A DNA stretch of 64,000 nt from Rubrivirga marina (GTDB taxonomy: Bacteria > Bacteroidota > Rhodothermia > Rhodothermales > Rubricoccaceae). The position numbers and the translations under genes were made by a program. Location of the stretch: the NCBI RefSeq assembly GCF_002283365.1, contig NZ_MQWD01000001.1:2010944-2074943 (forward strand), written 5' to 3'. Below the pieces are notes generated by a model. The model saw only the letters and a program-made list of their open reading frames with translations, searched no databases and had not been told where the DNA came from. Positions 1-64,000 of the stretch are shown here, piece after piece. Position 1 is the first letter of the stretch, and each line of letters begins with the position of its first letter.

Positions 1-2138
1 TGCGCGCCGTCCCGCTCGGGCGGCAGACGCTCCACGTCCGCTCGCTCGGCTACGAGCCGAGGGCGATTCCGAACGTCCTCGTTCGGGCAGGCCAGGAGAC
101 CGTCCTCGAGGTCGCGCTCGCCGAGGCGGTCGTCGAGGCCGGCGAGGTGGTCGTGACCGCCGCGGCCCGCGACGGCCGGCCGACCGACGAGATGTCGGCC
201 GTCAGCGCCCGGTCGTTCTCGGTCGAGGAGGCCCGCCGCTACGCCGGCGCCGCCGACGACCCGGCCCGCCTCGCGACCGCGTTCGCCGGGGTCGCCACGT
301 CCGGCAGCGGCGTCCAGGACAACGCCATCGCGATCCGCGGGAACGCGCCGAAGGGCGTCGGCTGGCGGCTCGAGGGCGTCCCGATCCCGACGCCGAGCCA
401 CTTCGCCGGGCTGAGCGTCGCCGGCGGCGGCGGGCTCACGCTCTTCAGCGGCCGGCTCCTCGCCGACTCCGACGTGTTCACGGGCGCCTTCCCCGCGGCC
501 TACGGCGACGCCCTCGCGGGCGTGTTCGACATGCGGTTCCGGACGGGCAACCCGGCCACGCGCGAGCACACGGCCCAGGTCGGCGTGATTGGCGTCGAGG
601 TCGCCTCCGAGGGGCCGATCCGAACGGGCGGCGCGGCCACCTACCTCGCCAACTACCGCTACTCGACGCTCGGCCTGCTCCTCCCGCTCCTCCCGACGGA
701 GGGCGGCATCACGTACCAGGACCTCGCCTTCAAGCTGGCGGTCCCGACGCGCCGCGCCGGCCGGTTCGAGGTGTGGGGACTGGGCGGGCTCGACGCCCAG
801 GACGACGTCGAGACACGTGACTCGACGGCCTGGGAGTACGAGCTCTGGGACCGCTCGCGCGTCGGCCTCGACCTCGGGGTCGGCGCGGTCGGGGCCTCGC
901 ACCACCTCGTCCTCGGCCCCCGGACGACCCTCCGGACGAGCGTGGCCGCCACGGGCCGCCGCACCGCCTACCGCCAGCAGCGGCTCGACGACGACCTCGC
1001 GCTCCAGCCCGAGCTCCGGATCGAGGCGGTCGACGCGCGGGCCATCGTCGGCTCCGTCCTCACGCACAAGACGAGCGCGCGCCACCTCAACCGAACGGGC
1101 CTCACGGCACAGGCCCTGTTCTACGACCTCGACGTCCGGACGGCGATCCGTCACCGGCCGCCGCTCGTGCCGGTCACGGTGGGGGAAGGTCGGAGCCTGC
1201 TCGTCGAGGCGTTCACGCAGTCGCGCGTGACGCCCGCGCCCGGGCTCGACGTCACGCTCGGGGTCCACGCCCAGCACCTCGCGCTGACGGGGGCGACAGC
1301 CATCGAACCGCGGGCGGGCCTCTCGTGGGAGGTCGCGCGGGGGCAGGCGCTGAGCCTCGGCTACGGTCTCCACAGCCAGGCCGAAGACCTCCGGTTCACC
1401 CTCGCGGAGACGCCCGACGGCAGCCAGCCCAACCGCGACCTCGGGTTCGCCCGTGCGCACCACGTCGTGGCCGGTTACCGGCGGGCGCTCGGCGGGGCAG
1501 CGCGCGTCCAGGTCGAGGCCTACGCCCAGCGCCTGTTCGACGTGCCGGTCGTGCCCGGCACCAGCACCTCGCTCCTCAACCTCCGCCAGGACTGGACGTT
1601 CGCCGAGCCGCTGACGAACGACGGCGCGGGCTCGAACGTGGGCGTCGAGGTGACGCTGGAGCGCCCCCTCCGCGCCGGCACCTACGGCCTCCTGACGGCC
1701 TCGCTGTTCCGCTCGCGCTACCGAGGCGGCGACGGCGTCTGGCGGCCGACCCGCTACGACCAGGGCTACGCCGTCAACGCGCTCGTCGGGAGGGAAGTCC
1801 AGATCGGGGACGACCTGCTGGGTCTGAACCTCCGGCTGGCGGCGCTCGGCGGCGAGCGCCGGAGCCCGGTCGACGAGGCCGCGTCGGCCGTGCGCGAGGA
1901 GGTCGTGTACGACGAGGCGCGGGCGTTCTCGGAGCGGATGCCGGCGATCTGGCTCGTCGACCTCACGGCGACGTACCGGTTCAACGGGCGGCGGGTGTCG
2001 CAGGTCGTCGCGCTCCAGCTCAAGAACGCGCTCGCCGCCCGGGACACGGCGCACGACTACAACCTCCGGCTGGACCGCGTCGAGGAGATCCGCGAGGGGT
2101 ACCCGCTCCCGCTTCTGAGCTACACGCTGGAGTTCTAG
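1..2138 (+). CDS. TonB-dependent outer-membrane receptor, 5' end outside window
   Basis: The frame is open from base 3 to the TAG ending at 2138, so the gene begins upstream of the window. The first ~45 residues (VPLGRQTLHVRSLGYEP, then VVEAGEVVVTAAARD) look like the end of a carboxypeptidase-regulatory-like N-terminal domain followed by the TonB-box/plug linker. A plug-like stretch (AIRGNAPKGVGWRLEGVPIP) and about 500 residues of alternating amphipathic strands follow, and the protein ends in a terminal Phe (SYTLEF), as outer-membrane barrels do. The family takes up ligands across the outer membrane using TonB energy. No SusD partner follows, so the substrate cannot be inferred. The next gene is convergent, with a palindromic repeat between them. 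Confidence 0.85.
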   Translation, partial: RAVPLGRQTLHVRSLGYEPRAIPNVLVRAGQETVLEVALAEAVVEAGEVVVTAAARDGRPTDEMSAVSARSFSVEEARRYAGAADDPARLATAFAGVATSGSGVQDNAIAIRGNAPKGVGWRLEGVPIPTPSHFAGLSVAGGGGLTLFSGRLLADSDVFTGAFPAAYGDALAGVFDMRFRTGNPATREHTAQVGVIGVEVASEGPIRTGGAATYLANYRYSTLGLLLPLLPTEGGITYQDLAFKLAVPTRRAGRFEVWGLGGLDAQDDVETRDSTAWEYELWDRSRVGLDLGVGAVGASHHLVLGPRTTLRTSVAATGRRTAYRQQRLDDDLALQPELRIEAVDARAIVGSVLTHKTSARHLNRTGLTAQALFYDLDVRTAIRHRPPLVPVTVGEGRSLLVEAFTQSRVTPAPGLDVTLGVHAQHLALTGATAIEPRAGLSWEVARGQALSLGYGLHSQAEDLRFTLAETPDGSQPNRDLGFARAHHVVAGYRRALGGAARVQVEAYAQRLFDVPVVPGTSTSLLNLRQDWTFAEPLTNDGAGSNVGVEVTLERPLRAGTYGLLTASLFRSRYRGGDGVWRPTRYDQGYAVNALVGREVQIGDDLLGLNLRLAALGGERRSPVDEAASAVREEVVYDEARAFSERMPAIWLVDLTATYRFNGRRVSQVVALQLKNALAARDTAHDYNLRLDRVEEIREGYPLPLLSYTLEF

Positions 2139-2151
2139 GCGTCGGCCCCCT

Positions 2152-2171
2152 CCGCCTCGGTGCCGAGGCGG
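2152..2171. repeat. GC palindrome family copy
   Basis: CCGCCTCGG-TG-CCGAGGCGG, 14 bp after the receptor stop and just before the stop of the convergent membrane-protein gene. It matches the family core except at the central dinucleotide. No U-tract follows on either strand. Confidence 0.8.
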
Positions 2172-2177
2172 GCAGGG

Positions 2178-2555
2178 TCAGGCCGTGCGGAGCTGCTCGC
2201 GCCAGCGCCACTCGAGGGCGCCCATCCCGCCCACGAACAGCCCCTCGCCGACGAGGTGTGCCAGCCCGAACGGCGACGCCACGCCGGCCAGGGCGACGGC
2301 GAATCCCCAACACGCGACGCCCCACGCGAGGTTGGCGAGCGCCAGCAGGACGACGAGCCCCGCCGGCCGCCGGTGGCGCCGGGCGAGCGAGAACGAGAAT
2401 GCGCCGTAGAGGAGGTTGACGACGGCGAGGCCGACGATGAACGACTGGGGCAGCGCGTACAGCGCGCTCAGCCAGCCCGAGAGCGCCAGCATCGCCGCGC
2501 CCGCGAGGCCGGCCGCGGTGCAGTCGATCCAGAGCAGGCGGGCGGGCCAGCGCAC
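2178..2555 (-). CDS. Small four-helix integral membrane protein, unknown function
   Basis: A 125-residue protein, MRWPARLLWIDC to EWRWREQLRTA. It is almost entirely hydrophobic, with about four predicted membrane helices (near residues 8-30, 36-56, 66-88 and 92-112) and an Arg-rich cytoplasmic loop (ARRHRRPAG). No catalytic motif is visible and I do not recognise a specific family. The start lies only 3 bp beyond the stop of the upstream DUF2262-like gene, so it is probably the last gene of an operon with the GH1 glucosidase. Confidence 0.6.
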   Translation of the reverse strand: MRWPARLLWIDCTAAGLAGAAMLALSGWLSALYALPQSFIVGLAVVNLLYGAFSFSLARRHRRPAGLVVLLALANLAWGVACWGFAVALAGVASPFGLAHLVGEGLFVGGMGALEWRWREQLRTA

Positions 2556-2558
2556 GGC

Positions 2559-2987
2559 CTAGCCCGCGATGTCGGCCTCGTCCCAGGTGCCGTCGGGCGC
2601 CCGGTAGACCATGATGGTGTGGCCCCAGAACAGGTCGCCGTCGTCGAACGAGAACGAGGCGCCGCCGTCGGGCTCGATCACGACCGACTGGAGCCGCATC
2701 TTGGCGCGGAAGCTCTCGGCCGTCTCGTCTGCGTCGTCGTCGCCGAGCCAGTTGCCATTCTTGTCGTCGAGGAGGTCGGCGACGGCGCGGGCCTCGGCCT
2801 CCTCGCGGAGCCGGTCGAGGGCCGCGACGACCCGGTCGGCGGCGTCGAGGTTCGGGCCGTCGTCGTCGCAGGAGACGTAGAGCGTGGCCGGGGGCTCGGC
2901 GACCCCGAGGCGACCGGCGTACCAGTGGCGGTAGTCGTCGTACTCGAGCCGCCCGAGGCGGGGGTGGTCGATGGGGGCGTACGTCAT
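2559..2987 (-). CDS. DUF2262-like protein
   Basis: 142 residues starting MTYAPIDHPRLGRLEYDD. Its ATG overlaps the glucosidase stop as ATGA, which fixes the start and implies translational coupling. The C-terminal half has a run like DUF2262/DUF6985 proteins: a FSFDDGDLFWGHTIMVY segment followed by a final acidic stretch ending AG. The middle is a charged helix (LDRLREEAEARAVADLLDDKN). No enzymatic role is known for this family and none is claimed. The family assignment is from memory of the DGDLFWGH pattern. Confidence 0.6.
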   Translation of the reverse strand: MTYAPIDHPRLGRLEYDDYRHWYAGRLGVAEPPATLYVSCDDDGPNLDAADRVVAALDRLREEAEARAVADLLDDKNGNWLGDDDADETAESFRAKMRLQSVVIEPDGGASFSFDDGDLFWGHTIMVYRAPDGTWDEADIAG

Positions 2988-4414
2988 CCGTCGTCGGACT
3001 CGGCGGCCTCCTGGAGCGAGGCGGCGGTCTGCGTGGCCGTGGCCGTGACGGCCTCGGTAGTGGGGATGCGCGGGGCGTCGTCGAGCGCGCCGCCGTTCGA
3101 GTCGATGACCTCGCGGTAGAAGGCGGCGCTGTGCTTGGGCGTCCGCTCCAGCGTCTCGAAGTCGACGTGGACGAGGCCGAACCGCTTCGTCGTGCCCTGG
3201 CTCCACTCGACGTTGTCGAACAGCGACCACGCGAAGTAGCCGCGGACGTCGGCTCCGGCCTCGATCGCGTCGCGGACGGCGAGGAGGTGGTCGTGGAGGT
3301 ACGCGATCCGCATCGGGTCGGGCACCTCGCCGCCGATCGTCTGCGGCGGGTCGGGGAACGCCGCGCCGTTCTCCGTGACGTACATCGCCGGGTCGCCGTA
3401 CTCGTCCTTCACCCAGACGAGGAGGTCGCGGAAGGCGGGGGCGTAGACCTCCCAGCCCATGTCGGTGTACAGGTGCCGCAGCTGGCGGACGCGCCGCGCG
3501 CGCTCGGGCGGGTCGCTGGGGTCGTCCACGCACACGGCGCGCGTGTAGTAGTTGATGCCGAAAAAGTCCGTGTCGGTCTGGATCTCGTCCAGGTCGTCGA
3601 GCGGGAGGTCGGGCCACGACGCGCCGAAGACCTCGGGCAGCGCCTCGGGGTAGCGCCCGTGAACGACCGGGTCCAGAAAGATCCGGTTCATGTAGGCGTC
3701 GGCGCGGGCCGTCGCCGCGACGTCCTCGGGCCGGTCCGTCGCGGCCACCTTCGGCTCGAGGTTGACCGCGAGGCCGACCGACTCGGCGCCCTCGGCGCGG
3801 AGCGCGGCCGTCGCGCGGGCGTGCGACAGCAGGAGGTGGTGCGCGGCCCACGCGCCCTCTTCGTGGACCCGGTGCCCCGGTGCGAGCCCGCCGCGGACGT
3901 ACCCGCCGTCCATCACCACCCACGGCTCGTTGAGTGTGATCCAGTGCCGGACGCGGTCGCCGAGGCGGTCGTAGACGACGCGGGCGTAGTCGGCCAGCCA
4001 GTCGGCCACGTCGCGATTGAGCCAGCCGCCGCGGCGGTCGAGCGCCGCCGGGAGGTCCCAGTGGTAGAGCGTGAGCATGGGCTCGATGCCCGCCTCGGCG
4101 AGCGCGTCGACAAGGCGGTCGTAGAAGTCGAGGCCGGGGCCGTTGACGGCGCCGGTGCCCTCCGGCAACACGCGGCCCCAGTTCACGCTGAAGCGGTAGG
4201 CCTGGAGCCCGAGCGCCTCCATGAGCGCCACGTCCTCCGGCATCCGGCGGTAGTGGTCGCAGGCGACGTCGCCGGTCTCGCCGCCGACGGTGAGGCCGGG
4301 CGTCCGCGCGAAGCGTTGCCAGATGCTGGGGCCGGCGCCGTCGGCGAGGGGCGAGCCCTCGATCTGGAAGGCGGACGTGGCGGCGCCCCAGAGGAAGCGG
4401 TCGGGGAAGGGCAT
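2984..4414 (-). CDS. Beta-glucosidase, glycoside hydrolase family 1
   Basis: 476 residues, the usual GH1 length. The N-terminus is the family signature FLWGAATSAFQIEG (residues 7-20). The catalytic acid/base is Glu163 in TLNEP and the nucleophile is Glu348 in YVTENG; both are intact. The subsite Trp motif WSLFDNVEW is near the C-terminus. No signal peptide is seen, so it is likely cytoplasmic, hydrolysing beta-linked glucosides or cellobiose-type disaccharides. MPFPDRFLWG is the only Met directly before the GH1 fold. After the barrel is a low-complexity Thr/Ala tail (about residues 455-476). It heads a three-gene minus-strand operon with the DUF2262-like and membrane-protein genes. Confidence 0.93.
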   Translation of the reverse strand: MPFPDRFLWGAATSAFQIEGSPLADGAGPSIWQRFARTPGLTVGGETGDVACDHYRRMPEDVALMEALGLQAYRFSVNWGRVLPEGTGAVNGPGLDFYDRLVDALAEAGIEPMLTLYHWDLPAALDRRGGWLNRDVADWLADYARVVYDRLGDRVRHWITLNEPWVVMDGGYVRGGLAPGHRVHEEGAWAAHHLLLSHARATAALRAEGAESVGLAVNLEPKVAATDRPEDVAATARADAYMNRIFLDPVVHGRYPEALPEVFGASWPDLPLDDLDEIQTDTDFFGINYYTRAVCVDDPSDPPERARRVRQLRHLYTDMGWEVYAPAFRDLLVWVKDEYGDPAMYVTENGAAFPDPPQTIGGEVPDPMRIAYLHDHLLAVRDAIEAGADVRGYFAWSLFDNVEWSQGTTKRFGLVHVDFETLERTPKHSAAFYREVIDSNGGALDDAPRIPTTEAVTATATQTAASLQEAAESDDG

Positions 4415-4534
4415 GGGGAGGGGCAGGGGAGGGGCGTGCAGGGTACGGAGGCCCGGGCGGCGGAGGCGTGGGCCACGGGCGGAATCCGTGGGCACGGCTC
4501 CGGCGGGACGGCCGTTCTCGGGGGCGCCGGTCCC

Positions 4535-4541
4535 TATCTTG
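4535..4541 (+). promoter_or_regulatory. TAnCTT promoter box (TATCTTG)
   Basis: TATCTTG lies 30 bp before the GTG at 4572. It resembles the Bacteroidota -7 element (TAnnTTTG), and the same box recurs upstream of other genes in the window. A TTCT 16 bp further upstream could serve as the -33 element. Confidence 0.45.
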
Positions 4542-4571
4542 CCCGCCCACCGATCGGGCCGACGTCCCCCC

Positions 4572-6455
4572 GTGCCCTCTCCCGACACCCCCGCCGATCC
4601 CGCTCCGAACGCGGACGCGCCCGACGCGACGCCGGAGCCCGCGCCCGACGCGGACGCCCCCCGTACGCCCGAGGCCGGCCCCGAGGCGGACGGACCCGAC
4701 GCGTCGGCGGACGACGTCGACGCGCGCGAGACGGTCGCTGAGGCGAACGAGCACGAGGCGGAAGCGGGCGCGTTCGAGGAGGAGCCGTCGCTCCGGGCCC
4801 ACCTCGCCGAGACGTGGCACTCGACGCCGCCGCTCGTCCGCTGGGGCGCCGTCGCGCTGGCCGTGCTCGTGGTGGGCTGGCTCATCGTGCCGCGCGTGAT
4901 CGAGGCGACGGAGGGGCCGACGGAGGAAGAGCGCCAGGAGCAGGCCGCGCGCGACCGCGCCATGTGGGCCGCCATGCTTCGCCAGTCCCCCACGGAGGTC
5001 GGCGCGGACCCGGTCGCGGGCTCGCTCGGCCCCGGCGACGCCGAGCGGACCGACGACCGCTACGCCGACTACTACGTCCACCAGGCCGACAGCGTCGGCT
5101 TCTCGGTCCTCGTGACCTCCGACGCGTTCGCGCCCGACGTGGCGGTCCGCCTCCCCGACGGCACGACCGTGGCCGCCTCGAGCCTCCTCCAGACCGACTC
5201 GCGCGCCGAGATCGACGGGCTCCAGGGGCCCGGCCGGTTCGAGATCGTCGTGACGTCGCGGCGTGCCCGCGCGACCGGCGCCTACGAGCTGGCCGTCCTC
5301 CCCCAGCACGCCGCCGACTCGGTCTACGTCGACGGCGAGGCCCGGCTCGACACGCTCGGCGGCGGCCCGCGGCGGGCCGGCCGGTTCGAGCGGATCTACG
5401 GCGTCTCGACCGACACCGACCTCCCGATCCTCGTCCGCGTCGTGTCGTCCGCGTTCCGGCCGCGGATCGAGCTCCTCGGGCCCAACGGCCGCGTCCGCGA
5501 CGACTCGTGGTCCCTGGAGCAGATCGCGCGGGGCGACAGCCTCTACGGCGTCGTCGCGCGGTACCTGCCGGGGTGGGAGGCGCCGTACCGGCTGCTCGTG
5601 AGCTCGGAGGGCGCGGGCGCGAGCGGTCCGTTCGCCCTTGAAGCCATCAGCGTGCCCATCCGGGACCTCGCCGTCGGCGAGGCCGGCCAGCGGAGCGTGC
5701 TCGGCGACGAGAGCTGGCTCCGCGACGGCCGGTACCTCGACACGTACCGCGTCCGCGTTCCGAAGGGTCAGCGGACCACGATCCGCCTGGAGTCGGAGGC
5801 GTTCGCACCCGCCTTCCGCGTGTGGCGCGTCCAACGACAGTCCCGCACGGACGTCACGGAGGCCATGAACGAGGCCGGGGCCGAGGCCGTCGAGTACGAG
5901 GCGGAGCTCGACGAAGGCGAGTACTACATCGAGGTCACGTCCGGCGGCGAGGATCCCGACGAGGTCCCCGAGGCGCCCGTGGGCGGCGAGTACGGGCTGA
6001 CGGCCCTCGTAGAGCGTCTGGAACCCCTGGAAGAGGAGCCGTCGACGGGCGAGCCCCCGTCGGGGTCGCGCGTGTTCGCGACGGAGGTCCGGCGGACGGG
6101 CGAGAGCGGCGGCGACACCTTCGAGGTCGGCGTGACGAACGTGGCGATCTCGTACCCCGGCACGCGGACGCGCGTCCAGCTCAGCGTGACCGTCCGGTCC
6201 ATCGACTACACGGGCAACTGGGCGCCGTGGGAGAGCTTCGCCCGCCAGTCCTACCTCGTCGACGACCGCGGCCGGCGCTACACCGTCGCGGTGGGCGAGA
6301 GCCAGAGCCCGTCCGGGCCGCGGGCCGAGCCGGGCACGGCCCGCCGCGGGACCGTCGTGTTCTACTACCCCGAGGCCGTCGGCGGGCTCGAGCGCGTCGT
6401 GCTCGTGGCGAGCATCGGCGAGCGGACGCTCACGCTGCCGATTCCGATGGAGTAG
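4572..6455 (+). CDS. Membrane-anchored protein with PPC-like beta domains and a DUF4352-like C-terminus
   Basis: 627 residues from a GTG start (VPSPDTPADP). Residues 1-70 are an acidic Pro/Ala/Asp-rich disordered region, residues 91-110 a single membrane helix (WGAVALAVLVVGWLIVPRVI), and the rest is beta-rich. Three successive modules with the pattern 'YADYYVHQADS..VLVTSDAFAPDVAVRLPDG' resemble pre-peptidase C-terminal (PPC) domains. The last ~125 residues (FEVGVTNVAISY through SYLVDDRGRRY to VVFYYPEA) resemble DUF4352-type immunoglobulin-like domains. The likely topology is a short cytoplasmic tail and a large periplasmic part. No catalytic residues are visible; a sensing or protein-binding role is only inference. 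The GTG was chosen because the frame upstream is basic shadow sequence. Confidence 0.7.
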   Translation: MPSPDTPADPAPNADAPDATPEPAPDADAPRTPEAGPEADGPDASADDVDARETVAEANEHEAEAGAFEEEPSLRAHLAETWHSTPPLVRWGAVALAVLVVGWLIVPRVIEATEGPTEEERQEQAARDRAMWAAMLRQSPTEVGADPVAGSLGPGDAERTDDRYADYYVHQADSVGFSVLVTSDAFAPDVAVRLPDGTTVAASSLLQTDSRAEIDGLQGPGRFEIVVTSRRARATGAYELAVLPQHAADSVYVDGEARLDTLGGGPRRAGRFERIYGVSTDTDLPILVRVVSSAFRPRIELLGPNGRVRDDSWSLEQIARGDSLYGVVARYLPGWEAPYRLLVSSEGAGASGPFALEAISVPIRDLAVGEAGQRSVLGDESWLRDGRYLDTYRVRVPKGQRTTIRLESEAFAPAFRVWRVQRQSRTDVTEAMNEAGAEAVEYEAELDEGEYYIEVTSGGEDPDEVPEAPVGGEYGLTALVERLEPLEEEPSTGEPPSGSRVFATEVRRTGESGGDTFEVGVTNVAISYPGTRTRVQLSVTVRSIDYTGNWAPWESFARQSYLVDDRGRRYTVAVGESQSPSGPRAEPGTARRGTVVFYYPEAVGGLERVVLVASIGERTLTLPIPME

Positions 6456-6508
6456 GGCGTCGGGCCCGGGGATCGGGGAGCGGGCGGAGCGGGTTGGGAC
6501 GAGTGCGC

Positions 6509-6528
6509 CCGCCTCGGCGCCGAGGCGG
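6509..6528. repeat. GC palindrome family copy
   Basis: Perfect 20-bp core CCGCCTCGGCGCCGAGGCGG between two co-directional genes, 53 bp after the stop at 6455 and 48 bp before the SDR start. Confidence 0.85.
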
Positions 6529-6576
6529 ACGGGGCCATCGGCGGGCGTCTCCCTCCACCGTTTCCACTCCTCCACC

Positions 6577-7272
6577 ATGACCGTTCTCGTCACCGGCGCC
6601 TCCCGCGGCATCGGCGCGGCCACGGCCGAGGCGTTCGCCGCCGCCGGCCACCGCGTCGCCCTCGTCGCCCGCTCCGCCGAGGCGCTCGACGCCGTCGCCG
6701 AACGATGCCGCCAGTGGGAAGGCGACGCCGAGCCGTTCGTCTGCGACGTGACCGACGCCGACGCGGTCGGGGAGATGGCCGAGGCCGTCGTCGCGTGGGC
6801 CGGCGTGCCGGACGTGGTCGTCAACAACGCCGGGCTGTTCGAGCCGGGCGGGCTGCTGGAGACGTCGCCGGAGGCGTTTCGCCGCCAGCTCGAGGTCAAC
6901 GTCGTCAGCGCGTTCCTCGTGACGCGGGCGCTGGTGGGCGGGATGCTCGACCGTGGGTCGGGCCGGATCCTGATGATGGGGTCCGTCGCGTCGGTGCGGG
7001 GCTACCCGGGCGGCACGGCCTACGGCGCCGCCAAGCACGCGCTCCTGGGCTTGGCGCGGTCGCTCCGCGAGGAGATCAAGGGCACCGGCGTCTCGGTCAC
7101 GACGCTCCTCCCCGGTGCGACGCGGACCGCCTCGTGGGACGGCACGGACCTGCCCGACGACCGGTTCATCCCGCCCGAGGACGTCGCCCGCGTGGCCGTC
7201 GAGGTGGCGAGCCTGTCGGGTCGGACCGTCATCGAGGAAGTCCTCCTCCGGCCCGACGCCGGGGACATCTAG
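6577..7272 (+). CDS. Short-chain dehydrogenase/reductase
   Basis: 231 residues, a classical SDR of normal length. The cofactor motif TGASRGIG is at residues 6-13, NNAG at 83-86, the catalytic Ser136 (MGSVASV) and the YxxxK pair at Tyr149 and Lys153 (AYGAAK). The tail after residue 200 (IPPEDVARVAVEVASLSGRTVIEEVLLRPDAGDI) matches the 3-oxoacyl-ACP reductase/ketoreductase-like subgroup. An Arg-Ser after strand 2 (VARSAE) suggests NADP preference. The substrate is unknown. The next gene follows after 40 bp and may be co-transcribed. Confidence 0.9.
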   Translation: MTVLVTGASRGIGAATAEAFAAAGHRVALVARSAEALDAVAERCRQWEGDAEPFVCDVTDADAVGEMAEAVVAWAGVPDVVVNNAGLFEPGGLLETSPEAFRRQLEVNVVSAFLVTRALVGGMLDRGSGRILMMGSVASVRGYPGGTAYGAAKHALLGLARSLREEIKGTGVSVTTLLPGATRTASWDGTDLPDDRFIPPEDVARVAVEVASLSGRTVIEEVLLRPDAGDI

Positions 7273-7312
7273 CGCGCCTCCGGCGTTGGCCGCGCCCACC
7301 CCCCGACGACCC

Positions 7313-7588
7313 ATGCCCGACGTCCGACACGAACCCCGCCAGAACCGCTTCGCCGCCTCCGTCGACGGCGGCACCGCCGAGCTCGAGTATCAGCGGGCCG
7401 AGGATGTGTTGATCTTCGTCCACACGTTCGTTCCGGAGGCGTCGCGGGGCCAGAACGTCGGAGAGGCGCTCGTCGAGGCGGCCCTCGACCACGTCCGCGA
7501 GAACGACCTCCGGATGGTGCCGCAGTGCCCGTTCGTGAAGCACTACGTCGAGGAGCACCCCGACACGCGGGACCTCGTCGCCCGGTGA
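7313..7588 (+). CDS. Small GNAT-like N-acetyltransferase (YjdJ type)
   Basis: 91 residues. The pattern ELEYQRAEDVLIFVHTFVPEASRGQNVGEALVEAALDHVREN resembles the mini-GNAT family (N-acetyltransferase domain of YjdJ/GTLF3B type): the acetyl-CoA loop is R-G-Q-N-V-G, followed by a helix, and then CPFVKHYVEEHPD, the typical C-terminal CpyvkkylkkHPEy signature. The acceptor substrate of this family is generally unknown. The start ATG is preceded by a C-rich leader, common in this genome. Confidence 0.85.
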   Translation: MPDVRHEPRQNRFAASVDGGTAELEYQRAEDVLIFVHTFVPEASRGQNVGEALVEAALDHVRENDLRMVPQCPFVKHYVEEHPDTRDLVAR

Positions 7589-7683
7589 CAACCCGGCTCG
7601 CCGCGTCTTCTGTCGCCTGAGGCCCGGGAGCGCTGGAACCGGAGGGGCGGTCGGGGCGAATCTCGGACCCCGCCCGCGCTCCG

Positions 7684-8253
7684 ATGCCCTCGCCCGACAC
7701 CGCCCTCGTTCTGATCGACGTCATCAACCCGTTTACGTTTGACGGCGCCGAGGACCTCCTCGCCCACGCCGGCCCGGCCGTCGACGCCATCGCGGACCTC
7801 GCCCGGCGGGCCCGCGAGGCGGGCGTGCCGGTGGTCTACGTCAACGACCACTTCGGCAACTGGAAGGAGTCCTTCGACGACCTCGTCGAGCGGTGCGCCA
7901 CCGACGACGTCCCGGGTCGCGAGATCGCCCAGCGGCTCCGGCCCGTCGACGGCGACTACCACGTGCTCAAGCCGAAGCACTCGGGGTTCTTCCAGACCCC
8001 GCTCGAGTCGCTCCTCGCCGAGCTCGGCGCGCGGCGGCTCGTGCTGGCCGGGTTCGCGACCGACATCTGCGTACTGGCGACGGCGATGGAGGCGTCGATG
8101 CGCGACTTCGACCTCGTCGTGCCGCAGGACGCCGGCGCGGCCGAAACGGCCGCGGCCCACGAGGCCGCGCTCGTCCACGCCCGACGCGTGCTCCACGCCG
8201 AGACCCCGCCGGCCTCGGCCGTCGACTTCGGCGTGCCGGCGGAGGTGGCCTGA
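7684..8253 (+). CDS. Isochorismatase-family cysteine hydrolase
   Basis: 189 residues. The catalytic triad of the family is recognisable: Asp12 (LIDVINPF), a Lys at 96/98 (VLKPKHSGFFQT) and Cys129 (GFATDICV), with the characteristic non-proline cis-peptide region before the Cys. Members hydrolyse small amides or ethers (nicotinamide, N-carbamoylsarcosine, isochorismate). The residues here do not single out a substrate, although the DHFGNW loop may hold a metal-site histidine. It is cytoplasmic with no signal peptide. The downstream gene is convergent, only 9 bp away. Confidence 0.87.
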   Translation: MPSPDTALVLIDVINPFTFDGAEDLLAHAGPAVDAIADLARRAREAGVPVVYVNDHFGNWKESFDDLVERCATDDVPGREIAQRLRPVDGDYHVLKPKHSGFFQTPLESLLAELGARRLVLAGFATDICVLATAMEASMRDFDLVVPQDAGAAETAAAHEAALVHARRVLHAETPPASAVDFGVPAEVA

Positions 8254-8262
8254 TCGCCTTTC

Positions 8263-8907
8263 CTATCCCGTCGGAGCCTCGAACTGGCGGAGGTGCCAGG
8301 CGACGACGAGCCCGAACGCGGCGCCCGCGAGGGCCAGCGCGACGGCCGTCGGGGCGAACCGCGTGAGGTTGGCGAGGTGGATGGTCGTCGCGACGCCGGC
8401 CGCGGCCACGCCGGCCCCGGCCCAGAGCCCGGCCTGGAGCGCGTACTCGCGGGCGCCGTACCCACCGCGGGCGGCTCGACGCGTGGGCAGGATCGCCCTG
8501 AGCCGGTCGTAGTCCCAGACGAGCAGCCAGAGGCACGCGAGTGCCATCAGGATCGTGAGCGCGCCGGTCCCCTCGAAGCCGATCGCGTTCGTGATGATCG
8601 CGATGTTGAGGATGATCGGGAAGTAGATCACGGCGCCGAGCGTGGCCGTCCTCGGCCAGAGCAGCAGGAGCGCCGCAGCGACCTGCGCCAGCCCAACGGC
8701 CCAGTAGAACTCGCCGGCCTGGAAGAACGCGTCGAAGAAGTAGCCGACGGGGTGGCTCGGCGGGAGCGCGGTGAAGGGCTCGCCGCTCAGCTTCTTCAGC
8801 CCGGGCGGAATGAACCCGACGGCGAGGAGGACGCGGGTGAAGGCGGTGAACCGCTGGAGGAGCCGGGAGCGGACGAGGCGGGCGTGGAGCCGGTCGAGAG
8901 GGGACAT
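8263..8907 (-). CDS. DoxX-like integral membrane protein
   Basis: 214 residues with about six membrane helices. The N-terminal part has the DoxX-family look: an amphipathic N-terminal helix, then FTRVLLAVGFIPPGLKKLSGEPF, AGEFYWAVGLAQVAAALLLLWPRTATLGAVIYFPIILNIAIIT. These helices pack as a four-helix unit in DoxX/DoxD relatives. Two further C-terminal helices (near 155-175 and 185-203) extend the basic family length. Its function is unknown. A gene for a charged-repeat exported protein lies 61 bp upstream on the same strand. Confidence 0.7.
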   Translation of the reverse strand: MSPLDRLHARLVRSRLLQRFTAFTRVLLAVGFIPPGLKKLSGEPFTALPPSHPVGYFFDAFFQAGEFYWAVGLAQVAAALLLLWPRTATLGAVIYFPIILNIAIITNAIGFEGTGALTILMALACLWLLVWDYDRLRAILPTRRAARGGYGAREYALQAGLWAGAGVAAAGVATTIHLANLTRFAPTAVALALAGAAFGLVVAWHLRQFEAPTG

Positions 8908-8968
8908 GGCGAGAGAGGAAGACCGCGCGGCTACGGCCTCCCTCGTCGCCGGTTACGGGCGGACCGCC

Positions 8969-9283
8969 CTACGAGCAGCCGACGGGGCCACGCCGCCGGT
9001 CGCGCCGGTCCTCGCGCCGGTCGCGGACGTCTTCGCGCCGATCCCGGCGGTCCTCGCGGCGGTCCCAGACGTCCTCGACGCGGTCGAGCGGGCCGGTGTA
9101 GCGGCGGGCGTCCCGGACATCTTCCCGGCGGTCCCGGACGTCCTCGCGTCGGTCGCGCCGGTCCTCGGCGCGGTCGCGCACGTCCTCGCGGCAGTCGGCG
9201 ACGACGGCGCGGGCGGCGGGGCGGACGGCCTGGGCGCTGGCGGGGAGGGCGGCGAGGAAGGGGAGGAGGAGGAGGAGTCGCAT
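8969..9283 (-). CDS. Exported protein made of RREDVRD-type charged repeats
   Basis: 104 residues. Residues 1-19 are a clean signal peptide (MRLLLLLPFLAALPASAQA). The mature part is almost only Arg, Asp, Glu and Val, in a 7-8-residue repeat (RREDVRD / RREDRRD), broken once by ARRYTGPLDRVEDVW, and ending in GPVGCS. A long, charge-alternating, single helix in the periplasm or on the surface is the obvious reading. Similar charged-repeat proteins occur in Bacteroidota, but I know of no assigned function. Two cysteines (about residues 31 and 103) could form a disulfide. The opposite strand is also open, but codes only for a shadow of the repeat. Confidence 0.65.
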   Translation of the reverse strand: MRLLLLLPFLAALPASAQAVRPAARAVVADCREDVRDRAEDRRDRREDVRDRREDVRDARRYTGPLDRVEDVWDRREDRRDRREDVRDRREDRRDRRRGPVGCS

Positions 9284-9399
9284 GGGAGAGGCGGGCTGGT
9301 GATGACGCCAAGAACCGGCCCCGTCCGCCTCGGGCGCATCACGGACCGCCGCCGACGCTGTGGGCGTTCGGTCACGGTTCTGTGTCGGCCGCCCCTCGC

Positions 9400-10302
9400 A
9401 TGTCTGATCTCCCCGACCTCGGCGTCCCCCTCCGCTCCCGGTTCGCCGAGGGCACGGGCGTCCGGCTCCACGTCGTCGAGGCGGGCCCGGCGGACGGGCC
9501 GCTGGTGCTCCTGCTCCACGGCTTCCCGGAGTTCTGGTTCGGCTGGCGGCACCAGCTCCCGGCGCTGGCGGCGGCCGGCTACCGCGTCTGGGCGCCCGAC
9601 CAGCGCGGCTACAACCGCTCCGACGCGCCGCCCGAGACGGCCGCGTACACGCTCGACCGGCTGGCCGACGACGGGCTCGCGCTCCTCGACGCGGCCGGCG
9701 CCGATCGGGCTCGGGTGGTCGGTCACGACTGGGGCGCCGTCGTGGCGTGGTGGCTGGCGTTGCGAGATCCGGAGCGCGTCGATCGGTTGGCGATCCTCAA
9801 CGTGCCGCATCCGGTCGCCTTCCGGCAGTTCCTCAGGCGGCCGTCGGTCCAGTGGCTGAGGAGCTGGTACATGGCCTTTTTTCAGATCCCCGCGCTTCCC
9901 GAGATCGCGCTCCGTCGGCTCGGAGCGCGGGCGCTCCGGGTGACGAGCGCCCCGGGCACCTTCTCGGACGCCGACCTCGCCCGCTACCGCGAGGCGTGGT
10001 CTCGGCCCGGCGCCGCGCGCGGGATGCTCGCGTGGTACCGCGCCGCCGCTCGCTACGGCCTCGGCGACCGGGGCCTCGACCCGACGGTCCGCCCGCCGAC
10101 GCTCATTTTGTGGGGCGACGCCGACGCCGCGCTCGACGCCCGCCTCGCCGAGCGGTCCGCCGCCCTCTGCGCCGACGTTCGCCTGCGGATGGTGCCCGGC
10201 GTGTCGCATTGGGTCCAGCACGAGGCGCCGGCGGTCGTCAATGCCGAGCTGCTGGCGTTCCTCGGCGCGCCTCGAGAGAAGGCGACGGCCGCCCGGCCCT
10301 AG
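9400..10302 (+). CDS. Alpha/beta hydrolase, epoxide-hydrolase-like
   Basis: 300 residues beginning MSDLPDLGVPLRSRF. The oxyanion motif HGFPEFW and the nucleophile elbow GHDWGAVVAWW, with an Asp nucleophile rather than Ser, are typical of epoxide hydrolases and haloalkane dehalogenases. The acid is in LWGDADAALDA and the catalytic His in GVSHWVQHEAP. A helical cap lies at about residues 130-215 and contains the Tyr residues usual for epoxide activation (WYMAFFQ, WYRAAARYG). No signal peptide is present. Epoxide hydrolase is more likely than dehalogenase because of HGFPE. It is convergent with the following CocE-like gene across a palindromic repeat. Confidence 0.87.
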   Translation: MSDLPDLGVPLRSRFAEGTGVRLHVVEAGPADGPLVLLLHGFPEFWFGWRHQLPALAAAGYRVWAPDQRGYNRSDAPPETAAYTLDRLADDGLALLDAAGADRARVVGHDWGAVVAWWLALRDPERVDRLAILNVPHPVAFRQFLRRPSVQWLRSWYMAFFQIPALPEIALRRLGARALRVTSAPGTFSDADLARYREAWSRPGAARGMLAWYRAAARYGLGDRGLDPTVRPPTLILWGDADAALDARLAERSAALCADVRLRMVPGVSHWVQHEAPAVVNAELLAFLGAPREKATAARP

Positions 10303-10306
10303 GTCC

Positions 10307-10330
10307 GCCCGCCTCGGCGTCGAGGCGGGC
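10307..10330. repeat. GC palindrome family copy
   Basis: 24-bp copy with one mismatch (CGTCGAGG right arm) filling the gap between two convergent stop codons. Confidence 0.85.
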
Positions 10331-10340
10331 AACGCTGGAG

Positions 10341-12215
10341 TCAGTCGAGCACGCGGACCGAGAGGTGCGACGGGTGCTCCGGCGACACGAACACGCGGTG
10401 CGTGGCGACCTGAAAGTCGTCCTCCGTCGCCTCAGCGATGGGCATGAACCGCTGCGGGTTCCTGTCGACCATCGGGAACCACGTGCTCTGGACCTGGACC
10501 ATCATCCGGTGGCCGCGCTGGAAGGTGTGGGCCACGTCCTCCATGTCGAACGTGACTTCGGTCACCTCGCCCGGCTCGAAGGGCTCCGGGTCCGAGAAGC
10601 TGTTCCGAAACTTGCCGCGCATGACCTCGCCGCGGACGAGTTGTTGGAAGCCGCCCATCGGGACCTCGCAGTCGCCGTCGGGGAGCCGGCACTCGGCGTC
10701 GCCCGGGTAGACGTCGATGAGCTTGACGACGAAGTCGGCGTCGGTGCCGGTCGTCGAGACGAAGAGCGTGGCGAAGAGGTCGCCGGCGAGCGTCACGTCC
10801 TCCTCCAGCACGGGCGACTCGAACACGAGCACGTCGGGCCGGGTCGAGGCGAAGCGCTGGTCCTGCACCACGTACCGGTCGTCGCGGGTGACGACGATCT
10901 TCGGCGTGTGCGGCACGGGCTTGAACGGGTCCGAGACGTACTCCGCGAAGAGCCCCTGCTGCGTCGGTGCGTCGAAGCCGAGCCCGCCACCGGGCTGGAG
11001 GTAGAGGCTCGCCGCGCGGGCCTCGCGCGGCGGCCACGCGTCGAAAAAGCGCCACCGGTTCGCGCCGGTTACGAAGATGGACGCCTCCGGAAGATCCGGC
11101 TCGCCGTCCCCCTTCAGGTACGCCTCGAAGAACGGGGCCTCGACGTTCTCGCGGTACCACACGGACGTCCGCTGGCCGAACCACAGGTCGCCGTAGCGGT
11201 CGCCGTCGCTGCGGGCCCAGCCGCCGTGCCACCATGGGCCCATGGCGAGGTACGTCGGCGTGTCGTTGGCTGCGCCGGCCTGTCGGCGGTTCTGCTCGAC
11301 GGCGTCGAACGTCTTGAGCGGGCCGTAGAGGTCCTGCGCGTCGAACCAGCCGCCCGTGACGAGCACCGCGGGTCGTACGTCGCGGAGGTGGGGGAGTGGC
11401 GTCCGCGCTTGCCAGTAGGCGTCGTACGTGTCGTGCGTGAGGATCTCCTGCCAGAGGTCGTTCTGTCCGTCGAAGAACCGGTCGTTGACGGTGGAGAGCG
11501 GGCCGAGGTCGAGGTACCAGTCGTAGCCGTCGGGCGTGCCGTAGTCACGGAAGCTGGGGGCCCGCTCGGTGGTCGGCTCCGGGCGAGGGGCGCCGTACGA
11601 CGAGACGAAGCTGAACGTGGCCTGGAGCTGGAACGCCCCGTTGTGGCGGCGGTCGTCGCCGAGGTACCAGTCGGTCACGGGCGCCTGCGGCGAGACGGCC
11701 ACGACGGCCGGGTGCGCGTCGATCAGTGCGTGCGTCGCGTAGAACCCGGGCGCCGAGATCCCCCAGACGCCGACGCGGCCGTTGGTCGGGACATGTTCGA
11801 GGAGCCACTCGACCGTGTCGTAGGTGTCCGTGCTCTCGTCGATCTGCCCGGCCGTCTTGGCCGGGATGTGCGGGCGGACGGCCACGAAGTCGCCCTCCGA
11901 CATCATCTTGCCGCGGACGTCCTGGTACACGAACACGTACCCGTCGCGCATCAGACTCTCCGACGGACCGAGCGAGCTCCGGACCTCGTCGTCGCCGTAC
12001 GGCCCGACGCCATAGGGCGTCCGCTGGAACAGGATCGGGTACGTGCCGGGTGCCTTCGGGACGTAGATCGAGGTGAACAGGCGGACGCCGTCGCGCATCG
12101 GCACCATCCGCTCCATCTTCGTGTAGTGCTGGCGGACCCAGTCGGCCTGGGCGTCGGCGGCGGGCATGAGGGCGAGGGCGAGGACGAAGAGGGCGAGGCG
12201 TCGGACCGGGAGCAT
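10341..12215 (-). CDS. Secreted CocE/NonD-family hydrolase (X-Pro dipeptidyl-peptidase S15-like)
   Basis: 624 residues. Residues 1-24 are a signal peptide (MLPVRRLALFVLALALMPAADAQA). The fold starts with the family signature MERMVPMRDGVRLFTSIYVP, then the strand/elbow GRVGVWGISAPGFYATHAL with the Ser nucleophile in GISAPG. The C-terminal jelly-roll (PVLEEDVTLAGDLFATLFVSTTGTDADFVVKLIDVYP) is the typical X-Pro dipeptidyl-peptidase C-terminal domain. Members cleave esters, glutaryl amides or dipeptides; the actual substrate is unknown. The Met at 12215 was chosen because the signal peptide begins there. A TACCTTT box 22 bp upstream may be its promoter. Confidence 0.9.
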   Translation of the reverse strand: MLPVRRLALFVLALALMPAADAQADWVRQHYTKMERMVPMRDGVRLFTSIYVPKAPGTYPILFQRTPYGVGPYGDDEVRSSLGPSESLMRDGYVFVYQDVRGKMMSEGDFVAVRPHIPAKTAGQIDESTDTYDTVEWLLEHVPTNGRVGVWGISAPGFYATHALIDAHPAVVAVSPQAPVTDWYLGDDRRHNGAFQLQATFSFVSSYGAPRPEPTTERAPSFRDYGTPDGYDWYLDLGPLSTVNDRFFDGQNDLWQEILTHDTYDAYWQARTPLPHLRDVRPAVLVTGGWFDAQDLYGPLKTFDAVEQNRRQAGAANDTPTYLAMGPWWHGGWARSDGDRYGDLWFGQRTSVWYRENVEAPFFEAYLKGDGEPDLPEASIFVTGANRWRFFDAWPPREARAASLYLQPGGGLGFDAPTQQGLFAEYVSDPFKPVPHTPKIVVTRDDRYVVQDQRFASTRPDVLVFESPVLEEDVTLAGDLFATLFVSTTGTDADFVVKLIDVYPGDAECRLPDGDCEVPMGGFQQLVRGEVMRGKFRNSFSDPEPFEPGEVTEVTFDMEDVAHTFQRGHRMMVQVQSTWFPMVDRNPQRFMPIAEATEDDFQVATHRVFVSPEHPSHLSVRVLD

Positions 12216-12237
12216 CTGGCGCGGGGTGGGGCGCCGG

Positions 12238-12244
12238 AAAGGTA
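12238..12244 (-). promoter_or_regulatory. TAnCTT promoter box (TACCTTT)
   Basis: Minus-strand TACCTTT, 22 bp upstream of the CocE-like start. It is the same element as in front of rarA, secA and others. Confidence 0.4.
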
Positions 12245-12307
12245 GCGGAGGGTCGAGAGCGGGCCGGGGACGAGGTGGTACCCTTCGGCCTCCCACCCCG
12301 CCCGCCC

Positions 12308-13231
12308 GTGCGCCTCCTCGCCGCCGCCGTGATCCTCGCCTCCACCGCCTCGGCCCAGCCCCTCGACCTCCGCGAGGACCCCGGTCTCAGCGACGCCCTC
12401 GTCGGCCTCACCGAGGCCGCCGGCCTCGGTGGGTCGTTCGACGTGGGCGAGGACGGGACGCAGGTCACGTCGCTCGTCGTCGTCGACCTCGCGGGGCCGG
12501 AGCCGGTCTGGGGCGGCGTCGCGCCCGACGCGTTCCTCTACCCGGCCAGCGTCTACAAGATGTACGTCGCCGCCGAGGTGCTGCGGCAAGTGCTGGAGGG
12601 CCGCTACGACCTCGACGACCCGCGCGTGGTGACGCCCCACAACGCTGTCGACACGGCGCGCGAGGTGCTCTCGGACCCGCGCCCGCTCCTCGCCGCCGGC
12701 GACACCGTGACGGTCGGGTACCTCCTCGACCTGATGGTCACGCGGAGCGACAACAGCGCGGCCAACGAGCTGATCGACCTCGCCACGCGCCCGGCCGTCG
12801 ACTCGCTGATGCACCGCTACGGGTGGGAGGGCAGCGAGGTCACCCGGAAGTTCCTGCCCCGGAGCGTCGAGGACGAGGGCTACGCCGACGTCCCGAGCAC
12901 GATGACGTCGGGCCGGCACGCGGCCGAGTTTCTCGCGCTGGCCGCGACGGACCGGCTCGTCCACCCCTGGGTGAGCCGCCGCCTCGTGGCGTTGCTGACG
13001 AACCAGCTCGACAAGACGAAGCTGGCGGCGGGCCTGCCACGGGAGGCCGTCTACGCCCACAAGACCGGCTGGTGGAGCTTTTGGACGCACGACGTCGGCG
13101 TCGTCCGCGACGGCGAGGTCCACTACGCGATCGCCCTCCTCACGCCGGTCCTCGAGGCCGAGGCGCGGCCGCGGATGGCCGAGGTCGGCGCGGCCGTCCA
13201 CGCGCTGATGCGGGCGCGGGGCGCGCGCTGA
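12308..13231 (+). CDS. Exported class-A-beta-lactamase-fold serine hydrolase
   Basis: 307 residues from a GTG start. Residues 1-17 are a signal peptide (VRLLAAAVILASTASAQ). Active-site motifs of the penicillin-recognising superfamily are present: SxxK at Ser81-Lys84 (PASVYK), SDN at 147-149 and KTG at 252-254. The usual class A Glu166 ExxLN omega-loop is not evident; SVEDEGYADVPSTMTSG stands in its place. It may therefore be a DD-peptidase/esterase-like relative rather than a true beta-lactamase. An alternative GTG at 12275 would add 11 residues ahead of the signal peptide and is less likely. A TACCCTT box lies at 12279. Confidence 0.82.
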   Translation: MRLLAAAVILASTASAQPLDLREDPGLSDALVGLTEAAGLGGSFDVGEDGTQVTSLVVVDLAGPEPVWGGVAPDAFLYPASVYKMYVAAEVLRQVLEGRYDLDDPRVVTPHNAVDTAREVLSDPRPLLAAGDTVTVGYLLDLMVTRSDNSAANELIDLATRPAVDSLMHRYGWEGSEVTRKFLPRSVEDEGYADVPSTMTSGRHAAEFLALAATDRLVHPWVSRRLVALLTNQLDKTKLAAGLPREAVYAHKTGWWSFWTHDVGVVRDGEVHYAIALLTPVLEAEARPRMAEVGAAVHALMRARGAR

Positions 13232-13237
13232 CCCCGT

Positions 13238-13257
13238 CCGCCTCGGCGTCGAGGCGG
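13238..13257. repeat. GC palindrome family copy
   Basis: Core with one mismatch (TCGAGGCGG right arm), 6 bp after the serine-hydrolase stop and upstream of the rarA promoter. Confidence 0.8.
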
Positions 13258-13286
13258 AGGGGCCCGGGGCCGGCACCGCGCGCCGG

Positions 13287-13293
13287 TAGCTTC
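13287..13293 (+). promoter_or_regulatory. TAnCTT box (TAGCTTC) five bases before the rarA ATG
   Basis: TAGCTTC followed by only CCGTC and then ATG. If this is a -7 element, transcription would begin at or within a base or two of the start codon, giving a leaderless mRNA. The TPR gene at 31381 has the same box at the same distance. Confidence 0.5.
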
Positions 13294-13298
13294 CCGTC

Positions 13299-14672
13299 AT
13301 GCCCGACGACCTCTTCGCCGCCGCCGCCGAACGCCGCCGCCAGCGGTCCGCCCCGCTCGCCGACCGGATGCGGCCGCGCACGCTCGACGAGTACGTCGGG
13401 CAGCCCCACGTCCTCGCGCCGGGCAAGCTCCTCCGCCGCGCCGTCGAGGCCGACCGCGTGACGAGCCTCATCCTGTTCGGCCCGCCCGGGACCGGCAAGA
13501 CGACGCTCGCCCGGATCATCGCCAACACGACGCGGAAGCACTTCGCCAGCCTCAACGCCGTGCTGGCCGGCGTCAGGGACATCCGCGAGCAGATCGCGGC
13601 GGCGCAGGAGCGGCTCCGGCTCCACGGCCAGGGCACCATCCTGTTCGTGGACGAGGTCCACCGGTTCAACAAGAGCCAGCAGGACGCGCTGCTGCCGCAC
13701 GTCGAGAACGGGACGGTCACGTTCGTCGGCGCGACGACCGAGAACCCGTACTTCGAGGTCAACAAGGCGCTCGTCTCGCGGAGCCGGGTCTTTGAGCTCC
13801 ACACACTCACCGAGGCCGACCTCCGCGCTGTCGTCGTCCAGGCGCTCGCCGACGCCGAGCGCGGCTACGGCGACCTCTCCGTCACGGTGGACGAGGACGC
13901 GCTCAGCCACCTCGTGAGCACGGCCAACGGCGACGCCCGCTCGCTCCTCAACGCGCTCGAGCTGGCCGTCGAGACGACCGAGGCGGACGAGGCCGGCCAG
14001 ATCCGCGTGACGCTGGAGGTCGCGGAGGACTCGATCCAGCAGCGGGCCGTCCTCTACGACAAGGACGGCGACGCCCACTACGACACGGTCTCGGCCTTCA
14101 TCAAGTCGATGCGCGGCTCCGACCCCGACGCGGCGCTCTACTGGATGGCCCGGATGATCTACGCCGGCGAGGACCCCCGCTTCGTCCTCCGGCGGATGCT
14201 GATCTTCGCCTGCGAGGACGTGGGGCTGGCGGATCCGAACGCCGTCCGTGAGGCGGTCGCCTGCATGCAGGCGTTCGAGTTTGTCGGGATGCCGGAGGGG
14301 CGCTTCATGCTCGGCCAGCTCTGCGTCTACCTCGCCACGGCGCCCAAGAGCAACTCGAACTTCGCCTTCTTCAGCGCACTCGAGCACGTGGCGAAGGAGC
14401 AGACGCTCAACGTGCCGAACCCGCTCAAGGACGCGTCCCGCGACAAGAAGGGCCTCGGCCACGGGGAGGGCTACAAGTACCCCCACGCCTACCGCGACCA
14501 CTACGTCCCGGAGCAGTACCTCCCGGGCGGGATGCAGGGGACGTACTTCTACGAGCCGTCCGACCAGGGGTACGAGGCCCGGTTGCAGGGGCGGCTGGAG
14601 CAGCTCCGCCAGCGGGACGCGGAGGAGAGCCTCGAAAAGCGGGTCCAGCGCTACGCGGAGGACGCCGAGTAG
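13299..14672 (+). CDS. rarA: Replication-associated recombination protein A (RarA/MgsA AAA ATPase)
   Basis: 457 residues, normal for the family. The clamp-loader-like AAA+ domain has Walker A GPPGTGKT at 61-68 and Walker B ILFVDEVH at 114-121, followed by the hallmark HRFNKSQQDALLP and the sensor-1 ATTENP. The C-terminal tetramerisation/MgsA domain (KSMRGSDPDAALYWMARM, FVLRRMLIFACEDVGLADP) is complete. RarA acts at stalled replication forks with SSB and RecQ/RecJ-type factors. It is probably monocistronic: its own promoter box precedes it and a palindrome follows within 2 bp of the stop, before the convergent histidine kinase gene. Confidence 0.96.
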   Translation: MPDDLFAAAAERRRQRSAPLADRMRPRTLDEYVGQPHVLAPGKLLRRAVEADRVTSLILFGPPGTGKTTLARIIANTTRKHFASLNAVLAGVRDIREQIAAAQERLRLHGQGTILFVDEVHRFNKSQQDALLPHVENGTVTFVGATTENPYFEVNKALVSRSRVFELHTLTEADLRAVVVQALADAERGYGDLSVTVDEDALSHLVSTANGDARSLLNALELAVETTEADEAGQIRVTLEVAEDSIQQRAVLYDKDGDAHYDTVSAFIKSMRGSDPDAALYWMARMIYAGEDPRFVLRRMLIFACEDVGLADPNAVREAVACMQAFEFVGMPEGRFMLGQLCVYLATAPKSNSNFAFFSALEHVAKEQTLNVPNPLKDASRDKKGLGHGEGYKYPHAYRDHYVPEQYLPGGMQGTYFYEPSDQGYEARLQGRLEQLRQRDAEESLEKRVQRYAEDAE

Positions 14673-14673
14673 C

Positions 14674-14695
14674 CCCGCCTCGGCGCCGAGGCGGG
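14674..14695. repeat. GC palindrome family copy
   Basis: Perfect 22-bp palindrome occupying the whole gap between the rarA stop and the stop of the convergent histidine kinase gene. Confidence 0.87.
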
Positions 14696-14700
14696 CGGCC

Positions 14701-16461
14701 TCAGGCCATCGCGAAGGCGTCGGACCCGACGGGCGCCTTCGCGTGGGGCAGGGCGAACCAGAACCGCGTGCCCTCGCCGGGCCGGCTCTCCACGCCGCAC
14801 GTGCCGCCGAGCCGCTCGGCGATCCGCCGCACGATCGACAGGCCGAGGCCGTGCCCCTCGACCTCCGTCGTGCCGACGCGGGAGAAGGCGGCGAACAGGC
14901 CGGCCTGCGCCTCTGGCGAGAGCCCCGGGCCGTCGTCGTGGACCCAGAACCGGGCGTGGCCGGACGCCGGGACGTCGGCGCCGAGCGTGACCGTCGGCCC
15001 GCCGTACTTGGCGGCGTTCGAGAGGTAGTTGACCCAGACCTCCTCGACCCACGGCGCGTGGCCCACCGCGACGGGCCACCGCTCGGGGCGCGCGGCCGGC
15101 TCGACGACCTCGGTCCCGGCTTGGCGGAGGCGGGCGAGCGCCTCGTCCACGATGGCGCCCATCGCCATCGGCTGCAGGTTGACGGCCGCCCGGCGGACGC
15201 CGGCGAGCAGGAGCAGCTCGTGAACGACCGTCCCCATCTTCTGCGCCGCGCGGACGACGCTGTCGGCGAGCTCGTGGTGCTCGCCGGTCGTGAGCTCCGG
15301 CCCCTCGTCGCGGAGGACTTCGGCCCATCCGATCACGCCCTGGACGGAGTTCTTGAGGTCGTGGGCGACCGTGTGGGCGAACGCGTCCAGCTCGTCGTTG
15401 CGGGCCTGGAGCTCGACGTTCGCGTCGTAGAGGTCGGCGTTGGCGCGGTGGAGGGCCGCGCGCTCCTCCCGCTGGCGCGTCACGTCGTGGAGCAGGACGA
15501 GGCGGCCGGTGGTGCGCCCGGAGCGGTCGGTCAGCGGGGAGACGCGGAGGTCGTAGTGCCGGGCGCCGAGGTGGACCGGCTCCGTGAGGGAGGCGTCGAT
15601 GGCTCGGGCGAGGTCGGGCGCCGTCTCCTCGAGCGGACGGCCGAGCTCGGCGGCGCCGTCGCCGAGCGCGCGAAGCAGAGCCGGGTTGAGGTCGGCCACG
15701 CGGCCCTGGGCATCGAGCACGAGCATCCCCTCGCGGAGGTCGTCGACGAGGGCGGCGCGGGCGATGGGCTGGAGGTCGAGGAACTGGTACCGGATGAGCC
15801 CGAGGGCGAACGCGCCGGACGAGACCGACATCACGATGGGCGTGAAGTCCTTGGTCACCGGGCCGATCCCGAGCAGGTACAACACGTTGACCCCCAGCGG
15901 GACGAGGGCCCCGATGACGATCCACCGTGAGAGGTCGCGCGAACGTGCGTCGGCCCTAGCGTAGACCCACAGGAGGACGCCGAGCGAGACGGTCACCGCG
16001 GTCCACATGAGCCCGGTCTGCACCCACGCCAGCGGGCCGAGCGTGTACGTGACGCCCAGGAGCGGGCCGTCGGGCACGACCTCCCACGCCGACCAGACGA
16101 GCCGGTGCGCGTCGTTCGTCAGGGCGAGGCCGCCGTACGCGAGGCACCACGCGCCGAGCGCCCCGACCGCCACGCGCGCGGCCCGGGTCAGCCGGTCGGT
16201 GTAGCCGAGGACGAACGCGAGCCACGCCACGCCGAGGAGCGGCGACCACACGAACGTGGCCTGGGCCAGCCGGACCGTCGTGTCTGGAGAGGCCGCGAGG
16301 ACGCTGAGGGCGTCGCAGGTCAGCCAGCCCGCCTCGGCGACGGAGAAGGCGACCAGCGCCCACCCGCCCGGCGCGTCCCGCCTCCGCCACGCGATGAGGC
16401 CGACCACCAGCATGAGGAGGGCGGCCAGCGGGGCGAGGGCGACGAAGAGGAGAGACTCCAC
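14701..16461 (-). CDS. Histidine kinase with 7TM N-terminal sensor and PAS domain
   Basis: 586 residues. Residues 1-225 form seven hydrophobic helices resembling the histidine-kinase N-terminal 7TM region. A PAS-like domain follows (about 232-330: DDLREGMLVLDAQGRVADLNPALLRAL), then a short coiled coil (331-358). The HisKA H-box is FAHTVAHDLKNSVQG with phospho-acceptor His367. The HATPase_c domain shows N-box VNYLSNAAKYGG, DDGPGLSPEA and HGLGLSIVRRIAERLGG. All ATPase motifs are intact. No response regulator gene is adjacent, so it is an orphan kinase; the signal sensed by the 7TM part is unknown. The C-terminal extension after FWFALP is short. Confidence 0.9.
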   Translation of the reverse strand: MESLLFVALAPLAALLMLVVGLIAWRRRDAPGGWALVAFSVAEAGWLTCDALSVLAASPDTTVRLAQATFVWSPLLGVAWLAFVLGYTDRLTRAARVAVGALGAWCLAYGGLALTNDAHRLVWSAWEVVPDGPLLGVTYTLGPLAWVQTGLMWTAVTVSLGVLLWVYARADARSRDLSRWIVIGALVPLGVNVLYLLGIGPVTKDFTPIVMSVSSGAFALGLIRYQFLDLQPIARAALVDDLREGMLVLDAQGRVADLNPALLRALGDGAAELGRPLEETAPDLARAIDASLTEPVHLGARHYDLRVSPLTDRSGRTTGRLVLLHDVTRQREERAALHRANADLYDANVELQARNDELDAFAHTVAHDLKNSVQGVIGWAEVLRDEGPELTTGEHHELADSVVRAAQKMGTVVHELLLLAGVRRAAVNLQPMAMGAIVDEALARLRQAGTEVVEPAARPERWPVAVGHAPWVEEVWVNYLSNAAKYGGPTVTLGADVPASGHARFWVHDDGPGLSPEAQAGLFAAFSRVGTTEVEGHGLGLSIVRRIAERLGGTCGVESRPGEGTRFWFALPHAKAPVGSDAFAMA

Positions 16462-16659
16462 TGAGCGTTAGGGGACGCGCTGTGGGTCATCGGTCGCAGC
16501 GGGTCCGCGCTTAATCGCCCGTGCCCCCGCGCCGGGTACGATGGACGGCGCGTGAGGAGGCATTCGGGTTTTCTCCTAGTGAGGACACCCGACGCCGGTC
16601 GGGTCCGCGCCCGCCGGCGGCGCTGGTCGCGGTCGGTGCGAGCGCGAAGGCCGTCGGCG

Positions 16660-16837
16660 CGGTCCGCTCGCCCGCGCTCGCGCGGCGGACCAGGCGCCGC
16701 ACAGCGCGGACCCGCCGCGGCGGCACGAGCCGCGAGGCCCTGAGGGCGAGAGTCGCGAGCAGGGGGCGAGGCCAGGAGGACGGCCGAGACCGAGATCACG
16801 TCTTCCGCCGCGCTGGCGACCACGTTCGCGAGCGGGT
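16660..16837 (-). pseudogene. Frameshifted C-terminal remnant of a DUF4126 membrane protein
   Basis: Read on the minus strand from 16837, the translation is DPLANVVASAAEDVISVSAV followed by LLASP, then a run of five C (16762-16766) shifts the frame. In the next frame it continues LLATLALRASRLVPPRRVRA and VRRLVRR. Joined, this resembles the end of DUF4126 proteins (GLGNpvvs..EDv.av...l..P.la.l.l). No start or N-terminal domain exists, because the fragment begins directly at a palindromic repeat. In the rest of this gene gap (16462-16659) I see no gene. Confidence 0.4.
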
Positions 16838-16857
16838 CCGCCTCGGTGCCGAGGCGG
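16838..16857. repeat. GC palindrome family copy
   Basis: CCGCCTCGG-TG-CCGAGGCGG, directly downstream of the permease stop and at the break point of the DUF4126 remnant. Confidence 0.8.
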
Positions 16858-16858
16858 G

Positions 16859-18997
16859 CTAGCTGGAGTAGCGCGCGTGGACGCGCTCGATGCTCTGGGT
16901 GTCGCCGATGAAGGTGATCCGGTCGCCGGCCTCCAGCACGGTCCCGCCGCTGGGGACGGTGCTGTGGCCGTCCCGGTGGATGAGCGCGACCAGCACGCCC
17001 GTCGGCAGGCGGAGGTCCTTGAGCGCCCGCCCGATGAGGGGGGCGGTGGCGTCGGTCGGGCGGAGGTGGAGGGCGAGGAAGCGGTCGTTGCGGAGGAGGA
17101 CCTCCTTGAGGTCCTGCTCGTTCTCGGCCGCGAGCCACTGGTCCATGAAGTCCGCCTCGTCGATCCGGCTGGCGATGTTGGCGAGCGTGCGGAGGTGGCG
17201 GCCGGGCGGCTCCTCGGGGCTGAGGAGGAAGAACACCGCGTGGACGCGGGCGTCGGCGTCCGGCCGCTCGTCGCCGGTCGTGTCGACGGGGATGCTCAGG
17301 CCGGGGCGGCACCGGACCATGACGAGGCGCGGGTCGGCGAGCCCTGGGAGCCGCTGGTGGGGGAGGGCGGCGCCCTGGGACACCGGCGTGGAGCCGTAGC
17401 GGGCGCCCTCCAAGAATCCCTCCGACAGGTCGTCGACGGACAGGGGCACGTCGGCGGCGAGGAGCCCCGAGGCCTCGCGGACGACGTCCTCGTAGTCGCG
17501 CCGCTCGTCCAGGTCCAGCACCTCCGCGTGCGTGACGAGGTGCTCGAACGGCGTCTCGTCGCGGAGCCCCTTCTCTTTCAGGATCGTCCGGAGCTCGCTG
17601 TCGAGCGGCTCGTAGCGCCGCTGCCCGAGCCGGGCGAACAGGTGGTAGATGGCCCCCTCGCGCTCGACCTCCACGTTGCGGCGGACGTAGTAGACGTACC
17701 ACACGACGCAGAGGACGGACACGCCCCCGGTGAACCCGATCGCGACCGCGCCCATCTGGACGATCAGCAGGACGGACGTGAGGATGCCCACGATCTGCAT
17801 CCACGGGTAGAGCGGCGTCCGGAACCCCGGGACGTAGGACGGGATGTGGCTCTCGCGCATGACGATGACCGCGAGGTTGATCAGCCCGAACACGAGGAGG
17901 TTGAACGCGCTCGCCAGCTTCGCCACGCCCTCGACGTCGAGCAGCAGGATGCAGAGGACCATCGCGCCGCCCGTCACCAGGATGGCCGGCGCGGGCGTGT
18001 GGAACCGGCCGATCGCCCCGAGGCGGCGGGTGATGAGGCGGTCGCGCGCCATCGCCAGCGGGTAGCGGGAGGCGGAGAGGATGCCGGCGTTGCCCGTCGA
18101 GGCGAAGGCGGCCAGCGCCGCGATCGTGATGAGGAGGACGCCTGTCGACTCCGGCAGCCCGCCCGGCGTGGGGATCCAGTCCAGGATGTCGCGGGCGGCG
18201 GTGGCGACCGGCGTCAGGTCCTCCATCAGAGCGACCGGGTCGAGCACGGCCACCAGGATGTAGACGCCCACCGTGTAGACGAGGACGGCCGTCCCCAGCG
18301 AGAGCATCATGCCCAGAGGGATGTTGCGGTCCGGGTTCTCTACCTCCTCGGCCACGCTGGCCACCTTCGTGAGCCCGGCGTAGGCGGCGAAGACGAGGCC
18401 GATGGTGGCGAACAGACTGCCCACCCCGAAGGGCATGAACGGCGTGAACTTCGCCTCAGCCACGGCCCCCACGTCGCTGGAGACGATCTCCACGACCCCC
18501 TGCAGCACGAACACCGTGAGCACGAGCACGAGCGTCGTGACGAGGAACCGCTGGAGGCCGCTCGTCTCCTTCGCCCCGAAGATGTTGAGCACGGTGAAGG
18601 CCACCGTCATGCCGACGGCGACCGGCTTGATGGGCAGGTCCATGAACAGGACGAGGTAGGCCCCCACGCCGATCAGCGCGAACGCGCTCTTGAACACGAG
18701 CGACAACCACGTGCCCAGCCCGCCGACCGTGCCGACGAGCGGGCCGAGCGCCCGGTCGATGAAGTAGTACGTGCCGCCTGCGCGCGGCATGGCCGTGGCC
18801 AGCTCCGCCTGGCTGAACATGGCCGGGAGCACCAAGAGCCCGGAAACGAAGTAGGCCAACACCACCGACGGCCCGGCATAGGCCATGGCGAGGCCCGGGA
18901 GCAGGAAGAACTCGGCGCTGAACATGGCCCCCGTGCAGATCGCGTACACATCGAACAGCTTGAGCTCTTTCTTGAGGCGGGGGGCGTCGTCGGTCAC
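16859..18997 (-). CDS. APC-family permease fused to EIIA-like and RCK_C-like domains
   Basis: 712 residues. Residues 1-430 are an amino acid-polyamine-organocation permease with about twelve membrane helices (LFDVYAICTGAMFSAEFFLLPGLA, then MPRAGGTYYFIDRALGP). Residues ~455-625 resemble a PTS EIIA-type-2 domain, with a candidate phosphorylatable His in GAALPHQRLPGL and the AVFFLLSPEE strand. The last ~75 residues (LKDLRLPTGVLVALIHRDGHSTVPSGGTVLEAGDRITFIGD) are a TrkA-C/RCK_C regulatory domain. Such fusions suggest transport gated by a cytoplasmic ligand or by phosphorylation. The substrate is unknown. A perfect inverted repeat sits 21 bp upstream of the start. Confidence 0.87.
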   Translation of the reverse strand: MTDDAPRLKKELKLFDVYAICTGAMFSAEFFLLPGLAMAYAGPSVVLAYFVSGLLVLPAMFSQAELATAMPRAGGTYYFIDRALGPLVGTVGGLGTWLSLVFKSAFALIGVGAYLVLFMDLPIKPVAVGMTVAFTVLNIFGAKETSGLQRFLVTTLVLVLTVFVLQGVVEIVSSDVGAVAEAKFTPFMPFGVGSLFATIGLVFAAYAGLTKVASVAEEVENPDRNIPLGMMLSLGTAVLVYTVGVYILVAVLDPVALMEDLTPVATAARDILDWIPTPGGLPESTGVLLITIAALAAFASTGNAGILSASRYPLAMARDRLITRRLGAIGRFHTPAPAILVTGGAMVLCILLLDVEGVAKLASAFNLLVFGLINLAVIVMRESHIPSYVPGFRTPLYPWMQIVGILTSVLLIVQMGAVAIGFTGGVSVLCVVWYVYYVRRNVEVEREGAIYHLFARLGQRRYEPLDSELRTILKEKGLRDETPFEHLVTHAEVLDLDERRDYEDVVREASGLLAADVPLSVDDLSEGFLEGARYGSTPVSQGAALPHQRLPGLADPRLVMVRCRPGLSIPVDTTGDERPDADARVHAVFFLLSPEEPPGRHLRTLANIASRIDEADFMDQWLAAENEQDLKEVLLRNDRFLALHLRPTDATAPLIGRALKDLRLPTGVLVALIHRDGHSTVPSGGTVLEAGDRITFIGDTQSIERVHARYSS

Positions 18998-19017
18998 GGG
19001 CAGTAGGCAGCGGCGGG

Positions 19018-19036
19018 CGTCTGGGTTCTCCAGACG
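19018..19036. promoter_or_regulatory. Inverted repeat CGTCTGG-N5-CCAGACG in the permease leader
   Basis: A perfect 7-bp dyad with GTTCT between the arms, ending 21 bp before the permease ATG (minus strand). It could be a repressor operator or a leader hairpin. No other copy was noticed in the window. Confidence 0.4.
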
Positions 19037-19059
19037 ATACCTCCGGGTTCCGACTCGCG

Positions 19060-19103
19060 CCGCCTCGGCCCATCGGCTTCGCTCAGGGGAGCCGCCGAGG
19101 CGG
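19060..19103. repeat. GC palindrome family copy with a 26-bp centre
   Basis: The two half sites CCGCCTCGG (19060-19068) and CCGAGGCGG (19095-19103) are exact, but 26 bp separate them instead of two. It lies in the intergenic region between the divergent permease and T9SS cargo genes. The rest of that gap (19104-19239) shows no gene. Confidence 0.55.
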
Positions 19104-19239
19104 GCGGGGCTGGGGCGCCCACGTGGAGTCTCGATGTCGGAGAACGGCGACCCCGTTGTCCCCTGACGGAACCGCGAGATCGGGGTAACGTGCCCCTCTT
19201 TTCCCTTCTCGGCCGCCCGGCCCCACCACGCCCGCCGCC

Positions 19240-20832
19240 ATGCGACGCTTCGCTACGCTCCTCCTCGTTCTCGCCCTCACACCCCTCGGCTTGGCGCAGG
19301 TGCTCCCCGAGGCGGAGCCGGCCCGGCCCGCGATCCGCAGCGAGCGGGCCCAGGCCCGGACGGCGGCCGACACGCTCCGCCTCACAAATGTCCCCGACGG
19401 CGCGCAGATCACGATCTACGACTTCACGAACGGCAACGGGCGGATCACGGGCCTCAACAACTTCTACGACCAGATCGGTACGGCGTACACGCTCCCGGAC
19501 GGGGAGGAGTACGAGCTGGTCGGGCTGGAGGCCCTCTTCTTCGACGTCTCGAACCCTGGCGACTCCATCGACCTCCAGGTCTACAGCGGGACGGTCGACT
19601 CCGGCCCACAGGGCGATCCGCTCTACGTCCAGACGTTTGACACTGCCGATCTGGTGGGTCCGGAGACGGGCCCGGACGGGACGACGGTCTTCACGACCTT
19701 CCTCGAGTTCGACGAGCCGCTCCCGCTGACAGAGGACACGTTCTTCGCTGTATTCGACCTCTCCCAGACGCAGGACACCGTGTCCGTCGTCTCGACTGTC
19801 CAATTGAGCGCGCCGGCGCCGGAGACTGTTGTGTTCTTTAACGGGGCCTGGGAACGGCTGACGGACCTGTTCCAAGACCCGTTCAACATCTACCTCCTGG
19901 CGGACGCCGTCGTGGTGCGCCCGGGGCCGGTCGGGCCGATCCCGATCGCGGATGCGCGGGCGCAAGGCAGTGGCGCGACCGTGACCTTCGAGGGCACCGT
20001 CACGCGGTCCGAGGGCGCCTTCACCTACCTCCAGGACGAGACGGGCGGCCTCACGATCCGACAGACCTCCGGCGACTTCTTCGACGCCGTGGCCGACAAC
20101 ACGGTCCGGCCGGGCGCGACGCTCCGGGTGACCGGCACGCTCTCCGAGTTCAACGGGCTCCTCCAGATCAACAACGCCGACCTCGAGTCGTTCGAGCCCA
20201 TCGCCTACCCGCCGGTGCCCGAGCCGCAGGAGGTCACGCTCCAGGAACTGGCGACGAACGGGGAGGCCTACGAGGGCGAACTCGTCCTCGTCACCGACGT
20301 GACCTTCGCCGACCCGCCGACCCAGTTCGAGGCGGCCACGACGTACCAGGTCTCCGACCCGACTGACGACTCGAACGCCGTGACCGTCCGCGTCCCGAAC
20401 GCCGAGGACACGGAGATCGAGGGGACCGACTTCCTCGGCGACCCATCGCGCGTGACCGGCGTCGTCGGGCAGTTCTCGTCGACCGACCCGGACGCGGGCT
20501 ACCAGATCCTCCTCGTCAGCATCCGCGAGGTACTTCGGAACGACGTCGCGGTCGGGGAGGACCCGGAAGGTCGGCTGGCGTTGGGTGCGCTCGTCCCGAA
20601 CCCGTCGGCCTCGGCGGCCGAGGCGACCGTGTCGCTGGCCGAGGCCGGCCGGGCCACGCTCGTGGTCTACGACGTGCTCGGCCGCGAGGTCGCCCGCGTG
20701 CTCGACCGGGCGCTCCCCGCCGGCGACCACGCCGTCCGCGTCGACGTGTCGGGCCTCCCGGCCGGGGCGTACGTCGCGCGCCTGAGCGCGGCCGGGACGA
20801 CCGTCGCGCGGCCGTTCACCGTCGTCCGCTAA
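19240..20832 (+). CDS. T9SS-secreted protein with OB-fold-like domain
   Basis: 530 residues. Residues 1-19 are a signal peptide (MRRFATLLLVLALTPLGLA). Residues ~45-225 are a beta-rich region of unknown family. Residues ~230-430 (IADARAQGSGATVTFEGTVTRSEGAFTYLQDETGGLTIRQ and following) resemble the OB-like/DUF5689-type domains found beside extracellular nucleases. The last ~85 residues are a type A T9SS sorting domain (LVPNPSASAAEATVSL, VVYDVLGREVARVLD, AGDHAVRVDVSGLPAGAYVARL, ending PFTVVR). No nuclease catalytic motif is seen, so binding rather than catalysis is likely. It would be exported by Sec and then through the T9SS to the surface or medium. Confidence 0.8.
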   Translation: MRRFATLLLVLALTPLGLAQVLPEAEPARPAIRSERAQARTAADTLRLTNVPDGAQITIYDFTNGNGRITGLNNFYDQIGTAYTLPDGEEYELVGLEALFFDVSNPGDSIDLQVYSGTVDSGPQGDPLYVQTFDTADLVGPETGPDGTTVFTTFLEFDEPLPLTEDTFFAVFDLSQTQDTVSVVSTVQLSAPAPETVVFFNGAWERLTDLFQDPFNIYLLADAVVVRPGPVGPIPIADARAQGSGATVTFEGTVTRSEGAFTYLQDETGGLTIRQTSGDFFDAVADNTVRPGATLRVTGTLSEFNGLLQINNADLESFEPIAYPPVPEPQEVTLQELATNGEAYEGELVLVTDVTFADPPTQFEAATTYQVSDPTDDSNAVTVRVPNAEDTEIEGTDFLGDPSRVTGVVGQFSSTDPDAGYQILLVSIREVLRNDVAVGEDPEGRLALGALVPNPSASAAEATVSLAEAGRATLVVYDVLGREVARVLDRALPAGDHAVRVDVSGLPAGAYVARLSAAGTTVARPFTVVR

Positions 20833-20838
20833 CCCATC

Positions 20839-20873
20839 GCCCCCGCCGGTCGTCTTCCGAGGCGGGCGGGGGC
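20839..20873. repeat. Decayed GC palindrome / GC hairpin after the T9SS cargo gene
   Basis: Arms GCCCCCGCC (20839-20847) and GGCGGGGGC (20865-20873) can pair. An exact half site CCGAGGCGG is at 20857-20865. It begins 6 bp after the stop. Confidence 0.45.
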
Positions 20874-20878
20874 ACGTC

Positions 20879-20910
20879 AAAAAACGGCCTCCGGCGCGGT
20901 GCCGGAGGCC
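20879..20910 (-). terminator. Rho-independent terminator of the 20959-22347 gene
   Basis: Minus strand: a perfect 10-bp stem GGCCTCCGGC / GCCGGAGGCC with a 5-base loop, followed by six U (20884-20879). It is placed 49 bp after the stop of the minus-strand T9SS cargo gene and is one of the few classical U-tract terminators in the window. Confidence 0.85.
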
Positions 20911-20958
20911 GCTCGGCCGTCCCACGTGTCGCCGGCGGTGGCCGCCGCCGGCGGTGAT

Positions 20959-22347
20959 TCAGCGCGTGATCGTCAGGCGGGCCGTCGTGACGGTCTCGCC
21001 GAGGGCGACGCGCGCGAGGTAGACGCCCGGCGCGAGCGCGCCGCCGTCGAGTCGGAAGCTGTGGGCGCCCGCTGACAGCGGGCCGTCATGGAGCCGCGCG
21101 ACCTCGCGGCCCACGGCGTCCCACACGGTCACGGTCGCTACGTCGGCGCGCGGGCTCGACAGGAGGACGCGCGCGGCGCCGCTCGACGGGTTCGGGGCGA
21201 CGGCGAGCACCAGCGCCTCGGGGCCGCCCTCGACGGACGTCCCGTCGGTGACCGTGACGGTCACGGAGCCCGTCGCCTCGGCTGTCCCGTCGGAGACCGT
21301 GAACGTGAACGAGTCCTCTCCGACGTAGCCGTCGTCGGCCGTGTAGAGGACGACGGGGGCGAGGCGCCGGCCCGAGCCGTCGTCGCCCACCTCGGCGTCG
21401 CCGTGGGCCGGGTCGGAGACGGCCGTGATCGTGAGGTCGTCGCCGTCGGCGTCGGTCACGTTGGCGAGCACGTCGATCGTCGTCGTCATGCCCGCGACGG
21501 CGTCGGCCTCGACGGTCCCGCTGACCTGGGGCGCGCTGTTGGACGTCCCATCGCCCCGCGTGAAGTACGAGGCGTAGTACACACGTCCTCCGGTCGGGAC
21601 CTGGAAGTTGTTGGCCGCCGCGCCGTTGCCTGAGGCCGTCGCCCAGGCGTAGGTCGTGGTCGTTGTTCCGAACCCGGCGACTGTGACCGTCACCTGGTAC
21701 TCAATCATGAGCGTCGGGAACGACCCGGCCGGCGTGATGAGCGTCCCGTAGCCGACGACCTCGCTCCGGTAGTCGGTGACGATGGTGAAGCCCTGGAACG
21801 TCTGCGTGGTCTGGTCCTCGGTGACGGTCCCGAAGGTGAGCGGGAACGTGAGCTGCTGGAGCCCGTCGGGCTCATAGGTGATGACGATCTCGGGGTCGCC
21901 GCTCTGAGCCGGGACGTAGATCCCCTGTGTCACGAACTGGTCGCCGGTGACGTCGGCGTAGACGTAGCCGGCGGTGTCCTCGCCCTCGACGGCCGTCGTG
22001 TCGTTGAGCGCGGCCCAGGTGGCGGCCGGGAAGTTCGAGGCGCCCGGGAGCCCCGTGACGTCGCCACCCGAGTAGAACGTCTGACTGACGACGTCCTCGT
22101 TCGGGTACGCGATGGTCGTGAAGTCCCACGTCTGGTTCGCGCCGCGGAGCGCGATGAGCGCGTCGATCTCCGCGCGGTCGTCGGCAGGGACGTCGTCGTT
22201 GGTGTCGGTCCCGAACGACCGCGTCGTGACCGTCTCGCCGGACGCGGTGATCCCGTAGAGGTCGTCGAAGGTGAAGGTGAGCTGGGCGTGGGCGGGCGCG
22301 GCCAGCAGGACGGCCGCGAGCGCGGCCAGGGCGAAGCAACGGGTCAT
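20959..22347 (-). CDS. T9SS-secreted protein with cadherin/Ig-like domain
   Basis: 462 residues. Residues 1-22 are a signal peptide (MTRCFALAALAAVLLAAPAHA). Residues ~23-275 form a beta-rich region of unknown function (FDDLYGITASGETVTTRSFGTDTNDDVPADDRAEI and following). Residues ~280-365 are a tandem-95/Ig-like domain (VDVLANVTDADGDDLTITAVSDPAHG type, FTVSDGTAEATGSVTVTVTD) with Ca-binding-like DADGDD. Residues ~375-462 are a type A T9SS sorting domain (VAPNPSSGAARVLL, WDAVGREVARLHDGPLSAGAHSF, ending RLTITR). No catalytic site is visible. It is convergent with the T9SS cargo gene at 19240 and has a strong terminator of its own. Confidence 0.8.
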   Translation of the reverse strand: MTRCFALAALAAVLLAAPAHAQLTFTFDDLYGITASGETVTTRSFGTDTNDDVPADDRAEIDALIALRGANQTWDFTTIAYPNEDVVSQTFYSGGDVTGLPGASNFPAATWAALNDTTAVEGEDTAGYVYADVTGDQFVTQGIYVPAQSGDPEIVITYEPDGLQQLTFPLTFGTVTEDQTTQTFQGFTIVTDYRSEVVGYGTLITPAGSFPTLMIEYQVTVTVAGFGTTTTTYAWATASGNGAAANNFQVPTGGRVYYASYFTRGDGTSNSAPQVSGTVEADAVAGMTTTIDVLANVTDADGDDLTITAVSDPAHGDAEVGDDGSGRRLAPVVLYTADDGYVGEDSFTFTVSDGTAEATGSVTVTVTDGTSVEGGPEALVLAVAPNPSSGAARVLLSSPRADVATVTVWDAVGREVARLHDGPLSAGAHSFRLDGGALAPGVYLARVALGETVTTARLTITR

Positions 22348-22423
22348 GAGCGGAGGCGGAGGGGGGACGGGAGTCTAGCCGACCCGCCTCCCCTCCGCCT
22401 CCCCGAATGAGGGGAGGGGCCCC

Positions 22424-23185
22424 TCAGCGGACCGCGATCCCCTCGTCCGACACCATCACCGAGGCGCGCGCCTCCACGGTGGCCGGCTCCGGCACCTGCT
22501 CATAGTGAGCCACGACCCGCGGCTGGAATTCGTCTTCTGCCTCGTCTGAATACGACACGTAGAGGATTTCGAGAGCGATTGGGCCGAGCTCGGAGGAGAG
22601 AGCGTCGTAGGTCGCCGCTTGAGGCGAGATGGGACCTCTAACTTGGTGGTTGAGCTCGAATCGCTTCCAGAGACGACTGTACTCACGTGCCGTCGTGGTC
22701 GCGCCTGATGTCAGTTGAACGGGCCCGTTGCCGACGTAGCGGGCTTCGACAGCGTCCGTGTCGAAGAACACGTCGCTGGGGGTTAGCCCAGTCCCATAGG
22801 CGAGCTCCGGCTCGAACACCGTCCCACCCCATCGGTAGAGACCGTCCTCTCGGTTCGTAAACCATATTCCCTCTCCGAACACGCAGTGAGTGAACGAGAT
22901 GGGCGTCGATTTGATCTGAAACCAAGTCTCCCCGTCGATGAGCGTATCCCGCGACACAGTTAGGGTGGCGATGTGCTCTGGGAGACCTCCCGGGCCGACG
23001 AACGTCGTATCGGAGGGCATTCCAGCGTCATCGTACCGGACGGTGTACGTCCGGGCGAGCGTCCACTCCGTCCCGACCGCCAGCGTGAGGACAGGCGCCT
23101 CGGAGGGCGGGTCGACAGGTTCGGACGTGTCGCAGCCGGCGACGGCGAGGACGAGGGCGAGCGTGCAGAGGCGGAGGGACCGCAT
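22424..23185 (-). CDS. Lipoprotein of unknown function
   Basis: 253 residues starting MRSLRLCTLALVLAVAGC, a lipoprotein signal with lipobox LAVAGC (Cys18). The mature part is mostly beta (TEWTLARTYTVRYDDAGMPSDTTFVG, then LTVSRDTLIDGETWFQIKSTP), a pattern seen in many Bacteroidota lipoproteins that measure a 'total' value. No enzymatic motif is visible. Base and codon use here are less GC-biased than in the neighbours (AAT, TTT and AAA-type codons appear in 22500-22950), which hints at more recent acquisition or relaxed selection. It is divergent from the FAD/Fe-S oxidase, with a dyad operator-like site between them. Confidence 0.65.
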   Translation of the reverse strand: MRSLRLCTLALVLAVAGCDTSEPVDPPSEAPVLTLAVGTEWTLARTYTVRYDDAGMPSDTTFVGPGGLPEHIATLTVSRDTLIDGETWFQIKSTPISFTHCVFGEGIWFTNREDGLYRWGGTVFEPELAYGTGLTPSDVFFDTDAVEARYVGNGPVQLTSGATTTAREYSRLWKRFELNHQVRGPISPQAATYDALSSELGPIALEILYVSYSDEAEDEFQPRVVAHYEQVPEPATVEARASVMVSDEGIAVR

Positions 23186-23285
23186 AGAGAGGCGGGTGGG
23201 TGAGAAGGGGTAGCCTCTGTCGGTCGCGTCGCGGGTCGGGTGGCGGATGAGGGCAGAGATACGAGGACAAACGGTGGGTGGACAA

Positions 23286-23301
23286 GTCACGGAATCGTGA
23301 C
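23286..23301. promoter_or_regulatory. Dyad GTCACG-GAAT-CGTGAC in divergent intergenic region
   Basis: A perfect 6-bp inverted repeat around GAAT, 63 bp upstream of the FAD/Fe-S oxidase ATG and 101 bp upstream of the divergent lipoprotein start. Size and position suit a dimeric regulator binding site. The rest of the gap shows no gene. Confidence 0.4.
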
Positions 23302-23363
23302 CCGGGGTCTGCCCGGTGCCGAAAGCGCGGAGCCGCCGCCGTTCGCGCGGGGTACCATGCGGC

Positions 23364-26294
23364 ATGCAGATCGAATCGGCCCGCCTTGACGAGTTCGCCG
23401 CCGCCGTCCGCCCACGGATCGCCGGCGCCCTCCGCCTCGACGCGCTCTCCAAGGCCCTCTACGCCACCGACGCGTCGCTCTACCGCGAGCCCCCGCTGGG
23501 CGTCCTCATCCCGAAGCACGCGGACGACATCCAGGCGGCCCTCGAAGAGGCCGGACGCTACGGTGTCCCGATCGTCGCGCGCGGGTCCGGGTCGAGCCTC
23601 GCCGGCTCGGCCGTATCCGGCGGCCTCGTGGTCGACACCACGAATCACCTCCGCGACATCGTCCACGTCGACGCCGAGGCGCGGACGGCGACGGTCCAGC
23701 CGGGCGTCGTCCTCGACGACCTGAACCGCGCGCTCCGGCCGCACGGGCTCACGTTCGGGCCCGACCCGGCGTCCTCGAACCGGGCCACGCTCGGCGGGAT
23801 GCTCGGCACGAACGCGACCGGGACGCACTCCATCCAGTACGGCGCCGTCGTCGACTGGACCGAGTCGGCGCGCGTCCTCCTTCACGACGGGACGCCGGCC
23901 ACGTTCGGGGCGCTCGACGCCGCCGCGTGGATTGGCAAGACGACGGCCGGCGGGACTGAGGGCGAGGTGTACCGCCGCGTCGAGGCGCTGTTGAAGGTCC
24001 ACGAGCACGCCATCCGGACCGACACGCCGCGCTGGTGGCGCCGCGCCGGCGGCTACCGTCTGGAGCGGATGCTGGAGGCCCCGGAGGTCGACCGCGGGCC
24101 GGGGCGCCCGTGGGACGGCACCCGCAACCTCGCCCACCTCCTGGCCGGCTCCGAGGGCACGCTCGGCGTGGCGACCGAGATCACGCTCGGGCTCGTCGAG
24201 CGGCCGGCGCACGCGGCGCTCGGCGTGGTCCACTTCGACACGCGGATGGGCGCCCTCGAGGCCGTCGAGGGCATCCTCGAAACGGGGCCGACGGCCGTCG
24301 AGATGTTCGACCGGATCGCCCTCGAGCGGGCGTACGACGTGACCGAGTACGCGCCGAAGCTCCACTTCGTCCAGCGCGGGCCGCACGGCGAGATCCCGGC
24401 GGCGCTCCTGATCGTCGAGTACAGCGGGGCGTCGCTGGCCGAGTGCGAGGACGGCCTCGCCCGCCTCGGGCGGCACCTGGGGGCGGGCGCCGTCATCACC
24501 GAGCTGGTGGAGGAGGCCCGGATGGCCGACGTGTACGCCGTCCGGAAAGTGGGCCTCGGGCTGGCGATGAGCGCGCGGCTTCCGGTCCAGGCCGCGGCGA
24601 TCATCGAGGACGCGGCCGTCCCGGTCGAGCACCTCCCGGCTTACATCCGCGAGCTCGAAGAAGCGATGGCCCAGGACGACGTCGAGGCGGTCGTCTACGC
24701 GCACGCGAGCGCCGGCTGCCTCCACGTCCGCCCGTTCTTCGACCTGCGCCAGCGAGCCGAGGTCGAGAAGATGGACCGCGTGGCGCGGGCGTCGGCGCGG
24801 CTCGCCAAGAAGTACGGCGGCGTCATCGCGTCGGAGCACGGCGACGGCCGGGCGCGCGGGGCGCTCGCCGAGGCCTTCTACACGCCGGCGCTCTACGCGG
24901 CGTACCAGGCGACGAAGCGGGCGTTCGACCCCACCGGCCGCCTGAACCCCGGCAAGATCGTGGAGGTGCCGCCGCTCACGGAGGCGCTCCGGATGGGGCC
25001 CGACTACCACCCGCGTTCGGTCGCGACGGCGCTCTCGTTCCCCGACACGGCCGGCCGCGACGTCGGGTTCGCCGAGGCCGTCGAGGCGTGCAACGGGCAG
25101 GGCGTCTGCCGCAAGACCGACGTCGGCACGATGTGCCCGCCGTTCATGGCGACGCGCGAGGAGAAGGACTCGACGCGTGGCCGGGCGAACGCGCTCCGCG
25201 AGGCGCTCTCGGGCGGCCTCCCGTCGCTCACGAGCCCCGAGGTGGGGGAGGCCCTCGACCTCTGCGTCTCGTGCAAGGCCTGCAAGGCCGAGTGCCCGGC
25301 GTCGGTCGACATGGCGGCGCTCAAGACGGCGTGGCTGGAGCAGAAGTACAAGGAGGAGACGCCGTCGGTGCGGGCGCGCCTCTTCGCCCACATCCCGGTC
25401 GTGTCGAGGCGGATCGCCGGCCCCCTCGCGCTCGTGGCCAACCGCGTCAACCGGAGCGGGCTGGTGCGCGGCCGGCTCGCGGCGCTCGGCATCGCGACCG
25501 AGCGTGGCCTCCCCCCGTTCGCCACAAACCCGTTCAAGGATTCGGAGGCCGCCCGCCTCGGCGCCGAGGCGGCCCCTCCCGGCGGGCCGCGCGTGGCGCT
25601 CTACGTCGACACGTTCGGGCGCTTTCAGGAGCCGTCGATCCCGCGCGCGGCGCTGCGGGTGCTGGCGGCGGCTGGAGCGCGCGTCGAGGTCCCGCCGTAC
25701 CGCTGCTGCGGGCGGACGTACCTCTCGAAGGGGTTCGTCCCGCACGCCGAGCGGCTCGCGCGCCAACTCGTCGAGGCGTACGCGCCGCTGGCCCGCGACG
25801 GTGTCGCGATCGTCGGGCTGGAGCCGTCGTGCATCCTGACGCTCCGCGACGAGGTCCCGCGGCTCGTGCAGACCGAGGACGCCCGCGCCGTCGCCGCGGC
25901 GGCCGTGACGTTCGAGGAGTGGTGCGAGGCCCACGCCGACCGCCTGGACGCGATCGACTGGCAGGACGCCCCGGCCGACGCGCTGGTCCACGGCCACTGC
26001 CACCAGAAGGCGCTGTCGACGATGTCGGCCAGCCACGCGTGCCTCGGGGCCTCCGGTTTCAGCGTGAAGGAGTCCGGCGCGGGCTGCTGCGGCGTGGCCG
26101 GCTCGTTCGGCTACGAGGCCGAGCACTACGGCGTGTCGCTGGCGATCGCCGAGGACCGGCTGGCGCCGGCCGTCCGCGCGGCGCCCGGGGCCGTCGTGGT
26201 CGCGGCCGGGACGAGCTGCCGCGAGCAGATCGAGCACACGACGGGCCGGCGGGCGCTCCACCCGGCCGAGGCCCTGGCCGCCCGGCTCCGCTAG
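23364..26294 (+). CDS. FAD-linked oxidase fused to 4Fe-4S and CCG domains (D-lactate/glycolate dehydrogenase type)
   Basis: 976 residues beginning MQIESARLDEF. The N-terminal half is a FAD_binding_4 (VAO/PCMH) domain (VPIVARGSGSSLAGSAVSGG, ASSNRATLGGMLGTNATG) plus the FAD-oxidase C domain ending EHGDGRARG and FDPTGRLNPGKI. Next is a ferredoxin part, with CNGQGVCRKTDVGTMCPPF and CVSCKACKAECP. Two CCG modules follow (YRCCGRTYLSKGF, then GCCGVAGSFGYE) with HGHCHQK between them. This architecture is that of YdiJ-like and D-2-hydroxyacid dehydrogenases oxidising lactate, glycolate or 2-hydroxyglutarate at the membrane quinone pool. In the linker near residue 731 a palindromic repeat is translated as ARLGAEA. 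A Met 16 codons upstream gives a poor N-terminus. Confidence 0.92.
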   Translation: MQIESARLDEFAAAVRPRIAGALRLDALSKALYATDASLYREPPLGVLIPKHADDIQAALEEAGRYGVPIVARGSGSSLAGSAVSGGLVVDTTNHLRDIVHVDAEARTATVQPGVVLDDLNRALRPHGLTFGPDPASSNRATLGGMLGTNATGTHSIQYGAVVDWTESARVLLHDGTPATFGALDAAAWIGKTTAGGTEGEVYRRVEALLKVHEHAIRTDTPRWWRRAGGYRLERMLEAPEVDRGPGRPWDGTRNLAHLLAGSEGTLGVATEITLGLVERPAHAALGVVHFDTRMGALEAVEGILETGPTAVEMFDRIALERAYDVTEYAPKLHFVQRGPHGEIPAALLIVEYSGASLAECEDGLARLGRHLGAGAVITELVEEARMADVYAVRKVGLGLAMSARLPVQAAAIIEDAAVPVEHLPAYIRELEEAMAQDDVEAVVYAHASAGCLHVRPFFDLRQRAEVEKMDRVARASARLAKKYGGVIASEHGDGRARGALAEAFYTPALYAAYQATKRAFDPTGRLNPGKIVEVPPLTEALRMGPDYHPRSVATALSFPDTAGRDVGFAEAVEACNGQGVCRKTDVGTMCPPFMATREEKDSTRGRANALREALSGGLPSLTSPEVGEALDLCVSCKACKAECPASVDMAALKTAWLEQKYKEETPSVRARLFAHIPVVSRRIAGPLALVANRVNRSGLVRGRLAALGIATERGLPPFATNPFKDSEAARLGAEAAPPGGPRVALYVDTFGRFQEPSIPRAALRVLAAAGARVEVPPYRCCGRTYLSKGFVPHAERLARQLVEAYAPLARDGVAIVGLEPSCILTLRDEVPRLVQTEDARAVAAAAVTFEEWCEAHADRLDAIDWQDAPADALVHGHCHQKALSTMSASHACLGASGFSVKESGAGCCGVAGSFGYEAEHYGVSLAIAEDRLAPAVRAAPGAVVVAAGTSCREQIEHTTGRRALHPAEALAARLR
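25553..25572. repeat. GC palindrome inside a coding sequence
   Basis: Perfect 20-bp core within the FAD/Fe-S oxidase gene. It is translated in frame as part of ARLGAEA, in the linker between the ferredoxin region and the first CCG module. Confidence 0.8.
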
Positions 26295-26300
26295 CTCCCT

Positions 26301-26320
26301 CCGCCTCGGCGCCGAGGCGG
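26301..26320. repeat. GC palindrome family copy
   Basis: Perfect core, 6 bp after the FAD/Fe-S oxidase stop and upstream of the next co-directional gene. Confidence 0.85.
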
Positions 26321-26383
26321 GCCGGGTTGCCGGCCGTCCGGGCGGGCACGACCTTGGGCGCCGCCCCTACTTCCCCCGTCGCT

Positions 26384-28519
26384 CTGCGCCTCTCGATCCT
26401 CCTTCTCCTGGCCCTCGCCGCTCCTGCGTGGGCGCAGCGCGTCGCCTTCTTCCCCTCCGACGAGAGCCCGCAGGCAGCGTACGCCGAGGGCCGGCTGGTT
26501 GAGGCGCTCGCCGAGCAAGGGTACGAGGTCCTCGCCGACCGGACCGATTACGATCACCTCGTCAGTCTCGTGATCCACTCGGAGCGGCTGGGCGCGGAGG
26601 CGTTCCAGATCGTGCCCGAGGGGCGGATGATCTCCGTCGTCGGCGGCGACGCGCGGGGGATGATCTACGGGGCCCTCGCGCTGGCGGAGGCGATCGGCAA
26701 CGGGACGCCGCTGGCGGAGGTCGAGGCCGTCGAGGAGAGCCCGGCGCTGGAGTTCCGCGGGATCAAGTTCAACCTGCCGTGGGAGACGTACCGGCCGTCG
26801 TCGGCGCTCACGCAGCACACGGAGACGGCGCGTGACCCGGCCTACTGGGAGGCGTTCCTCGACATGATGGTCGAGAACCGGTTCAACGTCGTGAGCCTGT
26901 GGAACCTCCACCCGTACACGTTCATGGTGCGGCCGACGAACTTTCCGGAGGCCAGCCCGTGGTCCGAGGCGGAGCAGGCCGAGTGGGAGGCGTTGTACCG
27001 CGAGATCTTCCGCCTCGCGAAGGAGCGGGCGCTCGACACCTACATCGTCCACTGGAGCATCTTCGTGAGCGAGGCCTTCGCCGAGGCCCATGACGTGGCG
27101 GAGACCAACTTTTACCCGCACTACTACGTGCCGGGCGACACGACGGAGATCGTCCGCCGCTACCTCCGCGAGAGCGTCCGGCAGGTGCTGGAGGCGTACC
27201 CCGACCTCGACGGCGTCGGCATCTCGCACGGCGAGGGGATGGCCGGGATGACGCCGCTCGAGCGCCAGCGGTGGATGGATGACGTCCTCATCGCGGGGAT
27301 GCTCGAGGCCGACCGGCCGGTCAAGCTTATCCACCGCGTCCCGTTTTCGTCGGGCACGTCGTCCGACCCCGGCGTGAGCGGGGACGTCGAGGAGGTCACG
27401 CGCGCGGCGATGGAGCGACTGGAGGACCGGTTCGACGGGCCGATCTGGGTCGAGATGAAGTTCAACTGGTCCCACGCCCACTCGACCCCCGAGCTGGTGA
27501 AGGTCCACGGAGGCGAGCTCGGCGACACCTACTTCGACCCGCTCCCGACCAACTACCGGATCGTCTGGCAGATGCGGAACGAGGACTTTTTCGCCCTCCG
27601 CTGGGGCGTGCCGTCGTTCATCCGCGAGCACGTCGCGCGCAACGGCGAGGCGGCGTACGTCGGCGGCTACTTCGTGGGCTCGGAGACCTACATCCCCGCG
27701 CTCGACTACTTCACGGCGCTCGACGAGCCGGTCGACTGGCGGTGGGCGTTCGAGCGGCAGTGGCTGTTCTACAAGCTGTGGGGGCGGCTCCTCTACGACC
27801 CCGCGACGCCCGACGCCGTGTTCCAGGCCGAGTTCGACCGGCGCTACGGCGAGGCGGGTGCCAACCTCCTCAATGCGCTCTCGCTCGCCTCGTCGACGCA
27901 GCTCCGCCTCGCGTCGCTGTACGACGCCATGTGGGACTTCACGCTCTACAGCGAGGGGTTCCTCGCCCTTCAGGGCGACTCGACGCGCTACATCTCCGTC
28001 GACCGCCTGATCGAGCAGCCGACGATGGACCCCGACTACGTGTCGGTCGGGGAGTTCGTCGCCACGATGCAGAGCGGCGGCTCGTTCGGCGCCGACCGTG
28101 TGACGCCGCCGATCCTGGCGGACATGCTGGAGCGGGACGGCCGGGAGGCCCTCCGCCTCGTGGACGGCGTCGATACGAGCGGCGACGCGTCGCTCCGGTA
28201 CGAGGTGGCGGACGTCCAGACGTGGGCGCACCTCGGGCTCCACCTCGCCGAGAAGCTCCGCGGCGCCGTCGCGCTCCAGACCTACCGCCTCGACGGCGCC
28301 GAGGCCGACCACGCGGCGGCGATCGACCACCTCGAACGGGCGCTGTCGCACTGGGACGAGGTCGTCGCCATCACGCGGCCCCTGTACCGCGACATGCCGC
28401 TGACGCACTACAACCACGGCGGCTTCGAGGCCAACCCCGACAACCTGTTCCACTGGGCGCTCGTCCGCGACGAGGTCGCACGGGACGTCGAGATCGCGCG
28501 GCGGAGCCGGCCAGACTGA
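26384..28519 (+). CDS. Exported glycoside-hydrolase-like protein (GH20/GH67-type N-domain and TIM barrel)
   Basis: About 711 residues. There is no ATG or GTG near the signal peptide: a CTG at 26384 gives MRLSILLLLALAAPAWAQ, while a TTG at 26354 would add ten residues. I prefer CTG. The N-terminal domain (residues ~20-105, ending in VGGDARGMIYGALALAEAIGNG) has the alpha/beta pattern that precedes the barrel in GH20 and GH67 enzymes. FRGIKFNLPW starts a barrel-like region with MMVENRFNVVSLWNLHPY, DGVGISHGEGMAG (candidate acidic residues) and IWVEMKFNWSHAHS. The exact GH family and the catalytic pair are not certain. The C-terminal ~200 residues are helical. No T9SS domain is present, so it is probably periplasmic. 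Confidence 0.65.
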   Translation: MRLSILLLLALAAPAWAQRVAFFPSDESPQAAYAEGRLVEALAEQGYEVLADRTDYDHLVSLVIHSERLGAEAFQIVPEGRMISVVGGDARGMIYGALALAEAIGNGTPLAEVEAVEESPALEFRGIKFNLPWETYRPSSALTQHTETARDPAYWEAFLDMMVENRFNVVSLWNLHPYTFMVRPTNFPEASPWSEAEQAEWEALYREIFRLAKERALDTYIVHWSIFVSEAFAEAHDVAETNFYPHYYVPGDTTEIVRRYLRESVRQVLEAYPDLDGVGISHGEGMAGMTPLERQRWMDDVLIAGMLEADRPVKLIHRVPFSSGTSSDPGVSGDVEEVTRAAMERLEDRFDGPIWVEMKFNWSHAHSTPELVKVHGGELGDTYFDPLPTNYRIVWQMRNEDFFALRWGVPSFIREHVARNGEAAYVGGYFVGSETYIPALDYFTALDEPVDWRWAFERQWLFYKLWGRLLYDPATPDAVFQAEFDRRYGEAGANLLNALSLASSTQLRLASLYDAMWDFTLYSEGFLALQGDSTRYISVDRLIEQPTMDPDYVSVGEFVATMQSGGSFGADRVTPPILADMLERDGREALRLVDGVDTSGDASLRYEVADVQTWAHLGLHLAEKLRGAVALQTYRLDGAEADHAAAIDHLERALSHWDEVVAITRPLYRDMPLTHYNHGGFEANPDNLFHWALVRDEVARDVEIARRSRPD

Positions 28520-28550
28520 GCGGCTCCCCCCGCCTCGGCGCCGCGGCCGG

Positions 28551-28877
28551 CTACCTCAGAACGAGCACGGCCGTCTGCGAGCCGGCTACGCCGCGGATCG
28601 TATCGGCATGGTCGCGGAGCAACCCCTCAATCTCCACCGCCGAGCAGTTGCCGCGCTGGATCCAGACGACGTGGGGTGGCGGCCCGTGGAGAACCGCGAG
28701 ATCGTTAAAGTCAGAGTCCTTCGTGACGATGACCAAGTCTCGGCCCTCTTCATACGTCCATACGTCCGCATCCGGGGAGTCCGCCAGCCCGGCGCTTGCG
28801 GTGCTCTCTGCTCCTGGGAAGACGTCGCTCAGGCGAGCAACGAGGAGGCGAGAGAGGTTGTGGTCGAAGGGGAGCAA
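28551..28877 (-). CDS. DUF5615 PIN-like toxin
   Basis: 108 residues. It matches the DUF5615 (PIN-like, Mut7-C-related) family throughout: FDHNLSRLLVARLSDVFPGA, then DADVWTYEEGRDLVIVTKDSDFNDLAVLHGPPPHVVWIQRGN and VEIEGLLRDHADTI. The acidic residues of the putative nuclease site (Asp in FDHNLS, Asp-Ser-Asp in TKDSDF) are present. The start must be TTG (28877): the next codons upstream are CGG, CAT and a TAG stop. Family members are toxins paired with DUF433 antitoxins, and one lies 142 bp upstream. The usual overlap between the two genes is lost here. Confidence 0.85.
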   Translation of the reverse strand: MLPFDHNLSRLLVARLSDVFPGAESTASAGLADSPDADVWTYEEGRDLVIVTKDSDFNDLAVLHGPPPHVVWIQRGNCSAVEIEGLLRDHADTIRGVAGSQTAVLVLR

Positions 28878-29019
28878 CCGATGCTAAGTATGTGCAATGG
28901 GTTAGAAGGTGATTCATCCCCGGACAACAGTCAACTGGAAGGTGTTCCAGGACTGTCGCATTGAGCAGCGTAGAGAGGGGTTGCGACGCGTTTAGTGGTG
29001 TTGCCTTGTTCGTTTCTTC
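28878..29019 (-). other. Unexplained spacer between antitoxin and toxin genes
   Basis: In most DUF433/DUF5615 pairs the genes abut or overlap. Here 142 bp of less GC-rich sequence separates them, and I found no third gene, promoter box or repeat in it. It may be a small insertion or a decayed start region of the toxin. Confidence 0.4.
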
Positions 29020-29241
29020 TCAGGCAGCCACTGAGCGCCTCTCTCGATCTGCTGCGAACTGGAGCGCAGCCAACAGGTCCTCTCGCTCCAAGTCTGGGAA
29101 GTCCTCCAGCACTTCCTCCTGTGACATCCCCGAGCCGAGGTACTCCAGTACGTCGTAGACCGTGACGCGGAGACCGCGGAGGCACGGCTTCCCGCCGCGC
29201 TTCCCGGGCTCGATGGTGATGCGGTCGCGGTAGTCGGTCAG
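29020..29241 (-). CDS. DUF433 antitoxin
   Basis: 73 residues read from a CTG codon at 29241: LTDYRDRITIEPGKRGGKPC, then LRGLRVTVYDVLEYLGSGMS and QEEVLEDFPDLEREDLLAAL. This is the full DUF433 consensus (RITIdPgkrgGKPcIrGlRvtVyDVLeyLasGms.eeil.dfPdL..eDi.aaL), a winged-helix antitoxin. No ATG, GTG or TTG exists in this frame between the upstream TAG and the domain, and the family normally begins exactly at this position, so CTG initiation is the simplest reading. It is encoded just ahead of the DUF5615 toxin on the same strand and is probably its neutraliser and autorepressor. Confidence 0.82.
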   Translation of the reverse strand: MTDYRDRITIEPGKRGGKPCLRGLRVTVYDVLEYLGSGMSQEEVLEDFPDLEREDLLAALQFAADRERRSVAA

Positions 29242-29286
29242 GCCGGAACGTACGCCATCCGGCCCGGTCGGCTCCCCACTGCCCCT

Positions 29287-29310
29287 GTCGGCCTCGGCGC
29301 CGAGGCCGAC
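29287..29310. repeat. GC palindrome family copy (GTCGGCCTCGG arms)
   Basis: Perfect 24-bp palindrome directly after the stop of the GroES-like gene and ahead of the antitoxin gene. The outer arms are GGCC instead of CGCC. A degenerate copy at 28530-28549 lies on the other side of the toxin-antitoxin pair. Confidence 0.8.
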
Positions 29311-29700
29311 CTAGTGGTACCCCTCGTCCTCTGGGTGCTTGGGGCGGACGAGCGCGAGGATCGCCCCGTGGGGGACGATGAGGTAGCTCTGCCCGTCGTA
29401 CTCGACCTCCACGGCCTCCTTCCGCAGGAACAGCGCGAGGTCGCCCACGCGGGCCTGGAGCGGGAGGTACCGGACCGGCGAGTCCTCGCCCGTCCATGCC
29501 TCCGAGGCCGAGTAGTCCGGGTTCGGGACGGCGTGGCCGGGCCCGACGCGGACGACGCGGCCCGTCTGGACCGTCTCCTTCGACGTCACGCCGGCCGGGA
29601 GGTACAGCCCGCCCGACGACCGGTCAGCGTCGTCGCTCGGCCGGACGAGCACGCGGTCGCCGACGACGTGTACGGCGTCGAGGGAAGGCATCAGGTCCAT
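29311..29700 (-). CDS. GroES-like co-chaperonin-family protein
   Basis: 129 residues from MDLMPSLDAVHV (or 126 from the second Met at 29691). The chaperonin-10 fold is clear: GDRVLVRPSDD, a mobile-loop region (SSGGLYLPAGVTSKETVQ), TGRVVRVGPGHAVPNPD and the C-terminal strand pair GDLALFLRKEAVEVEYDGQSYLIVPHGAILALV. It is longer than canonical GroES (~95 residues) because of an insert near residues 65-90 (YSASEAWTGEDSPVRYLPLQARV). No groL gene is adjacent, so this is probably a second, divergent co-chaperonin-like protein rather than the housekeeping GroES. It is divergent from lemA. Confidence 0.82.
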   Translation of the reverse strand: MDLMPSLDAVHVVGDRVLVRPSDDADRSSGGLYLPAGVTSKETVQTGRVVRVGPGHAVPNPDYSASEAWTGEDSPVRYLPLQARVGDLALFLRKEAVEVEYDGQSYLIVPHGAILALVRPKHPEDEGYH

Positions 29701-29776
29701 CGGGCGGCGGCGGGCATCCTTTCGTGGGGGGCAACGTATGATAGCCCTCCACCCGACCCACCCTGGCCCTCTCCCC

Positions 29777-30376
29777 ATGCGAAGCACCGGCGCCATCGTC
29801 CTCCTCGTCCTCGTCCTGCTCGTCGGCTTCGCCGGCTGCGCGGGGTGCGGCACCTTCAACAGCCTCCGGACCCAAGATGAGCAGGTGACCGGCGCCTGGT
29901 CCGAGGTCGAGAACCAGTACCAGCGGCGGGCCGACCTCGTCCAGCAGGTCGTCTCGACGGTCCAGGGCCAGGCCGACTTCGAGAGCGAGACGCTCCAGAA
30001 CGTGATCGAGGCGCGGAGCCGCGCCACGAGCATCCAGATCTCGGCCGACGACCTCGACGATCCGGAGGCCCTCGCCCAGTACCAGGCCGCACAGTCTGCC
30101 CTCGGCTCGTCGCTGGGCCGCCTGCTCGCCGTCTCCGAGTCGTACCCGACGCTCCAGGCCAACGAGGGCTTCCTCCGGCTTCAGGACCAGATTGAGGGCA
30201 ACGAGAACCGGATCGCCACGGCCCGCCGCGACTACAACCAGGCCGCGACCGACCTCAACGCCCGGATCCGGACGTTCCCGGCCAACATCGTCGCCGGGTT
30301 CGCCGGCGTCGACCGTCGCGAACAGTTCGAGGCCGCGGCCGGCACCGAGCAGGCCCCGGAGATCACGTTCGACTGA
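29777..30376 (+). CDS. lemA: LemA-family protein
   Basis: 199 residues starting MRSTGAIVLLVLVLLVGFAG, a membrane anchor that also contains a lipobox-like GFAGC. The LemA pattern follows: YNSLRTQ-type FNSLRTQDEQVTGAWSEVENQYQRRADLVQQVVSTV, then a long helical hairpin and LQANEGFLRLQDQIEGNENRIATARRDYN, ending IVAGFAGVDRREQFEA (usually FP.n..a...gf....yFe). LemA proteins are membrane-anchored helical proteins of unclear role, and their genes usually precede a TPM-domain gene, as here. The upstream Met at 29738 would add 13 unlikely residues. Confidence 0.9.
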   Translation: MRSTGAIVLLVLVLLVGFAGCAGCGTFNSLRTQDEQVTGAWSEVENQYQRRADLVQQVVSTVQGQADFESETLQNVIEARSRATSIQISADDLDDPEALAQYQAAQSALGSSLGRLLAVSESYPTLQANEGFLRLQDQIEGNENRIATARRDYNQAATDLNARIRTFPANIVAGFAGVDRREQFEAAAGTEQAPEITFD

Positions 30377-30402
30377 TCGGCTCGCCGTCCCGCTGACTCC
30401 CC

Positions 30403-30422
30403 CGGCCTCGGTCCCGAGGCGC
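30403..30422. repeat. GC palindrome family copy, imperfect
   Basis: GGCCTCGG-TC-CCGAGGCG, between lemA and the TPM gene, 27 bp after the lemA stop and directly before the GTG start of the TPM gene. Confidence 0.6.
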
Positions 30423-30424
30423 CC

Positions 30425-31252
30425 GTGCCCGTCCTCTCCCGCTTCGTCGTCGTCCTCGCCCTCCTGGCGACCGCTGCCAGCGCGGCGGCCCAGGGGGGGC
30501 AGCCCTACGAATCGCGCTACGACATTCCCGCGCGGCCGAGCCCGCCGCGGCTCGTCAACGACTTCACAGGGACGCTCGGGCCCGGCGAGGCGTCGGCGCT
30601 CGAGCGGAAGCTCGTCGCCTTCTCCGACTCGACGGGCTCGCAGGTCGCCGTCGTGCTCGTGCCCACGACCGACGGCGTGGCGCCGGTCGACTACGCCACG
30701 GAGATCCTCCGCGAGTGGGGCGTCGGACGGGCCGACGTCAACGACGGCGTCGTGTTGCTGGTGGCGAAGAACGACCGCGAGGTGTTCATCGCGACGGGCT
30801 ACGGCGCCGAGGGCGCGCTGACGGACGCCACGGCCGGGACGATCATCCGGTCCATCGTCCTCCCACGGTTCCGCGAGGGCGCGTTCTACGCCGGCATCGA
30901 CGGGGCGACGGACGCCATCATGGCGGCGCTCACGGGCCAGTTCGAGCCGCCCTCGGCCAGAGGCCCCGGCGGAGGCGGCGACGGCGCGATCGGGTCGGTG
31001 CTGTGTTGTCTCTTCGTCCTGTTCGTGATCCTCGTCGTCCTGTCGTCGCGGCACAAGAGCCCGCCGAGCTCAGGCGGCGGCCGGCGGCGTCGGCGGAGCG
31101 GGCCGGGCGTCATCGTGATCCCCGGCGGCTGGGGCGGCGGTGGCGGCTTCGGCGGCGGCGGTTTCGGCGGTGGAGGTGGCTTCGGCGGGGGCGGCTTTGG
31201 CGGCTTCGGCGGTGGCTTCGGTGGCGGCGGCGGCGCGGGCGGGAGCTGGTAG
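30425..31252 (+). CDS. TPM-domain (YgcG-type) membrane protein
   Basis: 275 residues from a GTG start. A signal peptide (residues 1-23, ending SAAAQ) is followed by the TPM domain (RLVNDFTGTLGPGEASALERKLVAF, GVGRADVNDGVVLLVAKNDREVFIATGYGAEG, then PRFREGAFYAGIDGATDAIM). One membrane helix follows (IGSVLCCLFVLFVILVVL), then a basic patch, and a C-terminal tail of some 45 residues that is almost pure Gly and Phe (GGGFGGGGFGG). This is the standard YgcG/TPM_phosphatase layout. Its usual partner is LemA, encoded immediately upstream. Membrane-stress or protein-turnover roles have been suggested for the pair; the mechanism is not settled. Confidence 0.9.
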   Translation: MPVLSRFVVVLALLATAASAAAQGGQPYESRYDIPARPSPPRLVNDFTGTLGPGEASALERKLVAFSDSTGSQVAVVLVPTTDGVAPVDYATEILREWGVGRADVNDGVVLLVAKNDREVFIATGYGAEGALTDATAGTIIRSIVLPRFREGAFYAGIDGATDAIMAALTGQFEPPSARGPGGGGDGAIGSVLCCLFVLFVILVVLSSRHKSPPSSGGGRRRRRSGPGVIVIPGGWGGGGGFGGGGFGGGGGFGGGGFGGFGGGFGGGGGAGGSW

Positions 31253-31368
31253 AGGGATCGCTTCGCTCCCGGGAATGGGGAGCGAGGGAATGGGAACGGG
31301 CGGAGGGGGCCGGGCCGGCTGGCGGGGCCTCGACGTCAGCGGCAGCCTTCGCCGCTTCGCTCGCCGGC

Positions 31369-31375
31369 TATCTTC
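31369..31375 (+). promoter_or_regulatory. TAnCTT box (TATCTTC) five bases before the TPR gene ATG
   Basis: TATCTTC, then CGTCC and ATG. The spacing is identical to that of the rarA box, which suggests leaderless transcription of the TPR gene. Confidence 0.5.
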
Positions 31376-31380
31376 CGTCC

Positions 31381-31707
31381 ATGGACCGCATCGCGACCCT
31401 CCAGGCGTTTCTCAAGGATGACCCCGACGACCCGTTCACGCGGTTCGCGCTCGCCCAGGAGCACGCCAAACGCGGGGAGACCGACGAGGCCCTGGCCTAC
31501 TACGAGGGGCTCGTCCGCGACCGTCCCGACTACGTGGGGACGTATTACCACCTCGGCGCGTTGTACCGGGCCCTGGGGCGCGACGACGACGCGCTCGCGA
31601 CCTACCACGACGGCGTCCGCGCGGCCACCGAGGCCGGCGACGCCCACGCCCGCGCCGAGCTCCAGAGCGCCCTCCTCGAGGCCGACGGCCTCGGCTTCGA
31701 CGACTAG
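31381..31707 (+). CDS. Small tetratricopeptide-repeat protein
   Basis: 108 residues, cytoplasmic. Two TPR units are evident: DPFTRFALAQEHAKRGETDEALAYYEGLVRDRPDY and YVGTYYHLGALYRALGRDDDALATYHDGV, with the canonical W/L-G-Y-A-F-P pattern, followed by a capping helix (AHARAELQSALLEAD). It is likely a protein-protein adaptor. The LysM gene follows after 21 bp, so the two may form an operon. Confidence 0.88.
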   Translation: MDRIATLQAFLKDDPDDPFTRFALAQEHAKRGETDEALAYYEGLVRDRPDYVGTYYHLGALYRALGRDDDALATYHDGVRAATEAGDAHARAELQSALLEADGLGFDD

Positions 31708-31728
31708 CGACGACCCCCCGGACCCCGC

Positions 31729-32796
31729 ATGATCCGCCGCCTCGCCCTCCTCGCCGCGCTCCTCCCGCTCGTGGCGCTCGCCCAGCAGGCCACGACCTAC
31801 GTCGTCCAGCCCGGCGACACGCTCTACCGGATCTCCCGTGCCCACGGGCTCTCGGTCGACGAGCTCCGCGCGCTCAACGACATCGACGGGACCTACATCT
31901 CGGTCGGCCAGACGCTCCGGCTGACGGACCGCGTCCCGGTGCCGCGCCAGACGCCGCCGCCGGCGCCGCCGGCCGACGTCGTGCGCGAGCGGATCCCGGA
32001 CCGCCCGACGCCCGCGGTCCCGGTCACGCCGGCCCGCCCGCCGGTAGCGACGCCCGACGCCCCCGCGCCGCGGGGGCCGGCCACGTCCGGGTCGGCCGTC
32101 CACGTCGTCGAGGCGGGCGAGACGCTCTTCCGCATCGCCCTCCGCTACGACACGACGGTCGACGAGCTCCGCCGGCTCAACGGGATCGACGGCGACAAGA
32201 TCGAGGTCGGGCAGCGACTCGTCGTCGGGCGCGGCGGGGCGGCCCGGCCCGCCTCGGGCGGCGCGCCGGTGGCCCTCGGGCCGGCGCGCGAGTGGTCCAT
32301 CACCGACACCACGCTCCCGGCCGACCTCGTCCACTTCGTCGAGCCCGGCGAGACGCTCTACTCCATCGCCTACGACCTCGGCCTCGAGGTCGACGCGCTG
32401 GCCCGGATCAACGCGCTCTCGACGGCCCCGCTCGAGCCCGGCATGGCCCTCCGCCTGCCCACGCCGGTCAACCCGGCCGTCGCGGCGCGCACCGAGATGC
32501 TGCCGGCCGACGAGGAGGGCCTCGCCCTCGTCTACCCCGACGTCATGAGCGGCCGGCCGACCGAAAGCGGCGAGGCCTACGACCCGCTCGGCTTCACGGT
32601 CAGCCACCGCGACCTCCCGTTCGGCACGGTCCTCCTGGTGACGAACCCGTCGAGTGGGCGGAGCACGTTCGTCCGCGTTACCGACCGCGGGCCGGTGAGC
32701 CGGTCGTACCTCGTGGAGCTCTCGGCGGCAGCGGCGACGGCCCTCCAGCTCGACCCGAACGCGGCCCGGCAGGTCGAGCTGCGGCGCCTGCCGTAG
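31729..32796 (+). CDS. Triple-LysM protein with RlpA-like double-psi beta-barrel
   Basis: 355 residues. A signal peptide (MIRRLALLAALLPLVALAQQ) precedes three LysM domains: ~24-67 (TYVVQPGDTLYRISRAHGLS), ~122-165 (VHVVEAGETLFRIALRYDTT) and ~199-243 (VHFVEPGETLYSIAYDLGLE), separated by Pro-rich linkers. The C-terminal ~100 residues are an RlpA-like DPBB domain (GLALVYPDVMSGRPTESGEAYDP, FTVSHRDLPFGTVLLVTNPSSG, VRVTDRGPV). LysM binds peptidoglycan; RlpA-type DPBB domains can be lytic transglycosylases, but many are inactive. No SPOR domain is present. A cell-wall role in the periplasm is likely. Confidence 0.9.
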   Translation: MIRRLALLAALLPLVALAQQATTYVVQPGDTLYRISRAHGLSVDELRALNDIDGTYISVGQTLRLTDRVPVPRQTPPPAPPADVVRERIPDRPTPAVPVTPARPPVATPDAPAPRGPATSGSAVHVVEAGETLFRIALRYDTTVDELRRLNGIDGDKIEVGQRLVVGRGGAARPASGGAPVALGPAREWSITDTTLPADLVHFVEPGETLYSIAYDLGLEVDALARINALSTAPLEPGMALRLPTPVNPAVAARTEMLPADEEGLALVYPDVMSGRPTESGEAYDPLGFTVSHRDLPFGTVLLVTNPSSGRSTFVRVTDRGPVSRSYLVELSAAAATALQLDPNAARQVELRRLP

Positions 32797-32971
32797 CCCT
32801 CGTCACGGGCCGCAACGTAGGCGCGGTCCGGCGCCGTGTGCCGCCCGGCTGAGGGTCGGATGATGCTGCGCGGCGCTCGCGCCCTCGGGAGAGCCTCACA
32901 CGTTCGGCGGCGGTTCCTCAAGGACTGGGGGGAGGAGAGGGGGACCTTGGCGTCCCACCACTCCTTTCCCC

Positions 32972-33532
32972 ATGCGCACGCTCTTCTTCGCGGCCCTCGC
33001 CGCTCTTCTCCTCCCCACCGCCGCCGCCCAGGACGCGCCGCCTGCCGAGGCCACCGGCGAGGCCGCCCCGACCATCGCCGATGTCCTCCAGGCCGACGGC
33101 CGCTTCACCATCCTTCTCAGCGCCGTCGAGACGGCCGGGCTGACGGAGACGCTCGCCGAGCCCGGCCCGTACACCGTCTTCGCCCCGACCGATGAGGCGT
33201 TCGCCGCGCTCCCCGAGGGCACCCTGGCGGCCCTCACGCCGGAAGACCTCCAGAACGTCCTGCTCCGCCACGTCGTCCTCGGTGAGGTCACGGGTGAGCA
33301 GGCCGCCGCGGCCGGGACCGCCCCCTCGGCCTGGAGCGACGAGGCCCTGACGTTCAGCCTGTCGGACGACGGCGAGCTCATGGTCGACGACGCGATGGTC
33401 ATCGAGGCAGATGTCGCGGCGTCGAACGGTGTCGTCCACGTCCTCGACGCCGTGCTCCTCCCGGTCGCCGATGAGGCCGCCCCGATGGAGGACGACATGG
33501 ATGGCGACGACGGCATGGATGAGGGCCTGTAA
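32972..33532 (+). CDS. Exported fasciclin (FAS1) domain protein
   Basis: 186 residues. Residues 1-19 are a signal peptide (MRTLFFAALAALLLPTAAA). One FAS1 domain fills ~residues 35-165, with both conserved boxes: FTILLSAVETAGLTETLAEPGPYTVFAPTDEAFAALP (H1) and NGVVHVLDAVLLP (H2). The tail is very acidic (MEDDMDGDDGMDEGL). FAS1 proteins are adhesive surface or periplasmic proteins. The 175 bp upstream hold no recognisable gene. Confidence 0.92.
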   Translation: MRTLFFAALAALLLPTAAAQDAPPAEATGEAAPTIADVLQADGRFTILLSAVETAGLTETLAEPGPYTVFAPTDEAFAALPEGTLAALTPEDLQNVLLRHVVLGEVTGEQAAAAGTAPSAWSDEALTFSLSDDGELMVDDAMVIEADVAASNGVVHVLDAVLLPVADEAAPMEDDMDGDDGMDEGL

Positions 33533-33592
33533 GCCCTCCGGCGCATCCCGGCCGGCGGGGGGCGCGTAGGGGACGGAGCATCTGCCTGTCCC

Positions 33593-34399
33593 ATGCCGAC
33601 TCCCGCCGACCGCGTCGCCCAACTCACGGCCGAGGTGGACCGCCTCGCCTCGCCGTCGCCCGCTCCCCTCCGTCCGACCGGCTACTTCGACGCCACGCGG
33701 ACGGCGACGTACGGCTTCCTCGCCGCGCTCCCGCTCTTCGTGCTCTACGAGGTCGGCGTGCTGCTGGCGAACTCCGGCCCGGGCCAGATCCGGGTCGGGG
33801 CCGACGTCTGGCTGAAGACGCTCCTGGCCGCGCTCGGCGGCGTCGGCTGGGCGGCCGTCGGCGTCGTGGTGCTGCTGATCGGGGCCGTCGTCGTGTGGCG
33901 CGACCGGGAGCGGCGGCCACCGCTCGTCCCGAAGTACTTCGGGCTGCTGATCGCGGAGTCGTTCGGGTACGCCGTCGTGCTGGCGTTCGTGGTCGGCGGG
34001 GCCGTGGGGCTGCTCTTCGGCGCGTGGCTCTGGCCGGACCTCGCGCTCGCCCAGATGGCCCGCCTCGGGCTCGGGCTCCAACTGGCCCTCAGCATCGGCG
34101 CCGGGCTCTACGAGGAGCTCGTGTTCCGCGTGATCCTGGTCGGCGGGATGTTCTGGGGGCTCCAGAAGGTGGTTCCGGACCGGACGCGGGCGTACGTCAT
34201 CGCGGCGGTCGTGGGCGCGCTCATCTTCAGCGCCGTCCACCACATCGGCGCCTATGGCGACCCGTTCACGCTGCGGGTGTTCACGTTCCGGTTCCTGTTC
34301 GGGCTGGCGCTCAACGGCGTGTTCCTGCTCCGCGGGTTCGCGCTCGCGGCGTGGACGCACGCGCTCTACGACGTGCTCGTGGTGACGGGCGGGCTGTAG
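33593..34399 (+). CDS. CPBP-family intramembrane metalloprotease
   Basis: 268 residues with about seven to eight membrane helices. The CAAX/CPBP (Abi) catalytic motifs are intact: EExxxR at Glu174-Glu175-Arg179 (LYEELVFRV), FxxxH at His216/His217 (IFSAVHH) and the third site His256 (WTHALYD). Such proteases process prenylated proteins, bacteriocin-like peptides or regulators in the membrane; the substrate here is unknown. The N-terminal 25 residues are cytoplasmic. It is convergent with the DUF779 gene. Confidence 0.88.
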   Translation: MPTPADRVAQLTAEVDRLASPSPAPLRPTGYFDATRTATYGFLAALPLFVLYEVGVLLANSGPGQIRVGADVWLKTLLAALGGVGWAAVGVVVLLIGAVVVWRDRERRPPLVPKYFGLLIAESFGYAVVLAFVVGGAVGLLFGAWLWPDLALAQMARLGLGLQLALSIGAGLYEELVFRVILVGGMFWGLQKVVPDRTRAYVIAAVVGALIFSAVHHIGAYGDPFTLRVFTFRFLFGLALNGVFLLRGFALAAWTHALYDVLVVTGGL

Positions 34400-34401
34400 C
34401 G

Positions 34402-34430
34402 CCGTCCGCCAGGGGCCCGAGGCGGGACGG
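34402..34430. repeat. Decayed GC palindrome between convergent genes
   Basis: Arms CCGTCCGCC and GGCGGGACGG around AGGGGCCCGA, 3 bp after the CPBP stop. It retains the half site CCCGAGGCGGG. Confidence 0.5.
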
Positions 34431-34436
34431 ACCGTC

Positions 34437-34814
34437 TCAGGCGTCGACGCGCTCGACGGGCTCGAGGTCGGCCTCTTCCTCTTCGGTGTAGAGGCGCGAG
34501 TCGACGATGAACCGGACGCCGAGCGGGATCTCGATCGAGAAGCTCGACCTGCGCCGGGGCTTCACGTCGACCGTGAGCTGCGTGTGCTTCCAGCACCCGA
34601 ACTGCTTCCGCTCGATGTAGAACGGGACGCCGTAGATCTCGCCGATCTTGACGTCGGAGCGGCCCAGCTTGAGGTCGCCGTCGGCGTAGCACATCGGGCT
34701 GGAGCCGTCGCAGCAACCGCCGGATTGGTGGGACATGAGCGGGCCGTGGCTCTCGCGGAGCTGGTCGATGACCTCCTTGGCTTCGTCGGAGACGAGGACA
34801 CGTTTCGTGGGCAT
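34437..34814 (-). CDS. DUF779 family protein
   Basis: 125 residues. DUF779 hallmarks: VIDQLRESHGPLMSHQSGGCCDGSSPMCYADGDLKLG, a vicinal Cys pair plus a third Cys, then GEIYGVPFYIERKQFGCWKHTQLTVDV and GVRFIVDSRLYTEEE. The Cys and His residues may bind a metal. In many bacteria DUF779 genes sit beside aldehyde dehydrogenases; no such gene is nearby here. The start Met at 34814 gives the usual family length. Confidence 0.88.
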   Translation of the reverse strand: MPTKRVLVSDEAKEVIDQLRESHGPLMSHQSGGCCDGSSPMCYADGDLKLGRSDVKIGEIYGVPFYIERKQFGCWKHTQLTVDVKPRRRSSFSIEIPLGVRFIVDSRLYTEEEEADLEPVERVDA

Positions 34815-34961
34815 GGGGTCGGTGGGGCGGAAGAGTGGTCGGTCGTAGGTAGGGCGGCCCGCCTCGGGCCGGTAGCGGGCGCATCTGGCCGTCACGAGAT
34901 CCTTCCCTCCGCCGCTGCGCGGCTCCGCTCCGGATGGCACCGGGGCGGGGCCGAGCGGACG

Positions 34962-35158
34962 ATGACGCTCCCGTGGGACCCCTCGGCCCTCCCGGCCGGG
35001 CTCCCCGTCGCGCTCGTCGACCTCGCGACGGGCGCCGAGGTCGACGTCCGGACCCGGACCTCGTACACGTCCGACGTCGCCTCGCGGCGGGGGTGTACCT
35101 CGTCCGGGTCGAGGCCGGCGGGCGGGTCGCGACGCGCCAGGCCGCCGTCGTCCGCTAA
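34962..35158 (+). pseudogene. Decayed C-terminal end of a T9SS cargo gene
   Basis: In one frame: MTLPWDPSALPAGLPVALVD then LATGAEVDVRTRTSYTS, the typical beta-sandwich module that precedes T9SS domains. Near 35085 the frame changes, and in the next frame the text is LAAGVYLVRVEAGGRVATRQ and AAVVR, followed by TAA. That tail is the last ~25 residues of a type A sorting domain. The ~60 residues normally between (PNP motif, YDxLGREV) are missing, so a deletion plus frameshift fused two pieces. No signal peptide or body is present upstream. Confidence 0.6.
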
Positions 35159-35169
35159 CGGCTCGGTCG

Positions 35170-35201
35170 CTCCCGCTGGCGGCTCGCGTCGCCAGCGGGA
35201 G
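35170..35201. terminator. Strong GC hairpin after the T9SS remnant
   Basis: A perfect 12-bp stem CTCCCGCTGGCG / CGCCAGCGGGAG with an 8-base loop, 11 bp after the remnant stop. There is no U-tract on either side, so intrinsic termination is only possible. Confidence 0.4.
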
Positions 35202-35234
35202 GGGCCTTAGCCCGAGGCCCCGCCCTCAAACAGA

Positions 35235-35268
35235 GACGCCCCCGACGGAGTGAACCGTCGGGGGCGTC
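35235..35268 (-). terminator. Terminator hairpin downstream of tRNA-Gln
   Basis: A perfect 14-bp stem (35235-35248 with 35255-35268) and a six-base loop, 12 bp past the tRNA 3' end on the minus strand, followed by TCTGTTTG. It is probably the tRNA terminator. Confidence 0.65.
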
Positions 35269-35280
35269 GTCGTGTGGGTG

Positions 35281-35353
35281 CTGCCCGACAAGGAATCGAA
35301 CCTTGAACCTCCAGATCCAGAAACTGGCGCTCTGCCAATTGAGCTATCGGGCA
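35281..35353 (-). tRNA. tRNA-Gln (anticodon CTG)
   Basis: 73-nt cloverleaf on the minus strand. The acceptor stem is TGCCCGA / TCGGGCA, with U1-A72 and discriminator G73, both typical glutamine identity features. The D arm is GCTC-AATTGGCA-GAGC. The anticodon arm is CCAGT-TTCTGGA-TCTGG (one T-T mismatch next to the loop), giving anticodon CTG. The T arm is CAAGG-TTCGATT-CCTTG. The 3' CCA is not encoded (CAC follows the discriminator). A TATTTTG box at 35383-35389 could be its promoter. Confidence 0.93.
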
Positions 35354-35408
35354 ATCGTCCGCCGCAGCGGAGACAGGGGCCCAAAATAGGGAGCCCGGCC
35401 TGGGCAGA

Positions 35409-36245
35409 TCAAGCGGTCCGCGTGGCCCGGCCGGTGTGGGCGCCGCTCTTCGCCCCGTCTTCGCCCGCCTCGGAGACCGCGCGGGCCGGAGCGAGCGCGA
35501 GCGCGTCGGCGGCCTCGGGCGGCGTCCCGCGCCACGTGGCGACCTGCTCTACGATCCGCTGGCGGACGTGGTCGCGGAGGGCATCCACGTCGTTGGGCGC
35601 GAGGCCCTCGGTGGGGACGGGCCGGAGGACGGCGAGGCGGACGTCGGCGCGGGAGAACTGCCAGCCGTGCTTCGGAAGCGCATTCATCGTCCCGTCGATG
35701 GCGACGGGGAGGACGGGCACGCCGGCCTCGATCGCGAGGCGGAAGGCGCCGTCGTGGAAGCCCTTGACCCGGCCGTCGCGCGACCGCGTCCCCTCGGGGA
35801 AGAACATGACCGACGTGCCGCGCCGGAGCACGCGCGTGGCTCGGGCGAGGACGGTCGAGCGGCTCTGCGGGTCCTTCCGGTCGACCGCGATGTCGCCGGC
35901 GAGCTTCATCAACCAGCCCATCACCGGGAGGTCGAACAGCTCCTTCTTGGCGACCCACTTCATCTCCCACGGGAGCAGCGAGATCACCGGGATGTCGGCC
36001 TGCGACTGGTGGTTGCTGACCACGACATACGGCGGATGGAGCGCGGCCGTGTCGACCGGCCCGACGTCGACGTGCCAGGCGGGGTTGAGCTTCGTGACCC
36101 AACTGCCCATGACGCGGAACGTCCGCCCGGTGTAGACGCGGGCCGGCGTCCGGTCGAACAGCCGGACGACGAGGAGCGTCGGCAGGAGGACGAGGACGAG
36201 GAGGGTGATCGTGACCCAGGTGAGGGCCGAGGTGACGGCTTTCAT
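35409..36245 (-). CDS. plsC: 1-acyl-sn-glycerol-3-phosphate acyltransferase (PlsC family)
   Basis: 278 residues starting MKAVTSALTWVTITLLVLVL, an N-terminal membrane helix. Acyltransferase block I is VSNHQSQAD (HX4D, catalytic His and Asp), block II contains KKELFDLPVMGWLM, block III is FFPEGTRSR and block IV is VPVLPVAIDGT. This enzyme family converts lysophosphatidate to phosphatidate at the inner membrane. The C-terminal ~35 residues (PEAADALALAPARAVSEAGED) are an extra low-complexity tail. It is divergent from the gene at 36302 across 56 bp. Confidence 0.9.
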   Translation of the reverse strand: MKAVTSALTWVTITLLVLVLLPTLLVVRLFDRTPARVYTGRTFRVMGSWVTKLNPAWHVDVGPVDTAALHPPYVVVSNHQSQADIPVISLLPWEMKWVAKKELFDLPVMGWLMKLAGDIAVDRKDPQSRSTVLARATRVLRRGTSVMFFPEGTRSRDGRVKGFHDGAFRLAIEAGVPVLPVAIDGTMNALPKHGWQFSRADVRLAVLRPVPTEGLAPNDVDALRDHVRQRIVEQVATWRGTPPEAADALALAPARAVSEAGEDGAKSGAHTGRATRTA

Positions 36246-36301
36246 CGGCACGCGCGGTGACCCCAAGGGAACGCGGGAGCGCGACCGGCGATTCTGCGGG
36301 G

Positions 36302-36970
36302 GTGGACGTGGTCAAGGTCTTCACCGAAGAGCCCATCGGGCTGGAGGCGCTCGTGCCGGACGCCGACGCGGACGCGCGTCGCCGGTCGGTGGAGGCGGCA
36401 CCGTCGCTCGAGGCGTTCCTCGCCGGCCTCGACGCGCCGTACGCGCGGGCCTACCTCGCCGGCACGCACCTCGGCCCGCCCCGCCGCGTCGGCCTGACGG
36501 CGCTCGACGACGCCGAGGCCTGGGTCCGGCCGCTCCTGTCGTGGGCCGCCGATCGCGCCTGGTCGGCCATCGAGGCGGATGGGTCGGGCCGCGGCCTCCT
36601 TGTCGCGGAGGCTGCCGCCGCGCTTCGCCGCGCCGACGTCCTCGCACTCGCCGTCGGTCCCGCCCCCCTCGACGCGCTCGCCGAGGCGGCCGCGGTCGGG
36701 GCCAGCCGCCGCGACCGGCTGCCGGCGCTCCGGGCGGTCCTCGACGCGGGCGCCGCCGCCTTCTTCCCGGAGCCGGCCTTCGACGGGACCGACTGGAGCC
36801 TCTTCGCGCCGGCCCCGCTCCGCGACCCGCTCGTCGCCGCCTTCCGCCAGCACCCGGCGGCGTCCGCTCGCCGGCTGGTCGCCCCGTACCGCCGCGCGCG
36901 CGGCGAGCACACGTTCTACTTCGAGCAGTGGGCGCTGGACGCCCTGCCGGACTGGGTGGAGGAGGTGTGA
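36302..36970 (+). CDS. Protein of unknown function, 222 residues
   Basis: From a GTG start, VDVVKVFTEEPIGLEALVPD; a second GTG two codons later is an alternative. It is largely alpha-helical and Ala/Leu/Arg-rich, with a conserved-looking start and C-terminal FYFEQWALDALPDWVEEV. No signal peptide, membrane helix or catalytic motif is apparent and I do not recognise a family. Codon use is normal for the window (strong third-position GC), which supports it being a real gene. It stands between plsC (divergent) and ribD (118 bp downstream, same strand). Confidence 0.6.
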   Translation: MDVVKVFTEEPIGLEALVPDADADARRRSVEAAPSLEAFLAGLDAPYARAYLAGTHLGPPRRVGLTALDDAEAWVRPLLSWAADRAWSAIEADGSGRGLLVAEAAAALRRADVLALAVGPAPLDALAEAAAVGASRRDRLPALRAVLDAGAAAFFPEPAFDGTDWSLFAPAPLRDPLVAAFRQHPAASARRLVAPYRRARGEHTFYFEQWALDALPDWVEEV

Positions 36971-37087
36971 CGCTCGCTGCGCTCGACGGGAACTAGGCAC
37001 CGGGGAAAGGGGAACTGGCAGAGCGCCCTCGGCTGCGCCGCGCGCCCCTGGCGCGTACCGTCTGAGGTTCCCTGATTCCCCGTTCCC

Positions 37088-38230
37088 ATGACCCCAACCG
37101 AAGCCATGGACCGAGCGCTCGCGCTGGCGACGCGCGGCGCGGGCGCCGTCAGCCCGAACCCGCTCGTCGGCGCCGTGCTGCTGGGGCCGGACGGCGAGAC
37201 GTGGGGCGAGGGGTGGCACGGGCGCTACGGCGGGCCGCATGCCGAGGTCTGGGCCGTCCGCGACGCCGAGCGGCACGGCCTTGGGGGCCGGCTCCGGGAG
37301 GCGACGCTCGTCGTCACGTTGGAGCCGTGCAGCCACCACGGCAAGACGCCGCCCTGCGCCGACCTCGTCCTCGACAAGCACATCCCGCGCGTCGTCGTGG
37401 CCCAGGAGGACCCGTTCCCGGAGGTCGCCGGGCGCGGGATCCAGCGGCTCCGCGAGAACGGCGTCGAGGTGACCGTCGGCGTGCGCGGGCACGAGGCGCG
37501 GCGGCTCAACGAGGCCTTCCGGACGCACGTCCACACGGGCCGCCCGCTCGTCGCTCTCAAGACGGCGGCGACGCTCGACGGGCGCGTCGCCACGCGGACG
37601 GGCGACAGCCACTGGGTCACGGGCCCCGATGCCCGTGCCCTCGTCCACCGCTGGCGGGCGGAGATGGACGCCGTCCTCGTCGGCTCCGGCACCGCCCGTG
37701 CCGACGACCCCGCGCTCACCGTCCGCGACGCGCCGCTGAAGAGGGGACAGACGCAGCCGCTCCGCGTCGTCCTCGACCGGGCCGGCGCGCTGCCGCCGGG
37801 CCTCGGGCTGTTCACCGACGGCGCCGCGCCGACCCTCGCGGTCGTCGCCGACGGCGCGGCGCCCGCCTACGCCGACGCGCTCGCCGAGGCGGGCGGGGCC
37901 GTGCTGCGCGTGCCCACGCACGACCGCCACCTCGACCTCGGCGCGCTCCTCGACCGCCTCGGGGCGGGGGAGGGGATGCCGGAGGGCGTCCGGCCCACCC
38001 AGTCCCTGCTCGTCGAGGCCGGGCCCGGCCTGGCGACGGCCCTCCTCGCGCAGGACCTCGTCGACCGCGTCCTGTGGTTCGTCGCGCCGAAGATCGTGGG
38101 GGAGGGGACGCCCGCCGTCGCCGACCTCCGGCTCCGTAAGATGGCCGACGCGCTCGCGTTCGTAGAGGCGACGTGGGAGACGGTCGGACATGACGTTCTC
38201 TTCCGAGGGGCGCTCCGCGCGGCCGTTTGA
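37088..38230 (+). CDS. ribD: Bifunctional riboflavin biosynthesis deaminase/reductase
   Basis: 380 residues. The N-terminal deaminase domain has the zinc site His51-Ala-Glu53 (PHAEVWA), Cys81 and Cys90 (LEPCSHHGKTPPC). The C-terminal reductase domain starts at ~residue 148 (PLVALKTAATLDGRVATRTGDSHWVTG) and continues with VLVGSGTARADDPALTVR and the end VGHDVLFRG. The enzyme turns 2,5-diamino-6-ribosylamino-pyrimidinone phosphate into the 5-amino-6-ribitylamino uracil phosphate precursor. The 117 bp upstream contain no FMN-riboswitch-like sequence. ribE lies two genes downstream, so this is a partial riboflavin cluster. Confidence 0.96.
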   Translation: MTPTEAMDRALALATRGAGAVSPNPLVGAVLLGPDGETWGEGWHGRYGGPHAEVWAVRDAERHGLGGRLREATLVVTLEPCSHHGKTPPCADLVLDKHIPRVVVAQEDPFPEVAGRGIQRLRENGVEVTVGVRGHEARRLNEAFRTHVHTGRPLVALKTAATLDGRVATRTGDSHWVTGPDARALVHRWRAEMDAVLVGSGTARADDPALTVRDAPLKRGQTQPLRVVLDRAGALPPGLGLFTDGAAPTLAVVADGAAPAYADALAEAGGAVLRVPTHDRHLDLGALLDRLGAGEGMPEGVRPTQSLLVEAGPGLATALLAQDLVDRVLWFVAPKIVGEGTPAVADLRLRKMADALAFVEATWETVGHDVLFRGALRAAV

Positions 38231-38324
38231 TCCGACCGGTCGTCCTGCTCCCGTGGGCTCGGAGAGGCCGGGGGTGAAGACAGTGCGGAGCCGCTCGAGG
38301 GAGGCATCATTGGATGAAGTCACA

Positions 38325-38346
38325 GGTTTCAGAAAATAATGAAACC
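38325..38346. promoter_or_regulatory. Inverted repeat GGTTTCA-N8-TGAAACC upstream of the flavoprotein gene
   Basis: Perfect 7-bp arms around GAAAATAA, a strikingly AT-rich patch in this genome, 13 bp before the preferred ATG at 38360. Length (22 bp) and placement fit the operator of a dimeric repressor. An ATG at 38339 lies inside the dyad, which argues that translation starts at the later Met. The gap from 38231 to 38324 shows no gene. Confidence 0.5.
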
Positions 38347-38359
38347 ACCCGATTCTCCC

Positions 38360-40093
38360 ATGCGACCCGCCCCCATCCGTTCTGACGTCCTCGTGATCGG
38401 CGCCGGTGCCGCCGGCCTCCGCGTAGCCATCGAGCTCGCCGAGGCGGGCCGCGACGTCCTCGTCCTCGGCAAGCGAAAGCACGGCGACGCCCACACGGTC
38501 TGGGCCGCCGGCGGCATCAACGCCGCGCTCGGCAGCCTCGACCCGGACGACCGCTGGGACATCCACGCCGCTGACACCCTCAACGAGGGCCACCACGTCA
38601 ATGACGCTCGGGCCGTCGAACTGCTCGCGCGCCACGCCCCCGAGCGCGTCCGTGAACTCGACCGCTGGGGCGCCGACTTTTCGAGGACCGACGACGGCCA
38701 GATCAACCAGCGGTACTTCGGGGCCCAGTCGTTCCGTCGGACCTGTTTTAAGGGGGACGTGACCGGACGGGCCATTTTGGAGGCCCTCGTCGCCCAAGCC
38801 AAGCGGCTCGGCATCCCCTACCGGCAGAACACGTTCGTCACCGAGATCCTGACGACGGACGAGGGGCGGGCCGTCGGCGCGGTCGGCTACGACATGGACA
38901 CCGGCGACCCGCTCGTCTTCCACGCGCGGGCGGTCGTGCTCGCGGCCGGTGGCCACACGTCGGTGTACGTCCGGTCGAGCTCCCGGCCAGACGAGAACAC
39001 GGGCGACGCTCAGGCGCTGGCCTACGCGGCCGGCGCCGCGCTCCGCGACATGGAGTTCGTTCAGTTCCACCCCACGGGCAAGCTGTGGCCGGAGGACGAG
39101 CGGGGGCACCTCGTGACCGAAGCCGTCCAGGGTGAGGGGGGGCGGCTGATCAACGCCGAGGGCGAGCGGTTTATGAGCCGGTACTCGCCGAAGCAGATGG
39201 AGCTCGACGCGCGCGACGTCGTGGCCCGCGCCAACTACGCCGAGATCCAGGCCGGTCGGGACACGCCCAACGGGGGCGTCTGGCTCGACATCTCGCACCG
39301 CGATCCCGACTACGTCCGGGAACGGCTGCCGCGGATGGTCGCCGAGTTCGCGGCGGTCGGGGTGGACATCACTCGCGAGCCGATGGAGGTGGCCCCGACG
39401 GCCCACTACGCGATGGGGGGCGTCGAAGTCCCCGACTTCGAAACCTGCGAAACGGCGGTGCCCGGTCTGTTCGCGGCCGGCGAGAGCGTCGCGGGCGTCC
39501 ACGGAGCCAACCGTCTCGGCGGCAACTCCCTCGCCGAGACCGTCGTGTTCGGGCAGATCGTGGGGGCCCACCTCGCGGCGGCGCTCCCCGAGGCGGACGA
39601 CCTCCCGGCCGAGCGCGTCGACGCGGCCCTCTCCCGGCTCCGCGCGCTCTCCGCCCGGTCCGGGACCCACACGCCGGAGCAGATTATCGACCGGCTCCGG
39701 GTGGTCATGTGGGACCACGCGGGCATCATCCGCGATGAGGACGGGCTCATCGAGGGCCTCGCCAAGCTCCAGGCCCTCCGCCGCGATGCCGAAGACCTCG
39801 ACGTCCGGGCGGAGTGGACGAGCGAGCGGTTCGAGCGGGCCGTCACCCTCGGCTTCATGCTCACGACCTGCGAGGCCATCCTCAGGAGCGCCCTCGAGCG
39901 GACCGAGTCGCGCGGGGCCCACTACCGTTCCGACTTCCCCGACGAGGTCGAGGGGTGGCGCAGGAACCTTCGCGTGCGGAAGGGGGCCGACGGGCGGATG
40001 GTGCTCGACACGGTCCCTGCCTCCGAGCCGACGCCGAACGTGCGTCAGGCGTTGGCCGAGGACCACGAGCTCGACTACCACCACCTCGAGTAG
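38360..40093 (+). CDS. Stand-alone SdhA/FrdA-family flavoprotein (fumarate reductase or L-aspartate oxidase-like)
   Basis: 577 residues from MRPAPIRSDVLVIGAGAAGL (FAD Rossmann motif GAGAAG). Family motifs: AHTVWAAGGINAALG, QFHPTGKLW, TEAVQGEGGRL and HYAMGGVEVP, then GANRLGGNSLAETVVFG. His in AHTV aligns with the histidine that carries covalent FAD in SdhA/FrdA, while NadB proteins lack it. SRTDDGQINQRYFG and SRGAHYRSDFP are also SdhA-like. No iron-sulfur or membrane-anchor subunit gene is nearby, so it may be a soluble fumarate reductase or serve as L-aspartate oxidase in NAD synthesis. Its position between ribD and ribE ties it to flavin supply. An operator-like dyad lies just upstream. Confidence 0.82.
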   Translation: MRPAPIRSDVLVIGAGAAGLRVAIELAEAGRDVLVLGKRKHGDAHTVWAAGGINAALGSLDPDDRWDIHAADTLNEGHHVNDARAVELLARHAPERVRELDRWGADFSRTDDGQINQRYFGAQSFRRTCFKGDVTGRAILEALVAQAKRLGIPYRQNTFVTEILTTDEGRAVGAVGYDMDTGDPLVFHARAVVLAAGGHTSVYVRSSSRPDENTGDAQALAYAAGAALRDMEFVQFHPTGKLWPEDERGHLVTEAVQGEGGRLINAEGERFMSRYSPKQMELDARDVVARANYAEIQAGRDTPNGGVWLDISHRDPDYVRERLPRMVAEFAAVGVDITREPMEVAPTAHYAMGGVEVPDFETCETAVPGLFAAGESVAGVHGANRLGGNSLAETVVFGQIVGAHLAAALPEADDLPAERVDAALSRLRALSARSGTHTPEQIIDRLRVVMWDHAGIIRDEDGLIEGLAKLQALRRDAEDLDVRAEWTSERFERAVTLGFMLTTCEAILRSALERTESRGAHYRSDFPDEVEGWRRNLRVRKGADGRMVLDTVPASEPTPNVRQALAEDHELDYHHLE

Positions 40094-40192
40094 GCGAACG
40101 GCCCAGGCACGGACGGGGCGTGAGACGACGGCCGAGGTTGGGCACTCGTCTCGCGCCTTCGGTGTAGGGACTCCTCGCACGCTCCAGATTCC

Positions 40193-40804
40193 ATGTTCAC
40201 CGGCATCATCGAAGAGGTCGGCACGCTCGCCGACGTCACCCCGCTCCGAGGCGGGCGCCGCCTCCGCATCGCCTGTTCGTTCGCCGACGCGCTCCGCGTT
40301 GACGAGAGCGTGGCGGTCGACGGCGTGTGCCTGACCGTCGTGGCGCAGGACGGCGATGCGTTCGAGGCCGTCGCCGTCGAGGAGACGCTGTCCAAGACCG
40401 CCCTCGGCGACCGCGAGGCCGGCGATGGCGTCAACCTGGAACGCGCGATGGTGTTGGGCGCGCGGCTCGACGGCCACCTCGTCCAGGGCCACGTCGACGC
40501 GACCGGGACCGTCGACTCGGTCGAGGCGCTGGCCGACTCGCACCTCGTCCGGATCCGCTACCCGGACGCCGATGCGGCGTATCTCATCCCGCGCGGGAGC
40601 ATCTGCGTCGACGGCATCTCGCTGACCGTCGCCCGCCTCGACGAGCCGGAGGGCACGTTCGCCCTCGCGATCATCCCGCACACGTGGGACAAGACGACGG
40701 CCGGCCAGTGGCGCAAGGGCGAGCGCGTCAACCTGGAGTTCGACCTCGTCGGCAAGTACGTGCTGCGGGCGCAGGGCGTGGGCGCGACGAATCGTCATCG
40801 GTGA
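40193..40804 (+). CDS. ribE: Riboflavin synthase, alpha chain
   Basis: 203 residues starting with the family signature MFTGIIEEVG. It consists of two homologous lumazine-binding barrels (residues ~1-96 and ~97-195), with VDGVCLTVV in the first, GHLVQGHVDATGTV at the junction and VDGISLTV in the second, then the C-terminal helix EFDLVGKYVLR. It dismutates two 6,7-dimethyl-8-ribityllumazine molecules to riboflavin. It is cytoplasmic and acts as a homotrimer. It lies 99 bp after the flavoprotein gene. A short hairpin (CCCC AGT GGGG, ~40806) follows the stop. Confidence 0.96.
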   Translation: MFTGIIEEVGTLADVTPLRGGRRLRIACSFADALRVDESVAVDGVCLTVVAQDGDAFEAVAVEETLSKTALGDREAGDGVNLERAMVLGARLDGHLVQGHVDATGTVDSVEALADSHLVRIRYPDADAAYLIPRGSICVDGISLTVARLDEPEGTFALAIIPHTWDKTTAGQWRKGERVNLEFDLVGKYVLRAQGVGATNRHR

Positions 40805-40867
40805 ATCCCCCAGTGGGGAGACGACTCGGCAGTCTCCATCGGAGCATCCCTTAGACCGGGTATGGGT

Positions 40868-40907
40868 GACTGTCAGACAGACTCCCAAGGTGGCGGGCAG
40901 TCTGTCA
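40868..40907. promoter_or_regulatory. Dyad elements upstream of the sigma-54 promoter (possible activator site)
   Basis: CTGTC-A-GACAG at 40870-40880, and an 8-bp inverted pair GACAGACT (40876-40883) / AGTCTGTC (40900-40907). The cluster ends 13 bp before the -24 element. It could be bound by a sigma-54 activator dimer, although it lies closer than usual for such sites. Confidence 0.45.
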
Positions 40908-40920
40908 GTCGTGCCCGCGC

Positions 40921-40936
40921 TGGCACGGCGCGTGCA
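40921..40936 (+). promoter_or_regulatory. Near-consensus sigma-54 (-24/-12) promoter
   Basis: TGGCACGGCGCGTGCA: the -24 element TGGCACG is exact, and the -12 element GTGCA differs from TTGCA at one base. The GG (40922-40923) and GC (40934-40935) are at the required 11-bp register. Predicted transcription start is near 40947. It is the only such site noticed in the window. A sigma-54 activator gene lies 4 kb downstream. Confidence 0.6.
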
Positions 40937-40968
40937 AAGGTTCGGAGCACACCACGCCCCCTGGCACC

Positions 40969-41073
40969 GTGACTGCCCTCTCCATTCCCGCCCGTCTCGT
41001 CTCGACCCCGCACGCCCTCATCGTCCGCCTCGGTGCGGTCTCCGCTGCTCTCCTCGGCGTCGCCCTGTTTTAG
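40969..41073 (+). CDS. Possible 34-residue hydrophobic peptide in the sigma-54 unit
   Basis: GTG start ~22 bp after the predicted sigma-54 start site. The product is MTALSIPARLVSTPHALIVR followed by LGAVSAALLGVALF and TAG. The C-terminal half could form one membrane helix. It is very short, with no homologue known to me, and it may be chance; the transcript could equally be a small RNA. Apart from the elements listed here, the 40805-41306 gap shows no other gene. Confidence 0.3.
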   Translation: MTALSIPARLVSTPHALIVRLGAVSAALLGVALF

Positions 41074-41179
41074 ACCGAAGAACTGAACGTCGAGCGCCGG
41101 AGCCCATCGGCTCGCCCCGCCCTTCACCCCAGAGCCAGCCCTCCTCTCTTCTCAGGGCCCTCTCCGCACGCTCGATTCC

Positions 41180-41227
41180 CCGCCGCCCCGCCTGGCCCCG
41201 TAAGGCCTGCGGGGCGGCGGTTTGTTT
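41180..41227 (+). terminator. Rho-independent terminator ending the sigma-54 unit
   Basis: A perfect 12-bp stem CCGCCGCCCCGC / GCGGGGCGGCGG (41180-41191 with 41209-41220) with a 17-base loop that itself contains GGCC/GGCC, followed by TTTGTTT. It ends a transcript of about 280 nt from the sigma-54 promoter and insulates miaB. Confidence 0.85.
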
Positions 41228-41276
41228 GGGAGGCATCTCCACCGAAGCCTAGCCCGGGGCCGGGGCCCGGCGGGCG

Positions 41277-41283
41277 TAGCTTC
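41277..41283 (+). promoter_or_regulatory. TAnCTT promoter box (TAGCTTC) of miaB
   Basis: TAGCTTC, 23 bp before the miaB ATG and 50 bp after the preceding terminator. Confidence 0.45.
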
Positions 41284-41306
41284 TCCGTCCGGAAAACGCC
41301 CAGGAG

Positions 41307-42818
41307 ATGCAGCCCATCGCCGACCTCGACGTCCTCGACCTTGACCCCGAGGCGGACGCCCCCGCCCCCGTCTCGTCCGCCCCCGACGCCCGTGGGGCCG
41401 ACCAGCCCCGCGTCGTCGCGCCGCGCGCCGGCACGAACGGCCGGAGCGTCTTTATCGAGACGTACGGCTGCCAGATGAACGTGGCCGACTCCGAGCTCGT
41501 CGCCTCGATCCTCGGCGGCGAGGGCTACGCGCTGGCGGAGCGCGAGGAGGACGCCGACGTCGTCCTCATCAACACGTGCGCGATCCGCGAGAAGGCCGAG
41601 GACCGCGTGCGCGGGCGGCTCACGCACATCCGCGCTAGGAAGGAGAAGTCGCAGCCGGGCCTCCAGATCGGCGTGCTCGGGTGCATGGCCGAGCGGCTCC
41701 GGTCGAAGCTCTTGGAGCAGGAGCGGCTCGTCGACCTCGTCGTCGGGCCCGACGCGTACCGCGACCTCCCGCGGCTGCTCGCCGAGAGCCGCGACACGGG
41801 GCAGGCCGCGGTCAACGTCCAGCTCTCGCGCGAGGAGACGTACGCCGACCTCGCGCCGGTCCGCTACGACACGAACGGCGTGAGCGCGTTCGTCTCGATC
41901 ATGCGCGGGTGCGACAACATGTGCGCGTTCTGCGTCGTGCCGTTCACGCGCGGTCGCGAGCGGAGCCGGCCGGTCACGAGCATCCTGTCGGAGGTCGGCC
42001 AGCTCGTCGACGCCGGGTACAAGGAGGTCACGGTCCTCGGCCAGAACGTCAACTCGTATCGCGTGGAGCAGGACGGCTCGGCCGTCGACTTCGCCGAGTT
42101 GCTGTACCGGATCTCGCTCCTGTCGCCGGAGCTCCGGATCCGCTACTCGACGAGCCACCCGAAGGACTGCTCCGACGCGCTCCTCCACGTCCACCGCGAG
42201 CGGCCGACGGTCTGCGACTTTATCCACCTGCCCGTCCAGCACGGCAACTCGGACGTGCTCAAGCGGATGCGGCGGACCTACACGCGCGAGCACTACCTCG
42301 ACCTGGTCGAGCGCGCCCGGTCCATCGTGCCGGGCATCGCGTTCTCGACCGACCTCATCGCGGGTTTCTGCGGCGAGACGGACGCCGAGCACGCCGACAC
42401 GCTCTCGCTCATGCGCGAGGTCCAGTACGACCACGCGTTCATGTTCGCCTACTCCGAGCGGCCCGACACCTACGCCGCACGGAAGTACTCCGACGACGTA
42501 CCGGAGGCCGTCAAGAAGGCGAGGCTGACGGAGATCATCACGCTCCAGACCGAGCACTCGCTCGCCAGCAACCGCCGGCGCGTCGGGACCGAGCAGGTCG
42601 TGCTCGTGGAGGGGACTTCGAAGCGGAGCGACGACCAGCTCCGCGGGCGGACTGACACGAACCACATGGTCGTGTTCGACCGGCCGGCCGGTCTCAACAA
42701 AGGCGATTACGCCGTCGTCCGCGTCGACGACTGCACGAGCGCGACCCTCCTTGGCTCGTTCGTCCGGGCGACGACGCTGGAGGCTGAGTCCGCCCGCCTC
42801 GGTCCCGAGGCGGCGTAG
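41307..42818 (+). CDS. miaB: tRNA-2-methylthio-N6-dimethylallyladenosine synthase
   Basis: 503 residues; a ~45-residue acidic N-terminal extension precedes the core. The UPF0004 domain ([45 protein letters not shown]) holds three cluster cysteines. The radical-SAM site is [23 protein letters not shown], then GQNVNSY and [16 protein letters not shown] domain ends the protein ([24 protein letters not shown]). It methylthiolates i6A37 in tRNAs reading U-starting codons. The extreme C-terminus (SARLGPEAA) is encoded by a copy of the palindromic repeat. AGGAG lies 1 bp before the ATG, too close to be a normal ribosome site. Confidence 0.96.
42794..42813. repeat. GC palindrome family copy within the miaB 3' end
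   Basis: CCGCCTCGG-TC-CCGAGGCGG overlaps the last codons of miaB (translated ARLGPEA), 2 bp before the stop. The stop of the convergent ferredoxin gene follows 10 bp later. Confidence 0.8.
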
Positions 42819-42827
42819 GTCGGCGGG

Positions 42828-43220
42828 CTACTCGTCGCCGGTCGCGGGCAGCGGGCGGCGAGCAAGCAGGTGGTCCTCCACGACGCGCCCCCCGATGAGG
42901 TGCTCTTGGATGATCCGCTCCAGCACGTCGGGCGTGCAGGAGTGGTACCACGCGCCCTCGGGGTAGACGACCGCGATCGGTCCCGCGAGGCACACGCGGA
43001 GGCAGTTCGCCTTGGTCCGGTACACGCCGCCGGCCTCGCTGAGCCCGAGCTCCCTGAGGCGCCGCTTGAGGAAGGTCCACGACGCCAGGCTGGCCTCTCG
43101 GTCGGCGCACTTGGGCTTGGTTGGGTCCGCGCAGAGCAGGATGTGGCGGCGGATCTCCGGGATCCCGAGCGCGGCGACCTGTTTGGCGAGGGCGCGGTCG
43201 GTACGGGAGGTATCGGACAT
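42828..43220 (-). CDS. Thioredoxin-like 2Fe-2S ferredoxin
   Basis: 130 residues. Four cysteines in the thioredoxin-like 2Fe-2S arrangement: Cys30 ([12 protein letters not shown]), Cys38, Cys73 and Cys77 ([14 protein letters not shown]), followed by [27 protein letters not shown]. This is the NuoE-like/shethna-type small ferredoxin seen in cyanobacteria and Bacteroidota, acting as an electron carrier in the cytoplasm; its partner is unknown. It follows cutC on the same strand, separated by a perfect palindrome. Confidence 0.87.
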
Positions 43221-43294
43221 GGAGCGAGAACTCAGGCGGCCGACGGGAAGCGAGCCGACGGCGTCTGGGTTCCGCCAACCTCGGGTCCGGCCCC

Positions 43295-43318
43295 GCCGGC
43301 CTCGGCGCCGAGGCCGGC
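43295..43318. repeat. GC palindrome family copy (GCCGGCCTCGG arms)
   Basis: Perfect 24-bp palindrome touching the last base of the cutC stop codon. Like the copy at 29287 it has GGCC outer arms. Confidence 0.82.
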
Positions 43319-43992
43319 TAGCCCAGCGCGTCGAGCGCGGCGCGGAGCCGGCGGACCTCGTCGGGATCGACGCGGGACGAGCCCGGGGCGGAGGCGCCGC
43401 TGTGAACCTCGCGAGCCCCGGTCCGCCGGACCAGCTCCGCCACGTGCCTAGCGCGGACGCCGCCGCCGGGCATTACGGTCAGACCGTCTCCCGCCCGGCG
43501 GACGAGCGCCGCCAGCCGGTCGGCATTTGTGCGCGCGGCGCCGGGGCCGCCGCCGGTGAGCACGCGGGCAGCGCCGGCGTCGAGAATCGCATCGAGCGCC
43601 TCTCCCAGATCGCGCGCCGCGTCGAACGCGCGGTGGACCGTGACGGGGTGGGGCGCGACGGCCTCCACGAGCGCCCGGAGCGCCGGCCCGTCGATCGTCC
43701 CGTCGGCCCGGAGCGCGCCCCACACGACGCCGGCCGCCCCCGCCTCGACGCCGAGGCGGGCGGACTCGCGCATCGCGGCGTGCTCGTCTGCCGAGAACGT
43801 CCACCCGTCGGCGTGCGGGCGGACCATGACCATCACCGGGAGGTCGACCGCCTCGGTGACGGCGCGGACCCAGTCGAGCGGCGGCGTCAGCCCGCCGACC
43901 TCGGCCGCGCGGCAAAGCTCGATCCGGCCGGCCCCGGCGCGGGCGGCGGCGAGCGCCGAGGCCGGGTCGAAGGCGGCGACTTCGAGGAGCAC
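43318..43992 (-). CDS. cutC: CutC family protein
   Basis: 224 residues from a GTG start ([20 protein letters not shown]). CutC motifs: [73 protein letters not shown] and REVHSGAS. The family forms a TIM barrel; a copper-homeostasis role was proposed in E. coli, but the biochemical activity is still unclear. Only 4 bp separate it from the stop of the SMP-30-like gene, so the two are co-transcribed. The coding region (~43739-43761) includes a palindrome-like stretch, but the peptide there fits the family normally. Confidence 0.9.
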
Positions 43993-43996
43993 GGCC

Positions 43997-44929
43997 TCAG
44001 CGTGGGATGCGGAGGACGGTCGGGACCGGAGCGGCCTCGACGTCGAGCGTCCCGTCGTCTGAAAAATGGGCCCAGCCGCTGGCCGAGACGACGTACAGCC
44101 ACGGCCCGGCGACGGCTGCCAGCGTCGGCTCGTCGAATCGGTCGTCGCCCTCGGCGCTCGCGAGGACGTCGGCCTCAACCACGCGCGCCTCGTCGGGCGA
44201 GAGCCGCCAGCGGGCCACGCGGTGCGGCTGGACGCCGTTCTGGACGGCGTAGAGCGTGCCGCCAGCGTAGACCAAGCCGTCGGCGCCGCGGTCCTCGACG
44301 CCGGGCACGTGGGGGACGAGCGTGACCCCGCCCGTCCGGACGTCGACCGCCACGAGGCCGTAGCGGTAGTCGACCACGAACAGCCGACTCGGGTCACGGC
44401 CGAACGCGAGGCCCTGCGGGGAGTGGAGGACGCCCCGCGGCACGAGCGTCCGCAGGCTGTCGCCATCCAGCACGCGGACGGTCCCCGCCAGCCCGTCGGT
44501 CGCGTAGACCGCGCCGTCGGGGCCCACCGTGACGTCGCCGAGCGCGCCGGTGGTCTCGATGCGACCCTGGACGGCGCCCGTGGCGAGGTCGAACCGGACG
44601 AGGGCCGTTCGTCCGTGCGCCGTCGTGTCGGCGCCGCGCGCCTGCGGCCAGGCGACCGTCGCCGCCCACAGCGACCGGCGGTCGGGGCTGACGGTCATGC
44701 CGAGCACGCTCCACCGGCCCGGCGCCTCGGCGAACGGCGTCACCCGCCCGTCGCCGTCCACGCGCACGATCGTGCCCAGGTGGACGGAGCCGACGGCGAA
44801 CGACGAGTCGGGCAGGAGCGCGATGCCCTCGGCCGCGAACGCGCGGTCGTCGAGCGTGAACGCCGTCTCGGGCGCCTGCGCGCGGGCTCCGAGCGCGGCG
44901 AGGCAGAGGAGGAGGGCGAGGCGTCGCAT
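43997..44929 (-). CDS. Exported SMP-30/gluconolactonase-like beta-propeller
   Basis: 310 residues. A signal peptide (MRRLALLLCLAALGARAQA) is followed by a six-bladed propeller pattern typical of SMP-30/NHL-like proteins: AEGIALLPDSSFAVGSVHLGTIVRVDGDG, VLGMTVSPDRRSLWAAT, LGDVTVGPDGAVYATDG, SPQGLAFGRDPSRLFVVDY and GADGLVYAGGTLYAVQNG. Metal-site residues of true lactonases (Glu, Asn, Asp) cannot be assigned with certainty. Periplasmic or surface sugar-lactone hydrolysis is possible. It is first in an operon with cutC. A TACCCT box lies just upstream of the start (minus strand, ~44936). Confidence 0.8.
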   Translation of the reverse strand: MRRLALLLCLAALGARAQAPETAFTLDDRAFAAEGIALLPDSSFAVGSVHLGTIVRVDGDGRVTPFAEAPGRWSVLGMTVSPDRRSLWAATVAWPQARGADTTAHGRTALVRFDLATGAVQGRIETTGALGDVTVGPDGAVYATDGLAGTVRVLDGDSLRTLVPRGVLHSPQGLAFGRDPSRLFVVDYRYGLVAVDVRTGGVTLVPHVPGVEDRGADGLVYAGGTLYAVQNGVQPHRVARWRLSPDEARVVEADVLASAEGDDRFDEPTLAAVAGPWLYVVSASGWAHFSDDGTLDVEAAPVPTVLRIPR

Positions 44930-45095
44930 CCCGACAGGGTACGGCGCCGCTACGGGCGGCGGCAGTTGGGACCGAGTCCCTCCGCCTCGGGCGCGACGCG
45001 GGGCCCGTGACAGAATGACGGGCGGCACGGATCGTCGGGCGGCGTCGGAGGGTAAGGGGGAGCCGGGCTCAGGCGTCCTCCGCCCGGGCCGTCTC

Positions 45096-45102
45096 TAGTT
45101 TT
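45096..45102 (+). promoter_or_regulatory. TAnnTTT promoter box (TAGTTTT) of the sigma-54 activator gene
   Basis: TAGTTTT, 25 bp before the ATG, close to the Bacteroidota -7 consensus TAnnTTTG. The 44930-45095 stretch before it contains a decayed palindrome (44982-45001) and GGGAC-CGA-GTCCC at ~44968, but no gene. Confidence 0.45.
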
Positions 45103-45127
45103 CGTCCCCTCCCCGCTCACCTCCCAC

Positions 45128-46420
<1,293 letters not shown>

Positions 46421-46448
46421 GGGAGGGATCCGGGACGCGGGATGGGGG

Positions 46449-46958
46449 ATGCGGGCGGTGGTCGTCGCATCCCTCGTTGGCGCATCCCTCATCCCTCTCG
46501 CCTCGTGCGGGGTCTACTCGTTCTCCGGCGCGACCATCCCGGCTCAGCTCGAGACGGTCGCCGTGCCGCTCGCCGAGGACCGGTCGCAGGGTGGGCCACC
46601 GGGGCTCGACCGGCTCCTCACCGACGCGCTCATCGACCGGTTCGTCGACCGCTCGCGGCTCACGCTCGAGACCGACGAGGGGGAGGCCGACGCCGTCGTC
46701 CGCGCGACGATCGAGCGGTACGCCATCGCGCCGGTCGCCGTGACGGACCAGAACGTGGCCGGGCTCAACCGGGTCAGCCTCGGTGTGCGCGTGGTCGTGG
46801 AGGACCGGGTCGAGAACGAGGAGCTCCTGTCGCGGACGTTCACGGCCACGGCCGACTTCGCTCCGGCCGAGGGGCTCCAGGGCGAGGCCGACGCGTCGGC
46901 GACGGCGCTGGACCAGATCGCGCGCGACGCCTTCACGGCCGCGACCTCGGACTGGTGA
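46449..46958 (+). CDS. lptE: LptE family LPS-assembly lipoprotein
   Basis: 169 residues from MRAVVVASLVGASLIPLASC, with lipobox PLASC. It could start at an ATG at 46413 that overlaps the activator stop, adding 12 residues before a normal signal peptide, which is less likely. The mature protein begins GVYSFSGATIPAQLETVAV, the hallmark of Bacteroidota LptE, then DRLLTDALIDRFVDRSRL and LSRTFTATADFAPAEG. LptE plugs the LptD barrel and helps insert LPS in the outer membrane. A glycosyltransferase gene follows at once; there may be GTGA coupling to it. Confidence 0.88.
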   Translation: MRAVVVASLVGASLIPLASCGVYSFSGATIPAQLETVAVPLAEDRSQGGPPGLDRLLTDALIDRFVDRSRLTLETDEGEADAVVRATIERYAIAPVAVTDQNVAGLNRVSLGVRVVVEDRVENEELLSRTFTATADFAPAEGLQGEADASATALDQIARDAFTAATSDW

Positions 46959-46963
46959 CGGCC

Positions 46964-48406
46964 ATGCTCGACGTACTGATGGGCCTCGCGGGCGTCCTCT
47001 ACGGGGCGGCAGGACTCCTCCTCGCGGGCCTCGGCCTCCACGCGCTCCTCCTCGCCGCCCTCCGCACCGCGCGCCCGAGGCGGATGCTCCCGTCCGACGA
47101 CGCCGCGCCATGGCCGGCCGTCGTCGTCCAGATTCCCGTCTACGACGAGCCGCCGGCGCTCGTGGCCCGCGCGCTCGACGCCGCGCTCGCGGCCGACTAC
47201 CCCGGCCGCGTGGAAGTCCAACTCCTCGACGACTCGCCGCCCGCGGCCCGCCGCGCGAATGCCGCGCTCTGCGCCGAGCGCCGGCCGGGCGTCCGCCACC
47301 TCCCGCGCGACGCGCGCGAGGGCTACAAGGCTGGCGCTCTCGCCCACGGGCTCGCCCTCGCTGACGCCCCGCTCGTCGCCATCTTCGACGTCGACTTCCG
47401 CCCGCCGCCCGACGCGCTCCGATGCCTCGTCGCCGCCCTCCGCGCCGACCCCGGCCTCGCCTTCGTCCAGGCCCGCTGGGCCCACCCGGGCGCCGACCGG
47501 ACGCTCCTCGGGCGCGCGCAGGCGGCGGTCCTCGACCTCCACTTCGCCGTCGAGCAGACGGCGCGCGACCGGGCCGGGCTCGCGCTCCCGTTCAACGGCT
47601 CCGGCGGCGTCTGGCGCCGCGCGGCCATCGACGCCGCCGGCGGCTGGCGGGCCGACACGCTCGCCGAGGACGCCGACCTCGCACTCCGAGCGCAGGCCGC
47701 CGGCTGGCGCGCCCGGTTGGCTGAAGACATCGCCGTCCCGGCCGACCTCCCGGCGACGGTTGGGTCGTGGCGGCGGCAGCAGGCGCGGTGGGCCAAGGGC
47801 CTCGCCGAGGTCGCCCTCCTTCGCCTCGGGACGCTCTGGCGCTCGGGCCTCCCGGTCCGCAGCAAGCTGTCGCTCACCGGGCACCTCGCGCTGTCGCTGA
47901 GCCTGCCGGCGCTGCTCGTCGTCATGCTGCTCCACCCGGTGATGGCGGCGCTGGGGTGGATAGGCGCCGGGGCCGCCGTGGCGACCGTGCTCGGGCCCGT
48001 CGCGCTGGCGGGGCTCGTCGGCGCGCACGTCGTGGCGTTGCGGGCGGTCCACCCGTCGTCGTGGCGGAGGCGGCTGAGTCGGGTCCCGACGGCGCTCGTG
48101 GCGCCCGTCGTGCTCGTGGTGCCGGCGGCGCGGGCGGTCGTGGAGGCGGTGTTCGGTCGGAAGACGCCGTTCGCGCGAACGCCGAAGGGCGGGGCACGAG
48201 AGGACGAAGCGGGACGCGCGGAGATCGCGCTGGCGCTCTACTCGGTCGTCGGGCTCGTCGGTCTCGTGATGCTCGGTGCGTGGGGCGGCGTCGTGTTCCA
48301 GTCGCTCCTCGCGATCGGGACGACCGGCGCCGCCTGGTCCGTCCGGCGCATGCCCGAGGTGGAGGAGGTCGTCGCCACGGTGCCCACCGTCCGAGCCGCG
48401 GCGTAG
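46964..48406 (+). CDS. Membrane glycosyltransferase family 2 (processive, cellulose-synthase-like)
   Basis: 480 residues from ATG 46964; a GTG at 46955 overlapping the lptE stop (GTGA) is an alternative. An N-terminal membrane helix is followed by a GT-A domain with VVVQIPVYDEPP, LLDDSPP, FDVDFRPP (DxD), GSGGVWRRAAI, LAEDADLALRAQ (catalytic Asp region) and QQARWAKG (QxxRW). The order of motifs is that of processive hexosyltransferases (cellulose synthase, hyaluronan synthase, mannan synthase). Three or four C-terminal membrane helices complete the protein. No PilZ domain is seen. The sugar is unknown. Sharing a cluster with lptE suggests a role in envelope polysaccharide. Confidence 0.88.
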   Translation: MLDVLMGLAGVLYGAAGLLLAGLGLHALLLAALRTARPRRMLPSDDAAPWPAVVVQIPVYDEPPALVARALDAALAADYPGRVEVQLLDDSPPAARRANAALCAERRPGVRHLPRDAREGYKAGALAHGLALADAPLVAIFDVDFRPPPDALRCLVAALRADPGLAFVQARWAHPGADRTLLGRAQAAVLDLHFAVEQTARDRAGLALPFNGSGGVWRRAAIDAAGGWRADTLAEDADLALRAQAAGWRARLAEDIAVPADLPATVGSWRRQQARWAKGLAEVALLRLGTLWRSGLPVRSKLSLTGHLALSLSLPALLVVMLLHPVMAALGWIGAGAAVATVLGPVALAGLVGAHVVALRAVHPSSWRRRLSRVPTALVAPVVLVVPAARAVVEAVFGRKTPFARTPKGGAREDEAGRAEIALALYSVVGLVGLVMLGAWGGVVFQSLLAIGTTGAAWSVRRMPEVEEVVATVPTVRAAA

Positions 48407-48489
48407 CGCTCGGGGGCGTCCCGACTTCACGAGGCGACCCGAACCGGACTCGCCGATCGGCGTGAACGGCGTAACACATCTGTAACGAC

Positions 48490-49524
48490 GTGCCCGCCCT
48501 CGCGACTCCCGCCTCGGCCGCCCTGGAGGTCCTCGACGCCCACCGCGTCCGCGTCGCCGGGTTGCCGGGCGTTCGCTACCGGCTCCGTCGGCTCCACCCC
48601 TACACCGGCCACGACGACCTCGACGAGGCGTTCGCCACCTTCGAGGCCATCGTCGTCCCGCCAGTGGACGGCCGCAGCGGAGCACCTGCGGTGACGCTCC
48701 TGAACGGCATCACGAAGGGGATGGACCGGAGCGTGCCGGCGGCCACGGCGCTCGCCCGTGCCGGCTTCGGCGCCGTCCTCGTGGACACCCCGCTCGGCGG
48801 CGTCCGCCGACCGACTTCCGGGCACCCCGGCGCCGACCTCGCCGCGCTCGTCCGCCGCGGCGTGGCGCTCGACGTGCCCTTCGCCCGGACGATGTTCGAC
48901 GGCGTCGCGGCCGACCTCCCGGCCGTCCTCGCTTTCGCTGAGGCGGAGCACGGGCTCGGGGCCGAACGGCGCGCCCTCTTCGGCGTCAGCTTCGGATGTC
49001 TGCTGTCGAGCCTCGCGTTCGCCCGCGACGGCGTCGGCGACCGGCTGTTCGGGGCGATCGGGCACCCCGACCTCGGGGCGATGGCGCGCGGGCTCGTGGA
49101 TGGCTTCGCGCGGTTCTCGGGCCTCCCGCCCGCGCTCGTCGCCACGGGCCTCCGCCTCGGCGGCGTCGCGGACGCGGCGGCCCGGCGCTACGGCGGCGAG
49201 CCAGCCGTCGGGATGCTCCAGTTCGCGCGGCTGCTCCACACGGTCGGCCGCGGCGGTCGCGCCCTCGACGGCCTCGATCCGATCCGGTTCGCTTCGACGG
49301 TCTCCGCCGACCGGCCCGTCCACATTCTCGCGGGCGCCGAGGACCCCGTGGCCCCGACCGCCGACGTCCGCCGGGCCTCCGAGGCGTTCGCGGCGTCGAG
49401 CGTCGAGGTGCTACCTGGCCTCGGGCACGGCTGGTACCCCGGCGCCGCGCCGCCCGGCGCGGTCTCGTTCGAGCGGGCCTGCGGCGCGTGGCTCGTCCGC
49501 CACCTCGCCGATTGGCTCGACTAA
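48490..49524 (+). CDS. Alpha/beta-hydrolase-like protein
   Basis: 344 residues from a GTG start (VPALATPASAALEVLDAHRV). The fold shows GVSFGC as a GxSxG nucleophile elbow, an acid in LAGAEDPVAPTADV and a final His in LPGLGHGWYPG. Residues 1-60 form an N-terminal beta extension with no signal peptide. No specific family or substrate is recognised; carboxylesterase or dienelactone-hydrolase-type activity is possible. The stop TAA overlaps the stop TAG of the convergent M23 gene by 3 bp. In the short leader, GTAAC occurs twice (48467-48486). Confidence 0.75.
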   Translation: MPALATPASAALEVLDAHRVRVAGLPGVRYRLRRLHPYTGHDDLDEAFATFEAIVVPPVDGRSGAPAVTLLNGITKGMDRSVPAATALARAGFGAVLVDTPLGGVRRPTSGHPGADLAALVRRGVALDVPFARTMFDGVAADLPAVLAFAEAEHGLGAERRALFGVSFGCLLSSLAFARDGVGDRLFGAIGHPDLGAMARGLVDGFARFSGLPPALVATGLRLGGVADAAARRYGGEPAVGMLQFARLLHTVGRGGRALDGLDPIRFASTVSADRPVHILAGAEDPVAPTADVRRASEAFAASSVEVLPGLGHGWYPGAAPPGAVSFERACGAWLVRHLADWLD

Positions 49525-50444
49525 GGCGCCGCCTCGGTCCGCGGCGCCGCCCGCCGGCCGACGACGAACGGCTCGGGGTCGGTGGCGCCGCCGCGGCCGT
49601 AGACGCCGAAGTGGAGGTGCGGCGGCGTGGTCGCTGCGTTCCCCGTGTTGCCGACTTCCCCGAGCGTGTCGCCCACGGACACGCGGGCGCCGGCCTCGAC
49701 GAGCTGGCGGTCGAGGTGGGCGTAGTAGAGCGAGACCGGCGCGTCGTCGGCGCGCACCCAGACGACGCGCCCGCCGATGGGCGTCTCCCGGACCCGGTCC
49801 ACGCGGCCGGCCGCGGCCGCCACGACCGGCGTCCCGCGGTCGGCGAAGATGTCGATGCCCTCGTGGCTCCGCGCGCCGCCGTCGCGGTCTTCGCCCCAGC
49901 GGCTTCGGATCGCGCCCTCGTCGGCGCCCGCGACGGGGAACGCCAGCGACGGGTCGGTGCGGATCGTCACGCCGACGGCGCCCTCCGCCAGCAGTTCGGG
50001 CCGGACGACGAGCACGACGGCCTCGTCCCGCTCCGCCGTCCGCTCGACGCGGAGCGTGTCGAACGCGACCTCCCACCCCTCGATCCGCGCCCGCGCCGAG
50101 TCGGCCTCGAACAGGTCGACGAACACGCGGGCCGAGTCGTCGAGGTCGGGGGCGATCTCGGCGACGAGGACCTCGCCACGCCGGAGCTCGATCCGCCAGC
50201 CACGGGCGGACGGGTCGGCGGCCTCGATCGTGACGGCGGGCGATGAGGGGAGGTCGAGGTCGGCCGGCTCGTCGAGAGCCGCCGTGCCCGCCTCGGTCCA
50301 GGCGCGGCCGAGGCGGGTGGAGTCGAGCCCGGCATCGGCGAGGGCGTCGGCGTACCGCTCCGACGGAGCGCGGGGCGGGGCGAGCGGGGAGAGGTCGGGG
50401 CCGCACCCGGCGAGGAGCGCGGCGGCGAGCAGGAGGCGGCGCAT
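49521..50444 (-). CDS. Lipoprotein M23-family metallopeptidase
   Basis: 307 residues starting MRRLLLAAALLAGCGPDLSP, a lipoprotein signal (lipobox LLAGC). Residues ~60-165 form a beta-rich domain of unknown type. The C-terminal ~110 residues are an M23 (LytM) domain: SHEGIDIFADRGTPVVAAAAGRV with the first zinc ligands His and Asp, and the HxH motif in PPHLHFGVYG. Such enzymes cut peptidoglycan cross-bridges or are degenerate regulators; the catalytic residues here look complete. The likely place is the periplasmic face of a membrane. The upstream gap to the recombinase gene is divergent. Confidence 0.88.
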   Translation of the reverse strand: MRRLLLAAALLAGCGPDLSPLAPPRAPSERYADALADAGLDSTRLGRAWTEAGTAALDEPADLDLPSSPAVTIEAADPSARGWRIELRRGEVLVAEIAPDLDDSARVFVDLFEADSARARIEGWEVAFDTLRVERTAERDEAVVLVVRPELLAEGAVGVTIRTDPSLAFPVAGADEGAIRSRWGEDRDGGARSHEGIDIFADRGTPVVAAAAGRVDRVRETPIGGRVVWVRADDAPVSLYYAHLDRQLVEAGARVSVGDTLGEVGNTGNAATTPPHLHFGVYGRGGATDPEPFVVGRRAAPRTEAAP

Positions 50445-50531
50445 CGCCGTCGGACCGGCGCCTCGGGGCCGCGTTCCGACCGGCGAAAGGCTTGGGGAAT
50501 CCCCTCTCTTGTGCGACCCCGGCCGCTCGCC

Positions 50532-50538
50532 TAGCTTG
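50532..50538 (+). promoter_or_regulatory. TAnCTT promoter box (TAGCTTG) of the recombinase-like gene
   Basis: TAGCTTG, 25 bp before the ATG. A TTG 20 bp further upstream (50509-50511) is at the -33 spacing typical of Bacteroidota. Confidence 0.5.
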
Positions 50539-50563
50539 GAATATCCGTTATGCAAATCAGCGA

Positions 50564-51493
50564 ATGGCCGACACGCCGCTCCGTCTCTCCGTCGCCCAGC
50601 TCGAAAGCCGTCTCGATGGGTTCGTCACCGAGTACCTCAAGGACAAGAGCCCCGAGACGCGCGGGACGTATCGCCGCACGCTCAACGAGTTCGAGCGGTA
50701 CCACGCCACGCGCGCGGCTCGCCCGTCGAGCCGGTTCAAGTTCGTCGAGACCGACGTCGAGGCCTACAAGGCCTACCTCATGGAGGAGCGCGAGCTGAGC
50801 CAGGTCTCGGTGAGCACCTACCTCACGGCGCTCCGGCGGCTCTGCGACTACCTCGTGGCGCGGGGCGAGCTGGACGACAACCCGGCCCGGGGCGTCAAGG
50901 GGAACCGGCGGCCGCAGTCGCACACCCGCGGCGTGCTCACCGAGGACGAGGTGGAGTCGCTGTTCGAGGCGGTCCCCAAGACGACCGAGATCGGCCGGCG
51001 CGATAGGGCGCTCATCGCGCTGATGGTCTACGGCGGGCTGTCCGAGGTCGAGCTCGTCCGCGCCGACGTCGGCGACGTGGACCGGACGCTCATGGGGACG
51101 TTCCTCCACGTCCAGGGCAAGGGCCGCCAGTCGAAGGACGAGGCCGTCCCGCTCGACCCCGAAGCCGTCGACCCGCTCGAGATCTACCTCATGGAGCGCG
51201 AGGGCGCCGCGCCGACGGCGCCGCTCTTCGTCAGCCACGGGCACCGGAGCGCCGGGACGCGGCTCAACACGCGGTCGGTGCGGGGGCGTGTCAACACGCA
51301 CCTCCGGGCGGCGAAGGTCAAGCGGCGCGGGATCAGCCCGCACAGCCTTACGCACACGGCCGCGCTCATCTGGCTGAACTCGGGCGTGCCGGTCGAGGAG
51401 GTCCGCCGGAGGATGCGCCACGGGACGCTCGAGACGACGATGATCTCGTTCAAGAAGCAGGGACTCCTGAAGGCGAGGGGCGACGACGAGTAG
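50564..51493 (+). CDS. Tyrosine-recombinase (XerC/D-like) homologue lacking catalytic residues
   Basis: 309 residues. Core-binding domain ~10-107 (LESRLDGFVTEYLKDKSPET, YLTALRRLCDYLVARGELDDNPA) and catalytic-fold domain ~120-305. The usual GLR.SE Arg is Ser160 (YGGLSEVEL), the HxLR motif is HSLT (Arg replaced by Thr263), and the terminal nucleophile Tyr is absent: TTMISFKKQ has Ser295/Phe296 where TT..Y is expected, and no Tyr follows. Only His260, His264 and His286 and the GKG-region lysines remain. The protein is therefore unlikely to cut DNA but may still bind it. Codon use is normal and there is no frameshift, so the gene seems maintained. No att-like repeats were noticed. Confidence 0.85.
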   Translation: MADTPLRLSVAQLESRLDGFVTEYLKDKSPETRGTYRRTLNEFERYHATRAARPSSRFKFVETDVEAYKAYLMEERELSQVSVSTYLTALRRLCDYLVARGELDDNPARGVKGNRRPQSHTRGVLTEDEVESLFEAVPKTTEIGRRDRALIALMVYGGLSEVELVRADVGDVDRTLMGTFLHVQGKGRQSKDEAVPLDPEAVDPLEIYLMEREGAAPTAPLFVSHGHRSAGTRLNTRSVRGRVNTHLRAAKVKRRGISPHSLTHTAALIWLNSGVPVEEVRRRMRHGTLETTMISFKKQGLLKARGDDE

Positions 51494-51503
51494 GTCCGAC
51501 TCC

Positions 51504-51527
51504 GCCCGCCTCGGCGCCGAGGCGGGC
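51504..51527. repeat. GC palindrome family copy
   Basis: Perfect 24-bp palindrome 10 bp after the recombinase-like stop and before the DUF2164 gene on the same strand. Confidence 0.87.
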
Positions 51528-51590
51528 CGAGCCGGCGACTGGCGCCGGGTCCGGGCCGGACAGACCTTCCGGTGCACCGCACCGCGCCCC

Positions 51591-51839
51591 ATGCCCGTCA
51601 CGCTCCCAGACGACGCCCGTGAGCACGCCGTCGCCGCCCTCCGACACTACGCCGGCGACGAGCTCGGCCTCGACATGGGCGACCTCGCGGCGGGCTTCCT
51701 CCTCGACTTCGTGCTCGAGGAGATCGGCCCGTCGATCCACAACCAGGCGCTCCGGGCCGCGCAGCGCCACCTCACCGCTCGGGTCGTGGACCTCGACATC
51801 GAGCTCGGCGAGCCCGAGTTCCCGACGACGACTCGTTAG
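51591..51839 (+). CDS. DUF2164 family protein
   Basis: 82 residues. The DUF2164 pattern is clear: AVAALRHYAGDELGLDMGDLAAGFLLDFVLEEIGPSIHNQALRAAQRHLTARVVDLDIELGEPEF (typical i..iq.yf.ee.d.eig.l.A..lldf..e.igp..YN.av.da...l). The Tyr of the common 'YYNqAi' segment is His here (SIHNQAL). The family is small and helical with no known function. It is convergent with the following lipoprotein gene, 9 bp away. Confidence 0.8.
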   Translation: MPVTLPDDAREHAVAALRHYAGDELGLDMGDLAAGFLLDFVLEEIGPSIHNQALRAAQRHLTARVVDLDIELGEPEFPTTTR

Positions 51840-51848
51840 AGGCGCCGG

Positions 51849-52328
51849 CTAGACATTGGACGGCCGCGTGATCAGCACGGCCTCGACGGGGGCGCCCGCC
51901 TCGGCGCTCTCGCTGCCGGGGTACGGCTCGAGACCGGTCACGACGACCTGGATCTTGCCCCACTCGATCATCTGCGACTCGTCGTCGCGCATCGGGCCGT
52001 GGGGGACCGTGAGCACGAACGGCTCGCCGTCGACCTCGACGCGGATCTGCGCCCGGCCCGCCCAGACGCACTCCACGCCCTCTGGGCACCGGCTGTCCTC
52101 CACGACCTCCACGAACGTCACCGTGTGGTCGTCCTCGCGATGCGTCGCGCCGAGCTCGAGCCGGAACGGCTCGCCCGCGTCGATCGAAGCCACACGACCG
52201 CCCTGGGGGGGCTCGGAGGGCGCGTCGTCGGAGGGCGCCTGTGCCGTCGCGCAGCCGGCGGCAGTCAGGGGCAGGACGGCGACGGCGAGAAGGGCAGCGC
52301 GGAGACGAGCGCGCGACGGGAGGGGCAT
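51849..52328 (-). CDS. Lipoprotein with VEDSRCP..V.CVW.GRA motif (paralogue 1)
   Basis: 159 residues starting MPLPSRARLRAALLAVAVLP, with lipobox TAAGC. The conserved core is EDDHTVTFVEVVEDSRCPEG followed by VECVWAGRAQIRVEVDGEPF: two cysteines in a beta domain, probably disulfide-bonded, then VLTVPHGPMRDDESQMIEWGKIQVVVTGLEPYPG. Proteins with this DSRCPxxVxCVWxG core occur widely as secreted lipoproteins without assigned function. The next gene upstream on the same strand is its paralogue, 55 bp away, so they form a tandem duplicate pair and probably an operon. Confidence 0.75.
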   Translation of the reverse strand: MPLPSRARLRAALLAVAVLPLTAAGCATAQAPSDDAPSEPPQGGRVASIDAGEPFRLELGATHREDDHTVTFVEVVEDSRCPEGVECVWAGRAQIRVEVDGEPFVLTVPHGPMRDDESQMIEWGKIQVVVTGLEPYPGSESAEAGAPVEAVLITRPSNV

Positions 52329-52383
52329 CGGGACGGGGGAGAGGGGGCGCAGAGAACGCCCCACTCCTCCCGAACGTGCCCGG

Positions 52384-52776
52384 TCAGCCCACCGGGAACG
52401 AGACGACCGTGACGACCGGCCCGGCCGTCAGCCGCGTGGCGAAGACGATGGAGTCGCCCGCTCGGACCCCGGCCTCGGGGACCCGCTCGGGGTCGACGAC
52501 GGCGAGCTCGACGGGCTCGCCGGCGATCGTCAGCCCGACGAGGGCGCGCCCCTCCCAGACGCAGTCGACGTCACTGGGGCAGCGGCTGTCTTCGACGACC
52601 TCGTCGAAGGAGAGCGCGAGGCCGTCGAGCGAGCCCGAGGCGCCGAGCGCGAGGGCGACCTCGCCCGACTGGGCGTCGGCCGGGTAGAGGGCCGAGTCGG
52701 CGGAATCGCAGGCGGCGAGGCCGAGGGCTGCGACGAGGAGGAGGGCGGGAAGCGAGAAGATCCGCGAGGTCGACAT
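52384..52776 (-). CDS. Lipoprotein with VEDSRCP..V.CVW.GRA motif (paralogue 2)
   Basis: 130 residues starting MSTSRIFSLPALLLVAALGL, with lipobox GLAAC. The core LALSFDEVVEDSRCPSDVDC followed by VWEGRALVGLTIAGEPVEL aligns with the neighbouring lipoprotein, including both cysteines. The C-terminal end (GDSIVFATRLTAGPVVTVVSFPVG) replaces the longer tail of the paralogue. A TACCCT box on the minus strand at 52811-52806 may be the promoter of the pair. Confidence 0.75.
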   Translation of the reverse strand: MSTSRIFSLPALLLVAALGLAACDSADSALYPADAQSGEVALALGASGSLDGLALSFDEVVEDSRCPSDVDCVWEGRALVGLTIAGEPVELAVVDPERVPEAGVRAGDSIVFATRLTAGPVVTVVSFPVG

Positions 52777-52920
52777 GGTGGGTTCAGGGACGCGGGAATG
52801 ACGGGAGGGTAAGATCGGAAAAACCGGGGATGTACCGCCCGTTTACGCATAGGTGGTTTGTTTTCACCTTCGACCGACCCGACGGATCCCCCGAGCGGGA
52901 CGGCCGGCACCGCGCAGAGG

Positions 52921-53901
52921 TTAGAGCCGAGTCCGGACGCCGAACTGGTGGAGCCCGCCGAAGTCTCCCCAGTTGGAGAAGGCGTAGTCGACGGAGACGC
53001 GCCGGAGCTCGATGCCGGCGCCGACGCTCACGCCTGCGAGGTCGAGCCGCCCGCCCGAGCGGAGGTCGGCCCCGCGCCGCCCGTTGTACCCGGCGCGGAC
53101 CGCGAACGACGACCCGAGTTGGAGCTCGCCGCCGAGGGCGAGGTGGTCGAGCGTCCGGACCGCCAGCGACGAGTCGGCCGACTGTCCTTCGAAGCGCTGG
53201 AGGTCCATGCCGGCGACCGACAGCGTGAGCGGGACGTAGCGGAGCCGCTTCGAGGCCGTGATCCGGACGTCGAGCGGCAGCCGGTCGCGGTCGGTGCCGA
53301 GGTCGGCGATCCGCGCGCCGACGTGGTGGACGCTCGCGCCGAGCACCCAGCCCTCCTCCGGCACGTGGTAGCTCACCCCGAGGTCGGCCACGAGGGCGGC
53401 CGACTGGTCGTCGTCGATCGAGGCGACGAGGCCATGGGCGGCCAGTCCGACGCGGAACTGCGGCAGCACCTCCCGGGAGGTCGCCAGCGTCACGGCTGCC
53501 TCGCCCGCCCCGAACGTGCCGGTGGGTTCGCCCTCGGCGCTCGTCCGCCGCTCGAACTCGCCGTACGAGAGGTAGCGGACGCCGCCGGCGAGGCTGAACC
53601 CGCCGAACCACGGCATGTCGCGGGCATAGACGGCCGTCCCCGCGTTGATGTCGGCGAGGAGGTTCGTGTACCCGAGGGCCACGGTCCCGTCGGCCTCGGA
53701 CGAGAGGAAGGCCGGGTTGGCGAAGGCCACGGTCGGGTCGGCGTCGAGCCGGGCCGCGGGGCCTGCCAGCGCGGCCTGCCGCGCGGACACGTCGAGGCGG
53801 ACGAGGTCGTACGCCGTCTGGGTGCGGGCCTGCCCGAGGGCGGGCACGGCAGCGAGGAGGCCGGCCACGAGGCCGGCGGCGAGGAGACGGGGGGCGCGCA
53901 T
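52921..53901 (-). CDS. porQ: PorQ-like type IX secretion system outer-membrane protein
   Basis: 326 residues starting MRAPRLLAAGLVAGLLAAVPALGQA (signal peptide). The PorQ pattern follows: TAYDLVRLDVSARQAALAGPAARLDADPTVAFANPAFLSSEADGTVALGYTNLLADINAGTAVYARD, then a predicted FadL/PorV-like barrel with repeated aromatic strands, ending NWGDFGGLHQFGVRTRL. PorQ and PorV-like proteins are needed for release or attachment of T9SS cargo, so its presence agrees with the sorting domains found on other proteins here. The Met at 53901 starts the signal peptide. A TACCTTC box is 82 bp upstream. Confidence 0.85.
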   Translation of the reverse strand: MRAPRLLAAGLVAGLLAAVPALGQARTQTAYDLVRLDVSARQAALAGPAARLDADPTVAFANPAFLSSEADGTVALGYTNLLADINAGTAVYARDMPWFGGFSLAGGVRYLSYGEFERRTSAEGEPTGTFGAGEAAVTLATSREVLPQFRVGLAAHGLVASIDDDQSAALVADLGVSYHVPEEGWVLGASVHHVGARIADLGTDRDRLPLDVRITASKRLRYVPLTLSVAGMDLQRFEGQSADSSLAVRTLDHLALGGELQLGSSFAVRAGYNGRRGADLRSGGRLDLAGVSVGAGIELRRVSVDYAFSNWGDFGGLHQFGVRTRL

Positions 53902-53982
53902 GGCGGGGAGAGCCCGGGGGGCGTCGTGCGGGCGAATCTGGACCGTCTCGAAGGGGCGCTCGGCGTCTCGGGGGTGCGGCCC

Positions 53983-53989
53983 GAAGGTA
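53983..53989 (-). promoter_or_regulatory. TAnCTT promoter box (TACCTTC) of the porQ-like gene
   Basis: Minus-strand TACCTTC in the divergent porQ/secA intergenic region. It pairs with the plus-strand TACCTTG for secA. Between the boxes (53990-54213) I see no gene, only a lone palindrome half site near 54068. Confidence 0.4.
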
Positions 53990-54213
53990 CGCCGGCCCCG
54001 GGCCGACCGTAGGTCACGCCGCACCGCCCTCCCGTGCGAATCGCGGGCGAAGGGGGACGAGGGCGCCCGCCTCGGGCGTTTCTTCACCCGTGACCCGGCC
54101 GGCGTCGGTGGGGCTCGAGGTCGACCTGGCCAAGAACGCGCGGATACGGCGTTCGGGGCGAAACGGGGCCGCCGTGCGGCCCGTCTCTCACGGGTTCGGC
54201 CAGGGCCGGCACG

Positions 54214-54220
54214 TACCTTG
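54214..54220 (+). promoter_or_regulatory. TAnCTT promoter box (TACCTTG) of secA
   Basis: TACCTTG, 40 bp before the secA ATG, with TTCG 15 bp further upstream. Confidence 0.5.
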
Positions 54221-54260
54221 CCCGAGGCCCTGCGCCCCTTTTTGCTCGATACCTCCCCCT

Positions 54261-57200
54261 ATGCTCAAGGCTCTCCAGAAGATCTTCGGCGGCGACTCGA
54301 ACGAGCGCGAACTCAAGAAGCTCTGGCCCCTCGTCGACGAGATCAACGACCACGCCGAGCGGCTCCAGCACGTCACCGACGACGAGCTCAAGGCCCGGAC
54401 CGAGGCGTTCCGCCAGAGGATCCGCGAGGCCGCCGCGCCCATCGAGGCCGAGCAGGCCGACGTCCGCGCCCGGCTCCTCGCCGCCGGTGGGGACGACGCC
54501 GACGCCGACCCCACGACCGGAGACACCCTCACGGTCCGCGAGCGGCAGGACCTCTACGCCCGCCTCGACGACCTCGAGGGCGACTGGATCGACGCCGTCG
54601 AGGACGTGCTCGACGACGTCCTCCCCGAGGCGTTCGGCGTCATCAAGGAGACGTGCCGGCGGCACCTGGGCAAAAGCTGGGAGGCCGGCGGGTCCGAGGT
54701 CGAGTGGCAGATGGTCCCGTTCGACGTCCAGCTGCTCGGCGGCGTCGTGCTCCACCGCGGGCAGGTGGCCGAGATGAAGACGGGCGAGGGCAAAACGCTG
54801 ACGTCCGTCGCCCCGATCTACCTCAACGCGCTCGTCGGCCGCGGCGTCCACGTCGTGACCGTCAACCCGTACCTCGCCCAGCGCGACGCGGAGTGGATGG
54901 CGCCGATCTTCGAGTTCCACGGGCTCACCGTCGACTGCATCGACAAGCACCCGTCGCACAGCCCGGGCCGCCGCGGGGCCTACCGCGCCGACATCACCTA
55001 CGGCACGAACAACGAGTTCGGGTTCGACTACCTCCGCGACAACTCGTTCGTCGTCGACGCCGAGCAGCTCGTCCAGCGGAAGCACCACTACGCCATCGTC
55101 GACGAGGTCGACTCGGTGCTGATCGACGAGGCGCGCACGCCGCTGATCATCTCGGGCCCCGTGCCCCAGGCGAGCATCGACGAGTTCAAGGAGTTCAACC
55201 CGGCCGTCGAGAAGCTCGTCCGCGACCAGCAGCGGATCGTGGCCGGCTACGTCTCCGACGCCGAGCGGAAGCTAAAGGAGGCCGACGCGGCCGAGGAGGC
55301 CGGCGACAAGAAGACCGCCCGGACTCTCCGTGACGAGGCCGGACTGGCGCTGCTCCGCGCCCAGCGCGGCTTCCCGCGCAACAAGAAGCTCATCAAGCTG
55401 AAGGGCGAGACGGGCGTCGAGATGCTCATCCGGAGCGTCGAGGCGGTCTACCTCGCCGAGAGCGCCAAGCGGATGCCGGAGGTCGACGAGCCGATGTACT
55501 TCGCGCTCGACGAGGCCCAGCACCAGATCGAGATGACCGACAAGGGCCGCGAGGCCATCGGGCGCTCGGCCGGGACGGACGCCGAGTTCTTCGTCATCCC
55601 CGACGTGGGCTCCGAGATCGCCACGATCGAGCGGACCTACGAGGAGAAGAAGGCGGCCCTCATCGAGTCGCTTCAGGCCGACACGAGCCTCGACGCCGAG
55701 AAGCGCGAGAACAAGCTCCAGAACGACCTCCGCGAGCTCCGCAACGCGGCCGAGGAGTCGAAGCGCGAGCTCTACACGAGCTACGCCGAGAAGAGCGAGC
55801 GCATCCACGCCGTCAACCAGCTCCTCCGCGGGTACACGCTCTACGAGAAGGACAAGGAGTACATCGTCCAGGACGACAAGGTGATGATCGTCGACGAGCA
55901 CACCGGCCGCGTCCTCCCGGGCCGGCGGTACTCCGACGGGCTCCACCAGGCCATCGAGGCCAAGGAGAAGGTGAAGGTCCAGGCGGCGACGCAGACCTAC
56001 GCCACGATCACGATCCAGAACTACTTCCGGATGTACGCCAAGCTGGCGGGCATGACGGGCACGGCCGAGACGGAGGCCGAGGAGTTTGGCAAGATCTACT
56101 CGCTCCCCGTCGTGGTCGTCCCGACGAACCGGCCGATCGCGCGCGACGACGACGACGACCTCATCTACAAGACGAAGCGGGCCAAGTACAAGGCGCTCCT
56201 CGACCGGATCGAGGAGATCCACGAGACGGGCCAGCCGATCCTGGTCGGCACCGCCTCGGTCGAGACGTCGGAGCAGATGAGCCGGCTCCTCCAGCGGGCC
56301 GGGATCCCGCACAACGTGCTCAACGCGAAGGCGAGCCGCGCGCAGGCCGAGGCCCAGATCGTCGCCGAGGCGGGCCAGGTCGGCGCGGTGACCATCGCCA
56401 CGAACATGGCCGGACGCGGCACGGACATCAAGCTGGGCGAGGGCGTCAAGGAACTCGGCGGGCTCGCCATCCTGGGCACGGAGCGCCACGACAGCCGCCG
56501 GATCGACCTCCAGCTCCGCGGCCGCGCCGGCCGCCAGGGCGACCCCGGCTTCAGCCAGTTCTACGTGTCCCTCGAGGACGACCTGATGCGGCTGTTCGGC
56601 CACGACCGGACGGCCAAGATCATGGACCGCCTCGGGATGGAGGAGGACGAGGTCCTCACCCACAAGTGGCTCACGAAGGGCGTCGAGCGGAGCCAGACGA
56701 AGGTCGAGCAGAACCACTTCGCCTCGCGGAAGCGCCAGCTCGAGTACGACGACGTGCTCAACGCCCAGCGCGAGGTGATCTACGACCGCCGGATGCATGC
56801 CCTCGAGGGCGACCGGCTCCGCGGCGACATCCTCGACATGCTCCGCGAGCTCGTCGAGCGGGTCGTCAGCGAGCACTTCGGCAACGGTGACATCGAGGAG
56901 ATCCGCGAGTCGATGATCCGCCACCTCGCCTTCGATCCCGAGCTGGACCCGGCCAAGGCCCACTCGCTCGGCGAGGACGGCGTCGTGGAGTACCTCCTCG
57001 ACGAGGCTACGGCCCACTACCGCCGCAAGCGGACGGCCCTCGCCGGCCCGTTCTACACGTCGGCGAAGCAGATGATGGAGAACGCGGAGGAGGACAAGCG
57101 GCCCAAGAAGCTGTTCGTCGACTTCACCGATGGCCGGAAGGTCCTCCGCGCGACGGTCACCCCGGACGCCGTCCTCGAGTCGAAGGGCCAGGAGATCAAC

Positions 57201-57686
57201 GACGCGCTCGAGCGCGCGGCCGTCCTCTCGGTCATCGACGAGAAGTGGACCGAGCACCTCCGCGACCTCGACGAGGTCAAGCAGGGCGTCGGGCTCCGGG
57301 CCTACGGCCAGAAGGACCCGCTCATCGAGTACAAGATGGAGGCGTTCCGCCTCTTCAAGGAGCTCGTGCAGACGGTCGACGAGGAGGTCGTCGGGCTCGT
57401 GTTCAAGGCCGGCCCGCTCGTCCAGGGCGACAGCCAGCGCCAGGCGGCCCGCCGCGTGACGCAGGTCACGAAGCCGCGCCTCGACGCCAACCGCGCCACG
57501 GCGACGCAGGAGAAGGCCACACCGGACTACGCCACCCAGATGGGCGGCGACGGGGCCCCGTCCTCCGCCGACCGCGACCCGACGGCGAAGGCGACGCCGG
57601 TGACCGTCGACAAGTCGGTGGGCCGGAACGACCCGTGCCCGTGCGGCTCGGGCAAGAAGTTCAAGCACTGCCACGGGCGCGGCTAG
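54261..57686 (+). CDS. secA: Preprotein translocase ATPase SecA
   Basis: 1141 residues beginning MLKALQKIFGGDSNERELKK, long for SecA but normal for Bacteroidota, where NBD1 carries large insertions (here ~residues 60-100 and 320-540). Walker A MKTGEGKT is at ~171-178, then VTVNPYLAQRDAEWM, the DEAD-like VDEVDSVLIDEARTPLIIS, and NBD2 with TNMAGRGTDIKLGEGV and LQLRGRAGRQGDPG. The C-terminus has the SEC-C zinc motif GRNDPCPCGSGKKFKHCHG. It drives Sec export of all signal-peptide proteins in this window. An earlier in-frame GTG lies upstream but has no SecA similarity. A U-tract terminator follows. Confidence 0.97.
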   Translation: MLKALQKIFGGDSNERELKKLWPLVDEINDHAERLQHVTDDELKARTEAFRQRIREAAAPIEAEQADVRARLLAAGGDDADADPTTGDTLTVRERQDLYARLDDLEGDWIDAVEDVLDDVLPEAFGVIKETCRRHLGKSWEAGGSEVEWQMVPFDVQLLGGVVLHRGQVAEMKTGEGKTLTSVAPIYLNALVGRGVHVVTVNPYLAQRDAEWMAPIFEFHGLTVDCIDKHPSHSPGRRGAYRADITYGTNNEFGFDYLRDNSFVVDAEQLVQRKHHYAIVDEVDSVLIDEARTPLIISGPVPQASIDEFKEFNPAVEKLVRDQQRIVAGYVSDAERKLKEADAAEEAGDKKTARTLRDEAGLALLRAQRGFPRNKKLIKLKGETGVEMLIRSVEAVYLAESAKRMPEVDEPMYFALDEAQHQIEMTDKGREAIGRSAGTDAEFFVIPDVGSEIATIERTYEEKKAALIESLQADTSLDAEKRENKLQNDLRELRNAAEESKRELYTSYAEKSERIHAVNQLLRGYTLYEKDKEYIVQDDKVMIVDEHTGRVLPGRRYSDGLHQAIEAKEKVKVQAATQTYATITIQNYFRMYAKLAGMTGTAETEAEEFGKIYSLPVVVVPTNRPIARDDDDDLIYKTKRAKYKALLDRIEEIHETGQPILVGTASVETSEQMSRLLQRAGIPHNVLNAKASRAQAEAQIVAEAGQVGAVTIATNMAGRGTDIKLGEGVKELGGLAILGTERHDSRRIDLQLRGRAGRQGDPGFSQFYVSLEDDLMRLFGHDRTAKIMDRLGMEEDEVLTHKWLTKGVERSQTKVEQNHFASRKRQLEYDDVLNAQREVIYDRRMHALEGDRLRGDILDMLRELVERVVSEHFGNGDIEEIRESMIRHLAFDPELDPAKAHSLGEDGVVEYLLDEATAHYRRKRTALAGPFYTSAKQMMENAEEDKRPKKLFVDFTDGRKVLRATVTPDAVLESKGQEINDALERAAVLSVIDEKWTEHLRDLDEVKQGVGLRAYGQKDPLIEYKMEAFRLFKELVQTVDEEVVGLVFKAGPLVQGDSQRQAARRVTQVTKPRLDANRATATQEKATPDYATQMGGDGAPSSADRDPTAKATPVTVDKSVGRNDPCPCGSGKKFKHCHGRG

Positions 57687-57710
57687 CGCAACGGGCAGCG
57701 ACGACTCCGG

Positions 57711-57746
57711 GGGGACCGGGCGGTGACGCTCGGTCCCCTTTCGTTT
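57711..57746 (+). terminator. Rho-independent terminator of secA
   Basis: Stem GGGGACCG / CGGTCCCC (57711-57718 with 57731-57738), a 12-base loop, then TTTCGTTTG. It lies 25 bp after the secA stop; a palindromic repeat follows 8 bp further on. Confidence 0.7.
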
Positions 57747-57753
57747 GTCCCCG

Positions 57754-57775
57754 CCCGCCTCGGCGTCGAGGCGGG
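57754..57775. repeat. GC palindrome family copy
   Basis: 22-bp copy with one mismatch (CGTCGAGG), between the secA terminator and the stop of the convergent T9SS cargo gene. Confidence 0.82.
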
Positions 57776-57784
57776 GGAAGCTGG

Positions 57785-60700
57785 CTAGCGGACGACGGTG
57801 AGGGCGCGCGACACGGCCTCGCCGCCGGCCTCGACGCGGACGACGTAGACGCCGGATCGGAGCCGCGACGCGTCGATGGGGAGCGCGCGCGTGCCGGCCG
57901 CCAGCGGGCCGTCGTGGAGGCGCGCGACCTCGCGGCCGAGCGCGTCGTAGAGCACGGCGCGGACGGGGCCGGCGCCGGGCACCGCGACGGTGACGACCGT
58001 GCGGTAGCCGGCCGGGTTCGGCGCGACGGCGACCGCCAGCGCCGTCGGAAGCTCCTCGACGGGGTCGGGCTCGGACGACACCGCGAACGCGTCCGCCGGG
58101 ACGACCCGCTCGCCGCGGCGGTGCCGGAACCGGAGCGGCGCGTCGAAGAGTACCGACCCAAACCCGGACACCGTCGCCTCCTCCTCGTTCGCCCCGCCGG
58201 GGTTGACGACCATCTTCCCGCCGACCGCGACCATCGTGCCCACCCCGAGCGCGTCGAGCTCCGTGGCGCCGGGCTCCGAGTCGGACTCAACGAGGAACGA
58301 CCCGCCCGGCGGCACGATGCGGACGGTCGCCGAGCCAGCGAGGCTTGGGTCCGACTGGGAGACGGCGCGGATCCGGACGGCGTCGCCGTCGGCCGCGCCG
58401 ACGGTCGCCGTGAGCGTGTGCTCCGCGCTCGTACCGATCGAGAACGACGTCGCGCTCGTGATCCAGCCCTGCTCGTCGGTCACGGTCACGTCCACCACGT
58501 CGTCGCCGACGAACGGGCTCTCGAAGGCGAGCGTGACCTCGACATCCTCGCCGTCGCCGGCCTCGACGACGTAGGCCGACGGCGTGACGACGACCCCGCC
58601 CGCCTCGGTGAGCCAGTCGCCGTAGTCGACCGGGCCGAAGACCGAGTCGCCAGCGCCCGGCCCATCGCCGCTCGGCCCGCTCGGGTCGCCCCACCAGTTG
58701 TCGGGGGCGAGGACCCGTGCGCCGCCCTCGCGGCCCCCACCGCTCCCCTCAGCGAGCACCCCGATGACGTTCCCGGCGATGTTGTTGAACCGGAGGAGCA
58801 TCTCGCCGATCGCGTCGATCCGGACGGCCGCGCCCTCGGCCCCGATGAACGTGTTGCGGACGGCCTCGACGCTCCCGCCGGTCTGCTGGACCGCGTCGCC
58901 CGCGCCCCCGTCGCCCTGCCCCTCGAACGTGTTGCCGTCGAGGAGCGCCGTCGACAGGTGAGCGACGAGCCCCTGGGTGTGCCCGAGGATCCGGCTCGTC
59001 AGGAGCTGCAGGCTGTCGAGGGCGGTCACGCGGACGGCGGGGCCCGCGCTCGCCCGCGCCGGCAGGCCACCCGGCCCCCGCTCGCCGAGCAGGCTCCGGG
59101 CGATCCGCGCGAAGCGCCCGCCGTTGAAGAGGAGGCCGCCTCCCACACCGTCAAGTCGGCCGGCCCCGAGGACCGTCAGGCTGTCGAGGCGGACGTCGTC
59201 GGTGTCCATGAACCACCCGCCGTCCGACCCCGGCCCGAGGAGCGCCTGCATCTGGGCCGCCATCGATGATCCGACCGGCGCCTTCCCGACGCCGACCCCG
59301 GATGCCGTGATCTGACGCGAGCCCTGGAACGCCATCCCGCGCCCGCCGACGCCGTGGATCAGGAACGAGCCCAGCGGTCCGCCCGAAAGCTGGCCCAGCG
59401 AGATCAGGACGCTGTTGGCGACGTGGACGCCGTCGGCCTCGGGCGCCGCGACGTCCTCGGGGGAGGCGAGGAGCTTGTCGAACAGGGACCCGATCCGGGC
59501 CGACGGGATCTGGATGCCCTCGGACTGGAGGATCTCGATGCCGTGCCGACCGTTCGGCCCCGCGCTGAGCGCGCGGAGGAGGGCGCCTCGCACCCGGAGC
59601 ATGCAGAACCCGCTGAGCGCGTTCGGCACACGGAGCGTTTCTCCGACGGTCCCGCCCACCGGCCCGCCGAGGATGCCGCTCAGCAGCCGCGTGCCCGACA
59701 GGATGTTGATGACGGACCCGTCGGCGCGACGGAGGCCCTCGGGCGCGGCGAGATCGCGGAAGAGGAATCCGTATCCGCCGTTGCCACCCGAGACGAGTTG
59801 CTGGAGCGGCGAGTCACCTCCGAGGATCGCGTCGCGGACGCCGTCGGCCAGGACGAGGCCGCTGCCGAGGTTGCCGAGGCCGGCCTGCCCGGTCGGCGTC
59901 GTGCCGAGGTGGACGCCGAGCGCGCGGAAGTTCTGGGTGAACGGGCCGGCCGCAAAGATGCCGGCCTGCGGCTGGCCGCCATCGCCACCGTTGTTGGCGA
60001 AGACCGTCGCCAGGCCCTCCAGCCCGACCGTCACGTTCGGCGAGTTGAACACGCGGAGCCCGCCGGCCCGGTTGCGGAGGAGCGCCGCGAGGGGCCCACC
60101 GATCGCGTCGATGTTCTGAGTGATCCCCGCCAGGACGTTCCTCACCTGAACGTCCTCCGACGCCTCGACGTCCATGAACCACCCGCCCGAGCCGACGCCC
60201 TGCACGGGCCCGTCCGCCTCGGAGCCCGAGCCGACCGCCACGCCGAGGCTCTCGACCACGCGGACGAGGCTCTGCCCGATCGACCCGATGTGGGCGGCCG
60301 CGGTCGGCTGCGGGCGGCGGAGGCCGAGCAGCCCGCCCAGGATCCGGACATCCTGCGAGGCCAGGACCTCGAACGCGTGCCGGGCCGCGTCGCTGATGAT
60401 CGGCTTCCGGAACGTAACGCCGCGCGCGCCGAGAAGGCACACGCCGTTCTGTCCATTCGGGAGCGCCTTCGGCGTCCCGAGCGCGTCGAAGAGCCCCGCC
60501 GTTAGGCCCGCCACGTTGATGTTGAGGATCCGGGCCTCGGCGGCCGCCCGTCCTTCGCGCCGGGCCCGGATCCGCGTCGCGTTGGCCGGGTCGCGGACAT
60601 AGAGCCCGTTGAGGAGGTTCGAGACGGAGATCACGCCGAGGTTGATGGCCGAGCGCCGCCGCGTCGACTCCTCGTCACCGATCCGGAGCCCGCTCCCGCC

Positions 60701-62107
60701 CGAGACGTGGATCCCGTCGCCACCGTTGCCGAGCCCCTCGGCGCCCGTGGCGTCGGTCCCGATGAGGAGCCCCTCGAGCACGCCGTTCACCCCGCCCGCG
60801 ACGTGGATGCCGTGCCCGCCGAACCCGGTGATCGCGAGGCCACGAACGGTCACGCTGTTCCCCTCGACCCGGAGCCCGTCGGCCCCGCCCGCGCCCGAGC
60901 CGTCGATGCGGACCGACGGGAGGCCGGCGGTGCCCGGCTGGGTCTCGCCGTCGAGCGTGACGCCGTCGGTGAGCGGCGGCAACGCCGACTCGATGGCGAT
61001 CGTCGGGACCTCGAGGTCGAACGCGATGAGGGCGCCGCCGGCCGCCGTCGCCGTCTGGAGCGCGGCGCGGAGCGTGCACTGCGACCCGGCCTCGCCGGGG
61101 TCGACGTCGCAGAATCCGTCGTCGTCGAGGTCGTCGTCGGGCTCGTCGCCCTCGTCGTTGACGACGAGCTCGGCGCCCGTGACCTCGACGGCGCACTCGG
61201 GCTGGTCCTCCTCGCCACACACCGACTCGGACGCCACGACGTTGCTGTAGTACCTCGGCCAGACGGCCTCGACCGGGGCCTCGATCACGAACCGCCCCGC
61301 CTTGCGCGCGACGAGCGTGTACGGAAGCGAGCCCGTCGATGGCCCACCGACCACGGCCAGCGGCTCCGGCTCCTCGGCGATCTCGACGGCCCCCTCGACC
61401 TCCACGCCCGCCGTGTCGCGGACGACGAGCGGGCCCGCGGCGCGGACGATCTCGGCGTCCACCCGCCACTTGTTGCTGACCTCGACCGTGGCCTCGAACT
61501 CCTCGCCGGCCGCGACCTCCTCGGGAAGCGAGATCGTCGTGGTCAGGGCAGGGTCGAGGGCCGCCGAGACCGAGAGGTAGTACGTCGGACCGTACGACGC
61601 GGCCGCGGCGCGGGTCTGCGCGATGCTCTCTTGCCACTCCTCTTCCGTGGACCCCGGGAACCGCCGCGTGATGTAGAGCAAGCGTGGCGAGATCAGCGTC
61701 CCTGGAGGGGCGTTGATGACCTCGGGGAAGCTGTCGTCCGGGGCGCGGGAGGTGACGCCGCCCCCGCTCCACCCAGACGCGCGTCGTGGACCCGATGAGA
61801 AGTTGGCGACCACGGAGTAGTAGGGCGTTCCCTCGATGTGCGTCCACTGCGCGTAGACGGCAACGAAAAAGGCCTCATCGCCGAGGTTGGTGCCGAACGC
61901 CTCTTGAGACCGGACGGTGAAGTCGACCGCGACGCTGTCCCGCATGTCGGGGTAGCCCCCGCCGAGGCGGGCGGGCGGGGCCGCGGGCGCATCCGTGCCG
62001 ACGACGCAGACCGTGGCCCCGTCGATGTCAGAGGCGCAGGACTGGGCCGCGACGTCGGCGGCGAGGAGGGTGAGGGCGAGGGGCGCAGCGAGGAGCAGAC
62101 GGGGCAT
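57785..62107 (-). CDS. Very large T9SS-secreted right-handed beta-helix protein
   Basis: 1440 residues starting MPRLLLAAPLALTLLAADVA (signal peptide). Residues ~20-190 form an unassigned domain, ~190-300 an Ig-like domain (TISLPEEVAAGEEFEATVEV), and ~330-350 a CSLREA-like motif (DDDGFCDVDPGEAGSQCTLR then AALQTA). A long parallel beta-helix follows, with many turns of the type GIHVAGGVNGVLEGLLIG, DGIHVSGGSGLRIG, GGLRVFNSPNVTVG, DGVHVANSVLISLG (~370-1150). Then come an Ig-like module (~1165-1260) and the type A sorting domain (~1350-1440: VAPNPAGYRTVVTV, LYDALGREVARLHDGPLAAG, ending RALTVVR). It is probably a surface polysaccharide-binding or adhesin-like protein; no lyase residues are assigned. 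Confidence 0.85.
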   Translation of the reverse strand: MPRLLLAAPLALTLLAADVAAQSCASDIDGATVCVVGTDAPAAPPARLGGGYPDMRDSVAVDFTVRSQEAFGTNLGDEAFFVAVYAQWTHIEGTPYYSVVANFSSGPRRASGWSGGGVTSRAPDDSFPEVINAPPGTLISPRLLYITRRFPGSTEEEWQESIAQTRAAAASYGPTYYLSVSAALDPALTTTISLPEEVAAGEEFEATVEVSNKWRVDAEIVRAAGPLVVRDTAGVEVEGAVEIAEEPEPLAVVGGPSTGSLPYTLVARKAGRFVIEAPVEAVWPRYYSNVVASESVCGEEDQPECAVEVTGAELVVNDEGDEPDDDLDDDGFCDVDPGEAGSQCTLRAALQTATAAGGALIAFDLEVPTIAIESALPPLTDGVTLDGETQPGTAGLPSVRIDGSGAGGADGLRVEGNSVTVRGLAITGFGGHGIHVAGGVNGVLEGLLIGTDATGAEGLGNGGDGIHVSGGSGLRIGDEESTRRRSAINLGVISVSNLLNGLYVRDPANATRIRARREGRAAAEARILNINVAGLTAGLFDALGTPKALPNGQNGVCLLGARGVTFRKPIISDAARHAFEVLASQDVRILGGLLGLRRPQPTAAAHIGSIGQSLVRVVESLGVAVGSGSEADGPVQGVGSGGWFMDVEASEDVQVRNVLAGITQNIDAIGGPLAALLRNRAGGLRVFNSPNVTVGLEGLATVFANNGGDGGQPQAGIFAAGPFTQNFRALGVHLGTTPTGQAGLGNLGSGLVLADGVRDAILGGDSPLQQLVSGGNGGYGFLFRDLAAPEGLRRADGSVINILSGTRLLSGILGGPVGGTVGETLRVPNALSGFCMLRVRGALLRALSAGPNGRHGIEILQSEGIQIPSARIGSLFDKLLASPEDVAAPEADGVHVANSVLISLGQLSGGPLGSFLIHGVGGRGMAFQGSRQITASGVGVGKAPVGSSMAAQMQALLGPGSDGGWFMDTDDVRLDSLTVLGAGRLDGVGGGLLFNGGRFARIARSLLGERGPGGLPARASAGPAVRVTALDSLQLLTSRILGHTQGLVAHLSTALLDGNTFEGQGDGGAGDAVQQTGGSVEAVRNTFIGAEGAAVRIDAIGEMLLRFNNIAGNVIGVLAEGSGGGREGGARVLAPDNWWGDPSGPSGDGPGAGDSVFGPVDYGDWLTEAGGVVVTPSAYVVEAGDGEDVEVTLAFESPFVGDDVVDVTVTDEQGWITSATSFSIGTSAEHTLTATVGAADGDAVRIRAVSQSDPSLAGSATVRIVPPGGSFLVESDSEPGATELDALGVGTMVAVGGKMVVNPGGANEEEATVSGFGSVLFDAPLRFRHRRGERVVPADAFAVSSEPDPVEELPTALAVAVAPNPAGYRTVVTVAVPGAGPVRAVLYDALGREVARLHDGPLAAGTRALPIDASRLRSGVYVVRVEAGGEAVSRALTVVR

Positions 62108-62162
62108 GGCACGGCGTGGCTGGGCTCCCACAAGCGGAATCCGGCCCCGAACCGGCTCACCC

Positions 62163-62192
62163 CGCCCACCTCGGGCGCGCCCGAGGCGGGCG
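62163..62192. repeat. GC palindrome family variant (CGCCCACCTCGGG arms)
   Basis: 13-bp arms (62163-62175 and 62180-62192) with one mismatch and CGCG between them, 6 bp after the stop of the LCAT-like gene. Confidence 0.65.
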
Positions 62193-62198
62193 GCCCCG

Positions 62199-64000
62199 TC
62201 AGCGGACGACGGTGAGCGGCCGCGTCGTGACCTCCCCCCCGGCCGCCACGCGGACGATGTACGGTCCGGCGGGGAGGGGCGACGTGTCGAGCGCGAGCGC
62301 GTGCTCCCCGCCCGCCAGCGGGCCGGCGTCGAGCACGCCCACGCGCCGGCCGAGGACGTCGAACAGCTCGACCGTCACGTGGGCCTCCGCCGGCAGGCCC
62401 ACGACGACGGCCGCGCGGGCCCGCGCCGGGTTGGGGGCGACCGCAGAGACCCGGAGCGCCGTCGGGCGGTCGGGCCCGTCCTCCGCGTCCACCCCGCCCG
62501 CGTCGGTCCGGAGCTCGACCGGGACGGGGGCCTCGACCGCGTAGTCCCCGTGACGCAGCGTGAGCTGGAGCGTGGCGGTCGCGAGCGTGTCGGATACGAG
62601 GTCGGCCGCGAGGCGGAGCGTGATCGTCGCCGGCACCGTGCCCGAGGTGGCCGACGTCGTGATCCAGTCGGCCGTCTCGGAGAGCGTCCACGTCCACCCG
62701 TCCGTGCCGACGTCGGGGAGGGCGAGCTCGACCGTGACCGATCCCTCCAGCGTGCCCGCCCGGACGACGGCCGGCTCGGGCGTGGGGACGGCCGGGACGC
62801 CCCCCGTCCCGGTCAGGACCGCGGACGGCGCGACGCTCCGCTCGAAGGCCCCGTCGCCGTCGGCGTCGAGCGACAGGGGCGTGGCCGCGGGCGTCCCGCC
62901 GGCCAACGTCGAGAGCCGGAGCCGGCCGCCGACGTCGAGCGACTGGTCCGCGTAGAGGACGCTCCGCCGCTGCGCGTCGTCGGCGTCGATCTGGAGCCGG
63001 TAGACGCGGGCCTGGACGCCTTCGACGGGCGCCTCGACCGTCAACGTGTAGGCGCCGGTCGTCGGCACCGACACCGTCGCGGACCGCTCGCCGGGCCAGT
63101 AGCCGATCCCGCCGAGCCCATGCTCGACGACGCGGTAGGCCTCGCGGGAGCGCGGCCCGGTGCGCGCCCCGGTCGCGTCCGTCACCTCCACGGTGACCGG
63201 GCCGGAGGCGACGACGTAGAGGGCCTCGGCGCCGGGCGGCGGATCCCCGCCGGCGGCGCGCGTTGCCGGCTCGGGGATCACGAGGTAGCCGGACCGGAGG
63301 ATCGCCTGGATCCGCCCCAGCGCGGACTCGCCCCGCGTGTCTGTGCAGGCGTCGGCGAGGATGCCGGTGTGCGTGCACGGGTAGTACTCGAACGGCTCGA
63401 TCCAGTCCGAGTCCTCGCCCGAGAAGTCGACCCGGCCGACGCTGGCGTGGTGGCCGAGCGTGGCGCTGACGAGGGGGACCGTCGCGTCGCCGGTCCCGAG
63501 GACGGGCTGGAGGTAGGTCCGCCACGTCCGGTGCCGGTCCGTGTCGCCGACCTCGGCGCGGGGCGTCAGGCGCTCGGGGAGGACGAGCTCCGGGACGATC
63601 GTCGAGACCCGCCACCCCGTCGTCGTGGACCCGGCGAGGAGGCCGACCTGCCGGAACACCTGCGGCGGCCCGTCCCAGCCGCGCCAGTCGTCGATGAGGT
63701 CGTGGACCTCGGTCTGCTGCTGGTCGATGAGCCGGCCGTTGCGCCCGAGGCCGAACGCCCGGCCGGCCGCGTCGCGCTTCGGGGCCGCGAGGAAGTCGCG
63801 CGTGGCGCCCCATGAGCGGACGGGCCGGCCGTCGAGGTCCTGGAAGAGGTAGCCGTGCCGGTGCGACGGGCTCGCGGGGGCGGCGGCGTCCCAGAAGGCC
63901 CGGCTCGGCATGAGCCCGTAGATCGCCGGGATGTTGCGGGCCATCGTGATCATCCGGCCCCACTCGACCTCGAACGAGAGCGCCTCCTCGACGTCGAACA
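62199..64000 (-). CDS. T9SS-secreted LCAT/PGAP1-like lipase, N-terminus outside window
   Basis: At least 600 residues; the frame is open to the window edge (FDVEEALSFEVEWGRMITMA), so the N-terminal half with signal peptide and GxSxG is missing. The visible part has ARNIPAIYGLMPSRAFW, the helix after the nucleophile region in LCAT-like hydrolases, then PVLGTGDATVPLVSATLGHHA with the catalytic Asp, and HTGILAD around the probable His. Residues after ~270 are beta modules (VEAPVEGVQARVYRL, LSTLAGGTP), a BACON/Ig-like stretch (WTWTLSETADWITTSATSG) and a type A sorting domain (VAPNPARARAAVVV, LFDVLGRRVGVLDAGPLAGG, ending RPLTVVR). It is likely a secreted esterase or lipase. Confidence 0.78.
   Translation of the reverse strand, partial: FDVEEALSFEVEWGRMITMARNIPAIYGLMPSRAFWDAAAPASPSHRHGYLFQDLDGRPVRSWGATRDFLAAPKRDAAGRAFGLGRNGRLIDQQQTEVHDLIDDWRGWDGPPQVFRQVGLLAGSTTTGWRVSTIVPELVLPERLTPRAEVGDTDRHRTWRTYLQPVLGTGDATVPLVSATLGHHASVGRVDFSGEDSDWIEPFEYYPCTHTGILADACTDTRGESALGRIQAILRSGYLVIPEPATRAAGGDPPPGAEALYVVASGPVTVEVTDATGARTGPRSREAYRVVEHGLGGIGYWPGERSATVSVPTTGAYTLTVEAPVEGVQARVYRLQIDADDAQRRSVLYADQSLDVGGRLRLSTLAGGTPAATPLSLDADGDGAFERSVAPSAVLTGTGGVPAVPTPEPAVVRAGTLEGSVTVELALPDVGTDGWTWTLSETADWITTSATSGTVPATITLRLAADLVSDTLATATLQLTLRHGDYAVEAPVPVELRTDAGGVDAEDGPDRPTALRVSAVAPNPARARAAVVVGLPAEAHVTVELFDVLGRRVGVLDAGPLAGGEHALALDTSPLPAGPYIVRVAAGGEVTTRPLTVVR

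Follow-up and report, generated by a model that had tools for sequence, protein, structure and literature searches.

A probable sigma-54-dependent gene for a 34-residue membrane-associated micropeptide between ribE and miaB

In the enterobacterial Psp system, sigma-54 and the activator PspF drive small inner-membrane stress proteins, and PspB, PspC and PspD, which are larger than the peptide considered here, are encoded in the psp operon. Psp is an envelope stress response (PMC5596341, available part). The very small membrane proteins of Escherichia coli, YohP among them, form a class that is associated with stress responses (PMC7549839, available part), and in Bacteroidota and Planctomycetota sigma-54 promoters have been reported for chaperones, a small heat-shock protein among them (PMC12316311, available part). 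Here we describe a locus from a 64-kb window (the whole stretch of DNA analysed) that probably encodes a 34-residue membrane-associated stress micropeptide as a monocistronic unit under sigma-54 control (Table 1). The promoter, the reading frame and the upstream elements in common with hsp20 are supported by comparative sequence, and the assignment of positions 40868–41227 as a sigma-54 transcription unit is well supported.

Table 1. Features of the predicted unit and its surroundings (window coordinates).
Feature	Position	Strand	Detail
ribE, riboflavin synthase alpha chain, upstream neighbour	40193-40804	+	Pfam Lum_binding
CTGTCAG, distal putative activator element, within CTGTCAGACAG	40870-40876	+	-51 from TGGCAC start
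Inverted repeat GACAGACTCCC / GGCAGTCTGTC, putative enhancer-binding site	40876-40906	.	
CTGTCAG, proximal element	40902-40908	+	32 bp from distal one; CTGTCAG at -18 in G001
Sigma-54 promoter, -24 TGGCAC / -12 TGCA, TGGCACGGCGCGTGCA	40921-40936	+	TGGCAC-N6-TGNAA in 5/5 orthologous loci
Predicted transcription start	40947	+	Promoter geometry, 12 nt after -12 C
Micropeptide gene, 34 codons, (M/V)TALSIPARLVSTPHALIVRLGAVSAALLGVALF	40969-41073	+	GTG start
Intrinsic-type terminator: 12-bp G+C stem, 17-nt loop, then TTTGTTTG	41180-41227	+	
Separate miaB promoter-like element, TAGCTTC, -7-like	41277-41282	+	CGTAGCTTC invariant in five-genome alignment
miaB, downstream neighbour	41307-42818	+	Pfam UPF0004/Radical_SAM/TRAM
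Sigma-54 activator without receiver domain: AAA+, GAYTGA loop, Fis-type HTH; then lptE	45128-46420	+	

The promoter TGGCACGGCGCGTGCA differs from TGGCACG-N4-TTGCW at one position, and the −24/−12 match with a single mismatch and exact spacing claimed in the earlier note is thus confirmed. As the window statistics alone are unconvincing (3 matches to the promoter pattern with ≤2 mismatches inside the 64 kb, against 4.25 expected), the pattern was tested genome-wide by pattern searches. The exact TGGCAC-N6-TGCA occurs at only 4 sites in the 5 Mb genome, whereas its reversal, used as a control, occurs at 22. Each of the 4 precedes the start codon of a plausible gene by 43–71 bp, the genes being flhB (43 bp), a secreted protein (46 bp), the micropeptide ORF (48 bp) and hsp20 (71 bp). 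The site ahead of flhB, TGGCACGGACCATGCA, is a likely flagellar sigma-54 promoter, and that of the small secreted-protein gene reads TGGCACTGCGTTTGCA. The genome also carries rpoN (PF04552 match of 210 bits).

The arrangement ribE, TGGCAC-N6-TGNAA, start codon, 34–37 codons and miaB is kept in this order in five genomes from two genera of one family: the genome analysed (G000), G001 and G003 belong to one genus, and G004 and G007 to the second. Both the −24/−12 element and the promoter–ORF block are thus found in relatives, and in each of the five genomes 46–48 nt separate the start codon from the promoter start. When the five loci are aligned, the promoter shows invariant TGGCAC and TG-AA within flanking sequence that drifts. 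The −12 element is TGCA in four of the five units and TGGA in G003; in that genome TGGA replaces TGCA in the hsp20 promoter alike, which suggests a shifted sigma-54 preference in the G003 species. A sixth genome, G002, is uninformative because it is incomplete and neither flanking gene was matched. Elsewhere in the family and order, other genera lack the unit beside miaB or ribE. When 114 genomes from the order and 245 from the class were searched with profiles, the peptide was significant in those five genomes alone, once in each; a wide search at a lax E-value gave many weak matches beyond them (best 0.007), and a stricter one among the 245 class genomes gave none. The peptide has no match in Pfam or NCBIfam at E≤1, nor among PDB sequences. 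The gene has no counterpart in these family libraries; it is most likely lineage-restricted and is of a kind already known.

The 34-residue hydrophobic ORF that had been noticed inside the unit is present and begins with GTG, before which no Shine-Dalgarno sequence is visible. In two independent within-genus pairs the differences fall at codon positions 1/2/3 as 7/2/11 and 6/1/13, that is, 24 of 40 at the third position (excess, p=0.0005, binomial) and 3 of 40 at the second (deficit, p=0.0001). The pN/pS ratio is 0.37–0.52 in the ORF frame and reversed or neutral in the other frames, and the sole internal indel is one whole codon, in frame; the ORF is under purifying selection in one frame. 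Within the genus the ORF is 81% and 71% identical, compared with 62% and 57% for the leader and 67% and 49% for the 3′UTR, whereas between the genera this difference in conservation is small. The earlier note had left the product open between a small RNA and a membrane micropeptide. A sigma-54-controlled regulatory small RNA, or a dual-function RNA in which the ORF is secondary, would suit a unit of ∼281 nt that has its own promoter and terminator and sits isolated between two genes, and there are precedents for sigma-54-driven small RNAs, such as the quorum regulatory RNA (PMC10162802). Against this, the substitutions are frame-specific, the codon indel is in frame, the 3′UTR is less conserved than the ORF and, except in the closest pair, aligns with many gaps, and folding of the predicted transcript is only slightly better than that of shuffles (z = −1.38); the Rfam scan of the window gave tRNA only and no match in the unit. 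As start, frame, length and amino acids are conserved in five genomes while the 3′UTR drifts and the RNA structure is unremarkable, the micropeptide is favoured and we regard the small RNA as unlikely.

The predicted transcript of the micropeptide gene spans about 40947–41227 (281 nt), with a predicted leader of 22 nt here and of 20–22 nt across the five genomes. Of the strong U-tract terminator proposed ahead of miaB, the strong stem stands, a perfect 12 bp in which 41180–41191 pairs with 41209–41220, but the U-tract is interrupted; together with the 17-nt loop, this accounts for the terminator being uncalled by a simple terminator scan. The succession of short ORF, terminator and gene would also fit a leader-peptide attenuator of miaB, in which read-through of the terminator couples miaB to the sigma-54 promoter, and an alternative pairing of 41187–41200 with 41261–41274 exists. 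We rejected this reading as highly improbable, since miaB has its own promoter-like element, CGTAGCTTC, kept in all five genomes, G003 lacks the region needed for the alternative pairing, and the peptide, whose conservation is that of a hydrophobic protein, shows no run of regulatory codons. With an element of its own, miaB need not depend on the sigma-54 unit.

The encoded peptides are basic and hydrophobic, with a net charge of +2 to +4 and one hydrophobic stretch, and share P-x5-RL-x-A-x2-AA, of which the P-x5-RL-x-A core is invariant; in G004 the shared motif is one residue shorter. AlphaFold places a helix at residues 14–33 (20 residues, pLDDT ∼92 in the core), and the Kyte-Doolittle mean is about 2 over 15 residues. 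The strongly hydrophobic residues number only 14–19, and the stretch is broken by an invariant arginine. The peptide is accordingly predicted to be membrane-associated, and its short, arginine-interrupted hydrophobic stretch makes an interfacial helix as possible as a transmembrane one. Length, hydrophobicity, charge and a stress-type promoter would equally suit a small membrane-active toxic peptide, either type I toxin-like or depolarising in the manner of DinQ and TisB. This we consider unlikely: scans for two promoter types revealed no opposite-strand promoter-like element from which an antisense antitoxin could be made, and the gene is single-copy at a fixed locus in each genome, unlike typical multicopy type I toxins.

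The dyads described just upstream of the promoter are real (GACAGACTCCC / GGCAGTCTGTC), and with their flanking bases they contain 2 of the window's 4 CTGTCAG/CTGACAG heptamers. Paired elements of the CTGTCAG type, 32 bp apart, are found in G000 and, at nearly matching positions, in G001, whose distal counterpart is TTGTCGG at −50. The other three units differ in placement: CTGTCAG is absent near the promoter in G003, at −137 in G004, and at −125 and −7 in G007. Similar elements occur at hsp20, whose promoter in the genome analysed, TGGCACGAGGTCTGCA, is preceded by GACTGTCACAGTGACA and CTGACA. A search of nine genomes for the combined pattern TGTCR-N10-40-TGGCAC-N6-TGNAA gives three matches, two at the micropeptide units of G000 and G001 and the third at the hsp20 gene of G003; the reversed control gives one. 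Among 16 promoter matches in three genomes, CTGTCA/TGACAG lies ≤120 bp upstream in 3/3 for hsp20, 3/3 for the micropeptide gene and 0/10 for other promoters, a comparison that is suggestive and not a formal test, as it was made after the element had been seen. On this evidence the micropeptide unit is likely co-regulated with hsp20. We grade it no higher because G003 and, less clearly, G004 and G007 lack these elements at the unit or have them elsewhere; with this variable placement the regulon link is firm for two genomes only. Given the resemblance of the two control regions, the micropeptide is most likely part of the protein-folding/envelope stress response that includes hsp20, a reading that fits the chaperone report in the available part of PMC12316311.

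The hsp20 genes themselves have TGGCAC-type sigma-54-like promoters across much of the order, with a variable −12 element (TTGCA, TTGAA, TTGTA) and in many cases multiple CTGTCA/TGACAG elements (own genome and relatives; loci L020, L060, L191-L193, L195, L197-L199, L202, L206, L208-L209 and L211-L214). These promoters constitute a candidate order-wide sigma-54 heat-shock regulon.

For the activator, the earlier note had suggested the PspF-like gene at 45128 as a partner. Its architecture is indeed PspF-like, but its tie to the unit is proximity (4 kb), and it is one of eight candidates, this being the number of full sigma-54 activators in the genome (strong PF00158 matches). The regulatory elements would point instead to whichever activator controls hsp20. 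No activator gene adjoins hsp20 in the loci examined, the only one seen there being near miaB in G003. The activator gene and the directly following lptE span 45128–46958 of the window, and in G003 a receiver-less activator is also close to miaB.

For the unit as a whole we infer transcription, translation, membrane location, inducing stress and activator as follows. On stress, an enhancer-binding protein would bind the CTGTCAG dyads and open sigma-54 RNA polymerase at 40921–40936; an mRNA of ∼281 nt with a 22-nt leader would be translated from the GTG at 40969 and end at the 41180–41220 hairpin. The product, a short basic N-terminus followed by one hydrophobic helix of ∼20 residues with the invariant arginine, would be inserted in, or lie on, the inner membrane. 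More tentatively, the micropeptide may represent a new family that forms the membrane arm of a sigma-54-driven heat/protein-folding response in this bacterial family, induced together with Hsp20 and acting at the inner membrane, for example by stabilising it or through modulation of the stress sensor or of a membrane protease; this is possible, with the balance tilted against it. The locus would thus provide a 34-residue gene with evolutionary support and a predicted switch, of a size usually missed by annotation, in a bacterial group with little experimental work. It would link micropeptides with the chaperone regulon under sigma-54 that has been reported in Bacteroidota, through a predicted, testable regulon in which hsp20 and the micropeptide gene have CTGTCAG elements in common.

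Among described systems, DinQ (PMC3567139, available part) is likewise a short, single-helix, stress-induced peptide, but it is SOS-regulated and accompanied by antisense RNAs, of which none was seen at the micropeptide unit. The likeness to Psp lies in sigma-54 and an activator driving small inner-membrane stress proteins; PspB, PspC and PspD are, however, larger than the micropeptide, the unit's candidate activator is PspF-like by architecture only, and no pspA was seen adjoining the unit in its neighbourhood. In its available part, PMC12316311 describes sigma-54 control of chaperones (IbpA, GroES/GrpE) in Bacteroidota, and hsp20 here has a sigma-54-type promoter likewise. The relevant passages of that report treat annotated orthologous groups, and its text lacks the terms ‘small protein’ and ‘CTGTCA’; the micropeptide gene described here has CTGTCAG elements in common with hsp20. 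In form the micropeptide resembles YohP and similar proteins (PMC7549839, available part), which are also of about 27–35 residues and essentially one hydrophobic helix; relative to that class, to which no sequence relation was seen or expected, it is set apart by a helix broken by an invariant arginine and by a sigma-54-type promoter.
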